This document shows, in pieces, positions 1-64,000 of a DNA stretch of 64,000 nt. Below the pieces are notes generated by a model. It was not told where the DNA came from. It was given only the letters and a program-made list of their open reading frames with translations, and ran no database searches. Each line of letters opens with the position of its first letter. The first letter of the stretch is position 1. A program made the translations under genes and the position numbers. Origin of the DNA: Lentisphaera profundi (GTDB lineage: Bacteria; Verrucomicrobiota; Lentisphaeria; Lentisphaerales; Lentisphaeraceae); assembly GCF_028728065.1 (NCBI RefSeq), contig NZ_CP117811.1:310001-374000 (forward strand), given 5' to 3'.

Positions 1-2
1 TT

Positions 3-1535
3 GGCAAAAATAAATACACGAGTATTCAAAATCGCCTCACATCAGAAATGAAGCCGACGAATAACCGCGTGCTCAATAGCGTTTTTGAATATGCAGATGG
101 CCCCGCTTTAGCAATGAGTGGATATAGAAATTTAGTAGAGAATAACCTTTTTCATCACATCGACTTCACCTGTATTGGCGGTGGTGGTGGTGGCACAATA
201 GAAATGGGAAGTGGTCGTCATACAACTTTCCGCTACAATACGGTTCACACTGCCGGGAACTCTGAGGGTTATCGTTCTGGTCCAAGTGATGTAGTTGAGT
301 ATAACTATCTCTACGATATGAGTTTGCTTCAGCACGATGGGTCGGCAATTAACTGTGGTGTCAATGCCATAAAAGACGTCAAAGTCAGTCACAATTGGAT
401 TCATGGACTACGCAGTAAAGCAGCGATACGTTTTGATAGTTCAAGCATGTTTAGTGCCTATGTTAACTGGGGAGAAGGGGGCACAGTTAATCATAACGTG
501 GTCTGGGATTCAGCGGGGCTGAAACTTAAGGGTGATCGTCATCTGGTATTTAATAATCTATCTTTTGATGCTTATGCTCCGGGAAAAACAGATATTGCGC
601 TTCCCTGTGTACCTTTGATGGGTGGCTACAATCGTTATTCTGTCGTGAATAATAATATTGCTGGGGCCATCAACGGACACTTTGCCGTTGGCCGTGGGAT
701 ACCACTTTTTTGTAAAAATGAAAATAATATACAAAGTGATCCACGTTTAGTTTTAAGAGATCCCGATAATTTAGATTTTCGACCGCTTAGTGATGATGTG
801 TTGCTCAAGAAAAGCAATAGTCATAGCGCCAATATCGGTCCTTATGGAGCTCAGGATAAAAACTATTGGATTCCCGGTTACAAAGCTGAAAAAAGTTCAA
901 TGCCGGTACCACCTGATCAATCAAAAAATGTTAAAAATGAGCTAGATCTTATGTGGCGTCCAGCTAGGGCTAGTGAGTCGTTTGATATCTATTTTTCCCC
1001 GGATAAGTCTGTGATAGAATTGGCAGATAAGCAATCTCAAGCGTTTAAAGTGAATCAGCAAGAAAACACCTTTAGTCTTGGTGAAATTGATCCACTAAAA
1101 ACATATTACTGGCGTGTGGATAGCTATGTAGATGGCGAAGTTCGCAAAGGGGATATATGGAGTTTTGGTGGTGTCGAAGAGCGTCAAAAATATAATTATA
1201 ACTATCCTATAAAACCGGTGCCCTTAGCCAAGAAAATCACTTTGCCCGAATGCATAGTAAAAGGGGACTTAAGTCTTGATTCAAAAAAGAAAATTGAGCA
1301 GCTCTATAAGCGTTTTTGGTGGGATGAAAATTCCAATTGGTATAAAACATTAAAGCAGGAAGAGGCAAAGCTTAAGCTTACAGATAAAAAATATGCTCTT
1401 ATTCAGCGACGTCTTGAAGACTTTCGAAAAATGGAGCATGGATTTATGATTGAAGAGGCATCTAAAGTCTTGGATTCCAAAGAGCTAGGAGTGCTTCGTG
1501 CTTGTCTTGCTAATAGGGTTTATAGCATGAAGTGA
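3..1535 (+). CDS. Right-handed beta-helix (pectate-lyase-like) protein, 5' end outside window
   Basis: The frame is open from base 3, well before the first ATG at 48, so the true start lies upstream and this is a 3' part of about 510 codons. The first 250 residues contain the Asn- and Gly-rich short rungs of a right-handed parallel beta-helix (for example NNRVLNS, RNLVENNLFHH, YNTVHTAG, SHNWIHG, NHNVVWDS, VVNNNIAG). A fibronectin-III-like segment follows (about 300-375, with TYYWRVDSY), a combination common in secreted polysaccharide-acting proteins of Lentisphaerae and Planctomycetes. The last 120 residues are charged and helical. The substrate cannot be read from sequence. Confident on fold, not on activity. 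Confidence 0.8.
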   Translation, partial: GKNKYTSIQNRLTSEMKPTNNRVLNSVFEYADGPALAMSGYRNLVENNLFHHIDFTCIGGGGGGTIEMGSGRHTTFRYNTVHTAGNSEGYRSGPSDVVEYNYLYDMSLLQHDGSAINCGVNAIKDVKVSHNWIHGLRSKAAIRFDSSSMFSAYVNWGEGGTVNHNVVWDSAGLKLKGDRHLVFNNLSFDAYAPGKTDIALPCVPLMGGYNRYSVVNNNIAGAINGHFAVGRGIPLFCKNENNIQSDPRLVLRDPDNLDFRPLSDDVLLKKSNSHSANIGPYGAQDKNYWIPGYKAEKSSMPVPPDQSKNVKNELDLMWRPARASESFDIYFSPDKSVIELADKQSQAFKVNQQENTFSLGEIDPLKTYYWRVDSYVDGEVRKGDIWSFGGVEERQKYNYNYPIKPVPLAKKITLPECIVKGDLSLDSKKKIEQLYKRFWWDENSNWYKTLKQEEAKLKLTDKKYALIQRRLEDFRKMEHGFMIEEASKVLDSKELGVLRACLANRVYSMK

Positions 1536-1601
1536 AAAGATTTACATACTATTCTTTGTTTGATCACTCAGCGTAGAACTTGTTAGAGATTACAGATACC
1601 G

Positions 1602-1633
1602 TATATTCATCTAAATTTATTAGGATGAATATA
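1602..1633 (+). promoter_or_regulatory. Perfect 10-bp inverted repeat over the sigma-factor start
   Basis: Arms TATATTCATC (1602-1611) and GATGAATATA (1624-1633) pair perfectly around a 12-nt loop. The A of the ATG at 1633 is the last base of the 3' arm, and the AGGA ribosome-binding site (1622-1625) straddles the loop and arm. In mRNA this would bury the start of the downstream ECF sigma gene; as DNA it could be an operator. The regulatory role is inferred. Confidence 0.6.
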
Positions 1634-2232
1634 TGACTGATTGGAATACGCGTCAGACGCTATTGATACGAGCTAAGAATCACGATGATGAATCAGCTTG
1701 GGAAGAGTTTGTTTATTATTACCGTCCCTATCTCTATGTGATTGCGAGGCGGATGAATTTAAGTCATCATGACTCTGAAGAAATCAGTCAAAATGTCTTG
1801 ATCAAACTTTGGGACAAGATGCCGGACTTTGATTACAGTCAACAAAAAGGCCGTTTTCGCGGCTGGCTCTGTACAGTCACTGGAAACACAGTGAAAAACT
1901 TCCTAAAATCTCAACAAGCTCGTCTCAAACGTTATGAGAAAGTGAAACGTCAGGAAGTTGAGGGTTACCTCAATGGTGTAAGCTTACCTGAGATCGAAGA
2001 AATTGCTGAGACGGAATGGCGAACGTATATGGCGAATTTGGCTTGGAATAATGTAAAAGATGATTTACACCCCAATGCACGTGATACTTTTATGATGTTT
2101 CGCGAAGGCAAAAAAGTTACCGAGATCGCCGAAAAATTGGGTGTGGCAGAAGGCTCTGCCTACGTCTATAAAAAGCGTGTTGAACAAATTCTTTTCAAAG
2201 AAATTAAGCGTCTAGAAGAAGATATTACTTAG
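1633..2232 (+). CDS. ECF-subfamily RNA polymerase sigma factor
   Basis: A 199-residue protein with sigma region 2 at about residues 20-60 (YYYRPYLYVIARRMNL, then SEEISQNVLIKLWDKMPDF) and the helix-turn-helix of region 4 near the C-terminus (VTEIAEKLGVAEGSAYVYKKRV). The two are joined by the charged linker typical of planctomycete/Lentisphaera ECF factors. It should direct core polymerase to a small regulon. No anti-sigma gene adjoins it: the upstream gene is a beta-helix protein and the downstream gene is convergent. The start is fixed by AGGA seven bases before ATG. The start codon sits inside a perfect hairpin (1602-1633), suggesting control of translation. Confidence 0.9.
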   Translation: MTDWNTRQTLLIRAKNHDDESAWEEFVYYYRPYLYVIARRMNLSHHDSEEISQNVLIKLWDKMPDFDYSQQKGRFRGWLCTVTGNTVKNFLKSQQARLKRYEKVKRQEVEGYLNGVSLPEIEEIAETEWRTYMANLAWNNVKDDLHPNARDTFMMFREGKKVTEIAEKLGVAEGSAYVYKKRVEQILFKEIKRLEEDIT

Positions 2233-2240
2233 TTGATTGA

Positions 2241-2263
2241 GCGCTTTTAGAAGTGTTTTTTTT
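2241..2263 (+). terminator. Weak terminator after the ECF sigma gene
   Basis: GCGCTT and AAGTGT pair (two G-U wobbles) around TTAG and are followed directly by a run of T. It overlaps the 3' end of the convergent hydrolase gene. Confidence 0.4.
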
Positions 2264-3125
2264 GTAGAAAAGAGCTGACGACTTTGTGACTTTCGGGGTG
2301 ATTCATGATGAGCGTGTGACTTGAGTCGACTTTGACGTGTTTTGCGGAGCCCGCAAGTCTGGTGCGACTCTCGCAAACTATACCATCACTCTTTTCATTA
2401 AAGAAGAGGCCCAAGGGCCAATTAGTTAATTGACTAGGACGTTCGCCGGCAATGGTGATGAACTCACATGCTGGAGCGGGAAGTGTGCTCATTAAATCGC
2501 TCTGAGAATAAAGTTGTGAGCCAGCGGGACCTAGAAGAAAGTTAAGTCGATATTTTTTTAGTGTATCGCAAATTGTTGAGCCCTGATTGGGGGCGGCCAT
2601 AAGTACCGCTTTCTGAATTTTAAGTTGCGGGCTTATTTTTCGAAAGAGAATCCCGCCAAAGCTATGAGTGATGACATAGTTATCTCTATCTTGGTGTTCA
2701 TTAAAAAGTGTCAGTAGTCTTTTAGATAGGCTATCGGCATTATTGAGCATGCTAGAGTATTCTATGTTATAGACTTGGTAGCCTTGGGCGCTAAGTTCTG
2801 TTGCGAGCTGAGCCATGGAATGATGGCTACGACCGAGGCCGTGAATAAGGAAAACTTGCGGTTTTTTAATTTGAGGTTTTAGTGCCAATAATCGCGTGCG
2901 ACAATGGTCTTCACTTCCCCATGTGAGGCGCAGGTAATCATCTTCAAGTAAACGACAGTGACCAGTAATCACATTTTTTTGGATTTTATAGTTTCCTGCA
3001 AGGGAGATATCGTTCCAAAATTGCATACCACCTAAGGTGGGAACGGCGGCAAATGTTTGCAGATTGAGCGTAAAAATAAATAAGAAGAATAAGCGAGTGG
3101 CACGTAGTCGAAGTAGTTTAGTCAT
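2247..3125 (-). CDS. Secreted alpha/beta-hydrolase (lipase/esterase-like)
   Basis: A 292-residue protein with an N-terminal hydrophobic signal (about residues 8-27). The oxyanion-hole strand LIHGLGRSHHSM comes at about 93-104 and the nucleophile elbow HSFGG (G-x-S-x-G variant with His first) at about 154. A late HTLIMNHPES probably carries the catalytic His. This fits the lipase/PGAP1-like alpha/beta-hydrolases that act on esters in the periplasm or outside. The substrate is unknown. It is convergent with the sigma gene (14-bp gap) and divergent from folK, so it is probably transcribed alone. Confidence 0.75.
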   Translation of the reverse strand: MTKLLRLRATRLFFLFIFTLNLQTFAAVPTLGGMQFWNDISLAGNYKIQKNVITGHCRLLEDDYLRLTWGSEDHCRTRLLALKPQIKKPQVFLIHGLGRSHHSMAQLATELSAQGYQVYNIEYSSMLNNADSLSKRLLTLFNEHQDRDNYVITHSFGGILFRKISPQLKIQKAVLMAAPNQGSTICDTLKKYRLNFLLGPAGSQLYSQSDLMSTLPAPACEFITIAGERPSQLTNWPLGLFFNEKSDGIVCESRTRLAGSAKHVKVDSSHTLIMNHPESHKVVSSFLQKKHF

Positions 3126-3292
3126 GGTCTTAACCTTTTTGTAAAGAATACAGACAAGGTAGGGCGTGTTGAAGAGTAAGCTATTGAATTATAGTGACGG
3201 CCACTATTGATTTAAGTGATATACGCATAAGTTGGTTGGTTAAAGTATTTAGCTGGGGCTATTGTTAGAATGAATTTTTTAGGACTGTTTAA

Positions 3293-3757
3293 ATGATGAA
3301 AAAAGTAGCTTTAGCACTGGGCTCCAATATGGGTGAGCGCGAGGTGTATTTTGATTATGCCCTCAAACGTTTGGTAGAAGAGGGTTTAGAGAATTTGCGA
3401 ATGGCGCAAATTGTCGAGAGTGACCCCATGTATTGCCCCGAGGGTTCTGGCCTTTATTTAAATTCAGCTTTGATTGCGGATTGGGATGGCGAAGCCTTGG
3501 ACTTATTGCAGCTCTGTTTGAAAATCGAAAAAGAAGCTGGCCGAGAGCGGAGCGGAATTATTAATGAATCGCGTTATTTAGATTTGGATGTTTTGCTTAT
3601 AGCCGAAGATACTTATGACTTGCCAGATTTAATTGTACCTCATCCGCGAATGCTCGAGCGAGATTTTGTGCTGGGGCCCTTAGCTGAACTTGCTTCAGAA
3701 TGGTTAATCCCTGGTGCGAATAAAACGGTTGGACAATGTTTGGCGGAGATTAGATGA
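3293..3757 (+). CDS. folK: 2-amino-4-hydroxy-6-hydroxymethyldihydropteridine pyrophosphokinase
   Basis: A 154-residue HPPK, the usual length. It shows the N-terminal ALGSNMGER motif, the loop around ESDPMYCPEGSGLYLN, KIEKEAGRER, the metal-binding RYLDLDVLLI (two Asp), and the HPRMLERDFVLGPLAEL signature. It transfers pyrophosphate from ATP to 6-hydroxymethyl-dihydropterin in folate synthesis. No other folate gene is nearby. It heads a run of four genes: the next start overlaps its stop (ATGA). Two ATG codons lie in tandem at 3293 and 3296; AGGA nine bases upstream supports the first. Confidence 0.95.
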   Translation: MMKKVALALGSNMGEREVYFDYALKRLVEEGLENLRMAQIVESDPMYCPEGSGLYLNSALIADWDGEALDLLQLCLKIEKEAGRERSGIINESRYLDLDVLLIAEDTYDLPDLIVPHPRMLERDFVLGPLAELASEWLIPGANKTVGQCLAEIR

Positions 3758-4428
3758 AAATAGCCATTTTGTTATTGTTTTTCCTAGGATCAATCTTGTT
3801 TGGCGCTGACATAAAAGTTGCTGACTTTGATGGTCGTGATTGGTCAAAAGTTGCTGTGCACCAAATGAAAGTCGATGGTTATAAAGAACTGCTGAAATTA
3901 CAGTGTGCGATCCATAAAGAAAAACTTTCAATACGTGTGCGGATTCCGCAAGAAAACCCTTCTATGAAGCATCGTCCATGGGTGCTGAAAGATGAGAAGT
4001 TTGTGGTGGGTAAGCAATTGGAAGACAGCTTAGCGCTGCGCTTTTCGCAAAAGGGAAAAGAGATTCAAGATCTATGGTTTTGGGGAGCCAATCGAACGCA
4101 ATGGGGAGTTGCCGACGATGGTTTTTTTAAGGATAAGAAATATTTTTCAGATGGCGGAAAGGGGCCTTGGAAACTGAATTTAGAGCTAGGCTCATTTCAT
4201 CAAAATCGCAATCGTTATTTAGAGCAAAAAAGTCAAGGAAGTCGCTCGGATGTGAGTGTGAAATCAGATTATAAAGAGGGTGCTTGGGAACTGGTTTTTT
4301 CACGTTCGATAAGGACGATTAATAAGGATGATCTTAGTTTTGATTCACTGCTTGAGCTTACTGTGAGTAAAGATCCTAAAGTGAAGGGCCCTGTAATGAA
4401 GCTCACTTTTGAAGGCGCAGATAAATGA
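3754..4428 (+). CDS. Secreted protein, possible haem-binding (EB_dh/CBM9-like) fold
   Basis: A 224-residue protein with a clear signal peptide (hydrophobic residues 3-14, cleavage around LFGA/D). The mature part has the order of a DOMON/CBM9-like beta-sandwich: an opening DWSKVAVHQMKVDG, a repeated strand pattern, DLWFWGANRTQWG mid-way and VFSRSIRT late. This resembles the ethylbenzene-dehydrogenase gamma/cytochrome haem-binding family. The family call is by eye and tentative. Its start overlaps the folK stop by four bases, and its stop overlaps the following histidine-kinase start in the same way. Translational coupling with the kinase hints that it could serve as a periplasmic partner, but that is inference. 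Confidence 0.55.
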   Translation: MKIAILLLFFLGSILFGADIKVADFDGRDWSKVAVHQMKVDGYKELLKLQCAIHKEKLSIRVRIPQENPSMKHRPWVLKDEKFVVGKQLEDSLALRFSQKGKEIQDLWFWGANRTQWGVADDGFFKDKKYFSDGGKGPWKLNLELGSFHQNRNRYLEQKSQGSRSDVSVKSDYKEGAWELVFSRSIRTINKDDLSFDSLLELTVSKDPKVKGPVMKLTFEGADK

Positions 4429-5834
4429 GTTTTAAACTTTTGAGAAATGTAACTCTGGGTATTTACCTGTTATTAGGGGGGCTCTTTTTTTATGCTCAAA
4501 TTCATGCTTATATGGGCAATGCACTAGATTTAGAAGCAGAACGAAATTTATCCAAAAAAGAATACAATGACTTAAAGGCCTACGCCTCTTCATGGGAAAA
4601 AGCCAAGCTCGGTGAAGCTCAAGTAGCACCGACTGTCTTACATAAGGATTTGAAGATCTTGGATCATCTAGTAATGACTCTCAAGGAGCAAGAGGCTTTC
4701 AATTCTAATTCAGAAGAATACCTGCTTATTAGTCATGCGATAGAGAGTCAAAAAATATTTATTAGTCAATTGATGAAAGAAGAATTGGATCGTCAGGTCC
4801 ATTTTTATATGAAGTCAGGTACAGCGGCGAGCCTCAAGATTCGTCGAGGCGCGGAGAGGATTTTTTGGAGTTTTCTCATTTTCTTCTTTGGCTTTGGAGC
4901 CTTGCTCTTAGTGATGATTCGTTCGGTTCGGAAACCTTTGGATGAAATGGCGACTGCCATGCGCGAAGTCCGCAAAGAAAATTTTGCGTATAGTTTACCG
5001 ATTGATGAGGAGCGTAGTGATGAATTGACGCAATTAAAGCGTGATTTTAATATCATGATTCGCAAATTAGAAATTCTTCATCGGCGTACAGAGGAAAGTC
5101 GTGAGCAGCTGCAGCACGATGCAAAGCAATTGAAGGAATCAGTGATTTCTAAAACGCGCTTTATTCGTCATCTAGGCCATGAATTGCGTTCCCCACTTGC
5201 GGCGATCAGTAGTTTTTCTGAACTTATGCTCGAGGGTTTGCACGGAGATATTACGGTTAAGCAAGAAGAGAGCCTGCAAAGAATTATGGCAAACGCAAAA
5301 AATTTATTGGATTTGGTGAATGACTTAGTCGATCAGGCAAAAGCTGAAGCGGGTGTATTGGAATTAAAGCTCGAAGCATGCGACATGGGCGATTTCTGTG
5401 GTGATGTATTGGAGAGTGTAAAAATCGAAGCCGAGAAGAGCGGCTTGGAAGTTGCTTATATAATTGGGGATAAGGACTTAGTTTGCGCCATTCACCAAGT
5501 GCGCTTTCGCCAAGTTTTGGTGAACCTCATTAGCAACGCCATAAAATTTAGTAAGCAAGGAGGTAAGCTGGAATTGCGGCTTCAGCAAAAAGGAGAACTT
5601 GTGATGATAGAGGTAGAAGACGATGGGCTAGGTATTTCGCCGGCTGATCAGCGTAATATATTCATGGAGTTCCATCAAGGAGATACTTATAAAAAAGATC
5701 AAGGCGCAGGCTTAGGCTTACATCTATCTAGACAGGTAGCTCGTTTGCACGGCGGTGATATTACAGTAATTAGTGAAAAGGGAAAAGGCAGTATATTTCG
5801 AGTACAGCTTCCCTTAAACAAACAGAAAGGATAG
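4425..5834 (+). CDS. Membrane sensor histidine kinase
   Basis: A 469-residue orthodox sensor kinase. Order: TM1 (about 8-27), a periplasmic helical region of about 120 residues, TM2 (about 147-166), HAMP (about 166-218), then the dimerisation/phosphoacceptor helix with His252 in RHLGHELRSPLAA. The ATP-binding domain shows the N box NLISNAIKFSK, G1 DDGLGIS and G2 GAGLGLHLS. There is no receiver domain and no response regulator gene anywhere in the window, so its partner must be encoded elsewhere. It overlaps the preceding secreted-protein gene by four bases and lies four bases before the DUF1851 gene, so all three are probably co-expressed. Confidence 0.93.
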   Translation: MSFKLLRNVTLGIYLLLGGLFFYAQIHAYMGNALDLEAERNLSKKEYNDLKAYASSWEKAKLGEAQVAPTVLHKDLKILDHLVMTLKEQEAFNSNSEEYLLISHAIESQKIFISQLMKEELDRQVHFYMKSGTAASLKIRRGAERIFWSFLIFFFGFGALLLVMIRSVRKPLDEMATAMREVRKENFAYSLPIDEERSDELTQLKRDFNIMIRKLEILHRRTEESREQLQHDAKQLKESVISKTRFIRHLGHELRSPLAAISSFSELMLEGLHGDITVKQEESLQRIMANAKNLLDLVNDLVDQAKAEAGVLELKLEACDMGDFCGDVLESVKIEAEKSGLEVAYIIGDKDLVCAIHQVRFRQVLVNLISNAIKFSKQGGKLELRLQQKGELVMIEVEDDGLGISPADQRNIFMEFHQGDTYKKDQGAGLGLHLSRQVARLHGGDITVISEKGKGSIFRVQLPLNKQKG

Positions 5835-5838
5835 TTTT

Positions 5839-6309
5839 ATGGAATTGAGTTTAAATGAATTACTTTGCATACCACAAAGGGAATTACCAAGAGAAGAGAT
5901 TTTATCTTCATGGTCTTGGTTGACGACGGATTTACCGGTCTTATTTACGGCAATGGGCGATGTATTTGTCCAAGCAGAGGATGCCACAGTCTTGCTTTTG
6001 GATGTTACAGTCGGTGAGTTAATTGAAGTCGCTAAAAATGGTGAAGAATTTCAGCAACTATTAACTGATAATGAATTTGTTGCGGATAAGTTTTGTGCAG
6101 ATACGGTGGCGTCTTATCTAAGAGCAGGCAAGGAATTAAATGCTGGTAAGTGTTATGGCTATAAGAAACCCTTGGTTCTTGGTGGTGATGAAAAAGTTCA
6201 CAATTTGAAAGTTTCCGCGATTGAAGACTACCTCAAAGCCATGGGTGAACTCCATGAGAAGCTCAAAGATTTACCCGATCAATCAAAGATCGACATGGAC
6301 TTCGAATAA
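5839..6309 (+). CDS. DUF1851 (Tdi1 C-terminal-like) protein
   Basis: A 156-residue soluble protein. The C-terminal half has the DUF1851 signature: YGYKKPLVLGGDE, NLKVSAIEDYLKAMGELHEKLKDLP and a closing acidic tail. Members include the C-terminal domain of type VI immunity protein Tdi1, but many are free-standing and of unknown role. There is no type VI or toxin gene here. It ends the folK-kinase run, with a 4-bp gap after the kinase. Family call fairly confident; function unknown. Confidence 0.65.
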   Translation: MELSLNELLCIPQRELPREEILSSWSWLTTDLPVLFTAMGDVFVQAEDATVLLLDVTVGELIEVAKNGEEFQQLLTDNEFVADKFCADTVASYLRAGKELNAGKCYGYKKPLVLGGDEKVHNLKVSAIEDYLKAMGELHEKLKDLPDQSKIDMDFE

Positions 6310-6372
6310 AGGAAGTAAGTTTACTGGCAGTATAGCGCTGTGTTTGCCTCTTTTGACAAGTCGAAAAACATG

Positions 6373-6400
6373 TTGACATGAAGGGACTTTGACCTATCTT
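6373..6400 (+). promoter_or_regulatory. Sigma70-type promoter of the mrp-ispG operon
   Basis: TTGACA (6373-6378, perfect -35), 16-bp spacer, TATCTT (6395-6400, 4/6 to the -10). Expected transcription start is near 6407. The element is flanked by a 7-bp inverted repeat, TTGCCTC (6344-6350) and GAGGCAA (6402-6408), which could be an operator. Confidence 0.65.
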
Positions 6401-6440
6401 TGAGGCAATTAAATTAGATAAATTGAGTATAAAAAATACC

Positions 6441-7781
6441 ATGAGTAAAGAAGAAGCTGTATTAGAAGTTTTGTCTGTGATCATTGATCCCGATTTGGGA
6501 AAAGATATTGTGAGCTTAGGTTTTATTAAGGATCTTGAGATTTCAGATAAAGGCATCGTTGATTTTGCTATTGAATTGACGACTCCAGCTTGCCCAGTGA
6601 AAGAAGAGTTCCGCAGTCGTGCGACGGCTTTGGTCGAGAGTTTATCTTGGGTGACTGAAGTTAATATTACAATGACTGCCCAGCCTCAGAAAGATATAAA
6701 TGCGAATCGTGCAAAAGGTGTTGCTAAAGTTAAGAATATAGTTGCGGTAACCAGTTGCAAAGGCGGCGTGGGTAAATCGACAACAGCGGTAAATTTAGCT
6801 TATTCACTCAAGCGTACAGGTGCAAAAGTCGGTATTTTAGATGCGGATATTTACGGTCCGAGTTTACCCGTCATGGTTTCACCTGAAGATACGGATATTT
6901 ATCAAGGCGGAGGCATGCTTCTTCCTTTGGAATACGAAGGCGTCAAGTTAATGTCGTTTGGTTTTTTAAATACTGATCAAGAAGCGGCGATTATGCGTGG
7001 TCCTATGGTGAGTCAGGTTATTGGCCAAATTGGCGGTGGTTGTGACTGGGATGAGTTAGATTATTTGATTGTCGACTTTCCTCCGGGAACGGGAGATATT
7101 CAATTGACTCTACTGCAATCCTTGCCTTTTACGGCAGCAGTCATTGTGACGACACCACAGAATTTAAGTTTTATAGATGTTATCAAAGGCATCAAGATGT
7201 TTGATCAGCTCAATGTACCTAGTGTAGCAGTGATCGAAAACATGTCTTACTTCACTTGTGGGAACTGCGACGAAAAGCATCGTCCATACGGTCAAGGCGC
7301 ACTCAAAAAATTAGTGGATATGTATGGTTTTCGCCATGCCTTTGAGTTGCCAATTGATACTAAGTTGAGTGATGCAGGCGATACGGGTATACCTCCAGTT
7401 TTGGCTGAGCCCAATGGTGAGTTAGCACGTTATTTTAGTGATATAGCCTCTTCTGTGGCGCGAGAAATTAGCCGTATAGAATATTTAAAAGAAGATAAGC
7501 CAACAGTAGAATATATTGAAGATCGTGGCGTTGTCTTAAAGCAAGGCGAGAAAGAGTTGGTATTTGAGCCCCGAGAATTGCGTTTAGCTTGTTACTGTGC
7601 AGCCTGTCGTCATGAGTTTACAGGCGAGTATATCTTAGACGAGAAATCAGTTCCTGCTAATGTGAAGCCCGAAAGCATACGTGCCATGGGGAATTATGCA
7701 GTTTCAGTCATATGGTCAGATGGACATAGTAGTTCAGTCTATGCCTATGATAAATTATTTGAGATGAAAGATGGAATTTGA
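6441..7781 (+). CDS. mrp: Mrp/NBP35-family Fe-S cluster carrier ATPase
   Basis: About 446 residues. Three domains are visible. An N-terminal MIP18/DUF59 domain (about 1-75, with IIDPDLGKDIVSLGFI and TTPACPVKEEF) comes first. A ParA/MinD-type ATPase follows with the deviant Walker A CKGGVGKSTTAVNLA, switch DADIYGPSLPVM and the YFTCGNCDEKH Cys pair that holds the bridging cluster. A C-terminal DUF971 domain ends it (RLACYCAACRHEFTG to SIRAMGNYAVSVIWSDG). It delivers Fe-S clusters to apo-proteins; IspG, two genes on, is a likely client. I take ATG 6441 rather than the TTG at 6423 because 6441 gives the family start and a sensible leader from the promoter at 6373. Confidence 0.93.
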   Translation: MSKEEAVLEVLSVIIDPDLGKDIVSLGFIKDLEISDKGIVDFAIELTTPACPVKEEFRSRATALVESLSWVTEVNITMTAQPQKDINANRAKGVAKVKNIVAVTSCKGGVGKSTTAVNLAYSLKRTGAKVGILDADIYGPSLPVMVSPEDTDIYQGGGMLLPLEYEGVKLMSFGFLNTDQEAAIMRGPMVSQVIGQIGGGCDWDELDYLIVDFPPGTGDIQLTLLQSLPFTAAVIVTTPQNLSFIDVIKGIKMFDQLNVPSVAVIENMSYFTCGNCDEKHRPYGQGALKKLVDMYGFRHAFELPIDTKLSDAGDTGIPPVLAEPNGELARYFSDIASSVAREISRIEYLKEDKPTVEYIEDRGVVLKQGEKELVFEPRELRLACYCAACRHEFTGEYILDEKSVPANVKPESIRAMGNYAVSVIWSDGHSSSVYAYDKLFEMKDGI

Positions 7782-8448
7782 TGATAATATTTGGTATGCG
7801 GTCAACGAAACACGTATCATTTTAGAACCCGAAAAAGTACTCGAGACTTTTGGTCAAACCAAAATTAAATATCGCATTGTTTGCCAGAGTTCTGATAATT
7901 TATGTAAAGTTCGCGAAGGAGTCATCTTAACAGAGAAGCCTTTGATTCTGAGTGCGACTCAGTTTGCTCAAAAAGTACTGGAAGGCTTTGGCCCGAAAGC
8001 AAGTGAGTATGCGGATTGGCTTAAAGGTCATGGTGATTTACTCAATGTGATTCAGTATGGTCTGCAAATTCGTAAAGAAGAGGTTTCGGAGAGCGAAATT
8101 CACGAAGGGCTTGAAACCGCAGTAGCGAAAGTAGTTGAAGTTGCCGAGAAGGATAAGATGATCAATGTCGTCATCCAAGGCGTTGATGAGATGTGGGAAG
8201 TTTCCTTGTTGAAATTCATGCAATCTTATATGCAAAGATCTGCGCCAGTTAATTTCCAAACTTTCCAAGCTCATCAAGTCAATGCAAACGAACAAATTGG
8301 CAGAGAACAAGATAGTTATATAGAAGATCGTTTTTATGAAGCCCGAGGCAATAAAGCCAAGATTAATGATCTTGGGAAAGAATTGCAAAATTTTGGTAGA
8401 TTTCAAGAATTTGAAGACCGCTTTTACGCTTTGTTGCGTGAGTGTTAA
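7771..8448 (+). CDS. Unknown protein between mrp and ispG
   Basis: A 225-residue soluble, charged protein I do not recognise. There is no signal peptide or membrane segment and no obvious catalytic motif. The N-terminal 75 residues look beta-rich, the rest mostly helical with Glu/Lys-rich stretches. Only three Cys are present (two within the first 50 residues, one last-but-none at the end), so it is not obviously an Fe-S protein. It overlaps mrp by 11 bases and ispG begins 15 bases after its stop. This indicates a co-translated accessory of Fe-S delivery or the MEP pathway, which is inference from position only. Confidence 0.8.
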
Positions 8449-8462
8449 ATCAGGAGAATAAA

Positions 8463-9572
8463 ATGGCAATACGCGAAGTAAAAATTGGTACACATACCAT
8501 CGGAGAAGGTCATCCTGTCTTGATTCAATCAATGGCAGCTACACGTACGCAAGATTTAGAAGCGACCTTAGAGCAAGTGCTGCTTTTACAAAAAGCAGGT
8601 GCAGGAATTGTGCGAGTTGCAGTTGATAACAAGAAAGATGTTGAAGCCTTAAGGTGGATTCGAGATCGCAGTGAAGTGGCTTTGTCGGTCGACTTACAAG
8701 AGAATTATCTTTTAGCCGCTGACGTGGCCCCCTTTGTAGAAAAATTTCGTTATAACCCGGGACATTTACATCATCTACAACCATCCAAGACTATTGAAGA
8801 AAAAGTAGCTTGGTTAGTTGGTGTAGCGAAAGAGCATGATTGTGCTGTTCGCATTGGAGTCAATTGCGGTTCCGTTGCCCCAGATTTTTTAGAGAAATAT
8901 GATGACAAAGAAGAAGCGATAGTTCAAAGTGCCCTCTATCATGCAAATTTACTCGATGACTTAGGTTTTACTCGTTATTGCGTATCCTTGAAAGATTCTG
9001 ACCCGAAAACAGTTTTGCGCGTTAACCGCAAATTTCATGCTGAAAAGCCTGAAGTACCTTTGCATTTAGGTGTGACCGAAGCGGGAATGCCTCCTGCAGG
9101 TGTGATAAAAAGTCGTGAAGCTTTTGAGCCCTTGTTGAAGGAAGGGATTGGTTCAACTTTACGTGTGAGTTTAACGTTGCCTTTTGCCAAAAAAGATGAA
9201 GAAATTCGCGTGGGACATAAAATTGTTGAAGATGTCTTAGCAGGTCACTTCTGGAATCAAGAATATGTTCAAGATGGCTTCAATATAATTTCTTGTCCCA
9301 GTTGTTCACGTGTTGAAAATGAAAAATTTATTGAGCTAGCAGAAAAGGTTCAAGAATTCACGGAAGCTTTGCCAAAAGATAAGCCGATGACGATTGCGAT
9401 CATGGGCTGTCGAGTCAATGGACCTGGTGAAACGGATGATGCCGATGTAGGGCTTTGGTGTGGACCGCGGCACGTAAATATGAAGCGTGGTGGCGAAGCA
9501 GTTGGTGCCTTTACTTATGACGAAATTATCCCGAAACTCAAAGAAGAAATAGATAGCTTTTTAGCGGAATAA
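8463..9572 (+). CDS. ispG: 4-hydroxy-3-methylbut-2-enyl diphosphate synthase
   Basis: A 369-residue IspG/GcpE of the short bacterial type: TIM barrel ([22 protein letters not shown] at the start, [21 protein letters not shown]) followed by the 4Fe-4S reductase-like domain with CPSCSR and GCRVNGPGE, three cluster Cys plus the conserved Glu. It converts MEcPP to HMBPP in the MEP isoprenoid pathway using two electrons. The start is fixed by AGGAG at 8452-8456, six bases before ATG; a GTG at 8442 is an upstream in-frame alternative without support. It lies downstream of the Fe-S carrier Mrp in the same operon. Confidence 0.96.
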
Positions 9573-10918
9573 TGGAAAAATTCTTTATTGAGTCGCTCTC
9601 CTTAGATTTGCTCGAGGAGGTGCGTATCCTACCGGGGAAACGCTACGTTTGTCGTGGGATGAAAGACGGTGAAGAAGTCTATTTAAAGTTTTTTTATGGA
9701 TCTGGATCGGAACGCTATTTTAATCGTGAGGAAGCGGGTTTAAAACTACTTTCCGATAATGGTTTCTTAGGACCGAAACTACTTGATAGCGGTGAAATAG
9801 AGGGGGCTTTATTGCCCGGCCTCTGGCAAATTAAGACAAAAGTTTATTTCGTGATTACTGAAAAAGTTTCTGGAGTGAGTTTATCGGAACTATGGTCAAG
9901 CACAACAGATAAAAAAAGCTTAATGCAGCGCCTAGTTAGTTTGATGAGCCAGTATCATCAGGCAGGGATTATGCAGACGGACCTTCATTTCGGCAATTTC
10001 ATGATTGATGACAATGAGATTGCTTGCCTTGATGGTGATGGTTTAAGGAAATCGAAATCTACTGAAAAGCACTTGGAAAACCTAGCACTACTTTGTGCCC
10101 AGGCGGGCTTTTACTGTCCGCTCACAATAGAAGAAATTCTGGACTGTTATCAAAGTGCGGTAAAGAAAGATAAGTTCGAGAAAATATTCCAAGAGGTTCA
10201 GAAATGGCGTATTGAACGACTCTTAGCTAAGGTTCAGCGTAATTGTACCGCAGTTCATGTACGTAGGAAAAAAGCCGATACGATCCTCATTAATAAAAAA
10301 TGGGATAGCGATGAACTAAACGCATTTCTTAAGAACCCGAATAAAGAGCTGGATGAAGGCCGCGCAAAAATCCTCAAAGCCGGCAATACCTGTACGGTGT
10401 ATCAAATAGAAATTGATGGCCGTGAAATGGTGATCAAACGCTATAATCCGCGCAAAGGCCTTAAGGGTAAAATGGATGTTTTACGAGCGGGGCGTTCAAA
10501 GACCTGTTGGTCCCATAGTTTTGTGATGCGAGATAATTTTTTGAGCACTCCTGAGTCAGTAGCCTTGTTGATCCGCAAAGAGGGTGTGACTCGCTGTGAT
10601 TGGTTAGTGACACGTGTGGCATCGGGGGATTTATTGTCTGACTATGTAAGTGATTTAGCAAAAGCAGAGAATATCTTATCCGAAGTGCAGTCTTTTTTTG
10701 ATGCAATGAAACAGGGCCGTTTCTCTCATGGTGATTGTAAGGCGACAAATTTTATAGTGGGACCCGATGCTAAGTTGCAGGTCATAGATTTGGATTCGAG
10801 TATTTTTCATAAGTGTACAACGAGTTTTGAAAAAGCTTATAAAAAAGACAAGGCTAGATTCTTGCGTAATTGGCCTGATGAGATCAAAAAGTTTTTCACA
10901 GAAAAAGTGGTGTTTTAA
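9572..10918 (+). CDS. Tandem LPS-kinase-like (WaaP/Kdo-kinase family) protein
   Basis: A 448-residue protein containing two protein-kinase-like folds in a row. Domain 1 (about 1-220): Lys39 in VYLKFF, catalytic loop TDLHFGNFMI with Asp137, metal Asp154 in CLDGD. Domain 2 (about 262-448): Lys289 in MVIKRY, catalytic loop HGDCKATNFIV with Asp388, metal Asp406 in VIDLD. Both sets of catalytic residues look intact. The type is that of small kinases phosphorylating heptose or Kdo of lipopolysaccharide at the inner-membrane face. The start overlaps the ispG stop (TAATG), and the next gene overlaps its own stop likewise. The substrate and the reason for two domains are unknown. Confidence 0.75.
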   Translation: MEKFFIESLSLDLLEEVRILPGKRYVCRGMKDGEEVYLKFFYGSGSERYFNREEAGLKLLSDNGFLGPKLLDSGEIEGALLPGLWQIKTKVYFVITEKVSGVSLSELWSSTTDKKSLMQRLVSLMSQYHQAGIMQTDLHFGNFMIDDNEIACLDGDGLRKSKSTEKHLENLALLCAQAGFYCPLTIEEILDCYQSAVKKDKFEKIFQEVQKWRIERLLAKVQRNCTAVHVRRKKADTILINKKWDSDELNAFLKNPNKELDEGRAKILKAGNTCTVYQIEIDGREMVIKRYNPRKGLKGKMDVLRAGRSKTCWSHSFVMRDNFLSTPESVALLIRKEGVTRCDWLVTRVASGDLLSDYVSDLAKAENILSEVQSFFDAMKQGRFSHGDCKATNFIVGPDAKLQVIDLDSSIFHKCTTSFEKAYKKDKARFLRNWPDEIKKFFTEKVVF

Positions 10919-12078
10919 TGGATAAAATAGTAGAATTTTTGAATGACCTTGAGGGTCAGCTTAAAGTGAATAGCTTCAGTAAATTGACCTTAAGTATGAA
11001 ACGCAATAAAAGTGATCAAGTTAAATCCATTTTTGTAAAGCCAATTAATTTACGAGGTGAGCAAAAGCTTTGCTTTGTCTTTCGTCACCCGACAAATGAT
11101 GTGACAAAAAATTATTCCTTCGAAGAAGGTCTTGTAGAAATTACAGAGAGCTTAAACGAATCGTTTTTAAAAGCTGATTTGATGAGTGTTAAGCAAGATG
11201 TGTTTCTGACTATTGATAAACAAGGCAAGGGAAAGATTAAACGAAAAATGAAAGTCTTGCAATCTCCAGAGACGGTTGATAATAAGCACGACAAGCGGAA
11301 AAAACGTTTAATAGAAACCCAGAATAATCTTTACCTCCAAGAGCTCGATATAGTGGATAAAGATGGGCAAGTGAAGCGCAGTCGCGAAGATAAATTTAGG
11401 CAGATTAACAAGTTTGTTGAGGTAATGGGACATGTACTGGCTAATCATGGTACAGAGCCTGTGATTGCCGATATGGGTTGTGGCAAAGGTTATTTAACCT
11501 TTGCACTCTATGACTATCTAGGTTCATTGGCGATGAAGCCAAAAGTGATAGGTGTAGAGTTAAGACCTAAGTTAGTTGATTTATGTAATCGTATTGCCCA
11601 AAAAGCCAATTTTGAAAACTTGAGTTTTGAAGCGGGCTATATCGGACGTTGGGATATTGAGAAATTAGATGTTTTGATTGCATTACATGCTTGTGATACA
11701 GCAACAGACGATGCCATTTACCAAGGTGTGAAATCAGGAGCGAAAGTCATTGTTTGTGCTCCTTGCTGTCATCGTCAAGTAAGAAAATCGATGCAGACTA
11801 GTGGTGTCTTGAAAGAAATCACGCGGCATGGGATTCTCTTAGAGAGGGAAGCGGAGATTTTAACGGATAGTTTACGCGCACTTTATTTAGAGGCTTGTGG
11901 CTATAAAACGAAAGTTATGGAGTTCATATCTACGGAGCACACGCCTAAGAACCTGCTAATCATAGCAGAGAAGCACCAGAACGGCATTGATGCAGAGATA
12001 TGGAATAGGATTAAGGGCTTGAAGGAGATGTGGGGTTTAAAAGAGCATTACTTAGAAGCCTTAGTGCGAGATCTCTAA
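10918..12078 (+). CDS. SAM-dependent methyltransferase (Methyltransf_32-like)
   Basis: A 386-residue protein. The N-terminal 140 residues form a basic unfamiliar domain. A class I Rossmann methyltransferase follows, with motif I IADMGCGKGYLTFAL, acidic VIGVELR for ribose binding, ALHACDTATDD, and the Cys-rich VIVCAPCCHRQ that characterises the GSTCD/Trm13-related Methyltransf_32 group. A nucleic-acid or tRNA substrate is plausible from that family, but it cannot be read here. The start overlaps the previous stop by one base, making it the last gene of the mrp operon. Its stop overlaps the stop of the convergent AsmA-like gene by four bases, with no terminator between. Confidence 0.78.
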   Translation: MDKIVEFLNDLEGQLKVNSFSKLTLSMKRNKSDQVKSIFVKPINLRGEQKLCFVFRHPTNDVTKNYSFEEGLVEITESLNESFLKADLMSVKQDVFLTIDKQGKGKIKRKMKVLQSPETVDNKHDKRKKRLIETQNNLYLQELDIVDKDGQVKRSREDKFRQINKFVEVMGHVLANHGTEPVIADMGCGKGYLTFALYDYLGSLAMKPKVIGVELRPKLVDLCNRIAQKANFENLSFEAGYIGRWDIEKLDVLIALHACDTATDDAIYQGVKSGAKVIVCAPCCHRQVRKSMQTSGVLKEITRHGILLEREAEILTDSLRALYLEACGYKTKVMEFISTEHTPKNLLIIAEKHQNGIDAEIWNRIKGLKEMWGLKEHYLEALVRDL

Positions 12079-15000
12079 AGGAATCCATCTAAAAGATCAA
12101 GAACCTTTTGGGTGTTTGACTCTTTTCGTTTCTTTCCCTTTTTCTCACGTTCTTGTTGGCGCTCTTCTTCACGACCTTTGAAGATATCTAAAATACTTTT
12201 AGCAGATTGTTTATCTAGTTTGCCTTGGCTAAGTTTTTTAGCGGACTCGAGGTAGGCAATATAAGGGCCGAATTTACTTTCAGCATTGAATTTAATCTGT
12301 TCGATTAAAGTAGCAAAAGTGCCATCTTTGGCTTCGCTGACTAATTCGATATGCTCATCGAACTCAAACCATTTTTTTTCTGGATTATAATTCAAGAAAT
12401 CATCAATTTCATTGATGTTATCAAGGATAGTTTGAGGGGGGATATAGTGTAAATAATCCGATCCGACAAAAGATGACCAGATGAAAAATTGTGATTTGAG
12501 GTTTTTTTGGTCCTTATAGACTTTGCCATAGAAATCAAATCCGCCTTTGTCTCCCATGAGCTTAAGTGCTTTGAAGTCAATCTGACCAGCTTTGAACTCG
12601 GCTTTAAGAGCACCTTTATCGAATTGTAAGCTATCGGGTTTGAAACCGAGAGTTTTACTTATAAAAGTTTTTTCTTTTTGTTGAAGAGAAAGATTAAGCT
12701 TGCTGATGTCCCAATCAATAGCGCCCTTTTTAAGATTGAGTAAGAGTTCTTCGGGGCTTGATCCGTAGGATTCAATTTGTGTCGAGTTGAGATTTATAAG
12801 GCCAAAGAAAGTATTGTGAAAATTGGGATCAAGGCTTTTGAGGATGGAGGAAATAAAAGCTAGATCTAAGCTGCCGTTAAAGTTTTCAATTTTATAATGA
12901 TCCTTACTAAAAGTAGCATTGAGGTTGAGGATATGGGGGCCCTGAACGAGACTAAAGTTTTGGATTTTATTGATGCCCTTGTCTTGATTGAAATTTGTCG
13001 ATAGGCTAAAAGGGGTGAGTTCCATAATTTTGATGGATGGAAAGTCTATGCTATAGGAAAGTTTTTTGTCTTTAGTATCTTTTGATAGTTTAAGGTTGAC
13101 TTCGGATGAGATTTTTTGATCTTTAAATTTGGGGATCGTATTGCTTTGTAGAAGGGGGATACATTGCAGGTCATTTAAAACGAATTTCGGGATATGTAAA
13201 TTAGTTTTCTGGAGAGTGTTCTTTATTTGATTTTCGAGTCGTAATGAATGTACGAAGGCGAGTGGACGTCCTTGGTTGGTGATAGAAAAATCATCGAGAT
13301 TGAGTATTTGTAGACTCTCTAATAAGTTAGCATTTAATTTTATCGAGCCATTGGCGACGATGTTATTATGCTCATGGATTTTTGCTCCCGAGAGCTTGAA
13401 TTGAGCTTGTGATTGGATCATCTCCTGTGACTGTGTTACACTGAGCTTATCAAGAGAAAGCAGTACTTGCTGTGGAATGATATCGGGAGAGAGACTTGGA
13501 TAGGTGTTAGCTTTGATTTGAATGTTGTCTGTATGGATTTCATTTTTTGAGAAATCCTTTTTACTATGAATGATAATTTCTTTACTGTTCATAGTCAGCC
13601 TAGCTGAGCTAGGTTCATGAGCTTTGAATTCTAGATTATTCAGGACAGTTTTCAGGGATGAATAGAGAAAGGTGAAGTCAAGAGATGTATTGAGTGTTTT
13701 ACCAGAGAGAGCTTTGTGTTTGAGTTTTTCAAGACTCCCATTGAAGTGGCCAGTACTTTTTTTGGAGTCTTTTGTGAGGCTGATGCGTGAATTAAGTCGC
13801 CCTTCTATATGGTCTTCAGACTTCGTGAAATTATTTAAAAGACTGAGATCGAAATTCTTACTATTAATCGTGCCGTTAATTGTGTCTTGACGCATTGTTG
13901 TGTCGATACTAAGCAAGGAATCTTTATTTGAAGTAGCACAGCTGAGAGAGAGTTTTACATTTTGGATAGTTTTATCTACTAGCCTAAGATCAAAATTAAG
14001 CTTTGAATTGATTTCTTCTTTCTGGAGGCCGTTATTTACCTTGGTTGTTATCGGGAAATTGTTAAGTTTGAGTTCGCCTTCACTGTGTATCAGTGAGTCA
14101 TTTTTATCAACAGTGATATCGCCATTGATTTGTGTGTTTACAAAGCCCGCAGGAAGACCTGCTTGTTGTGTGAGCTTTTGCCACCTTGGTATTGATTTTG
14201 ATTTGGGTGAAAAGCTTAGGGCTATATCCAATAAAGTGGAATTGAGTTTAAGTATTTTAATACGAGCCTTGAGCTTATCTTCACTGATGATCTCAGCATT
14301 GAAGTCTATTTTAGATGCTAGATCTTTTGCTTTTGTAGAACTTATAGAGCAGTCAGAAAAAGTGAGTTTAGCTTTCTCCATGCTGCAGTTTAATTCTAGC
14401 TGTAAAGCGAGGTCTTGTAAACTTTTGATTTTATCAGTCGATATTTGGGCAATCGAAATAGAGGTCTTGTTTTTGGCGGAGCTTAATGTTTGGTCAAAGG
14501 TACCAGTGCTATTTATTATAATTTCTTCAGTGCTGAAGTATTGGGCATCATGACTTTTTTTCATGTAAGCGCCTTCGCATGCGAGCTCAAATTTTTGTCC
14601 AGTGCCTAGTTTTGTGATCTCTAATGAAGCGATCTTTAAGTGCTGGTGATTTAGTTTTCCGTAGCGGTCGGCTTTATGTAAAGCTAATTCAGTATTTCGA
14701 ATTGTGATTTGTTGAACTAAGAAATGGGGGAGCGAAATGGGTTTGTGGGCGATATTAGGCTTACGTTTTGTTTTGTTTGTAGGCTTAGGTTTCGCAGGCT
14801 TTAAGCTAATTGTTTTGGCTTTTTTTGGGTTGGACTTAAGTCTGCCTGTAGCGTCAAAGTTGATATTTAATTGTGCATTTTCAAGGATGATTTTTTCAAC
14901 TTGATAGTTTTTGTTTATGAAATCCCAAAGATTGATTTTTATCTCGAGTGTTTCAGCGTGAATCGTATTGGGGCCAGACTTGGCTTCCAAGTCTTTAAAG

Positions 15001-15191
15001 TTAAGTTCTCCACTGAGTAATGAAAAATCGATTTCCTTACTCTCAATATCAAAATGAGTTTTTTCTTCAATGAGGGGGATAATGTGTTTACGGATGAAGT
15101 TGCTTGAGTTCACATATGCAAAAAAAATCCCCGTGATGACAATGAAGCCCAAGGGGATGATAATTAAAGTTTTCTTTAAGTTTGCTTTCAT
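12075..15191 (-). CDS. AsmA-family inner-membrane-anchored protein
   Basis: A 1038-residue protein with one N-terminal membrane helix (about 8-27) and a huge beta-strand-rich periplasmic part. The membrane-proximal region is typical of AsmA/DUF748 proteins (IEEKTHFDIESKEIDFSLL, LNFKDLEAKSG, LEIKINLWDF), and a late AsmA_2-like stretch is seen (KLNLSLQQ to FKALKLMGDKGGFDFYGKVY). Bridge-like members of this family help move phospholipid to the outer membrane. A lysine-rich tail of about 25 residues ends the protein. Its start overlaps the HPr stop by four bases, so the two are co-translated, an odd pairing. Confidence 0.8.
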   Translation of the reverse strand: MKANLKKTLIIIPLGFIVITGIFFAYVNSSNFIRKHIIPLIEEKTHFDIESKEIDFSLLSGELNFKDLEAKSGPNTIHAETLEIKINLWDFINKNYQVEKIILENAQLNINFDATGRLKSNPKKAKTISLKPAKPKPTNKTKRKPNIAHKPISLPHFLVQQITIRNTELALHKADRYGKLNHQHLKIASLEITKLGTGQKFELACEGAYMKKSHDAQYFSTEEIIINSTGTFDQTLSSAKNKTSISIAQISTDKIKSLQDLALQLELNCSMEKAKLTFSDCSISSTKAKDLASKIDFNAEIISEDKLKARIKILKLNSTLLDIALSFSPKSKSIPRWQKLTQQAGLPAGFVNTQINGDITVDKNDSLIHSEGELKLNNFPITTKVNNGLQKEEINSKLNFDLRLVDKTIQNVKLSLSCATSNKDSLLSIDTTMRQDTINGTINSKNFDLSLLNNFTKSEDHIEGRLNSRISLTKDSKKSTGHFNGSLEKLKHKALSGKTLNTSLDFTFLYSSLKTVLNNLEFKAHEPSSARLTMNSKEIIIHSKKDFSKNEIHTDNIQIKANTYPSLSPDIIPQQVLLSLDKLSVTQSQEMIQSQAQFKLSGAKIHEHNNIVANGSIKLNANLLESLQILNLDDFSITNQGRPLAFVHSLRLENQIKNTLQKTNLHIPKFVLNDLQCIPLLQSNTIPKFKDQKISSEVNLKLSKDTKDKKLSYSIDFPSIKIMELTPFSLSTNFNQDKGINKIQNFSLVQGPHILNLNATFSKDHYKIENFNGSLDLAFISSILKSLDPNFHNTFFGLINLNSTQIESYGSSPEELLLNLKKGAIDWDISKLNLSLQQKEKTFISKTLGFKPDSLQFDKGALKAEFKAGQIDFKALKLMGDKGGFDFYGKVYKDQKNLKSQFFIWSSFVGSDYLHYIPPQTILDNINEIDDFLNYNPEKKWFEFDEHIELVSEAKDGTFATLIEQIKFNAESKFGPYIAYLESAKKLSQGKLDKQSAKSILDIFKGREEERQQEREKKGKKRKESNTQKVLDLLDGFL

Positions 15192-15454
15192 TCGCCGAAT
15201 TTAGATTCGAATAAGTCTTTTATTTTGTTGATAGCATCTTCTGAATCGGGGCCGTTTGCTTGGACATCAAGTTCTTGGCCACAGGCAGCCGCCAAAGACA
15301 TTAGATCTAGGATGTTGCGGCAATTGGCTTCCTCTGAATCTGTTTTGAGTAAAACTTCGCTTTTAAAGCTTCCGAGTGCACGCACAATCATGGCTGCAGG
15401 GCGAGCGTGCAGTCCATATTCGTTTGATACGGTAACTTTTATTTGTCGATTCAA
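15188..15454 (-). CDS. HPr-type phosphocarrier protein
   Basis: An 88-residue HPr of normal length. The phospho-acceptor His16 sits in GLHARPAAM, and the second signature is NILDLMSLAAACG. The position of the Firmicute regulatory Ser46 holds Asn47, so HPr-kinase control at that site is not possible. No enzyme I or enzyme II gene is nearby, so it may belong to a regulatory rather than sugar-uptake system (inference). The next gene downstream (AsmA-like) overlaps its stop by four bases. A start at 15454 with TTTTTACCTC on the opposite strand gives a GAGG ribosome-binding site. Confidence 0.9.
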   Translation of the reverse strand: MNRQIKVTVSNEYGLHARPAAMIVRALGSFKSEVLLKTDSEEANCRNILDLMSLAAACGQELDVQANGPDSEDAINKIKDLFESKFGE

Positions 15455-15536
15455 GAGTTTTTACCTCAATTAAAATTGGGTGTGGAATATTAAGTGATAC
15501 TTGATATAGTCAACACCAAAGTTGAGCAAAAAGCAA

Positions 15537-15574
15537 GAACTTTATAAGGAATTGCTTCTTACGCTATAAAGTTC
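15537..15574 (-). terminator. Terminator-like hairpin after ftsH
   Basis: GAACTTTATA (15537-15546) and TATAAAGTTC (15565-15574) are a perfect 10-bp inverted repeat just past the ftsH stop. On the minus strand it is followed by a T-rich stretch (TTGCTTTTTGC). The 18-nt loop is long for an intrinsic terminator. Confidence 0.45.
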
Positions 15575-15577
15575 GCT

Positions 15578-17668
15578 TTAAGAATTGGAGCTAGGGTCTT
15601 GCTTAGTAGGTTTATCATCATCAGCTTGCAACTCTGGTTCTTCTTCAGATTTCTTGTCTGCAGTGTTCTCATCAGGTGTTTCATCTTCAGAGTCTTCAGG
15701 CGACGTTTCTTTTTCATCTTCAGAGTCTTCAGCCGACGTGTCTGTTGATAGAGATTGTTCGAGTTTTTTATCAAATTCATCCTCATCAGCTTCCATCATG
15801 TCTTGGAGGTCGAGAAGTTCATAGACTTCGTTAGCACTCATCGTTTCACGCTCTAGAAGTGTCTCAGAAAGAAGTTTTAGCTGATCTTGGTATTCGGTTA
15901 AGATCTTTGTGGCAACTTCATATTGAGTGTCAATGATGCTCCTAACTTCGATATCGAGTTTTTTAGCGACTTCTTCAGAGTAATCATTTTTCATTGAGTA
16001 CTCGCCATCGCCACTGCTATAATGAATGAATCCCATTTCACCCATGCCCCAATCGCGAACCATGCGGCGAGCTAAATTAGTGGCTTGTTGAATGTCGCCT
16101 GAGGCACCATTAGTGATGTCACCAAAAGTAAGTTTTTCAGCAACTTGGCCACCCATAGTAGTTGCGATCTCCGCAAGTAACTCTGTGCGAGTTGTAGTGT
16201 AGCGGTTATCTTCAGGGAAGTACATGGTGGCGCCCAGGTAAGCATTGCCACGTGGCATGATAGTTACTTTGTGGAGTTTATTCATGCTTCCAGCATAAAG
16301 GCTGACAAGTGTATGTCCTGCTTCGTGGTAGGCAGTGAGTCTGAGTTCGCGTTGTGACATTTTCATCGAGCGTCTTTCTTTACCCCAGCGAACTTTGTCA
16401 CGTGCTTCTTCCATGTCAGCATGTTCAATGGCTTTTTTCCCAAGGCGAGCGGCGATTAATGCACCTTCGTTAATAACGTTTGCCAAATCGGCGCCAGAGT
16501 AACCAGGAGTTCCACGAGCAATGAGCTTGAGATTAACATTTTTGCCAAGTTTAACTTTTTTGGCGTGAACTTTTAAAATCTCAAGACGGCCACCCAGGTC
16601 AGGGACATCGACATTGATTCGACGATCAAAACGGCCTGGACGTAAGAGTGCTTTATCGAGTACATCAGCGCGATTTGTTGCAGCGATTAAGATGACACCA
16701 TTTTGGTTTTCAAAACCGTCCATCTCTACTAATAAGGCATTGAGTGTTTGTTCACGTTCGTCGTTGCCACCACCTGTACCGCCTGAGTTACGAGCACGAC
16801 CAACAGCGTCGATCTCATCAATAAATAAGATACAAGGCTGGTGTTTTTTGGCTTGTTCGAATAAGTCGCGAACTCGGCTAGCGCCAACACCAACAAACAT
16901 CTCTACAAAGTCAGAACCACTCATAGAGAAAAACGGTACGCCGGCTTCGCCAGCAATTGCACGAGCAAGAAGAGTTTTACCTGTACCTGGAGGGCCAACC
17001 ATTAAGCAACCTTTAGGGAGGCGTCCGCCGAGGTTACGGTATTTTGCAGGATCCTTTAGAAAATCTACGATTTCTTCAACTTCTTCGCGTGCTTCGGAAA
17101 CACCCGCGACATCAGCAAAAGTGACTTGTTCAGAGCTTGGAGAAAACATTTTGGCTTTGCTTTTGCCAAATTGCATAGCGCCACGGCCAGCGTTTTTGAG
17201 CTGTCGAGCAAATAGGAAATAGAAGAGCGCAACAATGATAATGAGCGGCAGTATAAAACTGATAATCTCACTAAAAACCGCACTTTTCTTTTTGTTGCCA
17301 TAAGGGATTTTGTGAGCTCTTAGGGCTTCGAGTGCAGGCTCAGGGATTAATATATTAACTGTGCGAGTTTTATTTTCGTCAGTTACCGTTTTTCCATCTT
17401 GCTTTAGGGTAATGTTGAAATCAACAGCGTGGCTTAGTCCTTTGTCATAGTGAACGACAACTTCTTTGATTTTGTCGGTCTCTAAAAGCTCATAAAATTT
17501 TGATTCTTGAATGGAATCTTTGACTTCGCTTTTGTCTTGTTGATAAATGAGTAAGAGGGGGATGGAGACTAAAATGACAATCCATAACCATCCTGCCATG
17601 CCTTTCTTTGGTTCGTTTTCTCCGTTATTAAGGGGACGTTTTTGTCCGCCTTTATCTTTGTCGGCCAT
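15578..17668 (-). CDS. ftsH: ATP-dependent zinc metalloprotease FtsH
   Basis: A 696-residue membrane AAA protease. Two membrane helices (about 25-43 and 132-153) bracket a periplasmic domain. Then Walker A GPPGTGKT (225-232), Walker B FIDEID (around 284), SRH with [19 protein letters not shown], and the zinc motif HEAGH (448-452) with a downstream Asp/Glu ligand region. It degrades misfolded membrane proteins and regulators and is expected to be hexameric at the inner membrane. The last 70 residues are an Asp/Glu/Ser-rich low-complexity tail containing near-repeats (EDSEDE). The gene follows the FHA gene by 9 bases, so they are likely co-transcribed. Confidence 0.97.
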
Positions 17669-17677
17669 TAGAAGTCC

Positions 17678-18184
17678 TTAGGCTAGCTTTTTAACGAGAA
17701 AGAAAATAACAACGCCAAGTACGACGACGAGAGCGGCGATAATTCCAATGATAACTTTGCTAGTGCCTTTACCTGAAGTAGAAGCATCCATTCCGCCAGA
17801 GATATTTTTCAATTCGCTGGGATCAAATGCTCCACCGATATCGTCTAAACTAATAGCTGTTTGTGTGGTAATTGCGGTAGTATTACCTTTTTCTTCACAG
17901 TCAAAGAGTAATTCGATGCCACCAACTTGAAGGATGTCACTATTATTTAAGACTTGCTCAGTGATACGGATGCCGTTTATACGAGTGCCGTTTGTGCTTC
18001 CTTTGTCACGTGCAGTATAAATTTCGCCGTTACGTTCGATTTCAGCATGGTAAGAACTGATTGTTCCATCTGGTATACAGATTTCTCTGTCATCAGTACG
18101 GCCAATAGTGTACATGTTTCCGGTGAGCTCAAAGTTTTTGCCACGCATGATTTCTGAGAGGACAATAATTTTAGGTGTTGCCAT
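17678..18184 (-). CDS. FHA-domain protein with C-terminal membrane anchor
   Basis: A 168-residue protein. A forkhead-associated domain fills about 15-95, with all key residues visible: YTIGRTDDREICIPD (Arg for phosphothreonine), ISSYHAEIE (Ser/His), GSTNGTRING (Asn-Gly). A Thr/Ser/Gly-rich linker leads to one C-terminal membrane helix (about 143-164), so it is tail-anchored with the FHA domain in the cytoplasm. It should bind phosphothreonine peptides, for example targets of Hanks-type kinases such as the one at 62.5 kb (inference). It sits 9 bases upstream of ftsH, placing a phospho-binding protein beside a membrane protease. Confidence 0.88.
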   Translation of the reverse strand: MATPKIIVLSEIMRGKNFELTGNMYTIGRTDDREICIPDGTISSYHAEIERNGEIYTARDKGSTNGTRINGIRITEQVLNNSDILQVGGIELLFDCEEKGNTTAITTQTAISLDDIGGAFDPSELKNISGGMDASTSGKGTSKVIIGIIAALVVVLGVVIFFLVKKLA

Positions 18185-18227
18185 AATAACCTTTTAGTCA
18201 AATGAAATTATTTATAAGATATAAGCA

Positions 18228-18255
18228 AATATAGGGTGATTTGTATGTTCTGCAA
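18228..18255 (-). promoter_or_regulatory. Putative promoter of the FHA-ftsH operon
   Basis: Minus-strand TTGCAG (18255-18250), 16-bp spacer, TATATT (18233-18228), about 45 bases before the FHA start. The -10 is 5/6 to consensus, the -35 weaker. Confidence 0.4.
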
Positions 18256-18274
18256 TAAAAAACACAAAAAGCTA

Positions 18275-20560
18275 CTAATTAGTAAGGTTTTTTGAGATGA
18301 AATTTGCAACATTTGTCTTCTTACTATGTACTGGGAAGCGTTTTTTAAGCTCCTTAGTCAATTTCACAGCATCATCCATGCGTTTTAATTTCACAGCAGA
18401 TTGGATGGCAAGAAATAGGCTTTGGGAAGAATATTGGTAGTCATTGAACAAGATATAGGCTCTGCTAGAGCTTTTCCAGCACTGCTCGTATTGGCCTTTA
18501 AGGAATTTGTAATAGGCTTTAGTGTAGAGGTATCGTGGCAGGTCACCGCTGTGCCATTGATCAATATTTTTGATCGTTTCTATCGTACGATTAGCTTTGT
18601 CTAGTTTATCTTCCTTGATCCAAATCAAGGCCTCTATCGAGTTGTAGGCACAGAGTTCTTTGGCGTCTAGTTTATCCGTATCAATATTGCTTAGGTTTTC
18701 TTTGCTTGAGGTATAATTTCCTTTGCGCAAGAGCACACGGGCTTTTTGCAGTGAATAGAAATTTCCTTTTGCCATGAGGCTTTCGCAGGCAATTAAACTG
18801 CTATCGAGGTGGTTTTCTAGCTCCAGTAAGCGCGAGATAGTTTGTATTTGTAGCTGAGACCAATTGAGTTCTTGGTTGAGCTTTTGAGTAAAAATCACTT
18901 TATATACTTCAGCCGCTTTCGCATTTTTCTCTTGGATTTGATAAGTCGCTGCAAGTAGACTTAGGTTTTGGGCTAGTAGTGCAGGCGTCAGGATGAGTGA
19001 GGAGGCTTTTTCTAGAGATGAGCTAGCCTCATTTAATTGTTTTGTTAGGTAAAAGCACCTTCCTTGGAGCATGTATAAAAGGCCTTGGTTTTCATTCTCC
19101 GGGAACTGATTTAAAGCGATCAGGATGAGTTTGTGAGCTTTATCCCATTTTTGTTTACTAATGTTGACTTCGATTTCTAAAGAAGTTTTTTTGAATTTTT
19201 GTGTATCAGTCGCTTGGATTCTGACAAGGACTTCTTCAGCTTTATCGTAGTTTTTAGCAAGTAAATAGTTTTCGACTGCTTGAAAAGCCGCCGTATTTTT
19301 TTTCTCGTCTTGTGATAGGCGTGATAGCTTTAGCCATATTGCAGCGCTTTCATTAAAGCGTTTTTCTCTTGCGAGAGTTTGAGCTAAGAGTTGATGTGCG
19401 GCGTGAGTATTAGGCCAAGTTGGTAGGTAGACCTTTAGGGCAATGTTGAGTTCTTCAATCGCAAGCAGAGCTGTGTTTTTCTCTAGTGCCAGGAGACTAT
19501 TTTTATAGTGTATTTCGGCACTAAGTGACGATTTCGGATGAGATGCATCAAAAAGTTTAGATTGCTCAAGTGCTTTTGTGAGGTCCTTTAATTGTATGTG
19601 ACTATAAATTAAATAGGCAAAAGCTTTTGGGGCTTCATCGAATTGAGCTAATACAGAGCATTGCTCAAAAAACTTTATGGCTTGTTTATAGAAACCCAAT
19701 TGGTAGTAGCAGATTCCAAAGGCGTAATTAATCCAAGGTTTTTGTTCTGCGGTGGGATTTGATATCAAGGAAAGTTCGCCACGAGCCTGATCATACTTTT
19801 TAGCTCTGATTAAGGCCAGGACATATTGGATAGCTAAATCGTTTATCTCTGGAGTGTTGGGGTCGGTGTTTTTAAGTGTCGTGTAAGCTTTGATTAGTTC
19901 AGCATCACGTTCTTGTGTAGCCAATAGCTTGATGAGTAATATATATGCTTGGCTTTTTAAGGGGTGTGCTTTTTCCATTTCGGTTAAAGCTAAGAGATGC
20001 TTTTCTGCTGTAGTATAGAGCTGTTGTTCAAGGCATAGAGATGCGAGTGCATAATGGGCATAGATACGTACTTCTTTTTCTTCGGCCTTACCTTTACCGC
20101 TTAAGGCAGTGAAGATAGTGATTGCATCTTGGTTTTTTCCGAGTTCTAAAAGGAGCCTGCCGTATTCATATAGAATATGTTCATGATGAATTGATTCGAG
20201 TTTCAGCATTTCTTTATAGAGCTCTTCGGCCTCGTCGTGTTTTTTAGCCTGGACGAGTAGGGCGGCTTTTTTGAGTTGAACCACAATTCTTGAATTGATA
20301 TCAGTTTCAAAATCAATGTAGAGGTTGATGTATTCTTCGGGGTTTTGATTTGTTTGCTCGTAACAATCAATTAAGCGAAGAAGAGCATTTTTCTCAATTT
20401 GAGTGCCACCACCTGTAAGCAGTCCTTGGTATTCTTCTGCGGCATCCTGGTAAAAGCCACGTTTATAAAGTCCTTCGGCGAAACTCCATTGTTGACTAAG
20501 GTCGTTTTGAGCAAAAATATTGAGACCTACTAGCAATAAAGTTAGGAGGGCTTTATTCAT
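18275..20560 (-). CDS. Large periplasmic TPR-repeat protein
   Basis: A 761-residue protein with a signal peptide (about 1-17, cleavage near NIFA/Q). The rest is an array of degenerate tetratricopeptide repeats from about residue 20 to the end (for example EEYQGLLTGGG, HYALASLCLEQQLYTTAEKHLLAL, YAFGICYYQLGFYKQAIKFFEQC, ALIWIKEDKLDKANRTI). It has no catalytic motif. Its start overlaps the ExbD stop by four bases, so it belongs to the ExbB-ExbD operon. Such TPR partners are common next to TonB/Tol-like motor genes in Bacteroidetes and PVC bacteria, where they are thought to act as periplasmic scaffolds. A short palindrome at its stop (18273-18284) precedes T-rich sequence on the minus strand. 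Confidence 0.85.
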   Translation of the reverse strand: MNKALLTLLLVGLNIFAQNDLSQQWSFAEGLYKRGFYQDAAEEYQGLLTGGGTQIEKNALLRLIDCYEQTNQNPEEYINLYIDFETDINSRIVVQLKKAALLVQAKKHDEAEELYKEMLKLESIHHEHILYEYGRLLLELGKNQDAITIFTALSGKGKAEEKEVRIYAHYALASLCLEQQLYTTAEKHLLALTEMEKAHPLKSQAYILLIKLLATQERDAELIKAYTTLKNTDPNTPEINDLAIQYVLALIRAKKYDQARGELSLISNPTAEQKPWINYAFGICYYQLGFYKQAIKFFEQCSVLAQFDEAPKAFAYLIYSHIQLKDLTKALEQSKLFDASHPKSSLSAEIHYKNSLLALEKNTALLAIEELNIALKVYLPTWPNTHAAHQLLAQTLAREKRFNESAAIWLKLSRLSQDEKKNTAAFQAVENYLLAKNYDKAEEVLVRIQATDTQKFKKTSLEIEVNISKQKWDKAHKLILIALNQFPENENQGLLYMLQGRCFYLTKQLNEASSSLEKASSLILTPALLAQNLSLLAATYQIQEKNAKAAEVYKVIFTQKLNQELNWSQLQIQTISRLLELENHLDSSLIACESLMAKGNFYSLQKARVLLRKGNYTSSKENLSNIDTDKLDAKELCAYNSIEALIWIKEDKLDKANRTIETIKNIDQWHSGDLPRYLYTKAYYKFLKGQYEQCWKSSSRAYILFNDYQYSSQSLFLAIQSAVKLKRMDDAVKLTKELKKRFPVHSKKTNVANFISKNLTN

Positions 20561-20973
20561 TCACTTTCTCCAAGTGTTGCAATGCGGACATTTTCGATCG
20601 AGTGATTTTTACAGAGGTCAAAGACTTTGACATAGTTTGAAAATGCTGAATCTCCATCACAACGAATGATAACTGGTTGACCTGTATAGTAAGATGAGAT
20701 ATCAGCTAAAATCGTATCAATTTCGCTAATGCTTTTCTCGCTATTGTTAATACTAAATTTTCCGTCTTTATCAACGTTGATAATAACTTCCCCTGGATAA
20801 CGTGAATTATCTTCGCCACTAGCGGCTTTAGGAACAATAATGGAGATATTACGCTCAAATTGCGAGTAAACGGAGGCAACCATGAAAAATATCAAAGTTA
20901 GAAAAAAGATATCTATCATGGGGGCGAGTTGTGGCCCTTCGTTATCGCTAGCAGAAGGTCGTTTGAATTTCAT
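20557..20973 (-). CDS. ExbD/TolR-family biopolymer transport protein
   Basis: A 138-residue protein with the ExbD layout: a short cytoplasmic N-terminus, one membrane helix (about 18-37) containing the proton-path Asp21 in APMIDIFFLTLIFF, and a periplasmic domain ending in the VFDLCKNHSIENVRIAT-type motif. With the upstream ExbB it forms a proton-driven motor that energises outer-membrane uptake or envelope maintenance through TonB- or Tol-like partners. No TonB is present in the window. It starts three bases after ExbB and overlaps the TPR gene by four. Confidence 0.92.
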   Translation of the reverse strand: MKFKRPSASDNEGPQLAPMIDIFFLTLIFFMVASVYSQFERNISIIVPKAASGEDNSRYPGEVIINVDKDGKFSINNSEKSISEIDTILADISSYYTGQPVIIRCDGDSAFSNYVKVFDLCKNHSIENVRIATLGESE

Positions 20974-20976
20974 TTT

Positions 20977-21651
20977 TTAAGCCTTTTTCATGAAGCGGCG
21001 TAAAACTCTAGCACTTTTTTGTTCAAGGATATCAGTGAGATGCCCTGCGCGTTGACGAAGTAAAGAGTGACAAAACATGGCAATGAGACCTACGATGAGG
21101 CCGGCGGCTGTTGTTACCATGGCTTGTGCGATACCATCGGCTAAGGCGATAGGTTTTACGGCACCAAAATCTTGTTTCAGACCAGAGAAAGCTTGCATCA
21201 TACCGAGTACAGTACCGAGTAAACCAATCATAGGAGCAATTTTAGCAATGTCACCTACGTAGGAAAGTTTGTGGTGGATGATTCCGATTTGGTGTGAGCC
21301 TTCGCTTTCGGCGGCATCTTTGATCATGTCATAACTTGAAGCCTGATCAGCGTGCATTTGTTCAGCGGCAGCACCAATTATCGCGCCGGCAGGGCTTTCG
21401 GACTTTTTGCAGAGTTGCGAGAGCGCTTCCATATCACCTTTTTCTGTAAGTGAGGCAGCTTCGCTTATGAAGCTATTTGGGATCAGGACTTGTTCGCGTA
21501 AGGTCATGAACAGCAATGCGACGATGGCTATAAGGAAAACAGATAAGGCAACTAATACTAATAAGACTAATCCTCCCTGGGCAAATATTTCTTTAAAGCT
21601 AGATGAGTTTTGTGCGGCTTCCGCATAAGTGAGAAGAGTAGAAAAAAGCAT
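20977..21651 (-). CDS. ExbB/TolQ/MotA-family proton channel
   Basis: A 224-residue protein with three membrane helices (about 25-50, 130-152 and 165-195), separated by the large cytoplasmic loop usual for MotA/TolQ/ExbB. The conserved region reads AKIAPMIGLLGTVLGMMQAFSG, then ALADGIAQAMVTTAAGLIVGLIA, the hallmark of the family. It forms the pentameric channel around the ExbD dimer in the inner membrane. First gene of the exbB-exbD-TPR operon; the divergent dapF starts 112 bases away, so promoters for both lie in between. Confidence 0.94.
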   Translation of the reverse strand: MLFSTLLTYAEAAQNSSSFKEIFAQGGLVLLVLVALSVFLIAIVALLFMTLREQVLIPNSFISEAASLTEKGDMEALSQLCKKSESPAGAIIGAAAEQMHADQASSYDMIKDAAESEGSHQIGIIHHKLSYVGDIAKIAPMIGLLGTVLGMMQAFSGLKQDFGAVKPIALADGIAQAMVTTAAGLIVGLIAMFCHSLLRQRAGHLTDILEQKSARVLRRFMKKA

Positions 21652-21763
21652 AAAGTGCTCCGTGGCTAGGTTTCAAATTTTTTATAGTATATTCCGGCTT
21701 TTGAAAATATCTCTATAGGGCTTAAGTTTAGATGAAAATAAGAAAAAATTTAACAAGGAAATA

Positions 21764-22603
21764 ATGATGAATTCATTCGCTTTTACAAAAATGCACGGCT
21801 GTGGCAATGATTTTATAGTGATAAACTCATTTACCGAAAGCTTGCCAAGTGATTTGTCGAGCCTAGCTCAAACAATGTGTCAACGACGCTTCTCTGTTGG
21901 AGCAGATCAATTTATCATTTTAGGCAAAGCGGAATCGAGAGAAGCGAATTTTCGCATGGATATATTGAATGCCGATGGCTCAAAAGTTGAGATGTGTGGA
22001 AATGCACTTCGTTGTGCAGCAATTTATGCGAGACGCGAAAAGTTAGTTGCTAGCGATGAAATAAAAATCGAAACGATGACGGGTATATCCATTGCTCAAA
22101 TTCTTGATAATGGCGATGTGCGCATTGCGGTAGCGATCCCCTCGACGAGTATTGAAGATCTAGCTTTAAATAGCGAACACCCACTTTTCGGGACACCGAT
22201 CACAGCAGGTCAGTATACATTTCCAATGACGGGTGTGTCTGTAGGCAATCCCCATGCAGTTACTTATGTAGATGAATTAGAATTACTGGATCTATCCATA
22301 ATTGGACCTTTGTTTGAGCATCATGAGATTTTCAAAAACCGGGCAAATATTGAATTTGTTCAGTTGGTGGATGATCACCATGTCAAAATGCGAGTATGGG
22401 AACGTGGCACTGGAGAGACGTTAGCATGTGGGTCCGGCGCTTGTGCAGTGGGAGTGGCCAGTATTCTTCACGGTGTCACACATAGTCCGATAGTCGTGGC
22501 TTTAAAAGGCGGTGACTTAACAATTGAATGGGCAGGTCGTGGTACTCCAGTTTACATGTCGGGATCCGCTACTTTCGTTTTTGATGCAAACTGGACTTAT
22601 TAA
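21764..22603 (+). CDS. dapF: Diaminopimelate epimerase
   Basis: A 279-residue DapF. The two active-site Cys are in place: Cys78 in EMCGNALRCAA and Cys222 in ETLACGSGAC. The start KMHGCGNDFIVI and the GNPHAV motif are also typical. It interconverts LL- and meso-diaminopimelate for lysine and peptidoglycan synthesis, implying a DAP-containing cell wall. Two tandem ATG codons (21764, 21767) follow AAGGAA. Its last base overlaps the next start (TAATG), coupling it to cmoA. Confidence 0.96.
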   Translation: MMNSFAFTKMHGCGNDFIVINSFTESLPSDLSSLAQTMCQRRFSVGADQFIILGKAESREANFRMDILNADGSKVEMCGNALRCAAIYARREKLVASDEIKIETMTGISIAQILDNGDVRIAVAIPSTSIEDLALNSEHPLFGTPITAGQYTFPMTGVSVGNPHAVTYVDELELLDLSIIGPLFEHHEIFKNRANIEFVQLVDDHHVKMRVWERGTGETLACGSGACAVGVASILHGVTHSPIVVALKGGDLTIEWAGRGTPVYMSGSATFVFDANWTY

Positions 22604-23316
22604 TGCAAGATGAAGTCTTTTTAAAGTCAACAGCAAAAGGTGGCTTCCGCTTCAATAAAGAAGTCGCTGATGTCTTTGATGATATGATTAGTCGGTCAGT
22701 GCCTATGTATCCAGAGATTACTCGTCTATGTGCGCGTTTTGCGGCTTCCGCAGCTTTAGAGGGGACGCGGGTATACGACCTGGGTTGTTCCACCGCAAGT
22801 ACTTTACTTGAGGTGAATAAATATTTGAAAGGTAAAGATGTCGGCTTAGTCGGTTGTGATCCATCGGAAGATATGTTAGCCAAAGCGAAGGATAAAGTGG
22901 CGGCTTATAAAAATTTCACTTTGAAACAGGAGAATGCCCAAGAGGCAGATCTTGAGAATGCCTCGGTTGTCATTATGAATTTCACTTTACAGTTTATTCC
23001 CAGGGCCGAACGGCCAATGATCTTGAAGAAAATCGCACAAGCTTTGCCTGTGGGTGGAGTTTTTGTGTTTTCAGAAAAAATAGCCACAGATTTACCAGAA
23101 AAACTCGATGGCTTAGTGTTGGATCTCTATGACGAATATAAGCAATTTAATGGTTATGCAGATAGTGAAATTGCCAATAAGCGCAAAGCACTAGAGAATG
23201 TATTGATTCCCGATTCTCATGCTTGGCATCAACGAGCCTTAGCAGAAGCGGGCTTTGCGGGCTCCGCAATTATTGCTAATTGGCTCAATTTCTCTTGTAT
23301 GATGGCCTGGAAATAA
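22603..23316 (+). CDS. cmoA: Carboxy-SAM synthase
   Basis: A 237-residue class I methyltransferase fold that matches CmoA closely in layout: FRFNKEVADVFDDMISRSVPMYPEI at the N-terminus, motif I VYDLGCSTASTLLEV, GCDPSEDMLAKA, MNFTLQFIP, and a late NKRKALENVLIPDSHAWHQ. CmoA makes carboxy-S-adenosylmethionine from SAM and prephenate for the cmo5U34 tRNA modification. CmoB is not in the window. The start overlaps the dapF stop. The next gene is convergent, ending one base after this stop. Confidence 0.88.
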   Translation: MQDEVFLKSTAKGGFRFNKEVADVFDDMISRSVPMYPEITRLCARFAASAALEGTRVYDLGCSTASTLLEVNKYLKGKDVGLVGCDPSEDMLAKAKDKVAAYKNFTLKQENAQEADLENASVVIMNFTLQFIPRAERPMILKKIAQALPVGGVFVFSEKIATDLPEKLDGLVLDLYDEYKQFNGYADSEIANKRKALENVLIPDSHAWHQRALAEAGFAGSAIIANWLNFSCMMAWK

Positions 23317-23317
23317 A

Positions 23318-24013
23318 TTAAGGATTGTGACTTAAATAATTCTCGAGAGACTCACTTTTTTCATTTTCATGCAAGTAGCCTTTGACTAAGGGAGTAATGA
23401 GTGATTGACGATCGAGGCCTTTGAGCTTCAGTAGTCGGCGTAAATCATCGCGTTTGGAGTTCTTGTTAAAGGAAGCTTCGCGAACTTTTTCCAAATCAAT
23501 AAAGGCCCCCTCATAAGTGTTGGAAGTTTTTTTCAGGAAAAGGTGTTTTGGATGTAAGCATCGATGAACCAAATTGGCATCGTGCATTTGACGAATGAGT
23601 TCCCCACTTTTCTTGAGTAAGCTTTCGTGCTCGCTTACTGGAGAAGTACGGAGTAAATCATCGAGAGGAGTATAACCCTCGAGATTTTTGGTGATAAGGA
23701 TAGCTTGATCCTTCCCATTGAATTTGCGTTTCTCAAAAAAAATGGCTTCCACAACGGGGACTTGACGAGCCTGAAATTTTTGGATATTTATATATTCTAA
23801 GTCAAAAGTTAATCGGCCTTTTAGCGGATTCAGTAAAGTTTTTTTGTAGTGGTTTTCCTGTCTTTTAACAAAGAACCTCTCGGTTTTTCCGTCAGTGTCT
23901 ACATGATCATAAATATAAACACCACTCCAGCCACCGCGACGTTTGTTGGGTTCTTCAACTGCGGGTAGTTCCATGTTCCAAATACTATCGAAATCTGTAA
24001 ATAAGTTTTTCAA
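23318..24013 (-). CDS. InaA/Kdo-kinase-like lipopolysaccharide kinase
   Basis: A 231-residue protein of the Kdo/WaaP kinase clan. Features: N-terminal GGWSGVYIYDH, Lys50 in FFVKRQ, LLNPLKGRLTFDLEY, hinge ITKNLEGYTPL, catalytic loop HRCLHPKHLFL and metal-binding FIDLEKVR. In the catalytic loop Cys152 stands where most kinases have Asp. InaA-type members also vary here, so activity is uncertain. Expected site: cytoplasmic face of the inner membrane, acting on lipid A core or related glycolipid. Convergent with cmoA; transcribed from about 24.0 kb. Confidence 0.75.
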   Translation of the reverse strand: MKNLFTDFDSIWNMELPAVEEPNKRRGGWSGVYIYDHVDTDGKTERFFVKRQENHYKKTLLNPLKGRLTFDLEYINIQKFQARQVPVVEAIFFEKRKFNGKDQAILITKNLEGYTPLDDLLRTSPVSEHESLLKKSGELIRQMHDANLVHRCLHPKHLFLKKTSNTYEGAFIDLEKVREASFNKNSKRDDLRRLLKLKGLDRQSLITPLVKGYLHENEKSESLENYLSHNP

Positions 24014-24086
24014 AATAATCCTTGCTTTTGACTAATAAATATACTTACAATTAAGTGAAGATATTACAAATATCAGTGTCATGATT

Positions 24087-24410
24087 TTAGATATGTTTAT
24101 GCCGCTCTGCAATGATTCCTACGGTGACGAAACCAGTAAGCAATACGAGTAGGAGATAGTTTTGCGGGATTCGCAAATAAAGTAAGGAAATGATTTTCGC
24201 GATAAAAATGGTGAGGAATCCAATGAGGAAGGCGTTGATTCCAATGAATCCACCTAGGCGTAGAAAAAAGGATTGTTTGCGGAGGGCTTTACTCACTTTA
24301 CGCGATAATAAGTCCCCGTAGATAACTAATAATCCTGTGATTTGAGCAATCGTAATCGTGAGGATATACTCTTGAAGCCAGTTGTTGATATTATTCCAAA
24401 AATCTTGCAT
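24087..24410 (-). CDS. DUF3392-like small membrane protein
   Basis: A 107-residue protein with three hydrophobic helices (about 14-33, 50-74, 84-100) and a basic patch LSRKVSKALRKQ after the first. The order, length and the closing GIIAERHKHI resemble DUF3392 proteins of gammaproteobacteria. Function unknown. It is 73 bases upstream of the LPS-kinase-like gene on the same strand and could share a transcript. Confidence 0.7.
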   Translation of the reverse strand: MQDFWNNINNWLQEYILTITIAQITGLLVIYGDLLSRKVSKALRKQSFFLRLGGFIGINAFLIGFLTIFIAKIISLLYLRIPQNYLLLVLLTGFVTVGIIAERHKHI

Positions 24411-24530
24411 ATCTTCTTTATTAAATGTTATTTTGCTGACAGTAATTCCAATTACAAAGCTATGAAATGTGTTAAGGTGTATAATAGAGCGGAATTTGTA
24501 AGAAATCTTGAGTTAAAGGCATAAACGTTT

Positions 24531-24691
24531 ATGAAACCGTCAATTTTAGTCAAAGATAAGCTAAAAAAATTGATCTATCGTCACAGTACCCTGAAATGAA
24601 AAGCTCGCTTATGAAAAAACTTGATGCGTGGAAAAATACACATGCAGAACCTCTTTGGAGCTCGGGATTTAAAGAGAAAAAAAACCATTGA
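24531..24691 (+). pseudogene. Relic: C-terminal end of a sulfatase, frameshifted
   Basis: From about 24560 to the TGA at 24689 one frame reads IDLSSQYPEMKSSLMKKL, then DAWKNTHAEPLWSSG, the typical tail of type I sulfatases (Asp-Leu-Ser, Pro-Glu, Leu-Asp-Ala-Trp-Lys). The preceding LVKDKLKK of the usual NL-x-DP region is in another frame, with the switch at a run of A around 24563-24569. Nothing of the catalytic N-terminus remains. It is on the opposite strand to the intact sulfatase next door. Confidence 0.65.
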
Positions 24692-24706
24692 TGCTAATAT
24701 CAATGG
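24677..24706 (-). terminator. Terminator of the sulfatase gene
   Basis: CCATTGAT (24685-24692) and ATCAATGG (24699-24706) pair perfectly around six bases. On the minus strand the hairpin is followed by eight T (complement of 24677-24684), a canonical intrinsic terminator 30 bases past the sulfatase stop. Confidence 0.85.
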
Positions 24707-24736
24707 CTTGAGAGATCATCTAGATGAAATTGTTAT

Positions 24737-26284
24737 TTATTGACGAATTTTACGTCGTGAATTTCTATCTGTTGGGGGATTTTGATTGAACTTAGCGACA
24801 TCCACTTTTTTTCCTTTCGTGTGACGAAGGCGGTTCCAGGGGCCACCCCACCATTCATTATCGGGGAGATCATTATCCCAAGCATCAAATTCGTCCTGTA
24901 GTTGTTGAGCGAGTTCAGGGTGCTGACGAATTACGTTTTTCTTTTCTGCAGGATCATCTTTAATATTAAATAGTGTGATCGTTAAAGGGCCATGGGAATC
25001 GTTCCATTGAAGTTTCCAGTCGCCTTTGCGAATAGCGTAATCAGTATCACGTCGCCAAAACAGAGTTTTGTGTGGTTCTTTGTCTCCTTTACTTCCTTGG
25101 ATAAAGGGAAGGATATCGACGCCGTCGTAAGCAAAGCCTTTAAGTGGTTTTTTATCATTGCCACCAGCGGCTTTAACTAAAGTCGGTTGTAGATCTAAGG
25201 CAGATATGGGGTGGTCATAGTTTGATTGTGCTTTGATTTTCCCAGGCCACTTTATGCAAAAAGGCACACGAATACCGCCTTCATAAGTATCGCCTTTATA
25301 ACCTCGAAAAATCCCAGTGGATGACATGGTGAATCCACCTCGATGACGAGTGGAGTCTTTTTTGACTCTATCAATGCCTTGTCCTTGGGGTGAGCCATTA
25401 TCTGTTAGGAAGATGACGATGGTGTTATCATCAATGCCTTTTTCTTTAAGCTTATCCATGACTTTGCCAATGCCTTCATCCATGGCGTAGACCATAGAAG
25501 CAAATACGTGGTAGTTTTCGTCGTCGGAGAGATGTTTAGTTTTATCAAGAGCATGCTGAGTCGTTTGCCAAGGGTGATGAACGGCGTTGTAAGCTAGATA
25601 AAGGAAGAAAGGTTTTTCAGCATTGCGATCAATGAAGTTTACTGCTTCATGAGTGAAGAGATCGGTGAGGTAGTTTTTATCAACTACTTTTGCATCTTTA
25701 TCTTTAAAAACATCCAGAAATTCGGCTTTGTTTGCGGGTTCCATTTCTTCGTTGCGAAATATTGGCCAGCGTGATTTATTTTTAGCAAATTCTTGTGTCC
25801 ACTCAGTATAATCATGGGAACCATTGATGAAACCATAGAAGAAATCGTAGCCGCGTTGATTTGGGCGTAAACTTAAGTCAAAGCCCATGTGCCATTTGCC
25901 GATCATACCATTGGTATAACCTAGGGCTTTGAGTTCTTCCGAAATCATTGATTGACTGGTAGGTAAGCCCGCCAAGGGAAATTTCATTTTGTCTGGGAAG
26001 CCTGCACCATTGGGGTTCTCGCCACAGCCAAAGCGCTGTTGATAAACTCCAGTAAGCAAACCAGATCGTGAAGGACCACAAACAGAGGCACTGACATAAG
26101 CTTGAGAGAATTGGACTCCTTGCTCGGCAATGGAATCAATATGCGGCGTGAGTATGCGTTTATTGCCGTGGTAGCCAACATCATCATGACCCATGTCGTC
26201 GGCGACAATAAGTACGATATTGGGCTGCTTATTAGCCAGTAAAGAACTTGTTAAAAATACTAATAGCGAAAGAACTAGCTTCAT
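24737..26284 (-). CDS. Secreted type I sulfatase
   Basis: A 515-residue arylsulfatase-family enzyme with a signal peptide (about 1-17). Active-site features: metal-binding ADDMGHDD near 28-35, the formylglycine motif CGPSR at 69-73 (Cys69 to be oxidised), GKWHMG with Lys130 and His132, NAVHHPW and FLTDNGSPQG. The C-terminus has the usual LFNIKDDPAEKKN segment. It should remove sulfate from a polysaccharide or glycoside in the periplasm. It needs an FGE or anSME maturase, not seen here. Ribosome-binding site GGAG nine bases before ATG; single-gene transcript ending at the terminator 24677-24706. Confidence 0.95.
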   Translation of the reverse strand: MKLVLSLLVFLTSSLLANKQPNIVLIVADDMGHDDVGYHGNKRILTPHIDSIAEQGVQFSQAYVSASVCGPSRSGLLTGVYQQRFGCGENPNGAGFPDKMKFPLAGLPTSQSMISEELKALGYTNGMIGKWHMGFDLSLRPNQRGYDFFYGFINGSHDYTEWTQEFAKNKSRWPIFRNEEMEPANKAEFLDVFKDKDAKVVDKNYLTDLFTHEAVNFIDRNAEKPFFLYLAYNAVHHPWQTTQHALDKTKHLSDDENYHVFASMVYAMDEGIGKVMDKLKEKGIDDNTIVIFLTDNGSPQGQGIDRVKKDSTRHRGGFTMSSTGIFRGYKGDTYEGGIRVPFCIKWPGKIKAQSNYDHPISALDLQPTLVKAAGGNDKKPLKGFAYDGVDILPFIQGSKGDKEPHKTLFWRRDTDYAIRKGDWKLQWNDSHGPLTITLFNIKDDPAEKKNVIRQHPELAQQLQDEFDAWDNDLPDNEWWGGPWNRLRHTKGKKVDVAKFNQNPPTDRNSRRKIRQ

Positions 26285-26371
26285 CTGTTTAAACTCCTGT
26301 AGTTATTTAGTAGTCATACGCATACGGCAAAGGAAGAATGACAGCTTTGTCAAAAATAATGTGACCAGTGC

Positions 26372-26397
26372 AAAAAAAAGCTCCCATTAAGGGAGCT
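26372..26397 (-). terminator. Terminator of the pseudopilin gene
   Basis: AGCTCCC (26379-26385) and GGGAGCT (26391-26397) flank ATTAA. On the minus strand the stem is followed by a run of T (complement of 26372-26378), 23 bases past the stop of the pseudopilin gene. Confidence 0.88.
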
Positions 26398-26419
26398 AGA
26401 GAAATCAATGCATCAAGAA

Positions 26420-27013
26420 TTAGTCATTTTTGAAATCGTAACGAGTCGATTTATTAGCGTTAGTCAAATCACTACTACTAAATACAAAAGATGTAATTGA
26501 GCCACCAACATTAACAAAAGGAAAGGTATTATCTGTGCCGTGCCACTGGTCAGATATTGAGCTTTGATTATATACTTCCTTAGAGACAAATAAGCTCATG
26601 GTATTAGGACGTTTAACTTTTGAAAGTTTTAAGCCCTTGGTTCCACCAGTAGCATTTAAATCGAAATCGAAATCTCCACTCCCGTCGTCATAGGCAGAAG
26701 CACGATACGATTCGTCATCACTTGGGTTACTGGGACAAACGTTAACATTATCAAAAGAATTGCCAAGGTAGGTTGAAATCGGGTTACCTGAGGTTGCCAC
26801 CCATTGATCACCTGTCTCAGATGGGAAATAATTTTTATTATCTTTGAGGTAGACACTTACTGCAGTAGATAATTGCTTGAGGTTACCTTTGCATTCAGTG
26901 AGTTCACCCTGGCGCATGCCTTTGATGACTGCAGGGACACCAATGCCGAATAAGATGATGATGACGGCGACAACAACAAGTAGTTCGGTCATTGTAAAGT
27001 GATTTTTTTTCAT
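26420..27013 (-). CDS. Prepilin-like protein (type II pseudopilin N-terminus)
   Basis: A 197-residue protein starting with a basic leader and the methylation/cleavage motif HFTMTELLVVVAV. The residue before Phe is His, not the usual Gly. A 22-residue hydrophobic helix follows, then a globular domain with Asn/Ser/Gly-rich loops and a C-terminal WHG...FPFVNVGGSITSF segment (seen as NxxFxDGxV in many PVC pseudopilins). PVC genomes carry many such proteins, mostly of unknown role; no secretion or pilus assembly genes adjoin. GGAG lies five bases before ATG, and its own terminator is at 26372-26397. Confidence 0.85.
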   Translation of the reverse strand: MKKNHFTMTELLVVVAVIIILFGIGVPAVIKGMRQGELTECKGNLKQLSTAVSVYLKDNKNYFPSETGDQWVATSGNPISTYLGNSFDNVNVCPSNPSDDESYRASAYDDGSGDFDFDLNATGGTKGLKLSKVKRPNTMSLFVSKEVYNQSSISDQWHGTDNTFPFVNVGGSITSFVFSSSDLTNANKSTRYDFKND

Positions 27014-27033
27014 AAAGACTCCGTTTAATAATC

Positions 27034-27052
27034 AATTGAGTTTAACTCAATT
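27034..27052. repeat. Inverted repeat between respiratory operon and pseudopilin gene
   Basis: AATTGAGT-TTA-ACTCAATT, perfect 8-bp arms, 21 bases upstream of the pseudopilin start and past the end of the oxidase operon. No T-run follows on either strand, so an operator or a weak transcript end are both possible. Confidence 0.4.
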
Positions 27053-27104
27053 TACTAAGAGATGCAAATTATAAAGTGCTTTGAGAAGATGACTAACTAG
27101 AAGC

Positions 27105-27746
27105 TTAGTACATTTTTGAGGTGTTAACTGGACGCGCTTTGTCAATATGACCTTTGATAACACGCTCCCTGAATTTATCTAATTCAGGTTTGAGAAAAGA
27201 TTTCCATAGCTCAGTTTGTTCGAGCTTATCTTTACTTTGCCATTGCTCATAGAGTTCTTGGGGAGGGATGATGGGGTAGGCTTTACCATATTGACCACGT
27301 TCATCACTCAGAGTTAATAAAAACCAGAAGCGCATAAGCTTTTTGAATTTCTTACCTTTGCGTTGGTGATGAGTGAGTTCAATATTGTTGTAATAAATTA
27401 CTCTTGGACGAATGAAGAAGCCAAGAAAGCCTTTCGGTGAGGCAACATCATGACCCGTCGTAATATTAATTTCATCTGCAGGTGGAGCAAAAGGGAAAAT
27501 TAAAACGTGCTGTAAATCAACACGGGGTTGATCCATCCAGGTGACTTGAACTAAGGTTTGATCCTCAGTGGGTGCTTGAACAGTGGAGAAAACTGCAGGA
27601 TTATACTTATTGATCACAATAGTGATAATGGGTGTAAGGGCAGAAATTGCGATGAGTGCAAAGATTAATTTTAAGCCTGTACCACGCTTATAAGCAGAAG
27701 AGGGGAGCGATTGCTCCCCTGCTTTATCTGTAAGATTGTCGCTCAC
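27105..27746 (-). CDS. Unknown membrane-anchored protein ending the oxidase operon
   Basis: A 213-residue protein with one membrane helix (about 25-47) and a C-terminal soluble part of about 165 residues, probably periplasmic. It has aromatic and basic motifs (FIRPRVIYYNNIELTHHQRKGKKFKKL, shown here in part) and no Cys or metal site I can identify. It starts 8 bases after the oxidase subunit IV stop, so it belongs to the respiratory operon and may be an assembly or accessory subunit. The family is not recognised; the role is inferred only from position. Confidence 0.75.
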   Translation of the reverse strand: MSDNLTDKAGEQSLPSSAYKRGTGLKLIFALIAISALTPIITIVINKYNPAVFSTVQAPTEDQTLVQVTWMDQPRVDLQHVLIFPFAPPADEINITTGHDVASPKGFLGFFIRPRVIYYNNIELTHHQRKGKKFKKLMRFWFLLTLSDERGQYGKAYPIIPPQELYEQWQSKDKLEQTELWKSFLKPELDKFRERVIKGHIDKARPVNTSKMY

Positions 27747-27754
27747 TATAGAAT

Positions 27755-28309
27755 CTAGTGTTTGGCCTCGGGGGCCTTTTCTTCAGATTTATCAACTTCA
27801 GGAACTTTCTCATCAGCCGTATCTGCTACAGGATGATCCGTAGCATGCTCAAGAGAATGACCGTGGATATCATAGCCAGTAGAAGCGGGTACAAAGTAGG
27901 GCTTATGAGGTATTTCAGTTAAGGACTTAAAGCGCTCAGGCATACCCTCTCGAAGATAAACCTTGTCATCACGAGTCAAAGTATCTGCCAAAGTAAAGAG
28001 GAAGAAAAGTGATAAGAAGAAAATACCAGACATGAAAACCGCTCTATTGAGGGGCTTGTCGTAGTGTAAATGCATGAAGAATCCGCAAACTAGTGCTGCT
28101 TTGGTAAAAGCAATTGCCAAGGCAATGATAATCGCAATAGTCGGTGTGATTTGCATCTTGGTAAAATGGTAGATTACTTCCGGCATGAACTTTGCCGTCC
28201 ATATTGTGAGTGCAGTAAGTCCAAATAGTGCAGAACCTACAGCTACGTACATAATCATAGGAAGTACGTGAGGCTTGTGGTCACTTTCAGGTCCGTGATG
28301 GTCGCTCAT
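27755..28309 (-). CDS. Cytochrome c oxidase subunit IV-like protein
   Basis: A 184-residue protein with three membrane helices (about 15-37, 48-73, 82-104). The arrangement HVLPMIMYVAVGSALFGLTALTIW, then KAALVCGFFMHLHYDK, is that of the prokaryotic subunit IV (CtaF/CoxD) family found with caa3 oxidases. The C-terminal 70 residues are an additional His- and acid-rich tail (HGHSLEH, then Glu/Lys/Pro). It lies 11 bases after subunit III. Confidence 0.85.
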   Translation of the reverse strand: MSDHHGPESDHKPHVLPMIMYVAVGSALFGLTALTIWTAKFMPEVIYHFTKMQITPTIAIIIALAIAFTKAALVCGFFMHLHYDKPLNRAVFMSGIFFLSLFFLFTLADTLTRDDKVYLREGMPERFKSLTEIPHKPYFVPASTGYDIHGHSLEHATDHPVADTADEKVPEVDKSEEKAPEAKH

Positions 28310-28320
28310 GATTCGTATCC

Positions 28321-28980
28321 TTATTTAGTGAGGTAAAGTAATGGGAAGAGGAAGATCCAGATAAGGTCGACTAAATGCCAGTAGAGGCCAACCATTTCAA
28401 CTGGAGTGTAGTAAGCTTCGTAGAATTCACCTTTAGCGGTTCTCCAGGAAACCCAAAGAATAGCAATGAGGCCGAGAATAACGTGAAGGACGTGAGTCGC
28501 TGTGGCCATGAAGTAAATACTAAAGTAAAGATGCTCATTACTCATGTGATCTCCCATAAAGGAGAAAAATCCACCAGGGAAAATCCCGAGTTCAAACTTA
28601 TGATGGTATTCAAAGTATTTAACGACTAAGAAACCCATGCCACATAAAACGGTGATGAGCATTAGTGCCAAGGCTCTACCTTTTTTATTGAGTTGAACAT
28701 CTCTGATGGCAACAGCCATTGTAACAGAAGACGTAATTAGAATAACTGTATTAACGGCACCCATTTTCCAGTCGAGCTTTTCAGCACCACTTTCAAAAGT
28801 TTCTGGGTACCAAGTACGGAACACTACATAGGCAACAAAAATACCGCCAAAGAGCATAAATTCCGTGAGAAGAAATAACCACATGCCTAGTTTGCATGAG
28901 TCGAATTCCTGATCCGCGTTAGAAAAGTGATGCGAAACGAAACGCGGGATAAATTTACTTGTATCTACTTTAGAGCTCAT
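28321..28980 (-). CDS. Cytochrome c oxidase subunit III
   Basis: A 219-residue heme-copper oxidase subunit III (short, five-helix caa3 type). It shows KLGMWLFLLTEFMLFGGIF, the Glu-containing second region, HVLHVILGLIAILWV and the final YWHLVDLIWIFLFPLLYL, the family signature. It is membrane-embedded and stabilises subunit I. Upstream neighbour subunit I ends 14 bases before its start. Confidence 0.95.
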   Translation of the reverse strand: MSSKVDTSKFIPRFVSHHFSNADQEFDSCKLGMWLFLLTEFMLFGGIFVAYVVFRTWYPETFESGAEKLDWKMGAVNTVILITSSVTMAVAIRDVQLNKKGRALALMLITVLCGMGFLVVKYFEYHHKFELGIFPGGFFSFMGDHMSNEHLYFSIYFMATATHVLHVILGLIAILWVSWRTAKGEFYEAYYTPVEMVGLYWHLVDLIWIFLFPLLYLTK

Positions 28981-28994
28981 CTTATAGTCCTTTA

Positions 28995-30617
28995 TTAATC
29001 GTACTCGTAGGGAGCTTTTTTCATTACGGGAACATCCTCAGAGAAGTTTTCAAGGATAGGTGGAGACTGAGTTTCCCAGTCCATTGTAGTAGCGCCCCAA
29101 GGATTGTTTGGAGCCTTACGATCACTGAAGAGTGAAGCGAGAAGATTACTGAAAAGTATAAGTACACCGAAACCTAGGATAAAAGCACCAATAGAACTAA
29201 AGCCGTGCATTTGGCTCCAGAGTTCATTGCTTGAATCATAAGTGAAGTAACGACGTGGCATGCCCGTGTAACCGAGGAAGAATTGAGAGAAGAAAGTTAC
29301 GTTGAAGCCAATGAAAACAATAAGGCAAGCAATCTTAGCTACAGTTTCGTTATACATTTTCCCAACCATTTTTGGCCAGTAAAAGTGAAGGCCAGCGAAG
29401 AAGGCAATTACCGTACCACCAAACATTACGTAGTGGAAGTGAGCTACAACATAATAAGTATCGTGAAGAACGATATCAGTAGAAAGTGTAGCAAGTGGTA
29501 ACCCTGTTAATCCACCAATGGTGAAGAGGAAAAGGAATGAAAGCGCATAACACATAGGAGCTTCGAAAGTAATGGAAGCTCTATGGAGAGTGGCAACCCA
29601 GTTAAATACTTTAATCGCGGAAGGAATCGCTACGAGGAAAGTTAAGAAAGAGAAAACTAAACCAGCGTATACTGATTGACCTGAAAGGAACATGTGGTGA
29701 CCCCATACTAAGAATGAGATAACCGCAATCGCGATAGATGAGTTAGCAATAGCTTTATAACCAAAGATAACTTTGCGTGAGAAGCAGGAGATGACTTCTG
29801 AGATGATACCCATGCCAGGAAGGATCATGATATATACAGCAGGGTGAGAGTAGAACCAAAAGAAATGCTGGAAGAGTACGGGGTCACCACCAAGTGCAGG
29901 ATCAAAAATACCAACTTGGAGAGTTCTTTCTGCAATGAGAAGCATTAGTGTGATACCAAGAACTGGAGTAGCAAGAACCTGTAAGATGGAAGTCGCATAG
30001 AGGGCCCATAGGAGAAGTGGCATTTTGTACCAGCTCATTCCTGGAGCACGCAACTTGTGAATCGTTACAATAAAGTTAATACCTGTGAAGATTGAGGAGA
30101 AACCTAAAACAAAGGCAGCAAAGGTCATGGTGATTACTGCGCCCGCCGTTTCTTTCGAATAGGGCAGATAGAAAGTCCATCCAGTTGTAAGTGGAGTTTC
30201 GCCACCAACAATACCGTAGAGCGCAATAGATGCCCCGATTACATAAAGATAGAAACTCGCAAGATTCATTCTCGGGAAGGCTACATCCTTAGCGCCTACC
30301 ATGAGTGGAAGGATAAAGTTACCAATAGCGGCAGGAATAGCAGGGATAATGAATAAGAATACCATGATTACACCATGCAGAGTGAACCACATGTTGTAAG
30401 TGTCTTTGTATTCAGGAGTCATTGGCAACATGCCACCTGGGGTAGCGAGTTGTGCACGAATCATAAGGGCGAAAGCACCGCCAGCAAAAAGTGCTACGCA
30501 AGATGCTACGAGGTACATAATGCCGATACGTTTGTGATCTAGGGTATAAGCCCAAGACATAAAGCCTTTTTTACAGTTGTAAAAATTGACGTCGTTTTGT
30601 TGTGTAGTTGTACTCAT
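28995..30617 (-). CDS. Cytochrome c oxidase subunit I
   Basis: A 540-residue catalytic subunit with about twelve membrane helices. Key residues seen: the low-spin haem His in [10 protein letters not shown], the CuB/active-site segment [23 protein letters not shown] (His-Pro-Glu replaced here by SHPAVYI; the Tyr remains, as in caa3/A2-like enzymes), WGHHMF with the CuB His pair, and [17 protein letters not shown] with the haem ligands. It reduces oxygen to water while pumping protons. It starts ten bases after subunit II. Confidence 0.96.
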
Positions 30618-30626
30618 TATAGACTC

Positions 30627-31823
30627 CTATTTCTCAGCTTCTTCAGAAGGTTCTGAAGGCTTGTCTGATAATGTTTTAATAAATTCGATGAGATTTTTGA
30701 TGTCTCTATCTTTGAAAGTGCCTTGAGCAGGCATCGCGGCGTAACCCTGAACGATCTTTTTAGCAGGATCATTTATAGCTTCCGATATGTACTGATGGTC
30801 TGCCATGGCTTTTGAACCATCTGTAAAAGTACGTTCCTTGCCCCAGAGACCATACCAGTTAGGACCAATGCCTTTCGGAGCATTTGGCTTAACGGCATGA
30901 CAAGCCATACAATTTTTGGCCCAGAAACGTTCACCTTGTTCAGCAGGAGTTCCGCCCTCAATAGGAGTGATAGCTTCTTTGAATTTGGCATACTCTTCTT
31001 TTGAGACGACGTTCATCCAGCCGATCATGAAAGCGTGATCAGTACCACACATCTCATTACAAGTATAGTAATAAACACCTTCTTTAATGGGAGTAAACAT
31101 AAATTCACGTTTTTGGCCAGGAACCGCATCGCGCTTGACGCGCATTGCAGGGATAGCGAATGAGTGAAGAACATCTTTTGAAGTGACTACCAAACGGATA
31201 GGCGTATCAACAGGTACGGTTAATATCTTAGGGCTGATAAAAGGCAAACCATCTTTTGTGAAATTTTCGGCGTTTTTGCTGTAGTAACTAAGATTATTCA
31301 CTTTTGGGTCGTTCTCAAGTTTTACAATGAGCTCATTAAGCTTAGTAAGGTTCTTGGACTCTACATCTGTTAAAGCATCCTTCTTTTGCAAATTTTTACG
31401 TTCAGCTTTAGCAATTTTGAGAGGACTTAGTGCTACTGAAGATATAGACGATACAGAACCGCCGTTATCAAATTCAAACTTCCAGTTCCACATGCTACCA
31501 GTAACATAGATATCCTCTGATTGTGCGTAGGGAGCTGGCTGCATAACATTGATGAAAGTTTTATAGCCACGTACGAAAAATACTAAAATAATAGCGAGTG
31601 GAATCACAGACCAAGCAATCTCTAGAAGGAGGTTGTGTGTAATGTGTGGGGTCTTTTCGTTTTCGCTGCGTCGACGATAGCGGATCATGAAGTAAAGCAT
31701 CAATCCGATGATGAGGACGAAAAAGACAACTGATAGCCAGTTGATCAGTGATCCGACACTATCCACTTCCTTTGCGTGAGCAGAGGCTGCTTCAGAGTAT
31801 CTGAATATATTATCTAATTTCAT
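30627..31823 (-). CDS. caa3-type cytochrome c oxidase subunit II with fused cytochrome c
   Basis: A 398-residue subunit II. Two membrane helices (about 27-48 and 65-87) lead to MWNWKFEFDNGG. A Lys/Glu/Asn-rich segment of about 65 residues (about 123-190) then interrupts the expected connection to the cupredoxin domain (PVDTPIRLVVTSKDVLHSF). CuA ligands are His220, Cys255, Glu257, Cys259, His263 and Met266. A C-terminal c-type haem domain carries CMACH (305-309) and a distal Met in AAMPAQG. The fused haem lets it accept electrons directly from alternative complex III. It overlaps the Sco gene by four bases. Confidence 0.95.
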   Translation of the reverse strand: MKLDNIFRYSEAASAHAKEVDSVGSLINWLSVVFFVLIIGLMLYFMIRYRRRSENEKTPHITHNLLLEIAWSVIPLAIILVFFVRGYKTFINVMQPAPYAQSEDIYVTGSMWNWKFEFDNGGSVSSISSVALSPLKIAKAERKNLQKKDALTDVESKNLTKLNELIVKLENDPKVNNLSYYSKNAENFTKDGLPFISPKILTVPVDTPIRLVVTSKDVLHSFAIPAMRVKRDAVPGQKREFMFTPIKEGVYYYTCNEMCGTDHAFMIGWMNVVSKEEYAKFKEAITPIEGGTPAEQGERFWAKNCMACHAVKPNAPKGIGPNWYGLWGKERTFTDGSKAMADHQYISEAINDPAKKIVQGYAAMPAQGTFKDRDIKNLIEFIKTLSDKPSEPSEEAEK

Positions 31824-32677
31824 AGTTTTTCCGTTTGTGTATTTTTCTTAAAAAATTCTGATTTCCATAGTACACCCAAGAAGGTGACTAAAATGATGAG
31901 CGTTAATAATCCACCAAGACTCATAACTCGCATGGCGTTTCTAACATATTTTCCCCGTTCTTTATCATACTGAAAGCAAAAAACAAGTACTCGCTCAGCA
32001 AAAGAACCAATTTTGCCTTCGCCAGCTTCTGTAATTGCAAACTTATAATCACGAGCAGGAAAAGAAATCCCATATAGGTAACGAGAGATTTTTCCATCTT
32101 CAGTTAAGATATGACTAACTGAAGGGTGGGAGTAATCTCCTTGTTCAGGGTTTTCTTTACTAGGAACCCATTTATATCTAAAACCCAAAGTATTGGTGAT
32201 CTCATCTGCAACTTCTCTCGTAGTTGTGAGGAAGTGGATGCCATCACCCTTCATATCAAATTGCTTAAGGTAGTTTTCTTTACTAGCTTTTGCTAAGAGA
32301 TGATTTTCTTTGGGTTCAAAAGAAATATTGAGCATTTCAAAGTGTTCACCTGGTTTCCATTCTAGTTCATTAAGAACCATGAAAGTGCCATTCATTAAAG
32401 CATTGCAGGTTCCACCGCAGGAGTAATAAACCATGTTGATCACTACGGGGCGGCCTTTTTTGAAGTATGACTTCAATGCTACTTTTTCACCTTCTTCATT
32501 AGTGATAATGAGGTCGAGGTTTAAGTGGGCACCAAAGTTTTCTTCCACATTGACTCCCTTAAGTGACTCAGGATCTTTATCAACGTTTGTTGATACGCCA
32601 ACCTGAGGACCATTAATTTCGGCACTAATACTGAGTGCAAAAAGACTAAGGAAAAGGATGTAGAAGAATTTCTTCAT
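31820..32677 (-). CDS. Sco1/SenC copper chaperone
   Basis: A 285-residue protein with a signal peptide (about 1-18), a thioredoxin fold bearing the copper motif CGGTC (in YYSCGGTCNALMNG) and the third ligand His in DYSHPSVSHIL. A C-terminal membrane helix (about 255-275) is an extra anchor. It loads or reduces the CuA centre of subunit II, whose gene overlaps its stop by four bases. It overlaps the small upstream gene by one base. Confidence 0.94.
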   Translation of the reverse strand: MKKFFYILFLSLFALSISAEINGPQVGVSTNVDKDPESLKGVNVEENFGAHLNLDLIITNEEGEKVALKSYFKKGRPVVINMVYYSCGGTCNALMNGTFMVLNELEWKPGEHFEMLNISFEPKENHLLAKASKENYLKQFDMKGDGIHFLTTTREVADEITNTLGFRYKWVPSKENPEQGDYSHPSVSHILTEDGKISRYLYGISFPARDYKFAITEAGEGKIGSFAERVLVFCFQYDKERGKYVRNAMRVMSLGGLLTLIILVTFLGVLWKSEFFKKNTQTEKL

Positions 32678-32940
32678 TACTTAGTTTTACCTTGTTCTGC
32701 GAGAACTTTGTTGATGATCGCCTTTTTTGGGGCATTCGCATCACGCATTTCGTTTAACTCAGTTGTAGGTGCGAGCTCTCTTACGCTACGATTCTTTTCA
32801 GCCATCATGCTCTCGTAAGAACGAAGACCGATGATTGATACTGCGAGTAAAGCAGCTGTAGCGATAAGAATGACGTAGACGGCATTAATAGCCGGTTCAT
32901 CTACTTCATTTTTAAGTGGGTATTTGCTTTCGTGACTCAT
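32677..32940 (-). CDS. Small one-helix membrane protein of the ACIII-oxidase operon
   Basis: An 87-residue protein with a single membrane helix (about 19-41) and a charged periplasmic tail of about 45 residues (ELAPTTELNEMRDA). It lies 8 bases after actF and overlaps sco by one base, so it is certainly part of the operon. Small single-helix subunits (ActG/ActH) occur in purified alternative complex III, and this could be one. That is inference from size and place; the sequence gives no family match I recognise. Confidence 0.75.
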   Translation of the reverse strand: MSHESKYPLKNEVDEPAINAVYVILIATAALLAVSIIGLRSYESMMAEKNRSVRELAPTTELNEMRDANAPKKAIINKVLAEQGKTK

Positions 32941-32948
32941 AATGACCC

Positions 32949-34499
32949 CTATAGATTAACAAAGTTTAGTGATTCTTTGAGGCGTGGATCGCGAATAGGA
33001 ATCAAGTTCTGGTTCTTAAGATTGATGAGGAACGCGGCAACGTAAAGACCCGCCATACCAAGTAAAATCAGCGCATCAGCAATGCTGGGACTGAAAGGTG
33101 TGGTGATAGGGAATGTTACGGTCGGCATAACTTGCCAGTAGAGATAAACAAATTCAGCTAGGATCAACCATACAGCGAAGAAAGTACAGATGTTCCTATT
33201 GCGCTTCATGTGACGTGACATGAAAAAAGCAAAAGGAATGAGGAAGTGACCAAAAACCACTGCATAAGTAACCGGTAACCAGCCTTCTTTGAAACGGTTG
33301 AGGAACCATATAGTTTCTTCTGGAAGATCTGCATACCAGATGATCAAAAATTGTGAAAGTGATGTGTAGGTCCAGAAAATCATGAAAGCCCACATAAGTT
33401 TACCCAGATCATGGTAGTGTTCTTGGTCAACAGCACCTTGAAGGTAGCCTTTAGCCTGAAGAACACGTATAGCGATAACAGTAGCGGCATGCGTAGTCAT
33501 GATTGCCCCAGAAAAGTAAATAACACCGTAGATGGTAGAGAACCATGCGTAGTCTAAGCTCATCATCCAGTCAAAAGAAGCAAATGTGAGGGAAAGGCCG
33601 AAAAGCATTAAACCAGGAGCAGACATTTTGCCCATGAGGATAGTAGTTTGTGGATTGCCATCAGCATCTTGGCCGGTAGATTTTTTGAACATGAAGAATG
33701 CTAAGGCAATCCAAATGGCAAAATAAACACATGCACGCTTTGTGAAAGCACTCACATTTAAGTAGGAATGTTTAACATGTAAAGAATGTTCGAGGTGAGC
33801 GCGGTGACGGCCGTGAGCTAGGTCAAAACGACCGCCTACAGCATGATCATCATGGGCATGAGCATCATGAGTACTATGAGCTTCCTCTTCTTCTTCGCCT
33901 TCTACATGAATTGCTTCTGCCGCATCTTGAGATTCAGCAATTGTAGCAGCTCTCTTAACACGATTCTTTGCAGGATGTCCGCCCATAGCAGGTTTTGCGG
34001 GCGCAACTTCTCTAACTTCGCTATGGTCATCAATAGCTTTTTCAGAGTGGCCGTGGTCACTATGACTTTCTTCAGCGTGATCGCCGTGAGCATCAGTAAA
34101 GTGATAAGTATCAAGCATGAGCTCTTTTTTAAGAGTTTCAGCATCGCGATGGTCGCCCCAAGAGTAGATTTGGTCAGCGAAGATAAGAATAGGAATGAAG
34201 AGGAGGGCCATGAGCCAAATATTCTTCATGAAACCTTCTTGAACACGGCGAACCGTTACTGACCAGCCTGCGCGAGTGATATGGTTAATCATAGTGAAGC
34301 CAAGTGCACCCAAAGTAATAGCTAAGAAAAGCATGAAGCTAGTAAGGTAAGAATGCATGAACTGAGCTTTGTTCGGCTGCGTGAAGCAGGCTATTGCGAT
34401 AAGCGCAAAACCAGAAACAGCAAAGATAGCAATAGCTTTGTTCCATTTAGCACCAGGAGCAACTACTGTTTTTTCGTCAAAGTTTTTACCGTGACCCAT
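32949..34499 (-). CDS. actF: Alternative complex III subunit ActF (NrfD-like) with His-rich insertion
   Basis: A 516-residue polytopic protein of about ten helices, the second NrfD/PsrC-like quinol-binding subunit of alternative complex III. Recognisable family segments are SWGDHRD, HSYLNVSAFTKRACVYFAIW, FASFDWMMSLDYAWFSTIYGVIYF and a late LPEETIWFLNRF. Between helix 3 and 4 about 110 residues (roughly 131-240) are inserted, rich in His (about twenty) with an acidic run of five Glu. This loop could bind metal. It overlaps actE by one base. Confidence 0.9.
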   Translation of the reverse strand: MGHGKNFDEKTVVAPGAKWNKAIAIFAVSGFALIAIACFTQPNKAQFMHSYLTSFMLFLAITLGALGFTMINHITRAGWSVTVRRVQEGFMKNIWLMALLFIPILIFADQIYSWGDHRDAETLKKELMLDTYHFTDAHGDHAEESHSDHGHSEKAIDDHSEVREVAPAKPAMGGHPAKNRVKRAATIAESQDAAEAIHVEGEEEEEAHSTHDAHAHDDHAVGGRFDLAHGRHRAHLEHSLHVKHSYLNVSAFTKRACVYFAIWIALAFFMFKKSTGQDADGNPQTTILMGKMSAPGLMLFGLSLTFASFDWMMSLDYAWFSTIYGVIYFSGAIMTTHAATVIAIRVLQAKGYLQGAVDQEHYHDLGKLMWAFMIFWTYTSLSQFLIIWYADLPEETIWFLNRFKEGWLPVTYAVVFGHFLIPFAFFMSRHMKRNRNICTFFAVWLILAEFVYLYWQVMPTVTFPITTPFSPSIADALILLGMAGLYVAAFLINLKNQNLIPIRDPRLKESLNFVNL

Positions 34500-35152
34500 T
34501 ATTTGGCCTCTTTGGAACTTAATGATTTATATTCTTCAGTTGCGGCTGCTTTTTGAAGAACACGAACGTATTCAACAATCGCCCAGCGATCTGATAGATT
34601 AGGAATTTGTACTGCATAAGGGAGCATGATTTTACTTCGGCTACCGTGTTTGATAGAGGAGTAAATAAGTCCATCTGGCATATTCACGTAATCAGCAAGG
34701 AGTAAGTTAGCCACGCCAAGGAAACCACGTTTCGCTACCATGCCAACGCCATCACCAGTAGAACCGTGACAAGGCGTACAGTAGATATCGTAACGTTGCT
34801 GACCGCGTTGTAAGTATTCTGCGTAAGATTTTGTCCAGCCAAGGCTTTTGAAATCAGGAGCAGTTTTTACAAATTCGCCACTGTCTGTTTTACCATCGCG
34901 AAGTTCAGGATCTTGTACGAGCTTGCCGTCTTTGCCATAAGGAACAGTTTCTTCTACAATTGGACGCATTGTACGACCATCTTCAAAGAAAGGACTTTCT
35001 GAAAGAGCACGGTATTTTTCTTGCGTATCCATATTTGGATTTGGATGAATCGGTGGCTTTGCTGATTCCGCACCTGGTTTACAGGAAGCGAAAAATAAAG
35101 CACCGAGACTTAAGCTAATAGTTAATGGCTTAATCATTGATGACAGTGACAT
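34499..35152 (-). CDS. actE: Alternative complex III monohaem cytochrome c subunit ActE
   Basis: A 217-residue lipoprotein: lipobox LGALFFASC, so a lipid-anchored periplasmic protein. One c-type haem site, CTPCH in IYCTPCHGSTGDG, and a distal Met candidate in IMLPYAVQIP. It passes electrons from ActA/ActB to the oxidase. The start overlaps the actD stop by 23 bases. The order actA-B-C-D-E-F in this operon makes the assignment firm. Confidence 0.92.
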   Translation of the reverse strand: MSLSSMIKPLTISLSLGALFFASCKPGAESAKPPIHPNPNMDTQEKYRALSESPFFEDGRTMRPIVEETVPYGKDGKLVQDPELRDGKTDSGEFVKTAPDFKSLGWTKSYAEYLQRGQQRYDIYCTPCHGSTGDGVGMVAKRGFLGVANLLLADYVNMPDGLIYSSIKHGSRSKIMLPYAVQIPNLSDRWAIVEYVRVLQKAAATEEYKSLSSKEAK

Positions 35153-35675
35153 CTTTGCCTCCGATTTTCTCTAAAAATTCAGTCGTTTTTTGAGTGTTAT
35201 ACTTAGGGTCATCAACACTGACTACAACAAAGAAACCATCATCAGTTACTTTTTTGAAAGCTTCGTGTTTGAAAACTGGGTTATAAAGTTTGGGTAATCC
35301 GTTAATGCCGATCATGCCAAATACTGCTCCGAAAGCAGAGAAGAGGATAGAGAGCTCAAACATAACTGGTATGAAGGCAACGAGACTGCCAACACCATTG
35401 GGTTTACCACCGATGATCATTGGGTAGAGATCAGCATTTGTGATAATCTGTAAGCCAGTTGCAGTCGCTAAACCAGTTAAACCACAGACGAGGATTAACC
35501 AAGGAAGTTTAGTGGGCTTGAGTCCCATAGCATCATCCATGCCATGAATAGGGAAAGGTGTATAACATTCGAATTTTTTGAAACCTTCATCACGAAGCTT
35601 TTCAGCTGCGTGGAAGATGTCTTTGGAGCTCGTGAATTCTGTAATCAAGCCCCATTCTTTTTCTTGAGTAGACAT
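35130..35675 (-). CDS. actD: Alternative complex III subunit ActD (DUF3341)
   Basis: A 181-residue DUF3341 protein: N-terminal soluble domain with FTSSKDIFHAAEKLRDEGFKKFECYTPFPIHGMDDAMGL (only part quoted matters: the TPFPIHGMD signature), then two membrane helices (about 58-80 and 100-125), and a C-terminal domain with FFVVVSVDDPKY. It is an integral part of alternative complex III of unknown catalytic role. It starts immediately at the actC stop. Confidence 0.92.
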   Translation of the reverse strand: MSTQEKEWGLITEFTSSKDIFHAAEKLRDEGFKKFECYTPFPIHGMDDAMGLKPTKLPWLILVCGLTGLATATGLQIITNADLYPMIIGGKPNGVGSLVAFIPVMFELSILFSAFGAVFGMIGINGLPKLYNPVFKHEAFKKVTDDGFFVVVSVDDPKYNTQKTTEFLEKIGGKDVTVIND

Positions 35676-37063
35676 TAGTGGTGGTCTCCGTGATGTGGAT
35701 CAGCTTCCGGGATACAATTCTTAACCTCAGAGATGGCAACAATTGGTAAGAAGCGGAGGAACAATAAGAGTAAAGTGAAGAATAAACCGAAGCTACCGAC
35801 AAAAGTACTGATGTCCCAGATTGTAGGTGCGTAGTAATCCCAGCTTGATGGTAAGAAGTCATTACTAAGAGTCATGGTAATCACGAAACGTTCGAACCAC
35901 ATACCAATATTAACAAAGATTGAGATGACGAACATGAAAATAACATTTGTACGGCACCACTTGAACCAGAAGAACTGCGGTGAAATAACGTTACAGCCAA
36001 TCATGATAAAGTAGGCCCAGCCATATTGACCGAAAGCACGGTTGATGAATGCATATGATTCGTATTCTACGCCTGAGTACCAAGCAATGAAGAATTCGAT
36101 GGCGTATGCATAACCAACAAGCGTACCCGTAAGAAGAATGATTTTACACATGTTCTCAAGGTGGCGAATGGTGATGATGTTTTCGAGCTTATAGATATGT
36201 CGTACAACAGTCATAAGTGTAATAACCATGGCAAAACCGGAGAATACTGCGCCCGCTACAAAGTAAGGAGGGAAGATCGTCGTGTGCCAGCCAGGAAGAT
36301 TTGAGACTGTAAAGTCAAATGATACGATTGTGTGTACAGAAAGTACAAGTGGAGTTGCGAGTGCCGCAAGAATTGCATAAGCTTTTTCATAACGCTGCCA
36401 ATGCTTATTAGCACCTGTCCAACCTAGTGCTAAAACGCCGTAAGCGATTTTACGATACTTAGTTTTAGCGCGGTCACGCATTGTCGCTACATCTGGAATA
36501 AGTCCTACGTACCAGAAGAGGAGTGATACTGTCGCATAAGTTGATACAGCAAATACATCCCAAAGTAAGGGTGAGTGGAAGTTAGGCCACAGAGTCATTT
36601 GGTTGGGAACTGGAAAGAGCCAGTAAGCACACCAAACACGACCAATGTGAATGCCAGGAAAAACCCCCGCACAAGCGACGGCCATTAAGGTCATGGCTTC
36701 TGCGAATCGGTTCACCCCCGTTCTCCAATCTTGACGGAGAAGGAAAAGAATTGCGGAAATAAGTGTACCCGCATGGCCAATGCCAACCCAGAATACAAAG
36801 TTTACAATTGCCCAGCCCCAGTATGTTGGGTTATTGAGTCCCCAAATACCAGTGCCTTCCCAGATGAGATAAATGATAGCGGTTTTGAGTAAGCCAAGGC
36901 AACTGAGTGATGCGAGTAGGCATAGGAACCAAATTTTTGGCGTTTTACGCTCAGAGATATCACAAACTGCATGTGATACATCTTTGAAATCCATGCCACC
37001 CTGAACGAGTGGAGTTCTTTGGGCAGGATTATCAGCGTTAGGATTTAGAGTCATATCAATCAT
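35675..37063 (-). CDS. actC: Alternative complex III subunit ActC (NrfD-like)
   Basis: A 462-residue polytopic NrfD/PsrC-family protein with about ten membrane helices. Seen: [53 protein letters not shown]-like ([15 protein letters not shown]) and [20 protein letters not shown], all characteristic of ActC. It binds menaquinol and faces the Fe-S subunit ActB. The start at 37063 has AGG seven bases upstream. It ends in an His-rich tail (DPHHGDHH). 12 bases separate it from actB. Confidence 0.93.
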
Positions 37064-37075
37064 AATTAAACCTGA

Positions 37076-40000
37076 TTATCCTAGTTCAGAATTTCTATTT
37101 TTAAGTCTACCGAGGAAGCTCGTACGAGGACGTGCATTAAGCTCGGGGAGGAGAACGTAGTTTCTTGTCTCATTCTGCATTTTGGATACTTTTGATTTTG
37201 GATCATTTTGATCACCAAAAGTAATTGCATCAGTAGGGCAAGATTGCGCACAAGCGGCCGTGAATGAATCAGTTTCAAGTCTGCCACCGAGTTCAACTTT
37301 AGCATCAATTTTTGCTTCGTTGATACGTTGAACACAGTAAGTACATTTTTCCATTACACCGCGTGAACGAACTGTCACGTTAGGGTTATGAACCATTTTC
37401 TGTACTTCATAGCGCTTGTCTTTGAAATTTTCTTGGTATTGGAAGAAATTGAAACGTCTTACTTTGTATGGACAGTTATTACCGCAGTAACGAGTGCCAA
37501 TACAACGGTTATAAGCCATGTCGTTCAAGCCTTCCTCATTGTGGACAGTAGCAGCTACTGGGCAAACGAGTTCGCAAGGAGCTTTTTCGCAATGCATACA
37601 AGGAATTGGTTGATGGTAAGCACCCTCAACCTGTAAATCTTTGTCATCGTAATCACTTCTGAGTTGATCAGGCATAAATGCGCCTTTTGCAGTGTCATAG
37701 CCACTGAAAAAGTAACGGTCCATACGGATCCAATGCATCTCACGACCTTTAAGGACGCGTTCTTTACCGACAACTGAAATATTATTTTCAGCTTGGCATG
37801 AAATTGTACAAGTACCGCAACCATTACAAGCATTGAGGTCGACGACCATGGCCCATTGATAAGAGCCTTCTTTGTTCCATTCTGGGCGGTCAGGAATAAT
37901 TGATTCGCCGTTAGGATCAAATTGGTTATCAAAGATAGCAATGTTCTTTTTGAAATCGGTGATGTTATCATCTTTAACTAAATCACGACCTTCCATTGCC
38001 CAGTGATCCTGAGTGGAAGCTAATTCGTAAGTGCCAGAAGCTTTTGTGATGTCAGCTTTTGTCCAAGTAAGAGAATTGGCATTTCTTAGTTTATAAGCAT
38101 TGAAGCCAGCGCCAGTTCCTACAGGTCCAGTAGTGGTTCTACCGTAGCCAAGGCTAACAACTGCAGTTTTATCAGCAATACCAGGAACAATCCAAGCTGG
38201 GATTTTTTCGCCATTAACGTTGAGGTAATCACCGTTTTGTACGCCGAGGTCATTGGCAGTTTTGAAACTGAGTAGTGCCGCGTTATCCCAAGTGAGTTTA
38301 GTGATCGGGTCAGGGAATTCCTGCATCCAGCCATTGTTATTGTAGCTACCATCAAGAAGGCTGTAATCAGCTTTAAAAACTAATTCAAAACCACTTTTGT
38401 ATACTTCGACAGCTTCTAAGTTGGCAATTGCTTTAGAGGCATCCAGTGAAACACTTGTTGTCTTGTAGGCGGTATTAGGAAGTAGGCTACCGTGTACAGC
38501 TTTTTCCCATGCATCTCCTTCGAGTGAGTAAGTGGCCTTGACTAATTCAATACCTTTTTGCTTTTTACTCTGAATGAGTTGAGCAAGAAGTTCAGCATCA
38601 CTTACGGCGCCAAAAAGAGGAGCAATGAGTGGCTGAATAATGTTGTCAGAGCCGTTAGCTGAGCGTGTGTCACCCCAGTATTCTAGGAAGTGAGCTTTTG
38701 GAATAGCTACTTTAGAAGCAATAGACGTTTCGTTAAAGTGAGACGTTAAATGAAGCGTATTAATTGTCGCTATTTTTTCAGCAAATTTAAGGTCAGCAGG
38801 TGCATCGTAAGCTGGGTTGCCACCGAGGATGAGAAGGTCTTTGATCTTGCCTTCGGTAATAATTGTGCTGAGTTCTTCAAGTGATTTGTCACTTACTTTA
38901 GCTGCGCGCTCTGTAAATGTTAGAGTTTTACCATTATTGCCAAGGGCATCATTGAGTAGGAAGCCTAAAATCTGGACGGCAACACTTTGATCATCGCCAA
39001 CTAGAATGACTGAGTTTTTGCCAGCTTTTTTAAGGGCGGCTAAATCACTTGCAATAGAGGAGATAAATTCAGCGGAAGTTTTTGTAGTTGTCAATGCGTC
39101 TTTCGCAAAGTCATACTTGCTTTCAAAGCCTTCGATGAAGTTTCTTACAGCCGCTTCGAGTTTGATATGCTTACTGAGTTCTTTACTCAATGCAATCATG
39201 AATTCAAATGTCGCACTTTCAGCTAAGCGGTAACGGTGATCAGAGTTTGATCCAGTTACAGAGAAGTTTGCTTCGATTGAGTAGAGACGGTTGATTGAGC
39301 TTTTTGCTAAGGCATCTTGATCGCCTTTAGCGACTTCAACACGGCGTGCATCAGCAAATTCTTTTGAGAGTCTGAGTGAATCACGGCCAGTCATCATGAA
39401 GTCCGCGTTAACGGCAACAATGGCTTCAGCGTTTACTAAGCTGTAGTTAGCTTGTAAGTCATTCGCTTTTTTGCCTGTGAGAACTTTAAGTGCGTGAGTC
39501 GCGTTATTTTCATTGAGAACTTCCCAAGTGAAAAATTGTGCTGCAGAGTATTTTTTACTTAGGGCATCACGAACGTCTTCTTCACTTTTAGAAGTAACTG
39601 CAGGGGAGAGGATGGCAATGCTTTCGCCTTTGCTAAGTTTAGCGTCAAGTTTAGCGAGTTCTTCGCCAAGTTTCGTCCAGCTATCCTTGATATGCTTTCT
39701 GTAGAGAGGAGTCATGCCCTGTTCTTCGTCAGCACCGTTAAGGACTTTGCCATTCTCTACATACTTTACGTATTGGAGGCGGAATGGGTCATAAAGGCTG
39801 AGCAGGTCTGCTTGAGCATGCTTATCTGTTTTTTCGCCGTTCGCAGGGTGCCCTGGAAGACCGTCGATTTTAGTAGGGCGACCTTCATGGCTTTTAGCAA
39901 GTATACCTAAAGATCCGCTTGTACGCGGGATAGCAGTGGCATAGAATCTTGCTTTACCAGGGATTAAACCCTCGGGAGCGCTTGCGTAAGGAAGGATTTT

Positions 40001-40225
40001 TTCTTCGGGTCTTCTGCAGCTAGTAAGTCCACCAGCACCAGCAAGAGTCATACTTGCGGCCATGATTTTCATAAAGCCACGACGACTGAAGGATCCTAGC
40101 TCGGATGCACCTTCTGGAAATTCTCTTTCCAAATGTTCTTTGAATTCTGGGCTCTCGGCGAGTTCATCTAAACTGCGCCAGTAATGTTTTCCTCGATTGG
40201 AGTCTATCTGTGACATGCGCTGCAT
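37076..40225 (-). CDS. actB: Alternative complex III Fe-S/molybdopterin-like subunit ActB
   Basis: A 1049-residue fused protein. A Tat signal (SRRGFMKIMAAS, about 48-59) precedes a long molybdopterin-oxidoreductase-like domain (about 80-740), which in this family carries no Mo cofactor. A ferredoxin domain follows with four Cys clusters: CNGCGTCTISC, CMHCEKAPCELVC, CIGTRYCGNNC and CTYCVQRI...CAQSCP. It conducts electrons from the quinol site towards the haems. Tat export agrees with the tatA and tatC genes at 49-51 kb. The start overlaps actA by 22 bases; an in-frame ATG nine bases further in is equally possible. Confidence 0.94.
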   Translation of the reverse strand: MQRMSQIDSNRGKHYWRSLDELAESPEFKEHLEREFPEGASELGSFSRRGFMKIMAASMTLAGAGGLTSCRRPEEKILPYASAPEGLIPGKARFYATAIPRTSGSLGILAKSHEGRPTKIDGLPGHPANGEKTDKHAQADLLSLYDPFRLQYVKYVENGKVLNGADEEQGMTPLYRKHIKDSWTKLGEELAKLDAKLSKGESIAILSPAVTSKSEEDVRDALSKKYSAAQFFTWEVLNENNATHALKVLTGKKANDLQANYSLVNAEAIVAVNADFMMTGRDSLRLSKEFADARRVEVAKGDQDALAKSSINRLYSIEANFSVTGSNSDHRYRLAESATFEFMIALSKELSKHIKLEAAVRNFIEGFESKYDFAKDALTTTKTSAEFISSIASDLAALKKAGKNSVILVGDDQSVAVQILGFLLNDALGNNGKTLTFTERAAKVSDKSLEELSTIITEGKIKDLLILGGNPAYDAPADLKFAEKIATINTLHLTSHFNETSIASKVAIPKAHFLEYWGDTRSANGSDNIIQPLIAPLFGAVSDAELLAQLIQSKKQKGIELVKATYSLEGDAWEKAVHGSLLPNTAYKTTSVSLDASKAIANLEAVEVYKSGFELVFKADYSLLDGSYNNNGWMQEFPDPITKLTWDNAALLSFKTANDLGVQNGDYLNVNGEKIPAWIVPGIADKTAVVSLGYGRTTTGPVGTGAGFNAYKLRNANSLTWTKADITKASGTYELASTQDHWAMEGRDLVKDDNITDFKKNIAIFDNQFDPNGESIIPDRPEWNKEGSYQWAMVVDLNACNGCGTCTISCQAENNISVVGKERVLKGREMHWIRMDRYFFSGYDTAKGAFMPDQLRSDYDDKDLQVEGAYHQPIPCMHCEKAPCELVCPVAATVHNEEGLNDMAYNRCIGTRYCGNNCPYKVRRFNFFQYQENFKDKRYEVQKMVHNPNVTVRSRGVMEKCTYCVQRINEAKIDAKVELGGRLETDSFTAACAQSCPTDAITFGDQNDPKSKVSKMQNETRNYVLLPELNARPRTSFLGRLKNRNSELG

Positions 40226-40953
40226 CCCATAATTGGAGGGTTGAGGTTTTTCGTTTCTTTGATTTTTTTCAGCTCATCTTCTTTGTTGAGGCCAGAGTCA
40301 TCCCATGTCCACGCTAAATCGGTAATTCTTACGCTATCTGGACGGATGTGTTTTTCATGGTCTTTATGGCAATCTAAGCACCATCCCATGCTGAGCGAAT
40401 TAACTTGTTTTACCACTTCCATTTGATCGATACGACCATGGCATTCTACGCAGCTTACACCAGCGCGAATATGCACTGAGTGATCGAAGTAAGCATATTC
40501 AGGAAGTTTGTGAATTTTGATCCACGGAATAGCAGCACCCTTATGTGGGTTCTCTATTTCTTCATTAATTACTGTGGCGCCTTTCTTGTCAAATTTGTGA
40601 TCAATCACATGTTTCTTAATGATTGTATCTTTTTGGATGTTTGCAAGTATTTGAAGTTTAGGGCTATCAGTTTTGACTTTACTGTGGCAATTCCAGCAAA
40701 TGTCTGAATGAGGAACTGATGCGTGAGGGGATTTCTCTACGTTAATATGGCAGTAACGACAGTCTAGACCCATTTCACCTGCGTGAAGTTTATGTGAGAA
40801 GGGGATCGGTTGTTCTGGACGGTAACCTACAGTGAGATTTTTGTCCGTGAAGTAAAAGTTAACTATGAGTGCAATAGTGACAATCGTAAAACCAGCTGTT
40901 AAAAAAATAACAGGTTTGATCTTGTCGATGCCCTTAGGGAATATGGTCTTCAA
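40204..40953 (-). CDS. actA: Alternative complex III pentahaem cytochrome c subunit ActA
   Basis: A 249-residue protein with an N-terminal membrane helix (about 13-32) and five c-type haem motifs: CRYCH, CWNCH, CVECH, CLDCH and CSACH, matching the pentahaem ActA of Rhodothermus and Flavobacterium complexes. It is periplasmic and membrane-anchored. The initiation codon is TTG, supported by AAGGA eight bases upstream. It is the first gene of the respiratory operon, whose promoter lies at 41001-41028. Confidence 0.95.
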   Translation of the reverse strand: MKTIFPKGIDKIKPVIFLTAGFTIVTIALIVNFYFTDKNLTVGYRPEQPIPFSHKLHAGEMGLDCRYCHINVEKSPHASVPHSDICWNCHSKVKTDSPKLQILANIQKDTIIKKHVIDHKFDKKGATVINEEIENPHKGAAIPWIKIHKLPEYAYFDHSVHIRAGVSCVECHGRIDQMEVVKQVNSLSMGWCLDCHKDHEKHIRPDSVRITDLAWTWDDSGLNKEDELKKIKETKNLNPPIMGCSACHR

Positions 40954-41000
40954 TGGGTAATTCCTTACGCTATTTGTATGATTTGAAAAATTTGACGGCT

Positions 41001-41028
41001 AATCTAAAAGAAGTCTTTTTTTTGTCAA
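41001..41028 (-). promoter_or_regulatory. Promoter of the actABCDEF-sco-cox operon
   Basis: Minus-strand TTGACA (41028-41023, perfect -35), 16-bp spacer starting with seven A, TAGATT (41006-41001, 4/6). The A-tract inside the spacer is unusual. It lies about 48 bases upstream of the actA start and no other promoter-like element is near. Confidence 0.65.
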
Positions 41029-41047
41029 TGCTATTTTAATGTTATTA

Positions 41048-41506
41048 TTAAGGCTCATAGGATTTAGCTTTGCTAAGAACAGTGTTTAAAATGAACGCTT
41101 GACGAAGTGTTTTTCTATTTTTGTAATTGAGACTATGTCTCTTTTTGTTTCTTGTTTTCGTAAGTCCTTCTGCTTGAAATGTTTGTGAGCTATAATTATG
41201 AACAGTTCTGTATGGGTCGGGACTTTCTTTGATCTTGTGAGTGAAAGTTGTTAGCTGAGAGCTATAATTTTCATCGTTAATATTTTTTTTGATATTTTCA
41301 GTTTTTGGAACAGTTGTGAGGGTTTTATTTTTGAGTTTGAGTTCTTTTGGAGGTGGTGGAGGCTTTACTTCTGGTGTTTTCTCCACTTCCTCAAGCCACT
41401 CAGAAAGGTCGGTAGCTTGGCCTTGCTCGCCGTTTTTGTTTTGCGTTATTTTGTTATAGACAAAGCTTATAACTGCAAAAATAATAAGACCAACAATGCC
41501 ATCCAT
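41048..41506 (-). CDS. Unknown membrane protein paired with floA
   Basis: A 152-residue protein with one N-terminal membrane helix (about 4-18), a Pro-rich stretch (KPPPPPKE, about 48-55), a low-complexity Lys/Asn/Thr region and a basic C-terminus ending LRQAFILNTVLSKAKSYEP. That final pattern (Arg-Gln-Ala-hydrophobic near the end) is seen in many short PVC membrane proteins of unknown function. It starts three bases after the floA stop and is surely co-transcribed. It is in the position where other bacteria often have an NfeD protein. Confidence 0.7.
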   Translation of the reverse strand: MDGIVGLIIFAVISFVYNKITQNKNGEQGQATDLSEWLEEVEKTPEVKPPPPPKELKLKNKTLTTVPKTENIKKNINDENYSSQLTTFTHKIKESPDPYRTVHNYSSQTFQAEGLTKTRNKKRHSLNYKNRKTLRQAFILNTVLSKAKSYEP

Positions 41507-41509
41507 GAT

Positions 41510-42541
41510 TTACTCGCCGCTATCGTCGTCTTTTGCGATCATTTCTCGCATTGTGGTGTCGGCCTTGAGGTTTTCGAGGCGGTAGTAGTCAAGGATACCG
41601 AGATTACCATCACGCATAGCTGCGGACATCGCAACTGGAACTTGAGCTTCAGCGTCAACAACTTTCGCTTGCATCTCTTGAACTTTCGCAATCATCTCTT
41701 GCTCGAGTGCTACAGCTGCGGCACGGCGCATTTCCGCTTGTGCTTGAGCCACGCGTTTATCGGCTTCGGCCTGATCTGCTTGGAGTCTGGCACCAATATT
41801 TTCACCAACGTCGATGTCGGCAATATCAATGGAGAGAATTTCAAAGGCAGTTCCGCTGTCGAGGCCTTTGCTCAATACAGTTTTGGAAATTGAGTCAGGG
41901 TTCTCTAAAACTAATTTGTGTGTTATCGCAGAACCAATAGTAGTTACGATACCTTCACCAACACGTGCAATGATGGTGTCTTCGACAGCACCACCAATAA
42001 GTTTTTCGATACTAGCTTTCACAGTGACTCGTGCTTTAACGCGTAATTGGATACCGTCTTTGGCAACAGCGTCAATGGTTAAGCGTCCAAAAGCAGGATC
42101 TGGACAGTCAATTACTTTGGGCATTACTGACATTTTAACAGCTTCAAAAACATCGCGTCCTGCGAGGTCAATAGCACAGGCTTTTTTGAAGTCGATCTTA
42201 ATTCCTGCGTTGTTTGCTGCAATAAGTGCATTGACAACATTGATAACATCGCCGCCTGATAAGTAGTGAGTTTCGAGATTATCTACACTTACGCCTTCGA
42301 GTTGGGCACGGCAAGATTGTATATAGGCGAGCGTTAAGAGTTTTGGGTTGATACTTTTTAATCTCATCATAACCAGGTTGAGTGGACTTATATAAGCTCC
42401 GGAAGACCATGCTTGAATGTAGAGGTTGAAAAATGAAAAGAGAAAAAAAGCAAGAACGAGTAGGACGAGTAAAGCAATTACTGAAATAGCGACTGTAACA
42501 GTGTTACTCGCGGCGAAAAATGTAAAAATGTTCATTGGCAC
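41510..42541 (-). CDS. floA: Flotillin-like protein FloA (SPFH, UPF0365)
   Basis: A 343-residue FloA. One or two membrane-embedded hydrophobic segments at the N-terminus (about 14-40), then the SPFH domain ([54 protein letters not shown]), and a helical Ala/Glu/Gln-rich region ([22 protein letters not shown]) ending in [18 protein letters not shown]. It organises membrane microdomains. Length and order match Bacillus FloA closely. It is followed by a small membrane gene with a 3-base gap. Confidence 0.93.
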
Positions 42542-42655
42542 TCCTGTGAATTATATCTGCTTATTATATATAGTTAATAAGAAAGCATCTAGGACAAAAA
42601 TCAGTTCTTCGAATAAAATTCATTAGTTTTTATCATCAATTAATATCTAGAAACA

Positions 42656-42686
42656 GAAAAGCACCACTTTGTTTAAAGTGATGCTT
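42656..42686 (-). terminator. Terminator of ychF
   Basis: On the minus strand AAGCATCACTTT and AAAGTGGTGCTT (positions 42686-42675 and 42670-42659) pair over 12 bp with one U-G wobble around a 4-nt loop, followed by TTTT. It begins 23 bases past the ychF stop. Confidence 0.7.
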
Positions 42687-42708
42687 ATCTATGGAAATCT
42701 ATCTGATT

Positions 42709-43812
42709 TTATTTAGCGTTGGTCAAAAAGAGGATGACATCGCCATCTTGCACTAAGTATTCTTTGCCTTCAACACGGACTTTGCCGGCTTCTTTTGCGC
42801 CTTGGCGTCCACCGTGTTCAATAACGTCTTCAAAAGCAATGACTTCAGCACGAATAAAACCTTTCTCGAAATCACTATGGATTACGGCAGCAGCGAGTGG
42901 AGCTGGGCAATCTTGTGGGATTGTCCATGCACGAACTTCGATCTCCCCTGCAGTTAAATAAGTACTTAAGCCGAGAGTCTCATAGCTCTTTTTAATAAGG
43001 CGATCGAGACCGGATTGTTCGAGTCCGACATCGGCGAGGAATTCAGCGGCTTCTTCTTTGTCGAGCTGAGCAATTTCTTGCTCAATTTGAGCACAGATGG
43101 TGACAACACCAGCATTTTCTTTGGCAGCGAAATCACGAACTTGTTGAACGTACTCATTATTCATTTCAGGCAGGTCGTCTTCAGAGACATTACAGCAGTA
43201 AATCATATCTTTTACAGTAATGAACATGTAGTGCTTGATCAGAGCTTTTTCTTCTTCGTTCAAATCTACCGAACGAATTGCTTGGCCTTCGTTGAGCGCA
43301 GGAAGAACTTTTTGGAGGACTTCAATTGTTTTTACCGCTTCTTTATCACCACTGCGAACTTTTTTGCCTAGGCGTTCGATATTGCGATTCACTTTCTCTA
43401 AATCAGCAAGAGCAAGCTCAAGGTTGATAGTTTCGATATCGGAAAGAGGATCAACTTTGCCGTCGACATGGACAACATCATCATTGTCAAAACAGCGAAC
43501 AACCTGCACGATGGCATCAGTATGCTGGATATTTTCAAGGAATTGATTGCCGCGTCCTTCACCTGAAGAGGCTCCGCGAACGAGCCCCGCAATATCAACA
43601 AACTCAATTGTTGCATACTGGACTTTATTGGGTTTTACGATGATAGATAGTTGTTCCACACGCGTATCGGGAACGGGTACAATGCCCACATTGGGTTCAA
43701 TCGTACAAAAAGGGTAATTTGCGGCTTCAGCACCCGCGCGGGTGATGGCGTTAAAAAGAGTTGATTTGCCGACGTTTGGTAGGCCGACAATACCACATGC
43801 TAAACTAGACAT
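42709..43812 (-). CDS. ychF: Obg-like ATPase YchF
   Basis: A 367-residue YchF/OLA1 protein. P-loop [47 protein letters not shown], the NVSE motif replacing NKxD (ATP rather than GTP specificity), helical coiled-coil mid-domain and C-terminal TGS domain ([27 protein letters not shown]). It is a ribosome-associated ATPase linked to stress and translation control. Single gene with its own terminator. Confidence 0.96.
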
Positions 43813-44033
43813 AGCGAGTTTCCTAAAATTAAATTCTAAAATGTTCTCCCTCTTAGTACTTTAAGAAAGTTTTTTTGCAATATGGAGAGGGCTTAGTACT
43901 AACGGATTTAATCGCTTCCATCAAGAATGATTTTAAACTAGGATCTTAATCTATGAGTCTGTATCAACTAGAATTAAAATAATTTAGAGTTTTCTAAAAG
44001 GAGTTTTTGCGATCATTAATATTTTTTGAAAAC

Positions 44034-45038
44034 TCAATCGAAGTGAAGATCGAGACTCTTGAGTAAGGCCTGAACTTCTTCAAGTTTTTTGGTGACCATG
44101 ATTTGTGAGCGGAAGGAATTGGCGCCAGGGAAGCCTTGAGCATAGATTTTGAAGAATCTACGAAGAGTAAGGAAGTTTTTGTCCTGTCCCCAATAAGCGC
44201 TATAGAGTGAAGCATGTCGCCATAGTAGGGCAATTTTTTCTTCTGGCTCAGGTATATTATCTCCTAAGAGATCCGTGTTGAAAATCCAGGGATTATGAAA
44301 AACTCCGCGGCCAATCATGGCGCCGTCAAGCTTGTGTTCTTCGCAAAGTTGATGAGCTTGCTCAATGGAGCGCACGTCGCCATTGCCCCAAAAGGGAATG
44401 TCTGGATTGATTTGGTCACGAACGCGAGCACCTTTTGCGATTTCTTCCCAGCTAGCTTGCCCTTCGGATTGCTGTTTTTGCGTACGCCCGTGCAGGGTGA
44501 TGGCAGCGGGTTCAACTTCTAAGAGATGAGAGATCCATTCTTCTGTCTTATGTTCACTAATACCCGTTCGTGTTTTTACACTGACGGGCAGTTTCGTGGC
44601 GCTCTTAGCCGCCAGGACTAAGTCTTTAGCGATGTCAGGAGTATTGATCAAGGCTGAACAACCACCTTGTTTAACGATTTTGGGTACGGGACAGCCCATG
44701 TTGATGTCAACGCCGTCAAAGATATCGGGGTCAATATGTTTTGAAATAGCTTCGGCAAATTTCTCGGGATTCTTGCCCCAGACTTGAGCCACTATTTTAA
44801 CGTTTTTTTCTTTGAGTAATTTTTTTTCAACATCAGAAATAATGAGGCGGTGAACAACTTTGTCATGTCCAATGGGGTGGCAGAGGCCATCGGTGGAAAT
44901 AAATTCGGAAAAAACGACTTGGAGGTTTTTTGGCTGAGCGACTTCTAAAAGGATTTGTCGAAAAATCGTATCTGTCACATCTTCCATGGGTGCTAGGGAG
45001 ATTCCGGGCTTCTTGATGTCTTGCCAAAAATTATTCAT
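44034..45038 (-). CDS. tRNA-dihydrouridine synthase (Dus family)
   Basis: A 334-residue FMN-dependent Dus enzyme: SLAPMEDVTDTIFRQ at the start, DGVDINMGCPVPKIVKQGGCSAL with the catalytic Cys in GGCSAL, VKTRTGI, ITLHGRTQKQ and GNGDVRS, then DGAMIGRGVFHNPWIF. It reduces uridines in tRNA. The subgroup (DusA/B/C) cannot be settled by eye; the length fits DusB or DusC-like forms. Single gene on the minus strand. Confidence 0.93.
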   Translation of the reverse strand: MNNFWQDIKKPGISLAPMEDVTDTIFRQILLEVAQPKNLQVVFSEFISTDGLCHPIGHDKVVHRLIISDVEKKLLKEKNVKIVAQVWGKNPEKFAEAISKHIDPDIFDGVDINMGCPVPKIVKQGGCSALINTPDIAKDLVLAAKSATKLPVSVKTRTGISEHKTEEWISHLLEVEPAAITLHGRTQKQQSEGQASWEEIAKGARVRDQINPDIPFWGNGDVRSIEQAHQLCEEHKLDGAMIGRGVFHNPWIFNTDLLGDNIPEPEEKIALLWRHASLYSAYWGQDKNFLTLRRFFKIYAQGFPGANSFRSQIMVTKKLEEVQALLKSLDLHFD

Positions 45039-45167
45039 GTTTTAGTCCTTTAAAAATATGGCGGCAATATGGCACATTTTTTAATTTAGGCCAATCAAAA
45101 AATAAGAGTTTAAAAAGAGTAGCTCTTTGACGTTTAGTTTTTGTATTGCTTGAGTACATTGATAACT

Positions 45168-45638
45168 ATGAATAAAAATGAATTACTTAAAATTATTATT
45201 GAGCGTTTACAGGCAGATTATAGCGAATCGGTGAACGCGATTAATGAGACTGCTGAGATTGCTACTCATGAAGAGAATATTGCCAAGAGTAAGTACGACA
45301 CCAAATCTATTGAAGCATCGTACTTAGTTGAGGGACAATTGCGCCGTAATGCCGAACTTGAAGAAGAGATTACTTCTTATCAGGCGATGCGCATTAAAAC
45401 TTTTGATCAGAACTCAAGGGTGTTACTTTCTGCCTTGATTAAAGTCGAAGATGAAGATGGCAAAATCATTCAATTCTTCATGGGACCACAGGCGGGAGGT
45501 ATGATCATTGATAGCGTGCAACTTATTACTCCCCGTTCGCCGTTGGGGCAAGAGTTACTTGGCAAGTATGTCGGAGACGAAGTTTGCGTGAGTTTGGATA
45601 ATGAACTCAAGACATATAAAATCATAAGTTTAAGCTAG
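45168..45638 (+). CDS. GreA/GreB-family transcription factor
   Basis: A 156-residue protein. The C-terminal domain has the GreA/B FKBP-like signature: PRSPLGQELLGKYVGDEV and a final TYKIISL. The N-terminal helical coiled-coil part (LKIIIERLQADY to QLRRNAELEEEI) is Glu-rich but the tip lacks a plain Asp-Glu acidic pair that triggers RNA cleavage in GreA, so it may be a Gre-like competitor rather than a cleavage factor (inference). I start at ATG 45168 (MNKNE); an upstream TTG at 45141 has no support. Confidence 0.75.
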   Translation: MNKNELLKIIIERLQADYSESVNAINETAEIATHEENIAKSKYDTKSIEASYLVEGQLRRNAELEEEITSYQAMRIKTFDQNSRVLLSALIKVEDEDGKIIQFFMGPQAGGMIIDSVQLITPRSPLGQELLGKYVGDEVCVSLDNELKTYKIISLS

Positions 45639-45663
45639 ATTCATCCTTCCAAGTGTTTTTAGT

Positions 45664-45692
45664 AAAAGCACTACAGATCCTGTAGTGCTTCG
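45664..45692. terminator. Bidirectional terminator
   Basis: AGCACTACAG (45667-45676) and CTGTAGTGCT (45680-45689) form a perfect 10-bp stem with a 3-nt loop between the convergent gre-like gene and the small membrane gene. A and T tracts flank it on both sides. Confidence 0.75.
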
Positions 45693-45704
45693 ATTTACTT
45701 TACT

Positions 45705-45947
45705 CTACTGGACGGGCATTAAAAATATACCTAAGGCGTAGAATGGTACCGCAATCAAACCCTTCAAGAAGGAACTTTTGGCTTCTTCCCAGTGCATAAT
45801 CACAAAGAACAGGCTGACAAAGGGGACAAATATATAACCGAGACCCCAAAGCAATGATTCTTTAAATGCTTTCATTAATAATATGATACCAAAGACCAAA
45901 GCAATGATCATTCCAATAACTAAACATACTGTTGCTAGTGCTTCCAT
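45705..45947 (-). CDS. Small two- to three-helix membrane protein
   Basis: An 80-residue hydrophobic protein: helices at about 4-26, 31-50 and 62-78. The ATG at 45947 follows AGGAG at a good distance, so I prefer it to an upstream in-frame start at 46019. I do not recognise a family; the short Trp/Pro/Phe-rich segment LLWGLGYIFVPFVSLFF recalls small PVC and proteobacterial membrane proteins of unknown role. It is downstream of the SNF2 gene with a 122-base gap containing a strong hairpin (46018-46043). Confidence 0.65.
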   Translation of the reverse strand: MEALATVCLVIGMIIALVFGIILLMKAFKESLLWGLGYIFVPFVSLFFVIMHWEEAKSSFLKGLIAVPFYALGIFLMPVQ

Positions 45948-46017
45948 AAGACACTCTCCTTTTATTTTTTTTTGTAGTAGGGAGTGAAAATACCAATATG
46001 ATTGGCACCTCCTAAAC

Positions 46018-46043
46018 ACTCCATAGCTAATTTAGCATGGAGT
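46018..46043. repeat. Strong hairpin after the SNF2 gene
   Basis: ACTCCAT-A-GCTA / TAGC-ATGGAGT with loop ATT: eleven base pairs and one bulged A. No T-run follows on the minus strand, so it is not a standard intrinsic terminator; it may stabilise the 3' end of the SNF2 transcript or regulate the small gene downstream. Confidence 0.45.
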
Positions 46044-46069
46044 CCTTAGGGTGTCAAAGTCCTAGTTTT

Positions 46070-49000
46070 TTAGCCTAGGAGGAAGCGTATGTCATTCTCA
46101 GAAAGTTCAGAGGAAGATTTAAGTGAGCCATCAATAAGTTGATCGAAAAGCTTTTCTTTTTCTCCTTGTAATTGAATGATTTTTTCTTCAATAGTGTTTT
46201 GCGCCACAAGTTTAATAATATTAACCTTACGAGTTTGGCCAATACGGTGAGCACGGTCACTTGCTTGGTTAACAACCATTGGATTCCACCAGTTATCGTA
46301 GTGAATGACTGTGTCAGCACCGGTAAGGTTGAGCCCTGTACCACCCGCTTTTAGGCTGAGTAAGAAAAATTGAATGCTGTCGTCTTCATTAAATTGATCC
46401 ACCAAATCTTGGCGCTTTTTAGTTGAGCCATCGAGATAGCAGTACTTGATGCCTTGCTCGTCTAGCCAGTTACGCATAATAGTGAGCATGGAAGTGAACT
46501 GACTGAAAACCAGGGCACGATGACTTGAGTCACGGATTTCTTCGACGAGTTCTTGGAAGAGTTTGAATTTAGAGGATTCAATTTCTTTAGCATTGAAATC
46601 TTCTGGCAAAAGTGCTGGGTGAGAGCAAGTTTGGCGTAGACGTGTGATCAGAGATAAGATATCTAGGCGACGTTTTGAGAAGGCGGTTTTATCTTGCAGG
46701 ATGTCTTGCAAGAAGTTTTCGGCAATGCCTTTGTAGAGCTCTTGTTCTTTATCGCTAAGTTTGAATTCGATAACCTGTTCTTGCTTCGGTGGAAGCTGTG
46801 GTAATACATCTTTTTTAAGACGTCTTAGGATGAAGGGACGAAGTTTTTTGAGGGCAATATATTGTGCCTTGGGATTTACTTGATCTTCTTTGAAGGCGGC
46901 TTCGAAATTTTTCTTGGAGCCCAATAAACCGGGAGAAAGGAACTCAAAAACGGACCAGAGGTCAGCAGCAGAGTTTTCTACAGGTGTACCAGTAAGTGCT
47001 AGGCGACTATCTGCGTTTAGGCTTCTGCATGAAAGCGCGCTTTGTGAACGGTGATTTTTAATATGCTGAGCTTCATCAAGAACTACGGTATCAAAACGTA
47101 CTTTCGAGTAGTGATCCATATCGCGTCTTAAGAGTGAGTAAGAAGTGATGAGCATATCGTATTCATAGCGTTCACCAATGACTTTTTTACGCTCATTACC
47201 ATCGCCTGAAACGATACAGGTTTTAAGTCCTGGAGTGAAGCGCTTGGCTTCTTTTTGCCAGTTATCCATTAAGCTTGAAGGGCAGACAATGAGGCATGGC
47301 TCAGTTTTGTCTAGAGACGCGAGCATGGCGAGTGTTTGGATAGTTTTACCCAGACCCATCTCGTCGGCTAAGATAGCGCCACAATTGGCATTTTTCATAT
47401 TGATTAACCAATGCAGGCCATCGACCTGATAATCACGGAGCATTTCGGTAAGAGACTTGTCGAGCTGGCTAAGATCAGCAGTTTGGCCGTTGACCATGTC
47501 GTAAAGTCCTGCCCAGCTAGACTTTTCACTGGGATCAAAGAAGCGCTGTAGCAGCGTACTGATTAGCAGTGCGTGGTGACGAGGGAATTGTATTTTGCCA
47601 CGATTCGTCATGTTGAGCTCAGGTAGAGCTGAAACAGTTTCTCTTAATTGATTTTCGATGCGAATAAGTGTGCCATCTTCACTGAAAACGAATTCTTTGT
47701 TGAGTTGAACCGCTTTCTGGAGGTCATTCCAAGTGATGAGGTGGTCGTCTTGTGAACGAAATTTGAGGTCGACATCAATGAGTTGCTTATCTTCTTTCTC
47801 AGTTATGACCGTGAGGCCTGCTACTTGATTGTTGAGAAGAGCTTTTTGAAAAGATGGAGTACAGCTAAAATTCCATAAAAGTGGCAGGCGGTTTTCTTTC
47901 CACGCCATAGTGAAAGCCACGATTTTATCGAAGCCGCGAATCCACCAATAATTATTTTCTTCTTCAAAGCCAAGTTTGATTATGGCTTCGATAAATTCTG
48001 CCTCGAGGTTGCGGTCGCGGCAAATGGTTTTATTGCCAGAAGGGATGACGTAATTTGCTTCGTTATAACGACATTGAACATCGCCATAATCAAAGAAAAG
48101 GTCCATTTTAACTGAGATATCCTGCCAGCCGAGTATGAGGCGAGGCTGGAGGGCCTGATCTTTGATGACTTCGTTACTATCTTCAAATAGGGGGAGAATA
48201 AAGTCGCCTTCAGGCAAACGTGAGAGATGAATTTTGCCATCATCAAACCATTTTTTCATGGTTTTATAAGGGAGTTTATCGTTCACTTTCCAGATATTAT
48301 TATTGAGCATAGCCCAAATGCCATCGTTAAGGTAAAGCAAATCAAAGTCACTGACATCAACTAAGCTGTCGAGCTGGAAAGCAGGAATGATAGCAAAGCC
48401 ATCGTTTTCCGGGAGGCGACGTAAGCCAGCATGGAGATCCTCGCTGATCACTTGAACGATTTCACCTTCTAACTTTATGTCTTTCCCTTGACGAAGTTTG
48501 AGGATGCGATTCAAGAGACTTGGTTTTACGATCCATAGGCGACCTTCTTTGGGGAGATCGGCGAGTAGGTTCATGATTTCTCTATCATCGATATCGAAAT
48601 TATCTATGGTGAGTTTTGCAGGGCCAGTGCCGGTCTCAATTAAGCTCTTGAAATTCGAGGAGGAAAACTTTCGTTTCTCATAAGTAATATTGATTTCTAA
48701 ATTATAGAGCGTGGGATTGAGGGCAGTGACAAAAACGTCTAATCCAGCTTTCTTTTGGTTGAGGTTTAATAATAAACTCTCGAGAGAAGGTGTGCTAGAA
48801 CGACTGATAGTGATAGGTGGCTGCGAGGGTGCGAGATCTTCTTCTTTAGTACTGAGAAAAAATTTTGCGCTATCAGGGAAACGTTTTTCCCAAGCAAGTA
48901 GTGCTGCAGCGGCATGTTCACAGGGTGAGCCACTAACGCCACATGAGCAGCGATTATGTACTTGCTCAGGGCTCAAGGTGATGTCGACTTGCAATAAGCG

Positions 49001-49135
49001 ACCACGTTGAGCGGCAACTTTGGCGTTGAAACCATTCGGGCGTTGGCTCAATGCAATAACTAAGCCTGCATCGGCCATTTTTTGAGCGTGGGAAATAGTT
49101 TCTGGGCGGCAGTATTTTTTGAGAAAATCAATCAC
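46070..49135 (-). CDS. SWIM/SNF2-family DEAD-like helicase
   Basis: A 1021-residue protein. A SWIM zinc finger lies at the N-terminus (Cys63, Cys65, Cys72, His74 in CSCGVSGSPCEH), then a long bacterial-type middle region, then a complete SNF2 motor from about 560: ADEMGLGKTIQTLA (motif I), DEAQHIKNH (motif II), LTGTPVENS (motif III), VFSQFTSML (IV), LSLKAGGTGLNLTGAD (V) and QASDRAHRIGQ (VI). It probably moves along double-stranded DNA or remodels protein-DNA complexes; the bacterial family (COG0553) has few studied members. Its start overlaps the tatC stop by eight bases. Confidence 0.94.
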   Translation of the reverse strand: MIDFLKKYCRPETISHAQKMADAGLVIALSQRPNGFNAKVAAQRGRLLQVDITLSPEQVHNRCSCGVSGSPCEHAAAALLAWEKRFPDSAKFFLSTKEEDLAPSQPPITISRSSTPSLESLLLNLNQKKAGLDVFVTALNPTLYNLEINITYEKRKFSSSNFKSLIETGTGPAKLTIDNFDIDDREIMNLLADLPKEGRLWIVKPSLLNRILKLRQGKDIKLEGEIVQVISEDLHAGLRRLPENDGFAIIPAFQLDSLVDVSDFDLLYLNDGIWAMLNNNIWKVNDKLPYKTMKKWFDDGKIHLSRLPEGDFILPLFEDSNEVIKDQALQPRLILGWQDISVKMDLFFDYGDVQCRYNEANYVIPSGNKTICRDRNLEAEFIEAIIKLGFEEENNYWWIRGFDKIVAFTMAWKENRLPLLWNFSCTPSFQKALLNNQVAGLTVITEKEDKQLIDVDLKFRSQDDHLITWNDLQKAVQLNKEFVFSEDGTLIRIENQLRETVSALPELNMTNRGKIQFPRHHALLISTLLQRFFDPSEKSSWAGLYDMVNGQTADLSQLDKSLTEMLRDYQVDGLHWLINMKNANCGAILADEMGLGKTIQTLAMLASLDKTEPCLIVCPSSLMDNWQKEAKRFTPGLKTCIVSGDGNERKKVIGERYEYDMLITSYSLLRRDMDHYSKVRFDTVVLDEAQHIKNHRSQSALSCRSLNADSRLALTGTPVENSAADLWSVFEFLSPGLLGSKKNFEAAFKEDQVNPKAQYIALKKLRPFILRRLKKDVLPQLPPKQEQVIEFKLSDKEQELYKGIAENFLQDILQDKTAFSKRRLDILSLITRLRQTCSHPALLPEDFNAKEIESSKFKLFQELVEEIRDSSHRALVFSQFTSMLTIMRNWLDEQGIKYCYLDGSTKKRQDLVDQFNEDDSIQFFLLSLKAGGTGLNLTGADTVIHYDNWWNPMVVNQASDRAHRIGQTRKVNIIKLVAQNTIEEKIIQLQGEKEKLFDQLIDGSLKSSSELSENDIRFLLG

Positions 49136-50573
49136 TAGTTTCGGCCTGTGGGTTAACAGCTGGGGTTGGTGTGGCTTGGGATATTTGATGGAGTTCGATT
49201 AAGTCAGAGCCATCTAAGTTTTTGGCTTCTAAAATGAGAAGCTTAGCTTTGATTTTGGGCCATTGACTAGCGTTTTTGAATGCGGAAATAATTTGATTGA
49301 TATTGTTTAGAGTCATCGAATCTAAGCTGCGTTGTTCGCGAAAATTGTATTGGTAGATGAGCTCATTATTGGGCCATAAGTAGGTTTGGCCATTGAGTTC
49401 AAAAGCCCATTGAGCACGGAAATTGATGGGTAAATTAATATAATTTTTGAGCTCTACATCGAAACTTTGTGTTTCTTCTTGAATATCAAGAATAAAGTTG
49501 GATTGAACTAATCGGGCGCGTTCAATACCCTTGAGTGTGTCCCAGTGTTTAGCTAGTTCCGTGAGGAGTTGGACGCGATCATCTTTTTCTAAGTCGCTTT
49601 GTTCTAAAGTGGAAAAGAGCTTTAATCGGGATTCAGGATCAGTAATGAGTTCTTGTACATCGTCATTACTTAATTGGGTTACTGGAGCGGTGCGATCTTT
49701 CTTGAGTTGTTCAAGGTATTCGGCGCCGCTAATCATTAAATAGGCACCGCCAGTCAGTAAAACGATAAGGGCAATGACCGCTTGTTGGATTTTTTGGCGA
49801 ATGCTTTTGCCTTCGCGTTTACTTTCAATCAAGCCACATAAAAACAAACTGATCTCAAAGATGACATAAGCGGGAATACCAATCATACATTGAGAGAAAA
49901 TATCTGGTGGCGTGAGTAATGCTGATACAACGAGGATGGAAATGAAAACCAAACTTCGCGAAGAGCGCAATTTTTCGAGGCTAACAATATTGAGTGCGTA
50001 GAGGATAGTGGTGATTACGGGAAGTTGCGCCATGAGCCCTGATGCACCACAGATTTGTAATGCGAAACTAGTAACGCTCGCAAGACGCGGTTTATATTCG
50101 ACGCCGGGGATGTCTTGTGAGTAGAAGAAGTCGAGCGTTGCTGGGAGGATATGGAAGTAGGCAAATGCAGAGCCTCCTAAGAACAATAAAGTAGAACTAA
50201 CAACGACGTTTTTCCCCCATTTTTTCTCTTTCTCATAGAGGGCAGGACAAATGAAGTTCCAGGCGAGGTAAGTGAGGTAGGGAATCAACATAAAGCCAGC
50301 AATAATGAGACCAACTTTTAATTGTTCCATAAAAGTTTCTGCAGGCATGATTGCCTGAAGTGTGGGGACTTTTGTCATGGAAGTCAACTGACCAATAAGC
50401 GGCTTCGACATAAAGGCGCCAAAAGGGAAAAAGATAAGTAAAGCAACTAAAGCCTTGAAAAGGCAAACGCGCAGATCATTTAAATGATCTAGGAGTCCCA
50501 TCTCTTGGAGGTTGCGCTCGCTTTCTTCGTCGTGGTCAAAATCGTGTGGGTCGGTGTGATTATTCATAGTCAA
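49128..50573 (-). CDS. tatC: Twin-arginine translocase TatC with C-terminal extension
   Basis: A 481-residue protein. Residues about 25-260 are a standard six-helix TatC: LLDHLNDLRVCLFKAL (Asp33 where the family usually has Glu), MPAETFMEQLKVGL, WNFICPALYEKEKK, FAYFHILP and ALLTPPDIFSQCMIGIP. After a further helix (about 265-284) there is an added soluble domain of about 195 residues (285-481), which normal TatC proteins of about 250 residues lack. TatC recognises twin-arginine signals, such as that of ActB. The start overlaps nothing upstream; tatA is 60 bases before, with a terminator between. Confidence 0.92.
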   Translation of the reverse strand: MTMNNHTDPHDFDHDEESERNLQEMGLLDHLNDLRVCLFKALVALLIFFPFGAFMSKPLIGQLTSMTKVPTLQAIMPAETFMEQLKVGLIIAGFMLIPYLTYLAWNFICPALYEKEKKWGKNVVVSSTLLFLGGSAFAYFHILPATLDFFYSQDIPGVEYKPRLASVTSFALQICGASGLMAQLPVITTILYALNIVSLEKLRSSRSLVFISILVVSALLTPPDIFSQCMIGIPAYVIFEISLFLCGLIESKREGKSIRQKIQQAVIALIVLLTGGAYLMISGAEYLEQLKKDRTAPVTQLSNDDVQELITDPESRLKLFSTLEQSDLEKDDRVQLLTELAKHWDTLKGIERARLVQSNFILDIQEETQSFDVELKNYINLPINFRAQWAFELNGQTYLWPNNELIYQYNFREQRSLDSMTLNNINQIISAFKNASQWPKIKAKLLILEAKNLDGSDLIELHQISQATPTPAVNPQAETSD

Positions 50574-50574
50574 G

Positions 50575-50605
50575 AAAAAAACACCACCCCATGATTATAG
50601 GGTGG
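50575..50605 (-). terminator. Terminator between tatA and tatC
   Basis: CCACCC (50584-50589) and GGGTGG (50600-50605) pair around ten bases. On the minus strand the stem is followed by a run of T (complement of 50575-50581). It would end or attenuate tatA transcripts before tatC. Confidence 0.75.
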
Positions 50606-50633
50606 CGAGAAATTTGGTTTGGTTAAAGGAGAA

Positions 50634-50921
50634 TTATTTGGATTCGCTTTTTGCGGCTTCTTTTTCTTCATCTTTTGCAGTGGGTTTTTCATCAGTTACG
50701 ATGTCTTCTTCTGCAGGAGGAGCAATCTTTTTTGGTTCTTCTTTAGTTTCTTCGTCATCAACGGCGTCATTGAAAGCACTTTTGGCTTCATTAAATTCAC
50801 GTTTAGCTTTACCGAGTGAGCGCGCAAGTTGTGGAATTTTTTTAGGTCCAAAGATAAGGAGTACTGCAACGACGATCATAACGATTTCTGGTGTACCCAG
50901 GAAGGCAAGTGCTGTATTCAT
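50634..50921 (-). CDS. tatA: Twin-arginine translocase TatA
   Basis: A 95-residue TatA/E protein: one membrane helix (about 10-26), the hinge FGPKKIPQLARSLGKAKREF and an amphipathic helix, followed by an acid- and Lys-rich tail. It polymerises around TatBC to form the passage for folded proteins. No TatB is seen, consistent with a TatAC-type system. Ribosome-binding site AGGAA six bases before ATG. Confidence 0.95.
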   Translation of the reverse strand: MNTALAFLGTPEIVMIVVAVLLIFGPKKIPQLARSLGKAKREFNEAKSAFNDAVDDEETKEEPKKIAPPAEEDIVTDEKPTAKDEEKEAAKSESK

Positions 50922-51008
50922 AATTAATTCCTAAAGTTTATGCATGAAAGCTGTTTAAAATTATGGTCTTCACTTTAATTTACATGCCAAAATACTCAAG
51001 GAGAATAA

Positions 51009-51659
51009 GTGATAATGCATAAAATAAAGAAATATGATAGTTTTGCGGGCTTAGCAAAAGAATTAGAAGCATCTCTTGGTGGGCTAGTTGTGCTATCTGG
51101 TGGATCGACTTTACCACCACTCATCCAAAGTTTCAATGACTTAGGTGCTTTGAACGGAAAAACGACTTGGACATGGAATGATGAGCGCTTGGTTTCTTAC
51201 GAGGATCCAGGAAGTAATTTCGGTACAGTTCGCGACCTTTTAGGAGAAGACGATCTCGTGCCATTACCATTTGCGGATAATGAAGAAATGGCTTCAGGCT
51301 ATATGCAGTGCATTAGTGAAGACAGCCTTCCTGAGGCAGATTTACTTTTGTTGGGCTTTGGTGACGATGGCCATATTGCGAGTTTGTTTCCAGGTTCAGA
51401 AGCTTTAGAGACTGAAGGTAAAGATACCGAATGGCTCGTTCGCGCGACGGCTTCTTATGAGCCTAAAGAGCGTTGGAGTTGGACAATGAATGCCTTGACT
51501 CGCTCGAAAAAAACGGTTGTGCTCTTTAAGGGCTCTCTCGATAGCGATAAGGGAAAGATTCTCAGTGAAGCACTCGAGGATCCTAATTGTACTTACCCAC
51601 TAGCGCGTTTTTTACGGACGACGAAAGGTGAAGTGAGTATTTGCCAAGTAGAAGCCTAA
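51009..51659 (+). CDS. pgl: 6-phosphogluconolactonase
   Basis: A 216-residue protein of the glucosamine-6-phosphate isomerase/6-phosphogluconolactonase family: VVLSGGSTLPPLIQ (phosphate loop), WTWNDERLVSYEDPGSNF, LLLLGFGDDGHIASLFPG (the DGHxASLFPG signature of lactonases rather than isomerases). It hydrolyses 6-phosphogluconolactone in the oxidative pentose phosphate pathway. No zwf or gnd is near. AAGGAG (50998-51003) favours the GTG at 51009, but ATG 51015 is an alternative. Confidence 0.9.
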   Translation: MIMHKIKKYDSFAGLAKELEASLGGLVVLSGGSTLPPLIQSFNDLGALNGKTTWTWNDERLVSYEDPGSNFGTVRDLLGEDDLVPLPFADNEEMASGYMQCISEDSLPEADLLLLGFGDDGHIASLFPGSEALETEGKDTEWLVRATASYEPKERWSWTMNALTRSKKTVVLFKGSLDSDKGKILSEALEDPNCTYPLARFLRTTKGEVSICQVEA

Positions 51660-51679
51660 AGCGACTCGATTTTATGAAG

Positions 51680-51705
51680 GGCTCGTTTAAAGCGAGCCTT
51701 TTTTT
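51680..51705 (+). terminator. Terminator of pgl
   Basis: GGCTCG (51680-51685) and CGAGCC (51693-51698) pair around seven bases and are followed by seven T. Canonical intrinsic terminator 21 bases past the pgl stop. Confidence 0.9.
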
Positions 51706-51881
51706 GTGCCTGGATTCTATATGAAGATGAGGGGGTTTTCTCTAGTATTAATCCCCTGATATTTCCTAGTTGTCCTCGTGAGGGAAACTTAATGGGGATT
51801 AGTTTGATTTCGTACTCACCAACTTTTGGGGAAGTCTGCCTTGCCAATGTTAAGGGCATTAATTAGTAGGAGCAATTTTTT

Positions 51882-52538
51882 TTAATCAGGTATTTCTGTG
51901 ATTTCTATCCATCCAGATGGACAACAGTACTCCTCGCGTCGGGTCATTACAGTATCTAAGAGATTCTTGTAATGCACCCAGTATTTAGTTTGTTTATCCC
52001 CATCGATTTCTACAAGTAGAACATTGTGGTTGATTTTGTCATAGGCTTCCATAACACTAAATATATGTCCTTTAGGTTGTTCTCCATAAAAAGAACTTCT
52101 TCCAATATTAAATAACAAAATGTCATTGCGATCACCGTAATGAGATAAGTGTATTCTGAATAGGTCAAGTGATTGGTAATAATCGATCTCTTTACCATCT
52201 TTAATCTCTGAAGTTAAATAATTGACTGATTCGTGAATTTCGGAAAAAGAAAGTTCTTTAAAACTACTTATTTCAACTTCAGTTTCTTTCATTATAAAAC
52301 CGTCTTTAGTCAATTGGTTAAAAGATACTGAGAGTAATGAGTACTTGATATTTTTCCCTCGTTTTCTATCATCATGAATCTCATTTTCTATACCTTCTAT
52401 TCTTTTGCAATTTGCATCTTTCATTAGATTTTCAGAATGGGAAGAATCTTGGTCTATAACTGTGATTTCCCCAGGAGTACTTTGTAATACACAAGCAACT
52501 AAAAGTGTGCTCATGACAATCCATATTAATAATTTCAT
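51882..52538 (-). CDS. Putative lipoprotein, family A (copy 1)
   Basis: A 218-residue protein starting with a lipoprotein signal: MKLLIWIVMSTLLVAC, Cys16 as the lipidated residue. The mature part has no domain I recognise. It is clearly paralogous to the gene at 54651-55346: both have TPGEI after the signal, then KETE(V/T)EISSFKE, ESVNYL, DLFR, AYD-I-HNVLLVE, KYWVHYKNL and a C-terminal Cys-Ser-Gly-Trp motif. AGAGG five bases before the ATG supports this start. The leader carries four copies of an 8-bp repeat (52546-52577). Function unknown; envelope location expected. Confidence 0.8.
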   Translation of the reverse strand: MKLLIWIVMSTLLVACVLQSTPGEITVIDQDSSHSENLMKDANCKRIEGIENEIHDDRKRGKNIKYSLLSVSFNQLTKDGFIMKETEVEISSFKELSFSEIHESVNYLTSEIKDGKEIDYYQSLDLFRIHLSHYGDRNDILLFNIGRSSFYGEQPKGHIFSVMEAYDKINHNVLLVEIDGDKQTKYWVHYKNLLDTVMTRREEYCCPSGWIEITEIPD

Positions 52539-52545
52539 AGTAACC

Positions 52546-52577
52546 TCTTTTCATCTTTTCATCTTTTCATCTTTTCA
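52546..52577 (-). repeat. 8-bp tandem repeat in the leader of lipoprotein copy 1
   Basis: Four perfect copies of TCTTTTCA on the plus strand. On the transcribed strand this reads as ATGAAAAG units, three with ATG. Two spell the mini-ORF Met-Lys-Arg-stop, the TGA stop overlapping the next ATG (ATGA). The last unit supplies the AGAGG ribosome-binding site of the gene. Confidence 0.85.
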
Positions 52578-53097
52578 GGGAATACCCCTACAAGTCGTTT
52601 AGGTCGTTTGTTAATAAAAAGTATGACTTGAAACTATTCGATACAAGAGACTTTTTTTTGAAAAAGGATCAGTAACAGCTTTATTTAAAGTAAAAGCAAT
52701 ATTCCTGGTTCGGGAAGTAAGCTTTACATTTGTTTTAAATGATGGCAGGCGACTTGGTGGTTATCACTATGTTTCACGAGTTGGGGTACTCGTCACGACA
52801 AATTTGGGTGGCATGTGGGCAGCGAGTCGCAAAAGGACAGCCCCAATGCCATAAATTTAAGAGGCGGGGAAAATAATCAGCCAGAAAAATTGACTAATAA
52901 ATAATAGTATTCGAACTGATTCTCTACCCCCATTCAATGCCTTGATCGAGTGATTCTGGGATTTCTTGAGCTGCGCCAATAAATGAGTCGCTGAACAGGC
53001 TGATTTTTGGTGATTCACTCTAAAAATAGCTAATAATCTCCTGTGTTCGTCCCTGGGTTTTTTCTTCAGTAAATCTACAAGTCTTTATTTTTCAACA
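52578..53097. other. Gene-free stretch holding an ABC-ATPase relic
   Basis: About 520 bases without an intact gene. The only recognisable content is the oligopeptide ABC ATPase remnant at 52724-52893 (listed separately). The remainder (52578-52723 and 52894-53097) shows no feature I can support. Confidence 0.5.
52724..52893 (-). pseudogene. Relic: C-terminus of an oligopeptide ABC-transporter ATPase
   Basis: On the minus strand one frame reads DYFPRLLNLWHWG, CPFATRCPHATQICRDEYP and then a stop. The neighbouring frame continues KHSDNHQVACHHLKQM to the TAA at 52724. Together these are the oligo_HPY C-terminal Cys motif of DppD/OppF-type ATPases, broken by one frameshift. Walker motifs are absent. 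It is a truncated, decayed fragment. Confidence 0.7.
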
Positions 53098-54501
53098 CTA
53101 AACACTGGTTTTGTAGCTCATATAAAAACGTTTTTCACTCTTATTCCGAGCATAAGAAAATTGCCTGCCATCACGAATATATATAACTTGGTGTTTAGTA
53201 GTTTCACAGAAGCCGCGAAGATGTTTTATGCTATTAAAATACAAGTCGTGAATCACACTTCTAGCGAATGACCGAAAACAGCGAATTGCTTCTGTAATAT
53301 TGAGCTTTTAAGCTTTTTTATTTCCCCATTTTTAAGCTTTTTATGGCTTTGTTCTTTTATGTCTTCGTCGACTTGAAAGGAAAATACACGCGTCATATTT
53401 ACCAGTAAAATACTGGAATTAAAGTCTTGTTGAGCAGTGAGCCATGAGAGCCCCGACCAGTGCTCAATCTCCACGCTTATTTTGTAAGTTTTGAATGCTC
53501 CTTCAATTCTCCTACGAGCTTTGTATATGGCTTTAAATTCTACTGTTGGGTAAGTTTCTTGATCCATGAGATTGGTGACCATTATGTAAGTTGTTTCAGC
53601 TCCTTTTGGATCAGTCAAATGATAGCGAATGAGGCGAAGTTCTAAAGATTTAATATCGTTAACGCCAGCCTTATCTATTAAAGCCTGATGCCTTTCTGAT
53701 GAGGTCAATTTAGAAGGTCTTTTAAAAGTGGCGACATCACCCCTTTGTTACTTTTTATGAATTTCTGAACTGGTTTATGGTTTGTTTGGGAACGAATAAT
53801 AAACTTTATTCCCAATGAACAAAGTAAGGCATAGAACCAATAGCAGTTGTAACCGCGATCCATAACAAGTACATCGTTTGTGTGAACTTGAGGTAATTGT
53901 CCTATGAGCATTTCCATTTCAGTAAATGCGGTGGGGTTTAGTTGGGCATCAATAGCAAGCTCGTTCAAGAGATCATATAAAAGAGAGCAACGAGCAGATG
54001 GTGCTTGTTCCTTTTCAAGGAGCTTACCTTATATCGATCCCTATGTGTTTATAATGACGAATCATGTCAGTTATAAGCACTATCTTCTAAGCGCATGTTA
54101 CTCCCGTCAACACCTATGGCTCGAAAGCCACAAAAGTTTTTGAAATTTGGGTTGATAGATTTGTAATAACTATTAGGTAAAAGCTTATCGACTGCAGTGA
54201 ATGCACGAGGGTGAATCTTTTTTCGCGCTTGGCTATAAGCTTGAGGTATAGGAGTTTTTTCAGGGCTTAAATTATCAGGATTAAAGCTTGAACGCAAGGC
54301 ACTGGAATAGCTTTGGTTTGATTGAAGTAATTGCCAAAAAAGTGTGGGGAAATTCAAGGGGCTTGAACGAGTGAAATGCGCAGCGGAGGTTTTATGCTCC
54401 TGAATGAGGTTTTCAGATTGAACTTCACTTAAAATACTGTGTATTAAATGTATGTCACTTGGGTTGGCTAAGGACTTTCCTCGCGTCAGATTTTCGTGAA
54501 T
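53098..54501 (-). mobile_element. IS4-family transposase relic (copy 1), several frameshifts
   Basis: Pieces of one DDE transposase lie in successive frames. N-terminal part 54501-54067 includes GVDGSNMRL (first Asp). A middle part down to 53705 contains VLVMDRGYN (second Asp). The part 53708-53253 has YKARRRIEGAFKTYK, a perfect Y-(2)-R-(3)-E-(6)-K signature of IS4 with the catalytic Glu. A last frame runs to a stop at 53098-53100 (RDGRQFSYARNK). At least three frameshifts (near 54050, 53720 and 53260) mean it is dead. I could not find terminal inverted repeats. Confidence 0.8.
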
Positions 54502-54650
54502 TTATCATACTCAACCTTTTTTATATGTTATAGACCCTTAGTGGGCCATGATAATATAATCCTATCTCACTGAATGTAAATGAGTTAAATCTATGTTTAT
54601 GGCATTGGGACAGCCCTTAAGGATTTCTGGAGGCGAGGGGGTTATATTTA

Positions 54651-55346
54651 TTATTTGTGGGCCTGAAGCTTATCGTTTTTTTGAAATTTCGAATATCGGA
54701 TTTTTTTCAGTTCTAACCAACCAGAGGAACAATGGTATTGGTTTCTACGAGTCATTGCCGTATCAAAAAGGTTTTTATAATGTACCCAATATTTAGTTTG
54801 TTTATTACCATTTACTTCGATCAATAAAACATTGTGATGGATTCGGTCGTAGGCAACGACCATACTGAAAGTATCATCCTTTGTTTCCTGTCCAAAAAAA
54901 GAGCTTTTTCCAACATTCAATAATAGAATATCCTTACTTGCAACATAATCATATAAATGATTTCTGAATAAATCGAGGGACTGAGAATAATCTATTTTTT
55001 CGCCGTCGTTAATTTCAGAAATCAAATAATTAACGGATTCGTGAATATCTCCAAAAGTAATTTCCTTAAAACTACTTATTTCAGTTTCAGTTTCTTTCAT
55101 AATGAAAACATCTTTTACTCTTTGGTTCATAGAAATAGAAAGTAGAGAATAATTAACTTCTAAGCCTCGTTTTTTAATGTTATTCAGTTCATTTTCTAAA
55201 ACTTGCATTCTTGTGGTGTCAGTATTTTTAATAAGTGCATGACTCCGCGAAGAGTTATACTCGATTACTGCGATTTCTCCTGGCGTAGTGCTGAATACAC
55301 AGCCCATTAAAAATAAACTCATTACAATCCATAGCAAATGTTTCAT
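54651..55346 (-). CDS. Putative lipoprotein, family A (copy 2)
   Basis: A 231-residue paralogue of the gene at 51882. Start chosen at ATG 55346: it gives MKHLLWIVMSLFLMGC with Cys16 at the same place as copy 1, and GGAGG lies five bases upstream; longer in-frame starts up to 55475 would bury the signal. It shares all conserved blocks of copy 1. The tail is longer and basic (after SGWLELKKIRY). It lies between the IS4 and IS1634 relics. Unlike copy 1 its leader has no tandem repeat. Function unknown. Confidence 0.78.
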   Translation of the reverse strand: MKHLLWIVMSLFLMGCVFSTTPGEIAVIEYNSSRSHALIKNTDTTRMQVLENELNNIKKRGLEVNYSLLSISMNQRVKDVFIMKETETEISSFKEITFGDIHESVNYLISEINDGEKIDYSQSLDLFRNHLYDYVASKDILLLNVGKSSFFGQETKDDTFSMVVAYDRIHHNVLLIEVNGNKQTKYWVHYKNLFDTAMTRRNQYHCSSGWLELKKIRYSKFQKNDKLQAHK

Positions 55347-55600
55347 CATAGCCTCCATAGTCTTTTTTTTATCTATATTAATTAACTCACTTTCAATTTT
55401 ATTTACTTCTCCAGCTTGCTTCTTAATTAAACTTATGGTGTACAAAGAATGGGCACAATAAAAGCGATGGTTCATCTATGGGTCAGATAATGATACTTAG
55501 GTGAATCTTCATTTTTTTACAAATTATTAATCCAACTCCCTCCCATTTAGAGTCATAAGACATTGTTAATCAACAAGAATTACTTTTTCAGTACTACATT

Positions 55601-56558
55601 TTACTGAAACACCATATACTTGTGCGGGTTTTTAATAGCTAGATGGGAATAGGTGTCCATGTGAACTAGCTCCGGAAGTGTGCGGATGTTTTTGAAGCAA
55701 GTAGAAATAGATTCCTCCTTCCATTGCAGGCTGGAGCGTCGGTGGTTCTGAAGGCTAAGGCGTAGTTCATGCCATTTCTGTGGTTCACATGCCAATAAGA
55801 GGCGATACTCAATATTCGCTAGTAAATGATAAGCTAAAATGGAGAGGAACAAGTGAGCCTTGATGATTAACGGGACGAATCCCTAGATCAGTTTTTATTG
55901 AGCAAAAGGCAATCTCGAACAGAGTGAGAGTCGTGTAAGTCCTCCAAATGAGTTCTTCATTGCCATCAAATCCTGATGTAGCACCCTGTCAAATGAGTTT
56001 CTGTCGGCTTAATTGTATAAGTGAGGCTTGAGTGATTTTCGGTAAGATTGAGCTCAAAAGTTTATGGAAGCCACTGTATGTTTTTTTGATTCTTCCTAAA
56101 CGCTCATGGATTGTCGTCGATTTTTCACTCGCCCTGAGCTAATTGATTTAAGCAGTGTATCTAAGCTTTTGCTTGCGCGCTTAATTTTTTGCTCACGCAT
56201 AGCTTGTCTTTCTCTTCACGCGCTTCACTGCGGCAAAGAACTTGATTACCAATTTTTTTGAGGTGGATCGTCTGACCCTTAGTATTGCTAATCTACTTAA
56301 AGCCCAGCCTCGGAGAGAATTCATCTTTAAATTCGGGTATTTTATTGGCACTCCTATATACACTCAAAAACCTCGCTTTTTATAGGTTGGGCATGCTCAT
56401 CAACGATAAGGGCTAAGTTTATGAGGGCATTTTGATTGCGCTTGTCTTTAGATTTATCATGTTTTACAAGCTCATTGTCTTCGGCTTTACCCTCAACGTA
56501 AAAATTGCTTAGGTTAAAAAGGAATAAGGTCTTTTGGTGATTTATTTTATCATAGGCT
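55601..56558 (-). mobile_element. IS1634-family transposase relic, multiply frameshifted
   Basis: Recognisable blocks in order on the minus strand: LFLFNLSNFYVEGKAEDNE (about 56530-56470, like the LYDxTxxYFEG block), GKSKDKR-like KHDKSKDKRNQ and LALIVDEHAQPIKSEVFE. Next come KSLDTLLKSISSGR and IHERLGRIKKTYSG in shifted frames, then WRTYTTLTLFEIAFCSIK and DLGIRPVNHQ (about 55940-55870; catalytic Glu in FEIAF). HLFLSILAYHLLANIEYRL and the C-terminus end at 55601. At least four frame changes, so inactive. Terminal repeats not identified. Confidence 0.75.
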
Positions 56559-56632
56559 TCCATTGCACTACTAGATAAAATAGAGGTTTTTGATGAAATT
56601 ATATTATTTGAAGTAGTGAAAACGTTACTCAC
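56520..56632 (-). pseudogene. Possible third fragment of lipoprotein family A
   Basis: The stretch coding MEAYDKINH at about 56563-56537 matches lipoprotein copy 1 over 27 bases with three differences, including silent ones, and weak similarity extends a little upstream. It runs straight into the IS1634 transposase block in the same frame. It may be a remnant joined to the element, but a chance match within the transposase cannot be excluded. Confidence 0.35.
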
Positions 56633-56642
56633 AGTATACGAG

Positions 56643-59630
56643 TCAATTCGTATCCCATCGAGCTTTTGTTTTTCTTAAAAAATTACTCCACTCTGATTTC
56701 GTCTTAGTGCGAGGACGAAGTTGAGGTGAAATAGGACGTGGCGATGTCCATTTTATGTGATATTCTCCATCATCTTCTACATGTGCAATATGTACATGTC
56801 TCCAAATGTAATCATTGTTTTCGTCAATATATGTCAAGCCTCCTGGACCAAGGAAGGAAGAACCTCTTAGAGAAACTTTTATTTTCTCGAGAGAGAATGA
56901 TTGTGCACGTTGCACCGCTTTTGCCCATAATTGAATGCCACAATAGGCAGACTCCATAAAGCGACCTATCCGATCATGATTATTATATTTTGATTTATAT
57001 CGTTGAATGAAATTATCGTTTATAGGATTGTTATTATTTTGAAAGTAATTTCCTATTCCATACAAACCGATGCAATACTCATGGGGGATTTTAACAAGAT
57101 CATCATCGGTTAAGTTAAGAGGTGCAACTTTTATATTCAAGTCAGCCAAGCCACAGTCGTGGAATTTCTTTAAGAAAGAGATGTTACTAGCAAGGCTAGT
57201 AAGTGTTATAATAATTACTGCAGGTCTTTGTCTTTTGATGTCTGCTACTATCCTGTCAAAGTTAAGTTCATCAAGAGCTGCGTACTGTTCTGCAAGGATG
57301 GTGCAACCATAGCTTTTAATCGTCTCAGTGAGGTGTTTGTTTATGATGATGGGTTGAATGTCGTCCGAGCCAAGAAGGTAAAAAGTATCCGAGTCTTTCT
57401 TATTTACGAACCAATCAATTAGTGGTGAGGAGTTCAAATTGCTCGTTGAGCCAGTGTATAGAACATTATTAAGGTGTTCCATTCCTTCGTGGTTAAAAGG
57501 ATAGATGGTTAGACTATCATTATGATTATTAATATCCTCTACAAGTGCCTTCGTATTTGATGTCGAACAAGAAATAATAGTATGAATTTTTTTCTTTGTA
57601 AGCTGTGTGAAGTCATCAAAAATCTCGTATTTTATCTGTTTATTAAGAAGACCACCATTAAAATTTATCTCATCCAAAGCCATAATAGAGGTTTTTAAAA
57701 CACCGTCTTTAATCTTATCACAATTAACAAGTCCAACCTTATAGTGACCCGAACTATTTTTCAAATTAATACAGTTTATCGGCTTAGGTACTGATGCAAT
57801 TAAATTATTGAGTGAATCTGGACATGAGTAGTCTAATTCTTTATTCATTTCATACATAGATGCATTCAGATTGGCAATGTGCTTCTCGAATTTTTTAAGT
57901 TTTAATCGAATTTTATCAGAGTCCGTTTCATAATGAATTTCAAGTGCTTTTTTAAGCATGTCGTGGGCTTTGTCTGTACGGCGATTAATTAGATAAATTT
58001 CTATTAATTCGAGATATGTTTTAATTAGATCTTCATTTTTTTGAGAAAGACTTAATGCGATATTAAGTACTTTAATAGCTTTGGTAGGGATGTTTAACAG
58101 TTTCAGTAGAGTTCCTTTCAAAAAAAAGAGAGAAAAGGACCTGGTGTTGACCTGAAGTGATATAGCGGTATTAACTTTTAATAAAGCTTCAGAATATTCT
58201 TGTTGATCAATAAGTGATTTAGCCGATCCTTCGAGAATAATAGAGGCGTCTTTAAGCATCATTGATTTTTCTAAATGGTAGGCATAATTGTTTTTATCCA
58301 AAGATTGAAAGTGTTGAGCGATATTCTTGTGAATCGATACTTTTTCTATCGGTGGAATATTACGGTAAACAATTAAATGAACTAGACCATGATAAAAGGT
58401 GAATGAATCATTATCCAATTGTTTGAAGAATTTTAATTCAACAGTCCGAGCGGGATTAAATTCATCAAAAGAGCATATCTTTTTAATGGATTCCAGAGAG
58501 AAGGTGCCTGTCATAGCGGAAGCTGTTTTGATAAACTTAAGTTCATTGTTAGAAAATAATAAAAGCTTTTCTTTTATTAGTATACTCAATGTCGGAGGAA
58601 TGGTCTCAAGCACCTGTGGGTACTGGTTCAAAAGCATTTCGAGAAAAAGAGGATTGCCATCGGCGAGGCTTATACATGTGTTTTTGTATTCTTCCGAGAT
58701 TTGAGGTGATGTATCGGTAATAGATTTTATTTCTACGTCACTTAATTTGTCTAACTCAATAGTTTTACAATTAATATTTAAAACATTACTATTTAATAAT
58801 AAATCTGAAGGGTCACCAGTCAAACGACTACTAAAAATGAAATCACAGAAGTATTTGTGTGCTTGTGATATTAGTATTTTCAGGAAATCTAAGACGTTTT
58901 GTGGAGCAAAATGTAAATCTTCAAAAATAATAATGGCGTTTGTGCTGAGAGAGTGACATAGAGTTAAGATTAACTCAGTTTCCAAATATACTTTATCACT
59001 AAAATCCACACCAATAATAGGTGATTGATGCTTAGTCTGCAAGATTTTATTTAAGTAGTTTTTAAATTGTATACTTATATTCAGACTCTTGATGGCTTGT
59101 TCAATTGAAAGAGTGTTATCTAATGTATGAGGTTTGATCTTAAAAAGAAGTTGTTTTAAAAGATTTTTTATAAGGTCTGGTTTTGTTGTTTGTCGTATTT
59201 GAACAGTCAAGTAGATGCGTTGGTACGAATTAGGTGAGAGAGAATTGATGAATTTCTTAATGAAATGAGTCTTTCCAATTCCAGCCTCCCCTTTTAGATA
59301 TATTAAGGAATTTTTTTGTTTATTAAGATTATCATTTAAAAATTCAGTGGAATCTTGCAATAATATTGTTCTAGTAATAAATCTTGTAGGCTCAAGTTGA
59401 GTTTCTTCTGTAAGTAATTCTGTGACTTCAACCTTTAAAACTTTAGCAATATCAATAGCTGTATTGTAATATACTTTTGCGCCTGACTCTGCTCGTTTGA
59501 GAGTGGAGATCGACATGTAACACTTTTGTTCGATACTTTTTTGAACAAACATTTCTCTGCTGAGAATCATTTTTTGACGCGATTTTTTAATTTTTTCTCC
59601 GTTAAGGGAAATCCTTCCATTTTCATTCAT
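56643..59630 (-). CDS. XRE - AAA/STAND ATPase - TPR - AmiC/UrtA-like ligand-binding fusion regulator
   Basis: A 995-residue soluble protein without signal peptide or membrane helix. Order: XRE-type helix-turn-helix (about 10-72, STLKRAESGAKVYYNTAIDIAK); AAA_16/STAND ATPase (about 85-420) with Walker A GEAGIGKT (114-121), Walker B IIIFEDLH (233-240), FIFSSRLTGD and ADGNPLFLEML (323-333); TPR-like helices (about 430-600); and a type 1 periplasmic-binding-protein domain of the AmiC/UrtA/FmdD group (about 628-970). The last shows ALDEINFNGGLLNKQIKYEI, YPFNHEGME, VLYTGSTSN, YLLGSDD, GIGNYFQ and a closing HIAHVEDDGEYHIKW. I infer a cytoplasmic one-component sensor: ligand binding gates the ATPase and DNA binding. 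The ATG follows six 8-bp repeats. Intact amid decayed neighbours. Confidence 0.85.
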   Translation of the reverse strand: MNENGRISLNGEKIKKSRQKMILSREMFVQKSIEQKCYMSISTLKRAESGAKVYYNTAIDIAKVLKVEVTELLTEETQLEPTRFITRTILLQDSTEFLNDNLNKQKNSLIYLKGEAGIGKTHFIKKFINSLSPNSYQRIYLTVQIRQTTKPDLIKNLLKQLLFKIKPHTLDNTLSIEQAIKSLNISIQFKNYLNKILQTKHQSPIIGVDFSDKVYLETELILTLCHSLSTNAIIIFEDLHFAPQNVLDFLKILISQAHKYFCDFIFSSRLTGDPSDLLLNSNVLNINCKTIELDKLSDVEIKSITDTSPQISEEYKNTCISLADGNPLFLEMLLNQYPQVLETIPPTLSILIKEKLLLFSNNELKFIKTASAMTGTFSLESIKKICSFDEFNPARTVELKFFKQLDNDSFTFYHGLVHLIVYRNIPPIEKVSIHKNIAQHFQSLDKNNYAYHLEKSMMLKDASIILEGSAKSLIDQQEYSEALLKVNTAISLQVNTRSFSLFFLKGTLLKLLNIPTKAIKVLNIALSLSQKNEDLIKTYLELIEIYLINRRTDKAHDMLKKALEIHYETDSDKIRLKLKKFEKHIANLNASMYEMNKELDYSCPDSLNNLIASVPKPINCINLKNSSGHYKVGLVNCDKIKDGVLKTSIMALDEINFNGGLLNKQIKYEIFDDFTQLTKKKIHTIISCSTSNTKALVEDINNHNDSLTIYPFNHEGMEHLNNVLYTGSTSNLNSSPLIDWFVNKKDSDTFYLLGSDDIQPIIINKHLTETIKSYGCTILAEQYAALDELNFDRIVADIKRQRPAVIIITLTSLASNISFLKKFHDCGLADLNIKVAPLNLTDDDLVKIPHEYCIGLYGIGNYFQNNNNPINDNFIQRYKSKYNNHDRIGRFMESAYCGIQLWAKAVQRAQSFSLEKIKVSLRGSSFLGPGGLTYIDENNDYIWRHVHIAHVEDDGEYHIKWTSPRPISPQLRPRTKTKSEWSNFLRKTKARWDTN

Positions 59631-59678
59631 TTCCTCATTTCCTCATTTCCTCATTTCCTCATTTCCTCATTTCCTCAT
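59631..59678 (-). repeat. Six 8-bp repeats forming coupled mini-ORFs before the fusion-regulator start
   Basis: Six perfect copies of TTCCTCAT (plus strand), abutting the start codon at 59630. Read on the coding strand each unit is ATGAGGAA: it holds a GAGGA ribosome-binding site and an ATG. Each ATG begins Met-Arg-Lys-stop, whose TGA overlaps the next ATG as ATGA; the sixth stop overlaps the real start in the same way. The unit is 8 bp, typical of slippage-prone repeats. Confidence 0.9.
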
Positions 59679-60177
59679 CAATAACTTCATATAGTTTTCT
59701 TTTAGTGAGTATAATTCACAATTTTTCGGGTAAAGGCTAAGTTATATTATGAAGATTTAAAGGGCAAGTTTATTAATGAAATATTAACGATAAAAGAAGT
59801 TTTATGTGCAATTCTTCATCAACGGGTAGGAATCCCAAGAGGCGGTGTGTTAGGTGATAAAATAAGATCTCCATCACTTAAGATCTAGACAAATGCATTC
59901 AATCTATAATAAAAGTAATAGAAGCCCCTCGTTTTGAGGTCAGAGAAAAATTGTGAGATTGATTAGATAGATATAATCTGTATATTGTCTAGTTATTATA
60001 CTCATGACACAGAAGTGTTCGCCATCTTAGCTTTGTTTTGGCAAAGACATCCTGAATCACAAAAAATCTGACGCTGAAAAGTTTCTGAGTCAAATTTTTA
60101 AAAACTTCAACAGTTCGTTGAACATGATCAGGGGAGGAGTGAATTACAAGACCCTTGTAAAACGAGCGTCTATATTC
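59679..60177. other. Intergenic region between the fusion regulator and IS4 copy 2
   Basis: About 500 bases. Two open but startless stretches are visible: plus strand 59712-59889 (about 58 codons, with KEVLCAILHQRVG and GIPRGGVLGDKI), and minus strand 60177-59989, which continues in the same frame past the IS4 stop for about 62 codons (FYKGLVIHSSPDHV, FKNLTQKLFSVRFF). I recognise neither. They may be remnants of genes split by the element. A promoter for the regulator should be here but none is convincing. Confidence 0.4.
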
Positions 60178-61325
60178 TTAGCCCTGTTTATTTTTCGCAA
60201 TAGCATCATCAAGTTCTTCCACTGAGGCATAGCGCAGGAAAAAGAACTGTATCATCTCCATTTGTCTTAGGGTTGGTTTTTTGCCAAACAAGTCGAATAA
60301 CATGATGGCGGCGATAAGTGCGCAATACATCTGTATTGCGACACCATTAGAAGATTCAGCTAGTAATTTGCGGCAACCCAAGATGGACTTGAGCCATTTG
60401 AAAAAGACTTCAATTTGCCAGCGTTGACGATAAATAGTACTGATGAGTGCAGCATTGAGTTTCTCGGGCCCCTCAGAAGTAACCAAGAGGATTTCTTTGT
60501 CGTTAAATGCACCAGTTCTTACTAATCTGATTGGTTTAAGTTTACGGTCGGTATCGCCAAGGTAGACAAGTTGATCAGAGATGACGCCTTCCTTGCGATC
60601 TTCATCAGAGACTTCATATTCTTCGATCACAGTGATTTTGGGTTTGTTTCGAATTCGTATAGTGAAAAGTGCGCCACGCTGGCGAAGTTCTTCGAAGTAG
60701 CTGTAATCCAATCCGTAATAGCGATCACACACATACATCACACCTGGTTGTACCATTTTGAGCAAGGCTTTACGTTCACAACTATTACGGCAGTGATAAC
60801 GGCATTGACCGCTTTCTCTTTGAGTAATGAGAACCCTAGGTGAAGTTTTGCTGCTTTATGATTTTCATCTAACCAATCCGCCCACAAAACTCTCGTTAGT
60901 GTTTGAAATAAGCTTCCGTCAACGGCAACCAAGTCCTTGGCTGCCGCTAAAAGACTTCGATTTTGAAGTTTATCGGGCTGAACCTTAGCAGTTAATTTCT
61001 GAACAAGTTTTTGTAATGCATCAGCATCGAATACGTGCTGAGCTTCCGAAAAACTACCCAAGCTGATTTTACTGAAAGTGACATGTTCTTGAACTTTTTT
61101 GAGTTCGCTTGCGGCACAAAGGCCACGCATAGGTTTAAGCACAGGGTTGAACAGAGTAAAAAGGATTGCTGAAGCATAATCTAGGTAATGTAATTTGCGG
61201 CGAGGGTCATCTTCAGAAGGATGTTTAGGGTGGTGTTCAAGTTCCTTTGTTAGGGACTTTCGAAACTCTTGGATTAAACACCAGCGCTTTAGGTTTCGTT
61301 CTTCTGTTTTAGTTATCTTCTTCAT
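60178..61325 (-). mobile_element. IS4-family transposase (copy 2) with a single frameshift
   Basis: Two overlapping frames cover one DDE transposase. 61325-60738 gives the N-terminal half with VAVDGSLFQTL (first Asp). 60765-60178 gives MYVCDRYYGLDY (second Asp) and YRQRWQIEVFFKWLK, a perfect IS4 Y-(2)-R-(3)-E-(6)-K signature. Adding one G near 60795 (in ACTGCCG) would restore a continuous frame reading T-A-G-N-S-C-E-R. So this copy is recent and barely damaged, or the base is an assembly error. It is not closely similar to copy 1. Terminal repeats were not identified. Confidence 0.85.
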
Positions 61326-61603
61326 ATGCAAGAAGATATAGATTAAAACCAAAAAGTAAAGTAGTCCTAATCACTTGACTACAAGCATCTTATGATCTGG
61401 TCATACATGCGCCGAGAATGGGCCTCTAGATGTCTTTTTTAGCGTTAGCAGTCCCTCTGTGCTATTAATCATCTATATGGATAGCCTGCCAAGCCTCAGG
61501 CAGCAACTAAATTCACCAATAGAAAAAACGCGGATTTTGACACCCTTGTTGATGGCGGTGAAAAAGTTTCAACTATTTTAATATCATTGTCATACGTAGT
61601 TGA
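61326..61603. other. Intergenic, nothing recognised
   Basis: About 280 bases between the IS4 element and the nitroreductase relic. I see no gene, repeat or terminator I can support. Confidence 0.4.
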
Positions 61604-61957
61604 GCATGGAAAAATCATGCTAAATATCTATGGAGAAATACACCAGAGAATGTAAGTAATCATGTACAGGAAAATATGGAGATATATTATCAGAACAATC
61701 CGCTGTATATATGTTATGATGCTATGAAATCCTGTGCTCTCGCTGCTCAAAATTTAATGCTCGCAGCTACAGAAATGGGATATGATTCTACACCTATGGG
61801 AGACTATTCACATAGCCAACTTGCAGAGATTGTTCGACTCCCCGATAATCATATTATTACTATGTGTATTGCTATAGGGGAAAAAGTAAAATCGGCACCT
61901 CCGAGACCGGGTGAAATGGACTATAATGATGTAATTTATTATAATCGTTTTACGTAA
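61604..61957 (+). pseudogene. Relic: C-terminal part of a nitroreductase
   Basis: An open frame from 61604 (first ATG at 61676) reads PLYICYDA, then ALAAQNLMLAATEMGYDSTPMGDYS, LAEIVRLPDNHIITMCIAIGEK and a final Arg-Pro-Gly segment. This is the conserved C-terminal half of FMN-dependent nitroreductases (NfsB-like). The N-terminal FMN-binding Arg/Ser region is missing, and a TGA precedes the frame. It could still be translated as a 93-residue fragment, but I regard it as a truncated gene. Confidence 0.75.
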
Positions 61958-62211
61958 AGATCGAGCCATGAACTACGAAGAAGATTTTCGCGAATCTTGA
62001 TAGTTATATGGGAATAAATATAAATGACTAATAAATCTGCTGTGATGGAGGGTGTCTGCTTAGCATTTTTGATTAAAACTTCACTGGCTTCATTTTGTTT
62101 GAGATTAATAATTTTATCGTGGAATTTTGTAAAAATGACTTGCTCCTTCTCCGGTTGCCCAAATCCAAAAGAAACAAATATGAAATAAGCGACAATAATT
62201 TTCAAATGCAT
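61939..62211 (-). CDS. Small putative secreted protein
   Basis: A 90-residue frame starting at ATG 62211 (TTG 62217 also in frame) with a good signal peptide: hydrophobic residues about 3-18, then a Gly-Gln cleavage region. The mature part of about 70 residues is helical and charged. The ribosome-binding site is poor (GGAG touches the ATG). It overlaps the nitroreductase relic by 19 bases, end to end. No family recognised; it may be real or a chance frame. Confidence 0.4.
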   Translation of the reverse strand: MHLKIIVAYFIFVSFGFGQPEKEQVIFTKFHDKIINLKQNEASEVLIKNAKQTPSITADLLVIYIYSHITIKIRENLLRSSWLDLYVKRL

Positions 62212-62411
62212 CTCCAAGTTTAATTTAAACGTAATTATAGAATCCTAATGCACTACTCTTTTACCCGAAGGAGTTATTTGCAAATTTTTTAATGAATTTA
62301 CGACATATCTGTCTAAATATATTGTGTTCTAAAATAGTCCGATAAAATATCATCTCATAGTTCACTTGTGGTTCAGATAGGGCTCACTTAAGGCATACTA
62401 TGTTTTATTTA

Positions 62412-62457
62412 TTGCTTGTCATACCTTCTGATAGTATGGTAATCCTCCTGACAGGAT
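62412..62457 (+). promoter_or_regulatory. Putative promoter and operator-like repeat of the kinase gene
   Basis: TTGCTT (62412-62417), 17-bp spacer, TATGGT (62435-62440), followed by the inverted repeat ATCCT-CCTGAC-AGGAT (62442-62457) between promoter and ribosome-binding site. Both boxes are imperfect. Confidence 0.35.
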
Positions 62458-62477
62458 GATAAAACTAGGACGGTAGT

Positions 62478-63989
62478 ATGGAAACATTAAATATAGTAAG
62501 TGAACTAAGCACGGTGGATGCTAAGATAGATTCAGGGGCACAGCTTCTAGGGTTAGAGTCAAGATATAAAATCATTCGACTACTGGCAAAGGGGGGGATG
62601 GCTTATGTTTTTCTTGCAAAAGATCTGAAATGTCAAAGATATGTTGCATTGAAAATGATGCATCCTAAAAAAGGTATAGCAGAACTAGATAAGCAACGCT
62701 TCATTGAAGAAGTACAGATCACCTCACAATTAGATCACCCATCAATTATCTCGATATATGATCTATGCCAAGGTAAGAATGGAGAGCCCTTTTATGCTAT
62801 GAAATTGGTAAGAGGAGAAACGCTAGAAGAGATTTTAAAACAAGTAGCGGCCAATAATGAGAAATATATTTCTCAATACCCGCTTCGTGTACTCCTACAA
62901 ATTTTCATTAAAATCTGTGATGCTATAACCTATGCAGCATCTAAATATATCGTACATCGTGATTTAAAACCTGATAATATAATGATTGGTCAATATGGTG
63001 AAGTCTACGTAATGGACTGGGGCATAGCCAAAGTATGCACTCCATGGGAGACCAAACAACTTTTGAGGAAGCAATCTATATATGATTTTGAAGATTCTTT
63101 TGTGAGAACTTTAAGAGAAATGTCGGATACACAATCAGAAGCTACCGCATACGGGCAGTTTTTAGGCACTCCAATGTACATGGCACCGGAGCAGATATGC
63201 GCTGATTTTGAAATAGATACGAGGGCAGATATATATGCCTTAGGAGTCATACTCTATCGGATAGTATATTTATCTAATCCATTTTCACAGAGCGCCATAA
63301 AAAATATATTTAAAGAGAAACTCAAAGGGGATCTTGATTTTAGCAAAAAAACAATATTTAACTCTGGCTGTAAAAGATCTTCAGAAATTCTCAATTCAGT
63401 TATTCGAAAAGCTATGGCAGTGAATCTTAGTGAACGTTATCAGAAGACCAGTGATTTAAAGGTTGATGTTGACTCGTGGTTACATGGTTATGCCACTGTA
63501 GCAGAAGACGCGAGTCAAATAAGGTTAATTAAGTTATTACTTAGCCGGCATAAGAATATAAGTCTCGTCTTATCTCTATTTTTCATTTCTTTGGGCTCAT
63601 TTTGTTATCAGGGTTATTTAAATGTTAATGATATAGTAATAGATAAAGATTTTCTAGAGCTAGAGCTCAACCACAAAAGTATGGAAAGTAAAAAAAGGCT
63701 TATAGCGAAGTTGAAACTGGAACAAGAGCTTAATGAGTATAGAAGGCATATTAGCGGTATTAAAGAACAACTCGCAACCTATAATATTGATGAAGCTAAT
63801 ATAAAAAAAGTTATCGAGCTTTCAGAGCAATTAGTTATATTAGACCCTTCCTCAAAAAATTATCAAAATTTAATTAGTCTTTATATTACTAACAAAAATT
63901 ATGAAAAAGCTAACGACAGTCTTGTTTATGCCTTAGCTTCGTATCCACAAGATAGTGAATTGGCAAATTTAATTAATAATATTAAATAA
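62478..63989 (+). CDS. Membrane-anchored Ser/Thr protein kinase (Hanks type)
   Basis: A 503-residue protein. The kinase domain (about 30-335) has the glycine loop LLAKGGMAYVFLAKD (first Gly replaced), Lys59 in VALKMM, HRDLKPDNIMI with Asp162, Asp180 in MDWGIAK, GTPMYMAPEQI and RADIYALGVILY. About 40 residues between the DWG motif and GTPMY make a long activation loop. One membrane helix (about 360-379) separates it from a periplasmic tail with a coiled coil (about 385-445) and a TPR-like end. It should signal from envelope to cytoplasm; the FHA protein at 17.7 kb could read such phosphorylation (inference). AGGA seven bases before ATG. Confidence 0.93.
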   Translation: METLNIVSELSTVDAKIDSGAQLLGLESRYKIIRLLAKGGMAYVFLAKDLKCQRYVALKMMHPKKGIAELDKQRFIEEVQITSQLDHPSIISIYDLCQGKNGEPFYAMKLVRGETLEEILKQVAANNEKYISQYPLRVLLQIFIKICDAITYAASKYIVHRDLKPDNIMIGQYGEVYVMDWGIAKVCTPWETKQLLRKQSIYDFEDSFVRTLREMSDTQSEATAYGQFLGTPMYMAPEQICADFEIDTRADIYALGVILYRIVYLSNPFSQSAIKNIFKEKLKGDLDFSKKTIFNSGCKRSSEILNSVIRKAMAVNLSERYQKTSDLKVDVDSWLHGYATVAEDASQIRLIKLLLSRHKNISLVLSLFFISLGSFCYQGYLNVNDIVIDKDFLELELNHKSMESKKRLIAKLKLEQELNEYRRHISGIKEQLATYNIDEANIKKVIELSEQLVILDPSSKNYQNLISLYITNKNYEKANDSLVYALASYPQDSELANLINNIK

Positions 63990-64000
63990 TCTACTTTGTT

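Follow-up and report, generated by a model that had tools for sequence, protein, structure and literature searches.

A protein of Lentisphaera profundi joins an XRE-like helix-turn-helix (HTH), a STAND ATPase, TPR-like helices and a UrtA/AmiC-type binding protein in a single chain. Its gene lies in the 64,000-nucleotide stretch of DNA analysed here (hereinafter, the window). The domain combination is real and, as far as could be searched, undescribed, whereas the kind of switch is already known. New here are the predicted operator and the predicted regulon of these XRE-STAND-binding-protein regulators. The reading that we favour, and hold to be fairly probable, is a STAND activator resembling MalT and AfsR with a new pairing of effector and sensor, the window copy being a paralogue with an eroded pocket and predicted local operators. 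One cytoplasmic transcription factor thereby unites the periplasmic-binding-protein fold with the ATPase switch of STAND proteins (MalT, AfsR, animal NLRs), both of them well studied.

Domain layout and descent of the regulator

The regulator gene is a frame of 995 codons on the minus strand, with its start at 59630 and the end of its stop codon at 56643. The coordinates of the preliminary description are correct and its intact frame is confirmed: no internal stop interrupts it, and the plus strand across the same interval contains many stops. The gene and its parts are as follows.

56643-59630, minus strand: XRE-STAND-TPR-Peripla_BP_5 regulator gene, 995 codons (frame, Pfam and motifs)
59406-59630, minus strand: XRE-like HTH, residues 1-75; recognition-helix region SISTLKRAE near-identical in sister copies
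58611-59378, minus strand: STAND NTPase core, residues about 85-340; Walker A 114 GEAGIGKT, Walker B IIIFEDLH, sensor-1 SSRL, GNPLF
57831-58610, minus strand: winged helix, arm and TPR-like helices; residues about 341-600 are modelled as all helix at low confidence, and Pfam TPR scores are weak across the family
56706-57746, minus strand: UrtA/AmiC-type periplasmic-binding-protein fold, residues about 629-975 (Pfam, AlphaFold, Foldseek)
59627-59678, minus strand: perfect 8-bp tandem repeat, 6.5 copies of TGAGGAAA, with a repeated Shine-Dalgarno-like GAGGAA, directly 5' of the regulator start codon

In the C-terminal domain, Peripla_BP_5 matches residues 644-970 with an E value of 2.2e-66, far over the Pfam cut-off, so that the fold expected from the preliminary description is indeed present. 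The AlphaFold model of residues 610-995 has a mean pLDDT of 77 and a pTM of 0.78, and its best PDB matches in Foldseek are UrtA structures (8tg1, 7s6e, 8hic and 7s6f), followed by AmiC (1qo0/1pea). The model of residues 1-630, made from a two-sequence input, is poor (pLDDT 47), and the HTH-NTPase-TPR layout therefore rests on motifs and sequence. Specifically, the motif search found a complete STAND set comprising Walker A, Walker B, sensor-1 Arg, GxP and the winged-helix His, in agreement with the ATPase described before; AAA_16 is under the Pfam cut-off in the window copy and over it in the orthologues.

Two other parts of the preliminary description score low in Pfam. The window HTH is marginal by itself, with E 0.008 and 16.6 bits against HTH_3; the orthologues reach E 6e-4 at best, and the same module recurs at the end of a separate H-NOX-associated protein, but every copy stays under the 23-bit Pfam cut-off. 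Similarly, TPR is weak in all copies and under all Pfam cut-offs, although the region is all helix in the low-confidence model. A signal peptide was looked for in the window protein and not found, as described before, and a scan of all 995 residues gave no stretch with the hydrophobicity of a membrane helix; the protein is cytoplasmic. Since the octamer repeat before its start codon contains a Shine-Dalgarno-like motif in several copies, translation of the regulator could be adjusted by slippage.

The STAND core by itself would also suit a defence protein of the Avs kind. This reading was rejected and has next to no probability, because PADLOC gave no credible match (at best E 0.008, 13.6 bits), the protein has no effector domain such as a nuclease, and the operators are local.

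A second full-length copy lies 1.8 Mb away in the same genome (1035 aa, 38% identity to the window copy), and orthologues with the same architecture are present in two other Lentisphaera genomes, one of them L. marina. The architecture is found in four intact genes. Because a second gene and two orthologues share it, the window gene is not an assembly fusion, a concern raised in the preliminary description. A stop-riddled remnant lies in the genome designated G005, from another genus of the family. In a survey covering 338 sampled genomes of the phylum, the fusion is absent from all others, which have separate binding proteins or nothing. Genome contigs scanned with an N-terminal alignment by way of two very strict peptide patterns returned L. 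marina only. In a tblastn search of 72,556 plasmids, 1,500 records match, all partially and mainly in the binding-protein part, and none covers 80% of the query. The preliminary description knew of no account of the XRE-STAND-binding-protein architecture, and the literature searched, which mostly excluded subscription papers, gave none either.

In a tree of binding-protein domains the fusions form a single clade with 100/100 support; domain order, paralogy and single origin are computed observations. The closest neighbours of the clade are non-transporter lipoprotein binding proteins and not the UrtA group. Two of these lipoproteins adjoin methyl-accepting-chemotaxis (MCP)-like genes.

Predicted operator and regulon

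Comparison of the regions upstream of the lipoprotein and p178 genes, which are mutually unrelated, revealed a shared element with the consensus TGAnCYnTAnn|TnAnCY, that is, two half-sites in the same direction, 11 bp apart. No palindromic operator is common to the upstream regions. A TTG lies at a fixed distance 3' of the repeats, and TAnnT[T/A] follows 17 bp after that hexamer. When 11 promoters were aligned in one register, TTG was present in 10 and TAnnT[T/A], the −10 element, which had not been used to find them, in all 11. Run over 1 Mb of random sequence, a weight matrix of the element had no match that reached 17 bits; it then located further sites at the same loci.

The element is confined to these loci. 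A composite pattern of two 11-bp direct repeats, TTG, spacer and TAnnT, allowing at most one mismatch, has 12 matches in six genomes (32 Mb), all beside the XRE-STAND-binding-protein genes of genomes G000, G001 and G002; the reversed control pattern has one. No match occurs in G003-G005, relatives without an intact regulator copy. With repeats and TTG and no −10 element in the pattern, the matches fall at these loci in four of four cases in G001 and three of four in each of G002 and G000. Those of G001 all lie within about 6.2 kb around the regulator, for which the chance is about 6e-9 under a uniform model. Since the sites serve unrelated genes, they do not reflect an inherited coding neighbourhood. 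The regulator's own promoter does not carry the element. One further high-scoring operator match, G000:C2:1140209, was set aside, as it lies in GC-rich, coding-looking sequence with no −35 or −10. The corresponding features of the window are as follows.

55430-55485, minus strand: predicted activator-dependent promoter, TGACCCATAGA then TGAACCATCGC, TTGTGC, 17 bp, TAAGTT; precedes the lipoprotein gene
54651-55346, minus strand: degenerate phytochelatin-synthase-like lipoprotein, catalytic Cys/His absent; predicted operator target, 1.2 kb from the regulator
51882-52538, minus strand: second degenerate phytochelatin-synthase-like lipoprotein, no operator
52546-52577: perfect 8-bp tandem repeat, 4 copies, directly before the start codon of the second lipoprotein
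56354-56632, minus strand: possible remnant of a third lipoprotein copy; short similar stretch only
62354-62397, minus strand: possible additional target; 11-bp repeats resembling half-sites, four in tandem, separate a Ser/Thr-kinase gene from a small ORF

The position of the promoter moves the likely start of the first lipoprotein to 55346/55349 from the listed ORF start at 55475. A weaker operator match also lies beside the L. marina orthologue of the kinase gene.

Every intact regulator copy is adjoined by a lipoprotein gene with the C-terminal half of a phytochelatin-synthase fold (PF05023, borderline scores). The catalytic Cys and His are missing from these lipoproteins and are present in a true homologue elsewhere in each genome, which appears to be active. 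The dead lipoprotein family was seen only beside STAND regulators, namely at the two window loci and at L016:7946-8632, L019:11110-11796 and L020:10996-11775.

The sister locus also contains a convergent FAD oxidase, whose best PDB match is tryptophan 2-monooxygenase (4iv9, E 8e-89) and which matches L-amino-acid oxidase/monooxygenase as well (3we0, E 2e-64). Two operators in the intergenic region between the oxidase and p178 face both genes, in G000 and in G001. The 178-aa gene p178 is kept in all three genomes, and a 320-aa neighbour gene has a weak GH18 resemblance. The predicted targets at the sister loci are the dead phytochelatin-synthase-like lipoprotein, the tryptophan-2-monooxygenase-like and putatively amide-forming oxidase, and two uncharacterised genes. 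A link to amino sugars was considered for the NagB/PIG-L deacetylase genes beside the sister copy and rejected, as these genes are not conserved beside the orthologues.

The operators could be read by another protein, and XRE proteins are often repressors. On the second contig of this genome, the gene after that for an H-NOX (haem-NO-binding) protein encodes 242 aa with a weak HNOBA match and an XRE-like HTH at the end (L018:6970-7698 and 7700-8239, minus strand). This H-NOX-linked protein, with HTH-level homologues in G001 and G002, looks like a nitric-oxide-responsive regulator with the same DNA-binding module. Nevertheless, a repressor or another XRE protein as the user of the sites is rather unlikely: the fixed distance of the sites from the −35 element, on its upstream side, is that of an activator, and no operator site was found near the H-NOX gene or in genomes without an intact STAND copy.

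Eroded pocket and fast evolution of the window copy

The ligand contacts of AmiC, which we take to be the first ligand loop, Tyr/Trp83, Ser85, Tyr104, Tyr150 and Tyr/Phe152 (AmiC numbering), were located by alignment. The pocket changes of the window copy are directly visible there, and two of them have the following coordinates.

57705-57725, minus strand: deleted first ligand loop, NC-----DKIKDG in the window copy vs HSTSGFLKEHEEG in the sister copy
57354-57362, minus strand: GSDDIQP in place of GSDYxYP; the positions of AmiC Tyr150/Tyr152 are Asp757/Gln759

The first ligand loop, HSxSGxxxxxEE in the sister copies and UrtA, is missing from the window copy, which lacks 11 more residues besides. 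Residues 18-27 of the AlphaFold model, at the deleted loop, have a pLDDT below 50. The position of UrtA Trp or AmiC Tyr83 is Ser in every intact fusion copy. The window copy retains positions 85 and 104, and the sister pockets retain the Ser85, Tyr104, Tyr150 and Tyr152 positions. Compared with a UrtA/AmiC pocket, the window copy therefore has its loop deleted, Ser at 83, Asp at 150 and Gln at 152.

The window copy has also evolved fast. Its identity to the orthologues is 56-60% in the HTH, its most conserved domain, 22-26% in the NTPase, 28-31% in the winged-helix/TPR region and 45-46% in the binding domain, vs 71-85%, 51-62%, 55-63% and 71-78%, respectively, among the orthologues. In the tree of the binding domain, its terminal branch measures 1.28, vs 0.16-0.18. 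Two and perhaps three lipoprotein gene copies, along with transposase remnants, share a block of about 10 kb with the gene, and the syntenic place in L. marina, between the 6-phosphogluconolactonase and kinase genes, contains no genes of this block. Broken transposase frames flank the regulator block on both sides (window 53253-54357 and 60178-61352); the right-hand frame has a DDE_Tnp_1 match, and the left-hand ones are fragment-like, with no Pfam match where tested. At L092:15284-15637, L. marina has a partial duplicate of 6-phosphogluconolactonase preceded by short coding-like MEFYSISLSPRPVLSF repeats.

The window copy is thus a fast-evolving paralogue on a 10-kb island, with its DNA-binding head kept and its pocket eroded, and it is possibly ligand-blind. 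It has lost the D and R of the otherwise conserved winged-helix HDLIR motif; together with the fast evolution, this loss suggests that the copy may be losing function. A decaying paralogue with little or no function has a minor but appreciable chance, given the long branch and lost pocket residues, the transposase remnants and duplicated lipoprotein genes on an island that L. marina lacks at the syntenic place, and the family member full of stops in G005. Yet 995 codons are free of stops, the NTPase motifs and the recognition-helix region are kept, and an operator-bearing target lies 1.2 kb away.

Because the ligand pocket is eroded, the window protein probably answers to a different ligand or to none. 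The preliminary description proposed an amide/urea-like sensor, and the best solved relatives of the domain are indeed urea-binding UrtA and amide-binding AmiC. With the first ligand loop lost and the pocket tyrosines replaced by Asp and Gln, however, sensing of urea or short-chain amides is unsupported for the window copy and must be judged improbable. Position 83 is Ser in all fusions, and the genome has no other Peripla_BP_5 domain and hence no UrtA transporter. The presence in the sister regulon of a relative of amide-making tryptophan 2-monooxygenase/L-amino-acid monooxygenase favours an amide, but L. marina has a decayed oxidase gene and G002 has none, and the regulator persists in both.

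For the sister copy an amide ligand is possible, because its predicted regulon includes the putatively amide-forming amino-acid monooxygenase, and an amide is for this reason the first ligand worth testing. The sister copies might sense an oxidase-linked amide or aromatic, such as indole-3-acetamide, the Trp/Tyr-to-Ser exchange making room for a larger side chain, with the window copy ligand-blind on the same operators. The paired operators between oxidase and p178, the tryptophan 2-monooxygenase match and the retained sister pocket positions agree with this reading, but the oxidase is lost or decayed in two of three species and its specificity is predicted from sequence. We regard it as unlikely. 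A more elaborate version is quite unlikely: a whole solute-binding protein would have been captured as a STAND sensor, the sister copy tuned to an amide made by the monooxygenase of its own regulon, and the window duplicate, ligand-blind, sharing the operators and starting behind a slippage-prone octamer repeat, so that the two would form a sensor pair with one gated subunit and one ungated but switchable subunit.

Proposed switch and comparison with known systems

A STAND regulator rests as a monomer locked by ADP, and multimerisation follows once an inducer has opened it (PMC4381067, PMC6468293). In AfsR the DNA-binding head is N-terminal and accompanied by NOD and TPR, and the protein binds a pair of 11-bp direct repeats (PMC10936776). 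In the favoured reading, a STAND activator, the resting NTPase would be closed and ADP-bound. Ligand would move the C-terminal type-1 binding-protein domain, and the signal would pass through the TPR-like/arm region and open the NTPase. ATP would replace ADP, and the molecules would assemble head to tail. The N-terminal XRE-like HTHs would then occupy the pair of 11-bp direct repeats that lies shortly before the −35 element, and the bound regulators would recruit RNA polymerase to the neighbouring promoters; in the window, the lipoprotein gene at 54651-55346 would be the target. Half-sites spaced by one helical turn, and so on the same face of the DNA, suit a STAND assembly, and the position of the repeats suits an activator. 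The sister copies probably switch on the neighbouring, strictly conserved promoter element.

Because the predicted 22-bp operator is specific and its targets are a handful, ligand, assembly and activation are directly testable. A natural STAND switch gated by a clamshell binding domain would, if true, be a ready biosensor chassis. The paralogue pair, one pocket near-normal and one eroded, shows loss of a sensor with its output kept.

UrtA (8tg1, 7s6e, 8hic) offers the closest solved sequences and fold for the C-terminal domain, but UrtA is exported and feeds an ABC transporter, whereas the window protein has no export signal, no transporter genes and no ligand loop. It scores 217.8 bits against the UrtA profile TIGR03407, under the cut-off of 492.75. 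The lipoprotein binding proteins beside MCP-like genes in the phylum (L025-L028) group with the fusion domain in the tree (99/97) and have the same C-terminal EW..WGG.W tail, but they are separate, exported and unfused to a regulator; they are not transporter-linked in the two regions inspected. The UrtA-like lipoproteins at L073:9685-11001 and L074:8909-10210 adjoin MCP-like membrane signalling proteins and not ABC transporter genes. The MCP-adjoining lipoproteins suggest a sensory branch of the binding-protein family. The same tail occurs on a UrtA-like binding protein anchored in the membrane, in a different genus of the family (L023:8317-9738); the product of one gene near it seems, by our impression of its sequence, to resemble the DUF4157-type proteins of contractile injection systems.

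AmiC of Pseudomonas aeruginosa (1pea, 1qo0) is likewise a cytoplasmic type-1 binding-protein fold that serves as the sensor of a regulator. AmiC, however, works as a stand-alone protein, silencing the antiterminator AmiR, whereas the domain described here is part of the transcription factor itself and has different pocket residues.

MalT of E. coli shares the NTPase switch, the arm and TPR region and the logic of a ligand-gated transcription activator. In MalT, a DNA-binding domain of the LuxR type sits at the C-terminus and the TPR sensor takes maltotriose as its ligand, whereas the window protein has an XRE-like HTH at its N-terminus and carries an entire binding-protein domain at the other end. 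Pfam matched no C-terminal LuxR HTH of the MalT/LAL type, the binding-protein domain being in that place.

AfsR of Streptomyces coelicolor (SARP-NOD-TPR, PMC10936776) shares the N-terminal DNA-binding domain, NOD, TPR and two 11-bp direct repeats. It differs in its SARP head and in having no binding-protein domain; the head of the window protein is XRE-like, with no Pfam match to the SARP OmpR-type DNA-binding and BTA domains. The afs box is centred at −29.5 and overlaps the −35 element, whereas the Lentisphaera repeats end about 5 bp upstream of it. The SARP-like operator logic, two 11-bp direct repeats at a promoter, thus recurs here at a position unlike that of AfsR.
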